The position numbers and the translations under genes are program-made. Of a stretch of DNA of 21,468 bases, positions 1 through 21,468 are shown piece after piece (position 1 is the stretch's first letter; each line of letters starts with the position of its first letter). The stretch lies in the IMG/VR virus record IMGVR_UViG_3300008448_000788, positions 1 through 21,468 of that record. One strand, 5' to 3'. Source of the stretch: a virus. The notes beneath the pieces were generated by a model. The model worked only from the letters and a program-made list of their open reading frames with translations. It had not been told where the DNA came from and ran no database searches.

Positions 1-3000
1 ACCTGCTCTAACATTTCCTACAACACTTAACGAAATTAAGTTTCCGACTGATGTAATATTTGCTTGTGACGGGAAAGTAACAGTACTAGCTAATAAAGCG
101 TTAGGCACTTGACCAGTTATATTTGCACCTACTATACCAAACAATCTTGAAGCATTTCCTGCGAACGTACCACTTGTTACACCATTGCTCTTAAAGAATC
201 TTAATGATGATGAACCATTAAAAGTACCATTATCGTTAAATTGAATTTCTGTGTTTGTTCCTGCAGCCGGAACGATATTTAAAATGTTCGCAAAGCTTAA
301 AGTTCCATTACCGTCGGTAGTTATAACATCATCTATTGACCCGCCGGCAATTTTTACATTGGCTATATTTCCTAAATTAGCAAGATTGGCAACAGAAATA
401 TCATTAGCTGTCACATATGAAATTATTGTATTATTTGCATTAATTGTTAGGTTATCAACATTAGATGTAATTGATGTTTGACCAATAGATACACCCACGT
501 TACTTACTGCTAAACTACGCCAAGTATTTGCAGGAATTCCTAAATTATAAGTAGCAGTTACATTAGGCACTAAATTAGACCTTACAAAGTTCGTAACGGA
601 TAAATTATTAAGTGTGGCTGCTGAGTTAATCAGTAAAGTGTTAGCATTTACATTGTCTGACTTAACATTACTGTATGCACTAATATTACCTGTAGCTATT
701 AAATTACCTACATTTGCTAAATTAGCTACTGTTAAATTACTAGTAACACTTATGTTAGCACTTATGATATTTGCAGCATTAACATTAGCAACTGCTGAAA
801 TATTACCACCTCTAACTAGTCCAGTAATACTTAAATTACCGCCACTAATATTTCCAATAGCACTTATAATATTTGCAGAATTAATATTTCCTGCATTTAC
901 ATTTCCACTAGTAATTACTGTTCCGGTAGTGCTTAAGTTTGCGCCTGTGATAGTACCTGCAGCAGTTATACTTCCACTAAATTGAGCATTGGCTAAATTA
1001 CTGTTCCCTGCAACACTTAGATTTCCACTTGTTACTAGATTACCTGCTTCAACATTGCCAGTGGCTGACACTGTTGATCCTATTAATACTGCGGAATTTA
1101 CGGTAGTAGCATTTACAGTAGTAACATTAGCAGTTGAACCATTTATAGTTGATAAATTTGAATTACCTGTAACTGATAATACACCGGTTACCGTAACTGT
1201 ATTTTGACTTATAACAACAACGTTAGAAACATTATTGACACTAACTGCAACGTTTCCATTAGCTGCAGGCACATTGATGCTTGTAGTACCATTAAATAAA
1301 TTACCTCTTACATTTCCTAAGAAGAAATTAGCGGTAACTGCATTACCTAAATTAGCATTTAATGCTGTAATATTTCCTGACGCTGAAAGAGTTGTAGAGT
1401 TAACGTTATTTGCATTAACATTTCCTACTGCAGATATATTACCAGATACACTAACTCCTGCAGCATTAATGTTTGATACAGCACTTACATTTCCTGTTGA
1501 GTTTAAATTTGCAGCAACGATGTTTGCGTTGCTCACTATACCAACTGCACTTATTGTTCCTGTAAAATTAGCATTGGTTACGGAAGCAATATTACCAGCA
1601 GTAACATTTCCTGTTGCTGTGATGTTAGTAGCAGTTGATATTGCGCCCGAAGAAGTTATACCGCCTGCTGCAGCTATATTAAGACCTGAAATATTGCCGG
1701 ATGCGCTGATTGCCGCTGCAGCGGCAATATTATTACCTGATAAGTTTCCTGACGCACTTACAACACCTGTGGTAAATAAGTTTGCACCAGTTACATTACC
1801 GGTTGCACTATGTGTGCCTGTCACTGCAATACCTGTACTTGTAATTACTTGTACATTTGCAGTACCGCCAACGCTTGTTCTTACATTACCATTTGCTGCT
1901 ACAGATACATTACTATTACCATTAATGATTGAGCTTCCTGCAGCAACAGTTAGGTTGGTTAGTAAACTTCCGTCTCCTTGGAAGAAATTCGCTGTTACTA
2001 AATTACCTAAATTAGCATTTAATGCAGTTAAATTACCACTTGCACTAATTTGTCCTGTATTTAGATTATTGACTGTAGCATTTCCAGAAGCACTTATTGT
2101 ACCTGCTACTCCCAAATTAGCAACATTTGCATTTCCGGTTGCGCTGATGCGACCGCTTGTCAGTAAATTAGCACCAGTAATGTTACCAGAAGCTGAGAAC
2201 GTAGATGTGCTGAGATTTCCTAAATTAGAATTACCATTTACAGATACATTTCCTGATACAGATAATCCTGTATTAGTAACAGTAACTACGTTTGCAGTTG
2301 CGCCAGAACTAATTGTAACTGCGCCATTTAATGAAGGAATACTTACGTTACTTGTACCATTACTTATTTGATTTAAGGAACTTTGATTACCTAAATTAAT
2401 ACCTGTTAGGAACGCACCATTTCCCAAAATATAATTAGCTGAAGTTATATTTCCTGTTGAACTTATTTCATTATTAATGATTAAGTTATTTGATGTAATA
2501 TTACCTGAAACAGAAATATTACCAGAATTTACCTGTTGTGCAATTACGGTGCCGGTTGCACTCACATTACCACCTGTAAACAGGTTAGCACCTGTAATGT
2601 TGCCATTTGCACTAACTCTACCCGCAGTATTTAAATTTGATCCTGATATATTGCCATTAGCACTTACTACACTTGCTGCATTTAAATTATTTGCAAGAAC
2701 ATTACCTAATACGCTAATATTAGTACTGACGCTAATACTACTTGCAGTTAATGCACCTCCAGTTGATATTGAAGAGGTTGCTAAAAGATTAGATCCTTGA
2801 ATGTTACTACTTGCCGTTATATTGCCAGTACTAGAAATTATTGCTCCACGTATGTTATTACCGGCAATAATGTTGCTACCAATGTTTAAATTACTACCTG
2901 TAATACTTCCTGTTGCACTTATTGTCACACTTTGTAACGTACTAGTAGTAGGGTTAAATGTTAAATTAGCACTTGCTGCTAATCCACTATTGATATTATA

Positions 3001-4518
3001 TTGAATTTGATTCGTGCTACCTGCAACTATATCCGGTAGTACTACAGGACTCCAGCTAAGATTACCTAAACCATCTGTAACAAGTGTATAGTCAGGAAAT
3101 CCGCCACCTATTCTTACGTTAGAAACATCACCTAATTGGGTAAGTCCATTAACGGTCAATCCATTTAATGTACCTACACTACTAATATTAGGCTGTGAGG
3201 AAGAATCTGCAGTTATGATTGCTGAAACAAAATTTGCGTAAACAGTATTAGATATGTTTGCGTTTTCAGCAGTTAGTGTGTTACTACTAATGCCATTAGC
3301 ATCAGATGAAATTGAAGTATTACCTAAGTAAATAGTATTACCTGATAGGTATAATGATCTCCAACGATTCGTTGCGTTACCTAAATCCTGTTGAATATCA
3401 GTAGCAGGTATTAAATTACCTCTAACAACACCGGTGACCGAAAGATTACCTACATTTGCACTACCTAATGTGTTAACATTTCCTGCTGTTAATGTTCCAC
3501 CTGCACTTACGATACCAGTTGTCCTTAAATTAGCACCGGTAACATTACCCGCAGCACTAATTGCTGAATTAGCATTTACTGTTGTGAAATTTGCCGCTTG
3601 TGCCGTGTTACCGAGGCCTATGTTTCCTGAAAAATTATTTGCAACAATATTAGAAGTTACATTTATATTTGTAATATTTGCATTACCAGCAAGAGCTAAA
3701 TTACTTGTATTTTTATTAAAAGTTAAATTCGCACTTCCACCAAATAGTCCTGCTGTATCTTGGAATTGAATTTGTGTATTAGCTCCGCCAGGCACACCTG
3801 TACCAGCTTGATAAAATGAACATATAATATTACCAGTGTTTGGTGTTGCTGGAGTGAATCCTGTACTGTTAACAGCGTTCGCTAAACCAGGGTCTGAATA
3901 TAGTGAAAAAGTTTTATTTGTTAACTTAACGCCATAGAATTTGTTTGTGCTATTTTCACCCGCTGTTGATATTTGTGTCATACCACTTACACCAATAATG
4001 GTAAGTGGTATACCAGTTACAACTGTGTTGTCATTAATTGTTGTTACAACCGCTGGATTCGTTTTAGAAATATCCTGAATTCTAAAAGTACCAACTCCTG
4101 TACCTTCCCATGTAAGATTTCCTGTACCGTCAGTAGTGAGAACATAACCATTCAAACCTCCGCGCATAACAACATTATTTGCGTTTCCTAGGTCAATCTT
4201 AATATTACTTGTTCCACCTGCGTTAACCCATGTATTTGCATTTGCTACTAAAACTTGACCATTTCCAACTGGACTAGTTAAAGCAATTTGGGTATTAGCG
4301 GTTCCGCCTATTTTAGACCAATTTAAAACAGAAACTTCTGTTAAAATTTCAGTCTGAGTGGTTAATGAGTTACCAGCTGGAGGAAATAAATTGGGATCAT
4401 TTCCTATGTATAATCTACGCTCATCAGTTGCAAAACCTAATTCGCCTTCAGCTAGCTGGGGCAAATCAACGTTAGCCCCTGTACGGTGTTGAATCTTAGA
4501 AATCTGTATAATAGCCAT
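1..4518 (-). CDS. Repetitive tail-fibre-like virion protein, partial (runs off left edge)
   Basis: The frame is open for 1506 codons from the ATG at 4518 to the window edge with no stop, so the C-terminus is missing. Residues 1-40 (IQHRTG then LAEGELGFATDERRLYIG) match the N-terminal domain found on phage tropism determinants and fibres, which usually anchors the protein to the baseplate. After it come recurring modules: three copies of NVxIxGG..TDGxGNLxW (about 115-137, 467-489, 1387-1409), three of NTQIQF.D..F.GSANLTF (about 247-267, 502-521, 1422-1440), and two of LG.ATNRWRSLYLS (about 379-392, 1326-1339). Residues 535-1280 are mostly 17-residue repeats of the form GNITGANLxTxGxVSAS, rich in Gly, Asn, Ala, Ser and Thr, consistent with a beta-solenoid shaft. 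Almost no Cys or Trp is present. The role as a host-contacting fibre is inferred. A late-promoter motif lies 31 bases upstream. Confidence 0.85.
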   Translation of the reverse strand, partial: MAIIQISKIQHRTGANVDLPQLAEGELGFATDERRLYIGNDPNLFPPAGNSLTTQTEILTEVSVLNWSKIGGTANTQIALTSPVGNGQVLVANANTWVNAGGTSNIKIDLGNANNVVMRGGLNGYVLTTDGTGNLTWEGTGVGTFRIQDISKTNPAVVTTINDNTVVTGIPLTIIGVSGMTQISTAGENSTNKFYGVKLTNKTFSLYSDPGLANAVNSTGFTPATPNTGNIICSFYQAGTGVPGGANTQIQFQDTAGLFGGSANLTFNKNTSNLALAGNANITNINVTSNIVANNFSGNIGLGNTAQAANFTTVNANSAISAAGNVTGANLRTTGIVSAGGTLTAGNVNTLGSANVGNLSVTGVVRGNLIPATDIQQDLGNATNRWRSLYLSGNTIYLGNTSISSDANGISSNTLTAENANISNTVYANFVSAIITADSSSQPNISSVGTLNGLTVNGLTQLGDVSNVRIGGGFPDYTLVTDGLGNLSWSPVVLPDIVAGSTNQIQYNINSGLAASANLTFNPTTSTLQSVTISATGSITGSNLNIGSNIIAGNNIRGAIISSTGNITASSNIQGSNLLATSSISTGGALTASSISVSTNISVLGNVLANNLNAASVVSANGNISGSNLNTAGRVSANGNITGANLFTGGNVSATGTVIAQQVNSGNISVSGNITSNNLIINNEISSTGNITSANYILGNGAFLTGINLGNQSSLNQISNGTSNVSIPSLNGAVTISSGATANVVTVTNTGLSVSGNVSVNGNSNLGNLSTSTFSASGNITGANLLTSGRISATGNANVANLGVAGTISASGNATVNNLNTGQISASGNLTALNANLGNLVTANFFQGDGSLLTNLTVAAGSSIINGNSNVSVAANGNVRTSVGGTANVQVITSTGIAVTGTHSATGNVTGANLFTTGVVSASGNLSGNNIAAAAAISASGNISGLNIAAAGGITSSGAISTATNITATGNVTAGNIASVTNANFTGTISAVGIVSNANIVAANLNSTGNVSAVSNINAAGVSVSGNISAVGNVNANNVNSTTLSASGNITALNANLGNAVTANFFLGNVRGNLFNGTTSINVPAANGNVAVSVNNVSNVVVISQNTVTVTGVLSVTGNSNLSTINGSTANVTTVNATTVNSAVLIGSTVSATGNVEAGNLVTSGNLSVAGNSNLANAQFSGSITAAGTITGANLSTTGTVITSGNVNAGNINSANIISAIGNISGGNLSITGLVRGGNISAVANVNAANIISANISVTSNLTVANLANVGNLIATGNISAYSNVKSDNVNANTLLINSAATLNNLSVTNFVRSNLVPNVTATYNLGIPANTWRSLAVSNVGVSIGQTSITSNVDNLTINANNTIISYVTANDISVANLANLGNIANVKIAGGSIDDVITTDGNGTLSFANILNIVPAAGTNTEIQFNDNGTFNGSSSLRFFKSNGVTSGTFAGNASRLFGIVGANITGQVPNALLASTVTFPSQANITSVGNLISLSVVGNVRAG
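535..2916 (-). repeat. 51-bp (17-residue) tandem repeats inside the fibre gene, with a 660-bp higher-order duplication
   Basis: Translated minus-strand repeats such as GNVTGANLFTTGVVSAS, GNLSGNNIAAAAAISAS and GNISGLNIAAAGGITSS follow one another at exactly 17 residues. A larger unit starting at ITALNANLGN..VTANFF occurs at about residues 830 and 1050, 220 codons apart; at DNA level 1342-1365 and 2002-2025 share 24 identical bases at an offset of 660. A more diverged third copy begins near residue 691. The repeats are degenerate, so the edges given are approximate. Confidence 0.8.
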
Positions 4519-4548
4519 AGTATAATTCTTATGAAAAGATGATTATAC

Positions 4549-4556
4549 TATTTATC
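4549..4556 (-). promoter_or_regulatory. T4-type late promoter motif GATAAATA for the fibre gene
   Basis: The minus strand reads GATAAATA, matching NATAAATA, 30 bases before the fibre ATG. With T4 geometry (motif at about -13 to -6) the start would be near 4543, giving a 25-base leader that contains AAGAA. A perfect 7-bp inverted repeat with a 3-base loop (4556-4572) abuts the upstream edge of the motif. Confidence 0.65.
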
Positions 4557-4576
4557 AATCTAAAATAGATTGGAAA

Positions 4577-5263
4577 CTATAGAAATTTACTGTAATATTC
4601 GTCTAATTTACGGAACCAAAGATCAGAATATTTCTGAAATTCACCCCCTTCAACTATGAATTCTAGATATTGATTGTCTGCAGTACACATAAAAATTACG
4701 CCTTTTGTAATCTTTGTTCCGTAAACTTCGTTATGTGCATTTGCATATGCTGCTGATTGTATGAAATAATCTTCAATCCATTCACGCTTTTTTACTTTAT
4801 TGCTCTGTTTGTGATCCATAATAGCTTCATCACCATCATGTATTCCGCACAAGTCTGTGGTACCAGCATAAATCTTAGGGAAGTAAAGAGGAACTTCTAC
4901 GCCCCATGCTTCATTTACTTTACAAAGACCTTGCTCAATAATAGACTTAGCCATTGTATGACTTTGTACGCTATAAGGATTACTTCCTGGATCTTTTAGT
5001 GATCCTTCTTTGATATAATCCTCAATGAATTTGTGCATTCGTGTTCCACGACCGGCTGCTTCAGTAGTAATCTCTTGCGCACGTTTATGACCAACACGGT
5101 TTCGCCATTCCATTAATGCTTTTTTAGATTCTTCGGACTTCGTTGCGTCTAGTATAGTTGTTACGCTAGGAAGTTTTTCACCGTCTGGAGTAGCATACTT
5201 TCTTGAACCGTTAATTGTCTCTTTGTTGATTTTGACGTAATTGAATTTGTTTGGATTATACAT
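4577..5263 (-). CDS. PD-(D/E)XK-family exonuclease (RecB/Cas4/MGME1-like fold)
   Basis: This 228-residue protein shows the motif order of RecB-type nucleases: RGTRMHKFIEDY near 72-83 with H77, GTTD with D137, DHK at 150-152 as the (D/E)xK metal-binding site, and Q169-SAAY as the helix motif that follows it. These are the residues expected to bind Mg2+ and cut DNA, probably from an end. It is close to the usual size of single-domain members. Its ATG overlaps the end of the 2OG oxygenase gene by 8 bases, so the two are probably coupled. A role in recombination, host DNA breakdown or end processing is inferred; the family is known and the exact substrate is not visible. Confidence 0.8.
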   Translation of the reverse strand: MYNPNKFNYVKINKETINGSRKYATPDGEKLPSVTTILDATKSEESKKALMEWRNRVGHKRAQEITTEAAGRGTRMHKFIEDYIKEGSLKDPGSNPYSVQSHTMAKSIIEQGLCKVNEAWGVEVPLYFPKIYAGTTDLCGIHDGDEAIMDHKQSNKVKKREWIEDYFIQSAAYANAHNEVYGTKITKGVIFMCTADNQYLEFIVEGGEFQKYSDLWFRKLDEYYSKFL

Positions 5264-5843
5264 TTTTATATTTTATATTAAAGCTTAAACTAATTCTTTC
5301 ATCAGTAGCTGGAAGTGTTCTATGCATCAAATTGCTCATAAAAATGATGCATCTACCTTCCAAACTGTTATAATCACTAGTATGGCAATTATTTAAATTA
5401 GTCTCTGTATATTTTGGAGTTATTGGTTGATAGAAATGATATGGTGATTGAAATACAAAGTCTTTTTCTCCTGAACTTTTAATATAAAAAACTCCAGATA
5501 AAAGTGAATCAGGGTGTAAATGCAAGTCTTGAAATCCATGTACTTGATAAGAATTTAACCAAGAATCTACAAAATATAATTCTTCTTTTTCTATTTTATG
5601 TATGTCACAAAATACGGCTATAGTTTGTATTATTTGTTCTTTTATTTTAGTAAATTCTTTAAGATTTAACACATTTGCATAGGTTCGTACTGTGCTAAGG
5701 CAGGGACTATTAAAAGGTTTACCCCCATGCTCAGATATAATATCCCGTGAAAGGTCTATTAAATCGTCAGGTACTTTTCCAAAATCTTTGTAAACTACTA
5801 GAGAAGGGAATAGATAATTGTAGTTAAAAGTGTCATCGGACAT
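5256..5843 (-). CDS. 2-oxoglutarate/Fe(II)-dependent oxygenase family protein
   Basis: The 195-residue product fits the phage-borne 2OG-Fe(II) oxygenase group with the signature WLNSYxxGxxQxxHxHPxSxLSGVFYI. Candidate iron ligands are H108 (or H110) with D112 and the distal H174 in SNLMHRTLP; R184 in DERISLSFN is placed to bind the 2-oxoglutarate carboxylate. Such enzymes hydroxylate or demethylate proteins, nucleic acids or small molecules; the substrate here cannot be told from sequence. It sits just downstream of an IscA-like gene (36-base gap) and overlaps the nuclease gene. No clear Shine-Dalgarno is seen upstream of the ATG. Confidence 0.8.
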   Translation of the reverse strand: MSDDTFNYNYLFPSLVVYKDFGKVPDDLIDLSRDIISEHGGKPFNSPCLSTVRTYANVLNLKEFTKIKEQIIQTIAVFCDIHKIEKEELYFVDSWLNSYQVHGFQDLHLHPDSLLSGVFYIKSSGEKDFVFQSPYHFYQPITPKYTETNLNNCHTSDYNSLEGRCIIFMSNLMHRTLPATDERISLSFNIKYKNV

Positions 5844-5879
5844 CTATGAATTGTATTACAATATTACTAATAATACAAC

Positions 5880-6206
5880 TTAAACGGTAAAACTTTCTCC
5901 GCAACCGCAACGTGCCTTTTCATTGGGATTGATAAAGTCAAACCCTTCATTGAGTCCTTCTCGTTTCCATTCCATTGTAAGACCGCTTACATAGGGCAAG
6001 TCTTTTTGACTGACAACAACAATAACATCATTTGTGTTGTAGCTCATGTAGCTTCCTGAATCAGGTAAATTATCAACATATTCTAATTTGTATGCTAAAC
6101 CACTGCAACCAGTAGTTTGCACACCTATCATTATGCCTAATCCTTTACCACGTTTTTGAATTTGTTGTTTGACTTTGTTTGCTGCTTTTTCGGTGAGTAT
6201 AATCAT
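5880..6206 (-). CDS. IscA/ErpA/HesB-like A-type iron-sulfur carrier
   Basis: At 108 residues this is a full-length A-type carrier. The three conserved cysteines are present: C34 in TTGCSGLAYKLEY and C100 and C102 in the C-terminal CGCGESF. The start LTEKAANKVKQQI and the segment GFDFINPNEKARCGCGESF are family hallmarks. Such proteins bind and deliver Fe-S clusters or iron to client enzymes in the cytoplasm. HesB-like genes are known in aquatic T4-like phages. The ATG overlaps the stop of the preceding gene as ATGA. A client is not identified; the neighbouring iron-dependent oxygenase and nuclease are candidates by position only. Confidence 0.92.
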   Translation of the reverse strand: MIILTEKAANKVKQQIQKRGKGLGIMIGVQTTGCSGLAYKLEYVDNLPDSGSYMSYNTNDVIVVVSQKDLPYVSGLTMEWKREGLNEGFDFINPNEKARCGCGESFTV

Positions 6207-6532
6207 CTTTTATCGCTGGCTCTTTGTGCCATTTTTGCAACAGTTTTTTCAGCATCATCAACACTCATTGGTGTTTTGCCGTCAGTTTTTTGACCTTTGA
6301 AAATAACTTCGTCACCTTTAATATCATCAATGATGTTTACTAAAGGCTCCTTAGATATCATGTCACGTAAATCACTTATATCAACACTGATGTCATTGTT
6401 ATTCATCAATTGCAAGAATGCATCAACTGACATAGGTTTGTTTGCATGTAGGTATCTATCCTTAAGTTGGTCAGTTATTGCAACTAACTTAACTCTAAGT
6501 GGATCGGTACCTACAAACTCAAATAAACGCAT
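6203..6532 (-). CDS. Small acidic/helical protein of unknown function (MRLFEF start)
   Basis: This 109-residue protein begins MRLFEFVGTDPLRVKLVAITDQLKDRY and looks helical, with a charged C-terminus ending AKMAQRASDKR. No catalytic motif, signal or membrane segment is visible. It starts 2 bases after the stop of the 242-residue gene and its own stop overlaps the IscA ATG, so it belongs to the same late transcript. The position next to a scaffold-like gene suggests a virion or assembly role, but that is only inference. Confidence 0.75.
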   Translation of the reverse strand: MRLFEFVGTDPLRVKLVAITDQLKDRYLHANKPMSVDAFLQLMNNNDISVDISDLRDMISKEPLVNIIDDIKGDEVIFKGQKTDGKTPMSVDDAEKTVAKMAQRASDKR

Positions 6533-6534
6533 TA

Positions 6535-7263
6535 TTATCTTTTGCCACGGCCTAATTTAGGAGCAGGAATTTCTTCACTGTCCATTTCATCTTCAGGTGG
6601 CGTTGGTAATTCTTCTGCACCTTGAGCCATAGCGTCAACTTCAGGCTCGCCCATTGATGGTGCAGCGCCCATATTACCCATACCGCCCATGCCAGGCATA
6701 CCGCTACCAAAACCACTACCTTGTCCTGTGACAACATTTAAGGCACTTTGTAATCCACTTTTAGCTTGTGTCAATGCTGCTTGCAATCCAGACAAAGCTT
6801 CAGTCGCCATTGCATTGAATTGCTCTCCTTGGTCACTGCCCATTTCACCGCTAACACTTTCTACTACTGCAGGCAATTCTTTTACTAGCATGTCAGAAAC
6901 ATCTTCAATCATTTTCTGAACACTGTCCATCATATCTTTAGCCGCAAGAACAACCTGTGCTTGTTCAATTTCTTCGTTTTCTACAACGATACGACTGTTA
7001 TATTTTGGTGTTTCTTTTAGTTCAGCATAATAGTCTGACAATGCTTGTTCCATAAACACTAGTTTTAGATACTGTGGATTATTTTCGCTGGAATAGGATT
7101 TATCAGTTTCTTTTACCTCGCTGATTAAGTTTTTTACTTTACCGAGCATGTTTCTTGTCTGTGACAAGCTTAGCTTCTCGATCGGAAGATCGGTGTTAAA
7201 GTTTTCTCTTAAAGCCTTTTTGGCCATTGCGTAAGGTTTTTGATTAAATTCTGTAAGTTTCAT
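6535..7263 (-). CDS. Unknown late protein with Gly/Met-rich linker and acidic tail (structural or scaffold-like)
   Basis: I choose the ATG at 7263 (242 residues, MKLTEFNQKPYAMAK). A TTG at 7275 extends the frame by 4 codons, but GGGA lies 6 bases before the ATG. Residues 1-180 look helical, with RNMLGKVKNLISEVKET and NNPQYLKLVFMEQALSDYY; residues about 181-204 are a Gly/Met-rich stretch (SGMPGMGGMGNMG); residues 205-232 are strongly acidic; the end is basic (LGRGKR). This composition resembles assembly or core proteins, but no family is firmly recognised. Two late-promoter motifs lie upstream, which suggests strong late expression. Confidence 0.75.
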   Translation of the reverse strand: MKLTEFNQKPYAMAKKALRENFNTDLPIEKLSLSQTRNMLGKVKNLISEVKETDKSYSSENNPQYLKLVFMEQALSDYYAELKETPKYNSRIVVENEEIEQAQVVLAAKDMMDSVQKMIEDVSDMLVKELPAVVESVSGEMGSDQGEQFNAMATEALSGLQAALTQAKSGLQSALNVVTGQGSGFGSGMPGMGGMGNMGAAPSMGEPEVDAMAQGAEELPTPPEDEMDSEEIPAPKLGRGKR

Positions 7264-7285
7264 AGTAATTCCCAAAGATGTATAG

Positions 7286-7293
7286 TATTTATC
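7286..7293 (-). promoter_or_regulatory. Late promoter motif GATAAATA (proximal of a tandem pair)
   Basis: The minus-strand GATAAATA ends 22 bases before the ATG at 7263. A T4-like spacing predicts a start near 7280 and a 17-base leader carrying GGGA. A second NATAAATA match lies 11 bases further upstream. Confidence 0.6.
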
Positions 7294-7303
7294 AAGATTT
7301 CAA

Positions 7304-7780
7304 TTATTTATAGGAACTAGTGCCTAGCCAATTCATTTGAAATCTTCTTGCTTTTTGACTGAAATCTGTCATTTCTATCGTTAGTCTATCCTGTTTTAGT
7401 TTATTTTCAACTAATTTATTTGAGTATATAAATTTTTTGTCTTTATCTTTAACATTTTTCAGATATCGTTCAATTAGTGCAGAGGACATGGATAATCCAG
7501 TTATTTGACTATCTAAGAATTTTACCCTTTGTGACTCTACAACTAAATTTTTGTTGTCCAAAGTACACCAAGTCAATGCATTTTTCAATGTTAAAAATCT
7601 GTGTTCTGTATCATTGTACAATTTAGTGACTTTAAAACCTGCATTTGTTTTGGTAATCAGATACTTTTCAAAGACCCTATACCCGTTATTTTCCTGTATA
7701 ATCACGAATTTTTTAATGTTATTAACAGTGTTCGGGTCTATGATTTTTTGAATAGCCCTAAGTAATTCTATGTCAGTCAT
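7304..7780 (-). CDS. Conserved-type phage protein of unknown function, 158 residues
   Basis: I place the start at the ATG at 7780 (MTDIELLRAIQKIIDPNTV); a TTG at 7795 would add 5 residues, but it falls in what looks like the ribosome-binding stretch (GAGG, about 10 bases before the ATG). The ATG overlaps the end of the preceding gene by 8 bases. The protein is lysine-rich and mixed alpha/beta, with a C-terminal helical region (NKLVENKLKQDRLTIEMTDF). No catalytic motif is visible. It looks like a family I associate with marine T4-like phages, without known function. Confidence 0.7.
   Translation of the reverse strand: MTDIELLRAIQKIIDPNTVNNIKKFVIIQENNGYRVFEKYLITKTNAGFKVTKLYNDTEHRFLTLKNALTWCTLDNKNLVVESQRVKFLDSQITGLSMSSALIERYLKNVKDKDKKFIYSNKLVENKLKQDRLTIEMTDFSQKARRFQMNWLGTSSYK
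7305..7312 (-). promoter_or_regulatory. Late promoter motif TATAAATA (distal of a tandem pair)
   Basis: This is a perfect TATAAATA on the minus strand. It overlaps the TAA stop codon of the upstream 158-residue gene, so the codons TAT AAA TAA also spell the promoter. It sits 19 bases from the proximal copy. Confidence 0.5.
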
Positions 7781-8228
7781 CGGACAATACCTCAAAATAA
7801 ATGTTTCTAAGCTCAGGGCTAGTATCTAAAAAACTGGGCATCTGGATGTAATTTCTGTCATTTTTAATCATTGGAACTAAATCGCAGTCTGTGTAAAGTG
7901 ATCCCAAATCATCATGTCCGTCAGAAAATACGCTTTTATAGTTTACGGAAAACTCAAAAGCCCAACAAGAATTAGGTTCTTCTGTTGAATACAAAAATCC
8001 AAAGTTCTCAAGTTTCTCAGGATCAAGTACTAATTTAACTGGATCCGTAATGTTTTCAGGCTGCGCCCTTAAGGATACTACCTGTATAACAGTATCTAAA
8101 TTACATTGAGTGTTTCTTTTACTTTGCCAATCTAGTGCCTCTACTGTAGTCGCATTTAATAAGCTTTTTTTATTTGTAACATTTGTTTTAGTAATATCAA
8201 ACAAAGTAAAACATCTGATTTTTGTCAT
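7773..8228 (-). CDS. Conserved-type phage protein of unknown function (MTKIRCFTLFDIT)
   Basis: The 151-residue product starts MTKIRCFTLFDITKTNVTNKK and contains QVVSLRAQPENIT and CWAFEFSVNYKSVF, a pattern I associate with an uncharacterised protein of T4-like marine phages. There is no other usable start codon near the N-terminus, and no Shine-Dalgarno: the bases before the ATG are TATAAATA followed by AAGTG-like sequence. The late promoter motif predicts a transcript beginning at the ATG itself. The gene follows a terminator directly, so it opens a new late unit with the 158-residue gene. Confidence 0.75.
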   Translation of the reverse strand: MTKIRCFTLFDITKTNVTNKKSLLNATTVEALDWQSKRNTQCNLDTVIQVVSLRAQPENITDPVKLVLDPEKLENFGFLYSTEEPNSCWAFEFSVNYKSVFSDGHDDLGSLYTDCDLVPMIKNDRNYIQMPSFLDTSPELRNIYFEVLSDD

Positions 8229-8233
8229 ACACT

Positions 8234-8241
8234 TATTTATA
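8234..8241 (-). promoter_or_regulatory. Perfect late promoter motif TATAAATA, 5 bases before an ATG
   Basis: TATAAATA on the minus strand is followed by five bases and the start codon at 8228. If the T4 late start site lies about 6 bases after the motif, +1 coincides with the A of ATG. It sits just after the T-run of the terminator at 8247-8271. Confidence 0.65.
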
Positions 8242-8246
8242 GAGGT

Positions 8247-8271
8247 AAAAAAACCCGAGAAATTCTCGGGT
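8247..8271 (-). terminator. Rho-independent terminator after the 134-residue gene
   Basis: On the minus strand an 8-bp perfect stem (ACCCGAGA with TCTCGGGT, 3-base loop, 8253-8271) is followed directly by seven T residues. It lies about 20 bases after the stop codon at 8292. Confidence 0.9.
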
Positions 8272-8291
8272 CTTTATTAGTATAAGACTTA

Positions 8292-8696
8292 TTAAGCCTG
8301 TGTACTTGTGAATGTTGCTGAGTTGCTTGTGATAACTGAACTTACAACTGCTTGACACACTGCTGTTAAATTAGCACCAACTGAACCGTCTGTTGAGAAA
8401 GCTTGTGTTGGATAAACTGCAACTGCTAGTGTACCGTTAGCTCCTGCATCAGTCCACTGATACATATGAATAGTTGCTAATTGTTGAATAGCTTGAACGA
8501 TTAAAGCAATGTTTCCGCTTTCTGTACTTGCGTTATCAATGTTAGCACCTTCAATTGTGAAGAAGTCTAATTTAGGACCTTGTGGTTGTACTGAAGCACC
8601 ACTTGTTACTGCATTTAATGCACCTTTTGTATAACCAGATGCATCATAGTTCATTACTGGCTGAAAGTCGCCGCTTACTTTTGTAAATTGTGCCAT
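8292..8696 (-). CDS. Small probable virion-associated protein, single-gene late unit
   Basis: This 134-residue protein (MAQFTKVSGDFQPVMNYDA) is rich in Ala, Ser, Thr, Gly and Asn, with little Lys, a composition typical of phage surface or structural proteins. A central segment (ALIVQAIQQLATIHMYQW) is hydrophobic but too polar for a firm membrane call. No enzyme motif is visible. It has a strong ribosome-binding site (AAGGA, 9 bases before ATG), a late-promoter-like motif upstream and a strong terminator after it, so it appears monocistronic and highly expressed. Function unknown. Confidence 0.8.
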   Translation of the reverse strand: MAQFTKVSGDFQPVMNYDASGYTKGALNAVTSGASVQPQGPKLDFFTIEGANIDNASTESGNIALIVQAIQQLATIHMYQWTDAGANGTLAVAVYPTQAFSTDGSVGANLTAVCQAVVSSVITSNSATFTSTQA

Positions 8697-8739
8697 AATA
8701 TCTTTTCCTTATAAAATGTGAGCGCAAAGGCTCTACTTT

Positions 8740-8747
8740 TATTTAGT
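8740..8747 (-). promoter_or_regulatory. Late-promoter-like motif ACTAAATA
   Basis: ACTAAATA on the minus strand differs from NATAAATA at one position. It would give a leader of about 38 bases before the ATG at 8696, the longest of the late promoters here. Its placement before a terminated single gene supports the call. Confidence 0.45.
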
Positions 8748-8776
8748 CCTTTAGTAAAAAAATGGGCTTGTTATAG

Positions 8777-9535
8777 TTATTTTGGTGCAAGTTTTTGAAG
8801 ATAAGCAAGTAATTCTTTCTTTTCTTCTTGGTCCAATTGCTGAAACTTAGCAATTATGTTATTCACTTCATCGCTAATTGGCTCAGGCTCACTTGCTGGG
8901 GGTTGGGTTTTTGCTTTTTGGGCAGCAGCCAAATCATATAAAAGATCGCCCAATTTTCTGAGTGCTGGAACACCGGCATTTTGCTGATACGTTAATTCTA
9001 CATTTTTTGCAAGATCAGTTATTTGCTTCATACTACTTGAAATATCTACCCCTTGCATATATTGCTGAATCACCTTAACCATGTAGTCCGACATCGTAAG
9101 TTTCTTAACCTGCGGGGGCTGCTGCGGCGGGGCAGGAGCTTCGGACAATATCTCTGCTAACATCTTATCAAAGTATAATGATTCAGTTTGTATAGTACCG
9201 GGCTGGGGTGTTTGGGCCGCAACACGATCAGCTTCTCTTGCAGCCGGGTTCGCTCCAAACTGAAAGTTTTTGTTTTTAGCTTGCATTTGCGCCTGAACGT
9301 ATTCTGCATCCCGTTGTAATTCATTTTGTCGCTGTACAACTTCTGGCCAAAGTCCTTGTAAAACTCCGATCATTTTACGGACAAAGATATTTCGAAAGTT
9401 TGTTTTAGCTAGTACGTTTTGGGAGTATCTTCTATTACTTTGACTACCCATGTTAGAGGTTACAGGCTGTACCTCTCCCTTGACAAGATCCAGTACTGCT
9501 TCATTCACGGTATTATCGACATCTTGAAGTTTCAT
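8777..9535 (-). CDS. Unknown late protein with Pro/Gln-rich linkers
   Basis: The 252-residue protein has an N-terminal helical part (residues 1-90, with NFRNIFVRKMIGVLQGLWPEV), a Pro/Gln-rich linker at about 108-143 (APAPPQQPPQ), a second helical part (145-210), a second Pro/Glu linker (211-221) and a C-terminal helix (KKELLAYLQKLAPK). No catalytic motif, signal peptide or membrane segment is seen. Its ATG overlaps the stop of the 77-residue gene as ATGA, so both share the late promoter at 9785. The multi-domain, linker-rich build fits a virion assembly or core protein, but this is inference. Confidence 0.75.
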   Translation of the reverse strand: MKLQDVDNTVNEAVLDLVKGEVQPVTSNMGSQSNRRYSQNVLAKTNFRNIFVRKMIGVLQGLWPEVVQRQNELQRDAEYVQAQMQAKNKNFQFGANPAAREADRVAAQTPQPGTIQTESLYFDKMLAEILSEAPAPPQQPPQVKKLTMSDYMVKVIQQYMQGVDISSSMKQITDLAKNVELTYQQNAGVPALRKLGDLLYDLAAAQKAKTQPPASEPEPISDEVNNIIAKFQQLDQEEKKELLAYLQKLAPK

Positions 9536-9765
9536 TTTCTTATGCTTTTTGTAAAACGTTCAGAATCTTTGCTCTTAATTGCACTTAACAGCTTTTTCTC
9601 TAAGATGGCTGCTTTGTCAGAATCATAGTGCTTGTTTATCAATTCTACTAAATTAATAGCACTTGTGATAATATTATGGGCACGGCTTTCAATAATGTGC
9701 TTAGTGTCACGATTATTGCCTAGTGCTTCTAATTCTTCTAATAAACTACGGGTTTTGCGTTCCAT
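9532..9765 (-). CDS. Small helical late protein of unknown function, 77 residues
   Basis: MERKTRSLLEELEALGNNRD begins a short, charged, fully helical-looking protein that ends SERFTKSIRK. It has a ribosome-binding site (AGGAA, 9 bases before ATG) and a late promoter immediately upstream. It is translationally coupled to the 252-residue gene by an ATGA overlap. I associate this pattern with small uncharacterised proteins of T4-like aquatic phages; no function can be assigned. Confidence 0.75.
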   Translation of the reverse strand: MERKTRSLLEELEALGNNRDTKHIIESRAHNIITSAINLVELINKHYDSDKAAILEKKLLSAIKSKDSERFTKSIRK

Positions 9766-9784
9766 AATGATAGGTTCCTAAATA

Positions 9785-9792
9785 TATTTATC
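9785..9792 (-). promoter_or_regulatory. Late promoter motif GATAAATA overlapping the helicase stop codon
   Basis: The minus strand reads GTGATAAATA: the helicase ends TGA followed in frame by TAA, and those bases are part of the promoter. T4-like spacing predicts a start at about 9779, the first base of AGGAA, leaving a 14-base leader to the ATG at 9765. Confidence 0.65.
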
Positions 9793-11215
9793 ACTTTTTC
9801 AGGCTGTTAAGCATAGCTTTTAATCTTGCACCTTGTACATCTGCATTGATTTTAGGAACATCCTGAACAACATCCTGTAATTCACTGTTATGTGTAGGGG
9901 ACACATTACTTGAGGGCTTTAATCTTGATATTATATCATTAGGACTTGGCTGTGGATTATTGTATTTTGTGCTTGCAGATTGCCCATCTTCACCTGGATC
10001 TGTAATCCTAAGAGTTTCTACATTAAACTCCAGTTCAATCTTTTGACCTACTCCTGAACTACTACGTGTTTTCATAAGCTGAATCTGATATTGCCCACGC
10101 TCACGCATACTGCGACTTGTGAAGATACCGAACACATTATCTGCTGTATTAATCTTACTGATACCACCTGAAATATGACTGTGATCAAACTCAATCTCCT
10201 CAACTGCACTACGATTTAATTGACTAGCTGTAACTAGCAGCACGTTCAATTCTTTAGACAAGTTACGCAATTCTTCCGAAACATACTTGTCCTTAATGAA
10301 CAAGTCTGAGGGGCTGACCTTTGCGCTGACTGGCATAAGGAGATCAAGATAATCAATACAAAGAAAATCTACCTTTGCACCAGTCTTAATCTCATACTCT
10401 TTACAATATGCCCGTAAGTCATTTACTGTACTCTGTGCCGGCAAATACTTGATTTGTAATTTACCTGCTTTCTTTGCCAACATTCTGACCTTCATTTCAA
10501 TGTCATCAATGCTTTTAAAAATATCACGGCTGCTAGTTTCTGTCATCATGCTATCTATACGCATAGAACATAGTCCTTCGCTAAGTTCTAACGATACATA
10601 GATACCAGTTAATCCTGCTTGACTCCAGTTGACTGCAAGATTCTGCATAAACAAACTCTTACCTGATCCTGAGCCACCTGCAAAAATTTGTAGTTCACCT
10701 CTGTTGAAGCCACCATATAGTTTACTGTCAACTGTAGGCCAACCTGTGCTTATTTGTCCGTTGTTACTTTTTAATGCCATCAATCTAGCACGTGGGTCAG
10801 CAAAGTAATCAGTTCCCATATCCTTTGTTATACTGATTTGAACTGCGTCTTTGACTAATTTTTCAACTGGGTCGTAATTGCCTTTTTCTAATAAGTCTGC
10901 TGCTTTTAGGATAGCTCTTTCTAGTTCTTGTCTGCGTGTGAATTTTTCAAACTCGTCTAAGAACCATTCAAAGTGACCTTGTGATAATTCTGGTATCGGT
11001 TCAATTTCTATTCCACATGTGGCTAATACCTGATCCTGTTCAGGCAGTATGTTATACTTTTCTGAATGTAGTTGAAAAAATTTTGCAATTGGTCTCAATG
11101 ATTTATCAAAATTCTCAGCATTCATTATATTTGAAACTCTAGTGTATAATTCACCATTCGTGATCATCATACGCAAGAAAAGTTTCTGCACATCTATGTT
11201 ATAATCAGTTACCAA
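9791..11215 (-). CDS. 41: Replicative DNA helicase, DnaB family, T4 gp41-like
   Basis: This 474-residue protein is the ring helicase that should unwind DNA 5' to 3' at the phage fork and work with the primase. The RecA-type core is plain: Walker A GGSGSGKS at 180-187, Walker B VDFLCIDYLDLL at 282-293, SLELS near 208-212, VTASQLNR at 328-335 and a C-terminal arginine-rich segment (TSRSMRERGQYQIQLMKTRS, 366-385). Residues 1-130 form the N-terminal domain; 405-474 is a polar tail, probably for partner binding. Length matches gp41 (475 residues). The ATG lies inside the end of the primase gene (11-base overlap). Confidence 0.95.
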   Translation of the reverse strand: MVTDYNIDVQKLFLRMMITNGELYTRVSNIMNAENFDKSLRPIAKFFQLHSEKYNILPEQDQVLATCGIEIEPIPELSQGHFEWFLDEFEKFTRRQELERAILKAADLLEKGNYDPVEKLVKDAVQISITKDMGTDYFADPRARLMALKSNNGQISTGWPTVDSKLYGGFNRGELQIFAGGSGSGKSLFMQNLAVNWSQAGLTGIYVSLELSEGLCSMRIDSMMTETSSRDIFKSIDDIEMKVRMLAKKAGKLQIKYLPAQSTVNDLRAYCKEYEIKTGAKVDFLCIDYLDLLMPVSAKVSPSDLFIKDKYVSEELRNLSKELNVLLVTASQLNRSAVEEIEFDHSHISGGISKINTADNVFGIFTSRSMRERGQYQIQLMKTRSSSGVGQKIELEFNVETLRITDPGEDGQSASTKYNNPQPSPNDIISRLKPSSNVSPTHNSELQDVVQDVPKINADVQGARLKAMLNSLKK

Positions 11216-12188
11216 TTCGTTTCCTCATCATTTCTATTTTTATTTTACTTGTTGTTGCACTTTGTATTATACTTAATAATGTAGGTAGCTTTCCGTATTT
11301 TATCACTGCATCATTAACATCTTTGATGCCTGTGTCCCAATTTGGAATGCTAACTTTAAACCCTACTTCCAATGCTCTTTCACAAGAATCTAAGCCAGTC
11401 TTGTCCCTATCTGGAACGAAAATAATTTCTTTGTTAAGTTGTTTAATTAACTTAACTTGATCGTCATTAATGGTATTATGTGTTAATGCTAATCCATCAA
11501 TGCTAAGAGCATCAAAAATACCTTCCATTAATAGTGCAATTTGCCAATCTTTACCCTGATAGTCGTATCCAAATACATATCCTGGTTGTTGATCATTGAT
11601 ATATTTAGGTATTCTGTCATCTAAAAATCTGCTTGTATGACCTACTATTTCCCCGTTGTAATAATAAGGAATAATTACTCTGTTAGAATTTCTACCTTCG
11701 TCATGTGGAGTCACATAAAATTCATATTCATAGTAATTTATTTTTCTACTGATAAGATAATCAATATGTTTTTTGTGTAAAGGATTAGACTCATCAAGCA
11801 ATTCACAATCTGGTAATTTTTTAGGCTTGAACTCTAATGGTTTTTCTTTTTTGAATTTCTTAGTGAAGTCTAGTAGGTCTTTGTTTTGTAGACTTTCAAT
11901 GTTCCATCGTTGAATTTGTGTTTCATCAACTCCACACCATTTTAACAAATCACGTGTGCGTTTTGATATGCTACGACCTAATTCATAGTGACAACTAAAC
12001 GAACAGTTGAAACAATTATAAGTCCAGTTTGTCCCGTCAAATTTTATTCCGCCTCGATGACGTTTATCTGGTTTATGGCCTCGCTTATCGCAACATATAG
12101 CATTGAAACTGTACCAACCACTTTGGGTTAATTTCTTTTTGTTCGGAAGAATTGTTAGGATATCAAACATACTATCATTATAGTACAT
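11205..12188 (-). CDS. 61: DNA primase, T4 gp61-like, zinc ribbon plus TOPRIM
   Basis: The 327-residue protein should make RNA primers for lagging-strand synthesis in complex with the helicase encoded next. The N-terminal zinc ribbon uses C32/C33 and H38 with C59 and C62 (NCFNC). The TOPRIM core follows: E222 and D226 in LLMEGIFDALS, then D260 and D262 in VPDRDKTG, with DVNDAV at 290-295. Length is close to gp61 (342). An alternative ATG at 12170 (MFDILTILPNKKK) would remove six residues; neither has a good Shine-Dalgarno. The spacer to the upstream virion-like gene is only 30 AT-rich bases, with no clear promoter. Confidence 0.92.
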   Translation of the reverse strand: MYYNDSMFDILTILPNKKKLTQSGWYSFNAICCDKRGHKPDKRHRGGIKFDGTNWTYNCFNCSFSCHYELGRSISKRTRDLLKWCGVDETQIQRWNIESLQNKDLLDFTKKFKKEKPLEFKPKKLPDCELLDESNPLHKKHIDYLISRKINYYEYEFYVTPHDEGRNSNRVIIPYYYNGEIVGHTSRFLDDRIPKYINDQQPGYVFGYDYQGKDWQIALLMEGIFDALSIDGLALTHNTINDDQVKLIKQLNKEIIFVPDRDKTGLDSCERALEVGFKVSIPNWDTGIKDVNDAVIKYGKLPTLLSIIQSATTSKIKIEMMRKRIGN

Positions 12189-12218
12189 TATGTATCAAAA
12201 ATACAATAGATTGGTATA

Positions 12219-12965
12219 TTATCTAGCCAAAATATTTGAGACATTTCCACCTGTTGAGGTGAATTGCAATTGTATATAAGGATGAAATCCAGTTATGGTA
12301 GTACCGAGTGTTGCGGATTCTTCTGTGAAAGTACCCAAAGTTTCAATAGTGTACCAGTTTGCATCTACGTCTGTTGATCCAAGAACGTTAATGTTACCTG
12401 AATAGTTACTCAATGCCGTTTGTATCGTTAACTTACTTGCCCCACTTAACCCCAATACGCTACTGTAATACGTATTGCCTGTATTGGATACGTTACCATG
12501 AGAAGGTATAGTTACTTGTGTACTAGGTACATGTTTGGGAAGTATACTATCCATTACTTGACACACTCCCCTAGCGTCTGCTTCGCTATTAGTGAATATA
12601 GGTAATACTAAATTACCTTCAACTATATCTAGGCTAAAACTACCGATCTGTGCGTCAATTTCCATTAATTCTGCTTGAGTTATTGTTAGATTAGCTAAAC
12701 CCTTTAAAGGTAGTGTTGGATTAACCGTCTTTTGAATATCTACCCCTGTTCCATCTGAATTTATAAAACGAAAAGTTATATCTTTCCCCGTTAAATCAAT
12801 CGGTTTTTGCTCCTGATTAAGAAACTGAAATTGAATTCTATTGTCTACCCCTTTGTTTAGGGTCAAATTTTTTGCGTACACGATCTGATATCTCCTAGGT
12901 GAATCCCCGTCAAATAGAACAACTTGATATTTTGGTGTATAATTATAAACGCTTGTTGAGTACAC
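12219..12965 (-). CDS. Virion-like protein with BppU-type N-terminal domain, GTG start
   Basis: The 248-residue product starts at GTG (12965), supported by AAGGA with a 7-base gap and a late promoter just upstream. Residues about 35-130 (NRIQFQFLNQEQKPIDLTGKDITFRF) resemble the immunoglobulin-like fold of phage baseplate upper proteins; the C-terminal half is Ser/Thr/Gly/Asn-rich beta material ending HPYIQLQFTSTGGNVSNILAR. This fits a baseplate, neck or fibre-associated protein. Its placement between the primase and early-type genes makes it a late island in a replication region. The exact position in the virion is unknown. Confidence 0.7.
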   Translation of the reverse strand: MYSTSVYNYTPKYQVVLFDGDSPRRYQIVYAKNLTLNKGVDNRIQFQFLNQEQKPIDLTGKDITFRFINSDGTGVDIQKTVNPTLPLKGLANLTITQAELMEIDAQIGSFSLDIVEGNLVLPIFTNSEADARGVCQVMDSILPKHVPSTQVTIPSHGNVSNTGNTYYSSVLGLSGASKLTIQTALSNYSGNINVLGSTDVDANWYTIETLGTFTEESATLGTTITGFHPYIQLQFTSTGGNVSNILAR

Positions 12966-12982
12966 TTTGTAGTCCTTTTGTT

Positions 12983-12990
12983 TATTTATT
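12983..12990 (-). promoter_or_regulatory. Late promoter motif AATAAATA for the GTG-start virion gene
   Basis: AATAAATA on the minus strand predicts a start at about 12977, which is the first A of the AAGGA ribosome-binding site, leaving a 12-base leader before the GTG at 12965. Confidence 0.6.
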
Positions 12991-12993
12991 CAA

Positions 12994-13001
12994 TATAAAT
13001 A
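12994..13001 (+). promoter_or_regulatory. Perfect plus-strand late promoter motif TATAAATA
   Basis: This lies three bases from the minus-strand motif and in the opposite direction, so the pair forms a 7-bp inverted repeat. It could serve the plus-strand gene at 13066 with a leader of about 59 bases. Confidence 0.4.
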
Positions 13002-13024
13002 TGCTATGCGGTTAATAATTATTT

Positions 13025-13046
13025 CGGATAAAATATCCGATAAATA
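13025..13046 (+). promoter_or_regulatory. Hairpin plus late promoter GATAAATA for the plus-strand gene
   Basis: A perfect 6-bp inverted repeat with a 3-base loop (CGGATA AAA TATCCG, 13025-13039) runs directly into GATAAATA (13039-13046). The predicted start near 13052 leaves a 14-base leader with AGAAG before the ATG. Confidence 0.6.
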
Positions 13047-13065
13047 TTCCAAGAATTAGAAGAAA

Positions 13066-13443
13066 ATGCACAACGAATTTTTTAAAAAATTATCTGAAAA
13101 TCATCCATTCATTACTGTCTGTTCCTATTCAGGCCAAGACTATGTAGGAATCATTCAAAATCGTGACGATATTGTAACTACCATATATGATTATGGATCA
13201 ATAGTACAAAATGAATTTAGAGAACGATTTCTTGAACTTGGGGAAATATGGTGGTGGGAAAGCAACAGACTTATCCCTATCAATATGTTCCTAAGAGAAG
13301 AATGGACTCCATTTAAAATTTATTTAAGGACTTTTAATAATAAAAGTTTAGAGATTATACATGGTCCTGTATGTAGTATGAGTGATCTACATAAGAAAAA
13401 GACTAAACGCAGGAGTATTACGTTAGTTCAACGTATGCCCTAA
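13066..13443 (+). CDS. Only plus-strand gene: unknown protein of 125 residues, late-promoter driven
   Basis: MHNEFFKKLSENHPFITVCSYSGQDYVGIIQNRDD begins a compact soluble protein with a conserved-looking core (LGEIWWWESNRLIPINMF) and a basic C-terminus (KKKTKRRSITLVQRMP). Three consecutive Trp, balanced composition and its own ribosome-binding site and promoter support a real gene despite the opposite strand. The pattern resembles an uncharacterised protein of T4-like marine phages. The last 21 bases overlap the end of the convergent Pol III-like gene, so there is no room for a terminator between them. Function is unknown; an RNA-binding or regulatory role is possible but not shown. Confidence 0.8.
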   Translation: MHNEFFKKLSENHPFITVCSYSGQDYVGIIQNRDDIVTTIYDYGSIVQNEFRERFLELGEIWWWESNRLIPINMFLREEWTPFKIYLRTFNNKSLEIIHGPVCSMSDLHKKKTKRRSITLVQRMP

Positions 13444-14007
13444 TTTTTCAAGATAGTTCATATGCACAACTACTAAATGTGCATATGCGACACTGTGACT
13501 TTTCTTAAAACTATATCCATCATCCGTTTTATCCCATACTGTCTGTGCAACTTCGTTCCAAAGTTTACCTATCAAATGTTTTTTAGCAGGGCGTATACAG
13601 GCTAGGAACATAGCAAGTCTAGGTATACTGTCAACTGGTTCTGGCATTCTCTGTAAGTTATTAAAGTGATTACCCAAATGAACTAATTGTTCAACAAACT
13701 CCTTTTCGTTTAATAGATTCCAGTTAGGCCCTTTCATCAATTCAATTAATTCTTGTTCAGATTTAATATCCTGATATACATGTACGTTTAGAAAATCTAA
13801 TTTTACATAACCACGATCTTCTGCTTCAGTATAATCTATGTTTGCCATATCATTTAATGCATCATATGGCACTTCTGTCACATACACACCAGTATTGTGT
13901 TTACGCATGGGAGTTACATTGCGCATGGCTGCAGAAATATGTTTGATGTGTTCTAATATCAACTCACGATTACCAAAGTCAATGTCAATATCTGATTTAA
14001 ATGTCAT
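13423..14007 (-). CDS. Miniature DNA polymerase III alpha (C-family) core-like protein
   Basis: Across 194 residues the protein follows the order of motifs in bacterial Pol III alpha (about 1160 residues). DIDIDF at 6-11 matches the palm motif with catalytic D401/D403 of E. coli; RKHNTGVYV at 35-43 matches GKHAGGVVI; GYVKLDFLNVHVYQDI at 66-81 matches GLVKFDFLGLRTLTII, with D71 at catalytic D555; AMFLACIRP at 132-140 matches ALVALFRP; YSFKKSHSVAYAHLVVV at 165-181 matches YGFNKSHSAAYALVSY. Missing are the PHP domain, the GS nucleotide-binding motif before the first Asp pair, most of the fingers, and all clamp-, OB- and tau-binding parts. Activity as a polymerase is doubtful. Its ATG overlaps the stop of the exonuclease gene (ATGA). 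Confidence 0.75.
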   Translation of the reverse strand: MTFKSDIDIDFGNRELILEHIKHISAAMRNVTPMRKHNTGVYVTEVPYDALNDMANIDYTEAEDRGYVKLDFLNVHVYQDIKSEQELIELMKGPNWNLLNEKEFVEQLVHLGNHFNNLQRMPEPVDSIPRLAMFLACIRPAKKHLIGKLWNEVAQTVWDKTDDGYSFKKSHSVAYAHLVVVHMNYLEKLGHTLN

Positions 14008-14570
14008 TTTAAAGCAAAACCCTTACCCATTAACTTTTTATATGCGTCTTGTACAACCAATGCCTGATGCTCAGCATCTTCTACTGCCTTGTGTGTAGTT
14101 TTAGTTGCATACTTTTTATCTTTTAAACTAACACCTGCTACCTCAAACAATGTTCTAGTATCTCTGACTGTGTAAAAAGGCCATGGAATAGGATTGGGCC
14201 TATCTGTTAACGTCTGTCGCATAGCAGTTTCCATTACTACAACATCAAATGGAGCACCATGACTCCAAACTGCTTGCCGATTCCAACAAAACTTGTACAG
14301 TTTTTCCATACAATCTTTAAGAGATTCTCTTCCATAATCACCCATTGCTTCTTCTAATGCTGCAGGATTTTGTGTACCCCACCACCTGATAGTATCGTCA
14401 TTAATTACACGATTGTATATTTCAGTTTGATCTTCTAAAGTTGGTCGTAATTCTAATTTTTCTACAATACCATCACCCCGTGGATCAAATCTTACTGCAC
14501 CAATAGTAAGTATAACACAATAAGGACTTGTGTCAAGGCTTTCAATATCAATCATAATATGGTTAGCCAT
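14004..14570 (-). CDS. dexA: DexA-like 3'-5' exonuclease, DEDDh family
   Basis: The 188-residue protein carries all DEDDh motifs: D8 and E10 in MIDIESLDT, D109 in HGAPFDVVVMET, and H160 with D165 in HKAVEDAEHQA. TIGAVRFDP and TVRDTRTLFE also match the T4 DexA/epsilon type. It should remove nucleotides from 3' ends with two metal ions; T4 DexA is 227 residues. The start is a TAATG joint with the upstream 93-residue gene, and its stop overlaps the ATG of the Pol III alpha-like gene. That pairing is like a proofreading exonuclease next to its polymerase, though a stand-alone exonuclease is equally possible. Confidence 0.9.
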   Translation of the reverse strand: MANHIMIDIESLDTSPYCVILTIGAVRFDPRGDGIVEKLELRPTLEDQTEIYNRVINDDTIRWWGTQNPAALEEAMGDYGRESLKDCMEKLYKFCWNRQAVWSHGAPFDVVVMETAMRQTLTDRPNPIPWPFYTVRDTRTLFEVAGVSLKDKKYATKTTHKAVEDAEHQALVVQDAYKKLMGKGFALK

Positions 14571-14851
14571 TACTCATAGTCTTTCGTAAGTATATCAACA
14601 ACATCCTTGTATTCAAAATCTTTTCTTTCTTTATGCCAACGATGTAACCAAGGGGTTCTATTACAGTCATCAATATGTTGCATTACATGTTTATATCCTG
14701 CGGATTCTATCGCTTCTCCTAAGAAGAAACTCATTACTGGTTTACCCCAATGATAAATCACGAAAATCATAGGGTCAGTTGGATGCTGATTCCAAGTAAA
14801 TTCTTGACCATAATGATCCTTTAAGATTGGAATGTCACTTAGATATTTCAT
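14570..14851 (-). CDS. Small unknown protein, 93 residues
   Basis: MKYLSDIPILKDHYGQEFTW begins an aromatic-rich soluble protein with many His and Trp (IYHWGKPVMSFFLG, PWLHRWHKERKDF). No metal-site motif is plain. The ATG lies 17 bases inside the end of the 66-residue gene and the stop overlaps the dexA ATG by one base. It is part of the small-gene run feeding into dexA; no function can be given. Confidence 0.7.
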   Translation of the reverse strand: MKYLSDIPILKDHYGQEFTWNQHPTDPMIFVIYHWGKPVMSFFLGEAIESAGYKHVMQHIDDCNRTPWLHRWHKERKDFEYKDVVDILTKDYE

Positions 14852-15035
14852 TTTTAATTGGTGTTGTTTTTAATAGGCATAATACTGTATGGTCTTTTTG
14901 TTTTGTCCATTCTTCTCTTGCTAATATGCATTCTTCATAAGTTGGATATTCTTTATTATATACAAAATTAATTTTATTTGGTTGATCAGTCCAAAGTTGA
15001 ACGCTTAGGACCCAAACAGTAATCAATTCACTCAT
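14835..15035 (-). CDS. Small protein with hydrophobic N-terminus, paralog of the next gene upstream
   Basis: The 66-residue product has a hydrophobic beginning (MSELITVWVLSVQLW), then DQPNKINFVYNKEYPTYEEC and a second cysteine near the end (VLCLLK). The layout (hydrophobic start, D.P.K, Y.T..EC, later C) is the same as in the 53-residue protein encoded just upstream, so the two look like tandem paralogs. The N-terminus could be an exported or membrane-associated segment, but it is short. Its ATG overlaps the upstream stop as ATGA. Confidence 0.65.
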   Translation of the reverse strand: MSELITVWVLSVQLWTDQPNKINFVYNKEYPTYEECILAREEWTKQKDHTVLCLLKTTPIKNEISK

Positions 15036-15193
15036 TTCATCACCTTAAATTTAGTACATTTAGGGGAAAAAGGATATTCTCTATAAAAGTCAGCCCAACG
15101 ATGACACTCAGTCATTGTATCATATGTCTGTTCAACATACAACTTGGGCGGGTCACTAGAAAGTAAAAGTACTGTTAGAACGTATACGTACAT
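15032..15193 (-). CDS. Very small protein, 53 residues, hydrophobic N-terminus and two cysteines
   Basis: The reading frame starts at ATG 15193, one base after the stop of the upstream gene, with GGGGA 5 bases before it, and stops at TGA 15032. The product starts MYVYVLTVLLLSSDPPKLYV and continues to TYDTMTEC, with a second Cys in SPKC. It fills what would otherwise be a 160-base gap, is coupled on both sides and resembles the next gene, which together support a real gene. Function unknown; the hydrophobic start suggests membrane association or export. Confidence 0.65.
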   Translation of the reverse strand: MYVYVLTVLLLSSDPPKLYVEQTYDTMTECHRWADFYREYPFSPKCTKFKVMK

Positions 15194-15194
15194 A

Positions 15195-15473
15195 TTATCC
15201 CCATGCTAGTAGAAAAGCAGTTATCTCTTTTCTATCTTTAAATCTAAACATATCAAATGATATTCTAACACCGCATTTGGATTTTTGACACCACTCTTGT
15301 ACCGGATCTAAATCTTCTTCCCGTAATCCAGTTGGAGTAATTGCACCATGATCATATACTATGTTGGCACGTAATATAAGTGGCTTCATAGGATCTTCAT
15401 ACCAAAATAAACGCTTCGTGCGCATCATTTCTGTAACTCTCTCAGTCAAACGGTTAATATCTTCTTGCTTCAT
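15195..15473 (-). CDS. Small unknown protein, 92 residues, FxF...FxLxW C-terminus
   Basis: I prefer the ATG at 15473 (MKQEDINRLTERV), which overlaps the upstream stop as ATGA; an ATG at 15479 adds two residues and a TTG at 15494 more. The C-terminus FDMFRFKDRKEITAFLLAWG matches, in spacing, the end of the protein encoded directly upstream (FIFYQEAHATWFALKW). Small phage proteins with this F-x-F and L-x-W ending are common, without known function. No catalytic site is visible. Confidence 0.7.
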   Translation of the reverse strand: MKQEDINRLTERVTEMMRTKRLFWYEDPMKPLILRANIVYDHGAITPTGLREEDLDPVQEWCQKSKCGVRISFDMFRFKDRKEITAFLLAWG

Positions 15474-15691
15474 GTCCATTTTAATGCAAACCAAGTAGCA
15501 TGTGCTTCTTGATAAAAGATAAACACTGTGTGTTCAGGTGCAACAAAATCTCCGCTCCAATCTTGATACTTTGCTTGATTGTATTGAAAATCAAAATCTT
15601 TATGTTGGATCATTCCAGCCTCACGCATCTCCTTGACTATCGCAATAATCTCAGAGGGTTGTTTGTACTGTAATACAATTTCTCTTACCAT
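15470..15691 (-). CDS. Small unknown protein, 73 residues, FxF...FxLxW C-terminus
   Basis: MVREIVLQYKQPSEIIAIVKEMREAG is followed by an aromatic C-terminal half ending FIFYQEAHATWFALKWT. It likely shares a fold with the 92-residue product of the next gene (same F-x-F, T-x-F-x-L-x-W ending). Its ATG overlaps the end of the zinc-finger gene by 7 bases. Function unknown. Confidence 0.7.
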   Translation of the reverse strand: MVREIVLQYKQPSEIIAIVKEMREAGMIQHKDFDFQYNQAKYQDWSGDFVAPEHTVFIFYQEAHATWFALKWT

Positions 15692-16377
15692 TTTAACTCT
15701 TGTAACAAGGATCCAACCTCTTGTACATCCTTTTCTAATTTTGAAAATTTAATAGCCCATTGTACTGGATTTATATAGTCATAAATCATTTTGATTAAAT
15801 CTTCTGGTAATTCATCTAAAAACTTTTTGCCACCTTCACTATGATACAATACCCATGGACTTATTTTTCCGTTTGTGATAATTCTACATATCTTATTTCT
15901 ATTTCCATAACGCAAGTAATGATTTGGTTGTAGATTTTCTTCTTGTGCTAAATCCAAACAACTCTCTACACTACGCTGAACTGCATCTAAGGGATTTTCT
16001 GTTTTTAAGTAATCAATCAAATACTCGGTATAGTGTTTATCACTTGTCCAACTATCAATTTTAATATTATTTTTTAAATAGTAGTCAACTAGTCTAGGCA
16101 CATTAAGTGCATTAATTTCCAAACAATAGTTTCCAAATTTTATAAAAGCAGTATAGTAAGAAGATTTAATAAATTCTTCGTATGTTTTATCTTTCTTAGC
16201 CGCGCTGTGTTTTTTGTAGAACTGGACAAAGCTTTGAAAACCTATTTGATTACCTCTACGGTCACGTTCTACCCAACGATGTTTGTATTCGCAAATGTGT
16301 TTAAGCATTGTACTTTCTCTAATGAAGGTACGTTTGCAAAACTCACATCCAAATTCAATTTCCGCAGTCTTTTTCAT
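15685..16377 (-). CDS. Zinc-finger protein of unknown function
   Basis: The frame opens at GTG 16383, but ATG 16377 (MKKTAEIEFGCEFCKRTFIRE) is the more likely start, giving 230 residues. Residues about 9-33 form a C2H2-like finger: two Cys three residues apart (CEFC), then H in MLKHICEYKHRW with further C and H candidates. The rest is helical, with SSYYTAFIKFGNY and a conserved-looking NGKISPWVLYHSEGG. DNA or protein binding through the finger is likely; no enzyme motif is seen. I associate this architecture with an uncharacterised protein of T4-like aquatic phages. It overlaps the gp62-like gene by 23 bases, placing it in the replication operon. Confidence 0.75.
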   Translation of the reverse strand: MKKTAEIEFGCEFCKRTFIRESTMLKHICEYKHRWVERDRRGNQIGFQSFVQFYKKHSAAKKDKTYEEFIKSSYYTAFIKFGNYCLEINALNVPRLVDYYLKNNIKIDSWTSDKHYTEYLIDYLKTENPLDAVQRSVESCLDLAQEENLQPNHYLRYGNRNKICRIITNGKISPWVLYHSEGGKKFLDELPEDLIKMIYDYINPVQWAIKFSKLEKDVQEVGSLLQELKW

Positions 16378-16942
16378 ATTCACTTATTTGTTCATCTGTA
16401 ACAACTTCATTCAATATCTCTATATCTGAAACTTTCAGATTAGGGAAAAGTTGTGCCAGTTTATATTTTCTTTTTTGAATCCTAGTAAATTCTTCACTGA
16501 TTTCTGACAGCACTTCTTTTTGAGTGTTTGGATAGACTTTAGCAAAGTAATCTTGTATTTCTTTTGCTTTAGCTTCCTCTAAAAGCAATGTATAATTTCT
16601 TTTGATATGAGGGATCCATTTGTGAAATTGTTTCCCCATACCAGGACTGACAGCACACAACATTAACCATTGTAATTTATTGTGTTTAGTTATGTTTTCA
16701 TGAAACATATTTTTATTTGCAGTATAGTCTGTATTTTGTAAGTAGTAACGCTGTAGATCCGATACACCTGACACTGTACTAAGCCAATGTAGCAACATGA
16801 ATGGACTGAATCCTTTTTGCTGTTCTGTCGTTAACCGATCAAAGAATCCATAGTCTTTTTTGTCTAATGCTGCTAGTGCATCAAACAATGGGAAGTCTAT
16901 ATTTGTAAATTTTTCTTCGGCTGTTAACTTTTGCTTACTCAT
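16355..16942 (-). CDS. Possible clamp-loader small subunit, T4 gp62-like
   Basis: The 195-residue size matches gp62 (187). A segment FSPFMLLHWLSTVSGVSDLQ (45-64) followed by KLQWLMLCAVSPGMGKQFHKW (about 88-108) resembles the gp62 pattern in which a helix is followed by YLMAAVPRGKRYGKW. In T4, gp62 joins four gp44 ATPases to load the gp45 clamp. The similarity is by eye and weak, and neither gp44 nor gp45 is seen in this window. The ATG is joined to the upstream stop as TAATG. If the match fails, it is an unknown helical protein of the replication block. Confidence 0.5.
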   Translation of the reverse strand: MSKQKLTAEEKFTNIDFPLFDALAALDKKDYGFFDRLTTEQQKGFSPFMLLHWLSTVSGVSDLQRYYLQNTDYTANKNMFHENITKHNKLQWLMLCAVSPGMGKQFHKWIPHIKRNYTLLLEEAKAKEIQDYFAKVYPNTQKEVLSEISEEFTRIQKRKYKLAQLFPNLKVSDIEILNEVVTDEQISEYEKDCGN

Positions 16943-17442
16943 TAAAATGCCTGTTTATAATCAACAATCTCGCAGTTCCTACTAACCTCTTTAACAAAGT
17001 AAACGCATCTAGGCTTCTCAGTATCTTCTATTGGCACACATAGAAATTGACCATTCTTTAATCTAGGAGCATACCAAACTACGTCATGGTATATATCCAT
17101 TACTTCTATATCACAGAATGTAGGTTTAAAACTAGTCAATGGATTGAATTCAAATGCTTTAAATCCACGATCATTGATACTTGTCAATGGTAATGTTTCT
17201 AAATCTCCCAACTCGGGTTCACCAATAAGTATTTGCCATTCAACTGGCATCTTAATAATTTTATCGTCAATACGCAATACCAATGCAGGACTGTTGAAGC
17301 TTTCTAAGAATATTAATGGTATATAGTGATAGTCTACATTTGCAGGATTACTATTATCCAAAATAGCAAATCTCAAATCATCAATTTCTTCTGGTAATGT
17401 TTCTAAGTTATATACTGTGTTGTCTAAGGTTAATATTTTCAT
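16942..17442 (-). CDS. Unknown protein of 166 residues in the replication block
   Basis: MKILTLDNTVYNLETLPEEIDDLRFAI begins an acidic, beta-rich-looking soluble protein with PLIFLESFNSPALVLRI and a C-terminal half rich in aromatic residues (MDIYHDVVWYAPRL, CVYFVKEVSR). No known motif is seen. The position between uvsW and a gp62-like gene, with a TAATG joint to the latter, suggests a DNA-metabolism or regulatory role by association only. I associate the pattern with uncharacterised proteins in T4-like marine phages. Confidence 0.7.
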   Translation of the reverse strand: MKILTLDNTVYNLETLPEEIDDLRFAILDNSNPANVDYHYIPLIFLESFNSPALVLRIDDKIIKMPVEWQILIGEPELGDLETLPLTSINDRGFKAFEFNPLTSFKPTFCDIEVMDIYHDVVWYAPRLKNGQFLCVPIEDTEKPRCVYFVKEVSRNCEIVDYKQAF

Positions 17443-17454
17443 GTTGTCATTGTA

Positions 17455-18912
17455 TCATTTATACTGTAATTTTTCAATACTAAATGGATAGTTAGCCTCA
17501 CGATAAAATTCTTTACGTTTGGTTAAATGTCGTTTACTGAATTTGCACGAACTTGTTATATCCCAAATTTGTACAAAATCTTTGTCCTCTGCTTTTCTAA
17601 TACCTCGCCCGATACTTTGGATGACTCTAACAAAACTTTTACCAGGCTCTACCAAAACTAGGTTAAAGATTCTAGGGATGTTGATGCCCACAGCAGCAAC
17701 ACCATAAGTTGCAACAGCTACTTTATCGTCACTAGTAGCAAACTCATCATATTCTTCTTTTCGTTCTGTAAGTTTTGTTTCTCCGCTTACAAATACTGCA
17801 TCAGGTAATCTATCTATTAGTTCTTTACCTGCATTAACTCTGTCTACTAACACAAGTGTGTTTCCTGTTTCTTTTACATTGAGTATTAACTGTGCGATTG
17901 TATCTAATCTAGTTTTATCCTCAAGTAAATGCTTTAGTTCACTTTGATAGTTTGTGAATTCTACATGGTCTTGTAACTGCACAATGTTAACGTGACAGTT
18001 CGCAAGTACACCTCTATCCTGTAATTCACTGGCTGCAAGTTTGTTGATTACTGGGCCTATGCTTACAAACAATGATTGACTTGCAAACTGTTCTTTTGGT
18101 ATTGTTCCTGTAAGACCCCATCTGATTGGTACATTAGCAAATAATCCTGTCAACATAGTTTTGAGTACATCTGCTTTTGCTTGATGCACCTCATCAATGA
18201 TAATACAGATTAAATCTTCCATAAAGGTTTGAAGTTTTTCTGCGTTATCTATATCATCTTTGTTTTTTACTAAGTAATTTAAACTTTGCCAAGTACAAAT
18301 TGTATGTGTATGGCCTAACTCTTTTCTATCACCAAAATAAACTCCTACATCAAGACCTAAGTTAATATAATCTGCTTCAGTCTGTACTACTAGACTTTTG
18401 TTCGGTACAATAACTATGCTTCTTCCATAGTTTTCTATAGTGTGACTGAGTGCAGCAGTCATAATTGTTTTACCTGCTCCCGTAGCAACTTCTTGCATAC
18501 ATTGTGGATTAGATAAAAAGTTATTGACGATTTCTATTTGATAGTCACGTAATAGAATAGGTTGACCTGCCATAGTATGACCTTTTGGCCAAACCTTATG
18601 AGAAAACGTATCCTCGGACACTTGAGAAAAATCAAACGAATGGTTAACTTCACGCAAATCGTTTAGTTCAATTTCGTATCCTGCCCCATCAACATAAGGT
18701 ATAATCTTATCAAGTAGATTAATAAAAGTACTACCGCCCAAACTGAAGTAGCTTACTTTACCGTTCCATCTACCAAGTTTAACAGCAGGAAGGTACCTAG
18801 CTCCTGGTACCTCGTACTCAAACATTTTCATCAGCGACTTGCGCTCTCCTAACTCAAGCCCTTCTATCTTGCAATTTACTTCGTCTTTTATAATTATTTT
18901 ACATGATTTCAT
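17455..18912 (-). CDS. uvsW: UvsW-like SF2 helicase
   Basis: The 485-residue protein is an SF2 helicase/translocase of the UvsW type, which in T4 processes R-loops and branched DNA and helps switch from origin- to recombination-dependent replication. Motifs: LRDYQ near 121-125, Walker A ATGAGKT at 143-149, DEVH box at 240-243, TGT at 268-270 and motif VI QSIGRGIRK at 432-440. The N-terminal 100 residues (MFEYEVPGARYLPAVKLGRWNG) match the UvsW substrate-recognition domain; T4 UvsW is 587 residues in its long form, so this one is somewhat shorter. The ATG overlaps the stop of the 347-residue gene (ATGA). Confidence 0.93.
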   Translation of the reverse strand: MKSCKIIIKDEVNCKIEGLELGERKSLMKMFEYEVPGARYLPAVKLGRWNGKVSYFSLGGSTFINLLDKIIPYVDGAGYEIELNDLREVNHSFDFSQVSEDTFSHKVWPKGHTMAGQPILLRDYQIEIVNNFLSNPQCMQEVATGAGKTIMTAALSHTIENYGRSIVIVPNKSLVVQTEADYINLGLDVGVYFGDRKELGHTHTICTWQSLNYLVKNKDDIDNAEKLQTFMEDLICIIIDEVHQAKADVLKTMLTGLFANVPIRWGLTGTIPKEQFASQSLFVSIGPVINKLAASELQDRGVLANCHVNIVQLQDHVEFTNYQSELKHLLEDKTRLDTIAQLILNVKETGNTLVLVDRVNAGKELIDRLPDAVFVSGETKLTERKEEYDEFATSDDKVAVATYGVAAVGINIPRIFNLVLVEPGKSFVRVIQSIGRGIRKAEDKDFVQIWDITSSCKFSKRHLTKRKEFYREANYPFSIEKLQYK

Positions 18913-19952
18913 TTTAACTCTATTGGGCTTGAATTTACTAAGGTTATCACCTTTGATGCGTAAAAGGTACCTGACATAAAGGCACTATAAGATGAACTTG
19001 ATCGTATCATTACCGGCATGTTGTACTTATTAGGTTCTACAAATTTATCTGTATTACGATTATTAACTTTGTCGATAGGAAAATTTAAATGTTTTTTTAA
19101 TTGTTGATCATAATTTAGTGCATCCAGTGAACTGTGTAATACTGCCGCATAAATTACATAATCACATTTTATTTTCCTAAGTTTAACAGCTAGTCCTTCA
19201 ACATCAGCAAGTTCATGAATTACATTTCTATGGATAGCAAATTTTATTTCATCTAATGTGTATTCATTTTTTAATTTGTTAATTACATGTTCGCTAATCT
19301 TAATTCCATATGATACAAGTAATGATATTGTGCTTAGGTCAGTATTTAATTCAATATCTTTGATTACTCTTGCAAGTGGTTCATTTAAATTAAAAATATA
19401 CAATCTATCATTACATCTTACTAGTGTTGGATCCCAGCAACTGTTCTCATCATGTATGCTAATTTCATCAATAATATTTCTTATTGTATCACAAAACATT
19501 ACAGTATCATAATGTTTCATTACACATCCTATTGCCAATTTTAGTTTATACAAACCAAACTCAGTATTATAAAATCTTTTTTCTCTATTCCAAGTCATTA
19601 TGGAATGATCTCTGAACTCTTGCACGAATGATGCTTTATAGGGACATTTTAAAATTAATTCCCCATTTTCAATACTGAATTGTGCTTGTGTATATTCTGG
19701 GCTACTCTGTATTACGGTGAGTGTCCAAGGCAATTCAGATAATTGTTCAGAATCAAATTGGTGTTTACCCAATTGTGTCTTATACTTCTTGACAACTTTC
19801 TTAAACAATGCCACTTGGTTACTTGTGATAGGCTTTCTAGATAATACGTTAGCTACTTGTAGATTGTAAAAGAACTTTTGGTCATATCGTGACAAGCTGA
19901 CATGATTCAACATCAAGTCCAAAACTTCTTCGGCATTCAGTAATCTATTCAT
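18909..19952 (-). CDS. Unknown protein coupled to uvsW, 347 residues
   Basis: MNRLLNAEEVLDLMLNHVSLSRYD begins a soluble mixed alpha/beta protein. Residues about 92-145 (ENGELILKCPYKASFVQEF, TWNREKRFYNTEF) faintly resemble the substrate-binding domains that sit before SNF2-type motors (pattern: pinch of beta strands, then a W followed by K and aromatic residues), but this is a weak impression. The stop overlaps the uvsW ATG, so the product is likely made with the helicase. There is no Shine-Dalgarno; a sigma70-like -10 lies 6 bases before the ATG. Confidence 0.75.
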   Translation of the reverse strand: MNRLLNAEEVLDLMLNHVSLSRYDQKFFYNLQVANVLSRKPITSNQVALFKKVVKKYKTQLGKHQFDSEQLSELPWTLTVIQSSPEYTQAQFSIENGELILKCPYKASFVQEFRDHSIMTWNREKRFYNTEFGLYKLKLAIGCVMKHYDTVMFCDTIRNIIDEISIHDENSCWDPTLVRCNDRLYIFNLNEPLARVIKDIELNTDLSTISLLVSYGIKISEHVINKLKNEYTLDEIKFAIHRNVIHELADVEGLAVKLRKIKCDYVIYAAVLHSSLDALNYDQQLKKHLNFPIDKVNNRNTDKFVEPNKYNMPVMIRSSSSYSAFMSGTFYASKVITLVNSSPIELK

Positions 19953-19958
19953 ACGTTA

Positions 19959-19986
19959 ATTATACTACAATAAAAAAATATTGCAA
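19959..19986 (-). promoter_or_regulatory. Candidate sigma70-like promoter, TTGCAA-16-TATAAT
   Basis: On the minus strand TTGCAA (19981-19986) and TATAAT (19959-19964) are separated by 16 bases. The +1 would fall at about the A of the ATG at 19952, suggesting a leaderless or nearly leaderless message for the 347-residue gene. The T-run after the UUCG hairpin forms part of the spacer. The -35 box is a weak match. Confidence 0.4.
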
Positions 19987-20019
19987 TGCAAATGGCGAAT
20001 GGGAGCCGAAGCTCCCATT
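19972..20019 (-). terminator. UUCG-tetraloop hairpin after the AAA+ gene, possible terminator
   Basis: The minus-strand RNA would form a perfect 9-bp stem AAUGGGAGC/GCUCCCAUU closed by a UUCG loop on a C-G pair (19998-20019), 16 bases after the stop codon. C(UUCG)G hairpins are typical between T4 genes. A run of seven T follows only 19 bases later, so it may be an attenuator or RNA-stabilising element as much as a true terminator. Confidence 0.6.
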
Positions 20020-20034
20020 GCCTAGTTGAGAAAA

Positions 20035-21069
20035 TTAACCACGCTTCATACAAGTAGTGCTTGCAAGATTTTTCCAGTTGGGGCTAATCTTAACCAGATC
20101 AGCAATCTTCAAACACATACGCAAACTCAATTCATGCAACTTAGTTTTGTTATCTTGCATGAAAGCAAAAATTTCTTCTGCTTGACCTTCTTCAAAATTG
20201 TAGTCTTTGAACAGACCACCATCGCTATCACGATGTACTTGTTTGATACGCAACATCTTGTCACGCTCCGTATCAATCGTCAAGTCCAAAAAGTGACAAC
20301 GACTCTGCAATGCCTCAAGGTGATCTTGCAGTTTCTTAGACTTCACATTCTCAAACTTCAAGTTTGTGATGAAGATAGCAGAACCCTCAAAGTTAAACTG
20401 ATCAGGGATACCCTCACGGCGCAGCATAGAACTATCACTGTTCCAGCAAATGCGTCTACGCTTACCTGAATCTAGTGCTGCCTTAAGAATGTTTAGTGAC
20501 AGGTCATCTTGAAATACAGAATCACAATCATCAAACACCAGTACATTTTTTTTGTCAGAATATTTGTACAATTGTGCATACAAACCCAGTGCAGTCATTG
20601 CACCTTTAACAATCTCAAAACGAACACGCTTGCCTGCAAGCTTGTCAAACATGCTAGCTTTTTCTAATTGAGTTTCAACACCGAATGATTTACCTACACC
20701 TGGAGGACCTGACACAATCATAGCCCGAATATCGCTATTGATTGCTGCCTTAGTCATTTCATCAAGAACTGCAAAACGGGTAGCAATGCGATCCATTGCT
20801 TCTTCATCAGTCTCTACTACTTTAGTTTCTTTTGCTTTAAAAGCAATTGCGTTTTCGCTCACTTTAGGTTCTCCGTCTACAAATACAATATCGTTAATAG
20901 AATCAACTTTCACTTTGACAACATCAATTGCAATGTCAAACTGACCGTCATTTTTTACAGTAATATAGTTACCTTTTTTACCTGTCTGAAAATCTTTCAC
21001 AAGTGTGAATTCTTGATTGACTACGGGCTTGTTGCGATATTCACCGAATTTGACAAGAATCGTACTCAT
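20035..21069 (-). CDS. AAA+ ATPase with beta-rich N-terminal domain
   Basis: The 344-residue protein has a Walker A GPPGVGKS at 121-128, Walker B VLVFDDCD at 176-183, sensor-1 FITN at 233-236 and a likely arginine finger in SRC at 256-258. Residues 1-80 look beta-rich (GNYITVKNDGQFDIAIDVVKVK), which is not the start expected of a clamp-loader gp44, so I call it an AAA+ ATPase of unknown role rather than gp44. Basic patches (KRRR at 203-206) could touch nucleic acid. It has a strong ribosome-binding site (AGGAG, 7 bases before ATG) and is followed by the UUCG hairpin, so it may be expressed at a higher level than the genes after it. Confidence 0.85.
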   Translation of the reverse strand: MSTILVKFGEYRNKPVVNQEFTLVKDFQTGKKGNYITVKNDGQFDIAIDVVKVKVDSINDIVFVDGEPKVSENAIAFKAKETKVVETDEEAMDRIATRFAVLDEMTKAAINSDIRAMIVSGPPGVGKSFGVETQLEKASMFDKLAGKRVRFEIVKGAMTALGLYAQLYKYSDKKNVLVFDDCDSVFQDDLSLNILKAALDSGKRRRICWNSDSSMLRREGIPDQFNFEGSAIFITNLKFENVKSKKLQDHLEALQSRCHFLDLTIDTERDKMLRIKQVHRDSDGGLFKDYNFEEGQAEEIFAFMQDNKTKLHELSLRMCLKIADLVKISPNWKNLASTTCMKRG

Positions 21070-21076
21070 TTATTAG

Positions 21077-21081
21077 CTCCT
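21077..21081 (-). promoter_or_regulatory. Strong ribosome-binding site AGGAG of the AAA+ gene
   Basis: AGGAG with a 7-base gap to the ATG at 21069. The surrounding sequence ATTAGGAGCT is repeated in front of the 107-residue gene (21418-21427), so the two translation starts share a near-identical site. Confidence 0.7.
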
Positions 21082-21091
21082 AATTATCAAG

Positions 21092-21415
21092 TTATGTGAC
21101 ATTATACATGTAACCTAATTTATTGTCAAGTGTTGCAATTGCTCTAATGTAAGTATTTCCACCTGAACGATGATATAAATTTGTTTCACTTGTTGTCAAT
21201 TTGACAGGGCTATCGTAACCTAAATCTTCATAGATTTTTTTAAGTGTTGCTAAAATTGCATCAGCTTTTAAGTCACTTATCATAAATGAAACACTTCTAC
21301 GGTTCTTGTCAAATTTAGAAGTCTTGTCAGTCCAGCAACCTAAATATCTTGCATTATTGACATCTAGTGCAATTTTGATAAGTTTTCTTGCTGTTTTTGT
21401 ATTTGGGGTATTCAT
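21092..21415 (-). CDS. Unknown protein of 107 residues
   Basis: MNTPNTKTARKLIKIALDVNN begins a basic, soluble protein (SKFDKNRRSVSFMISDLKAD, then a helix and LTTSETNLYHRSGGNTYIRA). No motif is recognised. It has AGGAG 5 bases before its ATG and is separated from the AAA+ gene by 22 bases, so the two are likely co-transcribed from a promoter at the right edge of the window. Confidence 0.7.
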   Translation of the reverse strand: MNTPNTKTARKLIKIALDVNNARYLGCWTDKTSKFDKNRRSVSFMISDLKADAILATLKKIYEDLGYDSPVKLTTSETNLYHRSGGNTYIRAIATLDNKLGYMYNVT

Positions 21416-21442
21416 ATAAGCTCCTAATCAGTCAATGAAGCT

Positions 21443-21448
21443 ATTATA
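21443..21448 (-). promoter_or_regulatory. Candidate -10 element TATAAT at the right edge
   Basis: TATAAT on the minus strand (within GTATATAATAG) lies 27 bases before the ATG at 21415. The -35 region falls at or beyond the window edge, so this cannot be confirmed. Confidence 0.35.
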
Positions 21449-21468
21449 TACCCAAATACATTTATTGT

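Follow-up and report, generated by a model that had tools for sequence, protein, structure and literature searches.

Probable leaderless late mRNAs, recurring in some T4-superfamily lineages, from T4-type promoters adjoining the start codon

The late promoters of phage T4 are a textbook system. Leaderless phage mRNAs are known as well, for instance that of lambda cI, and the familiar examples are single phage genes or host-wide habits. The T4 late promoters (gp55/gp33/gp45) have late genes downstream. Their octamer TATAAATA spans positions −13 to −6, and they possess no conserved −35 element (PMC1524935, PMC2988020). Late promoters of the cyanophages S-PM2 and Syn9 (NATAAATA) share this box (PMC2984593). 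The late promoter motif TATG of phage phiKZ contains an ATG-like string with the G as the transcription start, and the same article calls phage transcripts “often leaderless” (PMC5312081), so that the general idea is already in print. Leaderless mRNAs use AUG, other start codons being mostly weaker, and in some species translation becomes less efficient the farther the start codon is from the 5' end (PMC9031893). Among the matches listed for the open PMC literature, no report of leaderless T4-type late mRNAs was visible from titles and the openings of abstracts.

The stretch of DNA analyzed here, the window, is the 21,468-base virus record IMGVR_UViG_3300008448_000788, which is a fragment and to which all coordinates refer unless another genome is named. 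An earlier note on this DNA had claimed that a perfect late promoter box is located 5 bases before an ATG at 8228 and that a Shine-Dalgarno (SD) sequence is absent. Both statements agree with the sequence: TATAAATA occupies positions 8241-8234, AGTGT positions 8233-8229 and ATG positions 8228-8226, and no AGGA-, GGAG- or GAGG-type site is present 5' of the ATG. The order on the minus strand is the gene 8696-8292, a hairpin, a T-tract, 5 bases, the octamer, the spacer and the 151-codon open reading frame (ORF):

8292-8696, minus strand: upstream gene, which the hairpin would close (from the ORF list, with a relative in G007)
8254-8270, minus strand: terminator-like hairpin CCCGAGAATTTCTCGGG, its arms being CCCGAGAA and TTCTCGGG, past the end of the upstream gene (from the sequence)
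8247-8253, minus strand: T-tract (7 T) that stops 5 bases short of the octamer (from the sequence)
8234-8241, minus strand: T4-type late promoter octamer (from the sequence)
8229-8233, minus strand: spacer of 5 bases, 4 or 5 long and variable in its letters in relatives (from the sequence and relatives)
8226-8228, minus strand: start codon ATG, its A being the predicted transcription start (from T4 geometry)
7773-8228, minus strand: target gene, 151 codons, of a widespread phage family (from the ORF list and relatives)
7304-7795, minus strand: next gene (from the ORF list)

The gene 7304-7795 overlaps the end of the target gene and is therefore likely the second cistron of its message. According to the SD rule used in this study, a fraction of only 0.21 of the 24 window ORFs of at least 100 codons has an SD site, so the absence of such a site at the target gene is not special here.

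A comparison of 25 window proteins gave matches for 23 in G007, a 223-kb relative, and for 13 in Pseudomonas phage PA5oct (Arenbergviridae), 12 of these 13 being collinear with the window, with insertions. The matching proteins, among them a DnaB-like helicase and a homologue of the HTVC008M protein annotated as UvsW, indicate that the window comes from an Arenbergviridae-like phage of the T4 superfamily. A gp55 homologue is located in G007 at 159052-159948 (E 1.2e-10), together with homologues of gp44 (clamp loader), gp17, gp20 and gp23. No gp55 gene was found in the window record, itself a fragment, and no gp45 sliding clamp in G007 with phmmer or with Pfam PF02916, the Pfam search having been run without a working control. 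The window also contains, at 1-4518 (−), an open-ended, repetitive protein of 1,506 amino acids with many related stretches elsewhere in G007, which may, at a guess, be a surface protein or a fibre.

If the octamer spans −13 to −6 as in T4, position +1 would be the A of the ATG at 8228. From this arrangement, we infer that the preceding transcript would stop at the terminator 8270-8247 and that host RNA polymerase with a phage gp55-like sigma factor would read a late promoter fused to the start codon. The polymerase would bind TATAAATA and start at the A of the ATG, giving the presumably late message no leader or one of at most 1 nt, and ribosomes would initiate on the 5'-terminal AUG instead of an SD site.

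The window contains 3 copies of TATAAATA with 3.9 expected, and one box-N5-ATG arrangement with about 0.1 expected (Poisson p 0.092). By these local statistics the site could be chance, and relatives were used to decide. An initial search yielded 8 loci, all with the box 5 bases from the ATG (3 of them with one mismatch), and the spacer letters differed wherever the sequences differed. A profile search then found at least 548 relatives of the target gene among the candidate stretches, 80 of which were kept, and the 85 loci gave 58 distinct upstream regions after duplicates had been dropped. When the best match was chosen by mismatches and ties were resolved to the spacing closest to 5, each of the 58 distinct upstream regions carried ATAAATA, with one mismatch at most, at spacing 4 (34) or 5 (24), although related sequences in these counts are not independent of one another. 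Other keys for duplicates led to 50 rows for the exact heptamer, and to sets of 49 and 53 containing only rows already at spacing 4 or 5. The exact heptamer was at 4 or 5 in 36 of the 50 rows and at any other spacing within 0 to 40 in none; the other 14 had no exact box.

The N-terminus ahead of the conserved protein core is 2 to 5 residues long, so the start codon shifts by up to three residues against the core; the box shifts along and tracks the start codon, not the core. In all 49 rows of the smaller spacing-4/5 set, the stretch 5' of the box has a folding energy of at most −11.9 kcal/mol, and 52 of the 53 distinct 47-base stretches in the larger set beat all 100 mononucleotide shuffles. 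The last run of at least 4 T ends 5 (33/49) or 6 (9/49) bases before the box and is missing in 2 of the 49. The family reaches as far as 47% protein identity with the window gene, and the relatives show that the site at the target gene is real.

A leadered family, that of the window gene 13066, served as control. The exact box was present in 35 of 57 distinct upstream regions, always at 16 to 33 and never at 0 to 15, and 22 had no exact box. Just ahead of this gene, at 12994-13008 (+), another TATAAATA is located 4 bases before the ATG of a 17-codon frame, and the same string is present in G002. This site was considered as a second case and set aside, as it leads into the 17-codon frame. The gene 12219-12965 (−) is leadered, with the box at 17, AAAGGA and a GTG start; its homologue EST35_0222 of PA5oct, a structural protein by an ESI-MS/MS note, has the 5-base layout. 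For 6535-7275 (−), the relatives have an ATG matching position 7263 with GATAAATA 22 to 24 bases before it, which makes the TTG at 7275, given as the start in the ORF list, a probable misassignment.

Other families were compared as well. In the family of G005_7240, all 23 members with usable upstream sequence had the box at 4 (3) or 5 (20), 14 of them with one mismatch. In many of these upstream regions (L324-L364), a short palindrome, for instance AACTCTTC-GAAGAGTT or CCTTTGCAAAGG, was seen by eye directly 5' of the box; it may be either a terminator or an operator. The family of G005_60951 counts against a simple story: of 52 distinct rows, 14 had the box at 5, 2 at 4, 5 at 7 and 5 at 19 to 24, while 3 were without upstream sequence and 23 had no box, the latter being apparently operon-internal. 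For the HTVC gp2 family, 25 of 31 loci were examined, and 10 distinct ones had the box at 5 (8), at 8 (one) or not at all (one).

The spacing from ATAAATA to ATG was also counted before ORFs of at least 50 codons in long contigs, and spacing 5 was compared with 20 other permutations of the same letters. The sequence covered was the first 381 kb of SCTP-2 and Atu_ph07, 191 kb of S-PM2 and phiM12, and 286 kb of PA5oct. The observed and expected numbers at spacing 5 were 1/0.10 for the window, 2/0.03 for G002, 4/0.06 for G005 and 4/0.15 for G007; G002, whose copy of the target gene is identical, is not independent of the window. They were 9/0.12 for HTVC008M and 6/0.50 for Mosig, both Pelagibacter phages, 3/0.22 for Melnitz, 4/0.38 for PA5oct and 7/0.73 for SCTP-2. 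The 5-base layout was consequently about 10- to 75-fold above the permuted motifs in the window clade and in these five cultured phages. The best single permuted heptamer reached 3 versus 4 for the true one in G007, 4 versus 6 in Mosig, 4 versus 4 in PA5oct and 5 versus 7 in SCTP-2, which makes these four weaker cases than HTVC008M and G005, where the best permutation reached 1. Spacing 5 was not significant in P-SSM2 (1/0.12, p 0.11), S-PM2 (1/0.18, p 0.16), Syn9 (0/0.07), T4 (0/0.28), phiM12 (0/0.13) and Atu_ph07 (0/0.30). The earlier note had regarded leaderless messages as rare in T4-like phages. This would hold for T4 and the three cyanophages but not for the lineages in which the layout appears as a recurrent class.

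The 5-base class coexists with a leadered class in the same genomes. The counts at spacings 0-4, 5, 6-13 and 14-30 were 1, 8, 3 and 39 for G005 plus G007, 1, 15, 7 and 27 for HTVC008M plus Mosig, 0, 0, 2 and 27 for T4, and 3, 2, 2 and 59 for the three cyanophages. In the window clade the gap at 6-13 is clear; the Pelagibacter phages show it less distinctly. IMG/VR was scanned with the pattern GGGTTTTTT-N5-TATAAATA-N(0-30)-ATG, modelled on the window terminator, which gave 115 stretches with 71 distinct matches, 49 of which open ORFs of at least 50 codons. These 49 were at spacing 4 (1), 5 (18), 6 (3), 7 (1), 8 (2) and 14-30 (24), and at no other spacing. A crude measure of similarity sorts the 19 matches at 4 or 5 into seven groups; of these 19 matches, 7 come from the window's own family. 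Intermediate spacings do occur, with 7 sites at 6-13 in HTVC008M plus Mosig and 6 of the 49 scan matches at 6-8.

In the cultured phages, the sites could be compared with annotated starts. In HTVC008M, all 9 exact sites and, when the shorter core TAAATA is used, 12 of 12 sites are on annotated CDS starts, including those of a DNA end protector, a base plate wedge subunit, a putative tape measure protein and CsgF. The DNA end protector, gp2 in T4, has the 5-base layout in HTVC008M, Mosig and Melnitz, and the layout is also present before the head completion gene of HTVC008M and before ORFs resembling gp20 and gp17 in G007 and G005. By these gene assignments, the 5-base class serves late or structural genes. 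In HTVC008M (L093), the genes for the DNA end protector (−) and head completion (+) are divergent at 18916-18943 with their late boxes abutting, each box 5 bases from its own ATG, the plus-strand box with a mismatch, and 26 bases separating the start codons.

In Mosig, 7 of 8 exact sites are at annotated starts, 73459 being the exception, and in Melnitz 3 of the 3 exact pattern sites compared, out of four, match. Four exact sites precede ORFs of at least 50 codons in PA5oct (144985, 144676, 180252 and 283960), and the first three were compared with the annotation: 144985 is the annotated start of a structural protein (ESI-MS/MS note), 144676 is inside a CDS, and the gene at 180252 is annotated 15 bases further upstream. 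Late-promoter prediction was described as unsuccessful in pelagimyophages in a section of PMC7029224, which may be because a box 5 bases from the ATG was missed or deemed too close. The study of Melnitz counted 15 late promoters, and the passages of it consulted do not remark on the spacing (PMC9004378).

Signals for translation and transcription starts were compared between the classes. SD-like sites were present in 3 of 26 members of the 5-base class versus 51 of 78 leadered ones (window clade, Pelagibacter phages and Melnitz), a scarcity that is partly built in because the box occupies the SD position. GTG or TTG starts at spacing 5 numbered zero in the window clade, HTVC008M, Mosig and Melnitz, which would fit direct reading of a 5' AUG, and one each in PA5oct, T4 and phiM12. 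Bacterial transcription starts favour a purine after a pyrimidine. Within the 5-base class, 35 of 39 sites have a pyrimidine at −1, whereas other ORFs have one in 314 of 633 cases (Fisher p 2.8e-7); among the relatives of the window gene it is 46 of 49. The few hits in T4 (1/4) and the cyanophages (3/6) did not show this bias. The leadered promoters of the window clade agree with such a start through pyrimidine-A steps at offsets 5 and 6, yet have further ones at 2 and 3, so a calibration of the start from them is only suggestive. The earlier note had placed +1 exactly at the A of the ATG. This fits the window, while the relatives with spacing 4 (34 of 58) would require a start one base nearer to the box than the T4 norm.

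The prediction of a leaderless late mRNA in the earlier note thus finds support at the level of sequence, from a spacing that is conserved while spacer letters and N-terminus vary, the permuted-motif control, the leadered class in the same genomes, the leadered control family, the pyrimidine at −1 and the annotated starts in cultured phages. It is likely that, in some lineages of the T4 superfamily, T4-type late promoters producing leaderless mRNAs, with a leader of 0 to 1 nt, recur as a class.

This reading has to be weighed against others. TATAAA resembles a −10 box, and TATAAATA at the target gene could be the −10 element of a host sigma-70 promoter instead of a gp55 promoter. The RNA would nevertheless start at or beside the ATG, as sigma-70 geometry should also put the start within about 1 to 2 nt of 8228. 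Such a promoter is improbable, since the same box is located 14 to 30 bases before other genes of these phages, the −35 region is the stem of the hairpin, and no conserved −35 motif was seen by eye among the relatives. Even less probable, at a few chances in a hundred, is a role of the A/T-rich octamer as a translation signal, for example an S1-binding enhancer, on a longer mRNA reading through the terminator. A/T-rich leaders can help ribosome binding, but the remaining permutations of these letters show on average no enrichment at spacing 5 (single ones reach 3 to 5 in G007, Mosig, PA5oct and SCTP-2), and a hairpin, mostly with a T-tract, is immediately 5' of the box in the relatives examined.

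The offset of the start was taken from T4 and not from the gp55 homologue of these phages, and an in-frame TTG is present 24 bases inside the target gene, so that transcription might begin a few bases downstream and translation at a later in-frame start. With a protein conserved from 2 to 5 residues after the ATG and no other Met before residue 120, this is highly improbable. The probability of a functionless chance match in the window, to which the 3 copies of TATAAATA against 3.9 expected and the p of about 0.09 would point, is close to nil: conservation in 58 of 58 distinct upstream regions and in members down to 47% identity already refutes it. A leaderless message from a gp55-type promoter agrees best with these observations.

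The protein of the target gene had no PHROG match, and a 45-row profile had none in 14 reference phages, in a search without positive control. Structure models reached a mean pLDDT of 59 and 74, the latter from 45 sequences, and the better model gave no fold match in the PDB with E ≤ 0.001. Matches in BFVD at E ≤ 0.001 were uncharacterised or unnamed phage proteins only, one of them from Atu_ph07. Conservation begins 2 to 5 residues past the ATG, with the core IRCYTLFDIT, and the next Met of the window protein after the start does not come before residue 120.

Ribosomal protein bS21 is encoded by all five cultured phages enriched for the 5-base layout:

HTVC008M 91228-91431: phage bS21
Mosig 9983-10132: phage bS21
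Melnitz 35461-35619: phage bS21
PA5oct 170985-171143: phage bS21
SCTP-2 192508-192666: phage bS21

Three of these five carriers are mutually related. The protein was undetected in G007, G005 and G002, the enriched contigs of the window clade. It is also present in Atu_ph07, which has no spacing-5 site in the part read, and in Vibrio phage 2.275, which has no pattern match, and it is absent from T4, Syn9, S-PM2, P-SSM2, phiM12, KVP40 and 121Q; the layout of Vibrio 2.275, KVP40 and 121Q was judged by the unfiltered pattern only. The distribution fits an association between bS21 and the layout in part, a lead too weak for a claim. Phage bS21 has been tied to late-stage expression (PMC9723584). 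A wider scenario is rather unlikely, but may be outlined: several T4-superfamily lineages (the Pelagibacter phages and their relatives, PA5oct, SCTP-2 and the window clade) would express a late gene set, structural genes included, as leaderless mRNAs whose gp55-type promoters adjoin the start codons, part of late translation would be free of the SD route, and phage bS21 may retune ribosomes for it.

To understand what is new here, the layout has to be compared once more with the described systems. T4 late promoters stand well ahead of SD-led genes: all 29 exact T4 boxes within 30 bases of an ORF start are at least 12 bases from the ATG, 23 of the 27 boxes at 14 to 30 are accompanied by an SD-like site, and none is at 5 before an ORF of at least 50 codons. 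The cyanophages share the box but differ in its placement, with nonsignificant spacing-5 counts of 1 in P-SSM2, 0 in Syn9 and 1 in S-PM2. The late promoters of phiKZ differ by a phage-encoded RNA polymerase and another motif. With the leaderless mRNAs of bacteria and phages, the messages predicted here from sequence would share an AUG at or near the 5' end; unlike in the familiar cases, the layout is built into a class of phage late promoters and recurs in structural genes. Cultured phages carrying the layout exist, and some relatives with it infect abundant ocean bacteria. If true, a class of late promoters welded to the start codon changes the prediction of late genes in abundant environmental phages. 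What is new is the scale, as some lineages of the T4 superfamily seem to have gp55-type promoters joined directly to start codons as a regular option.
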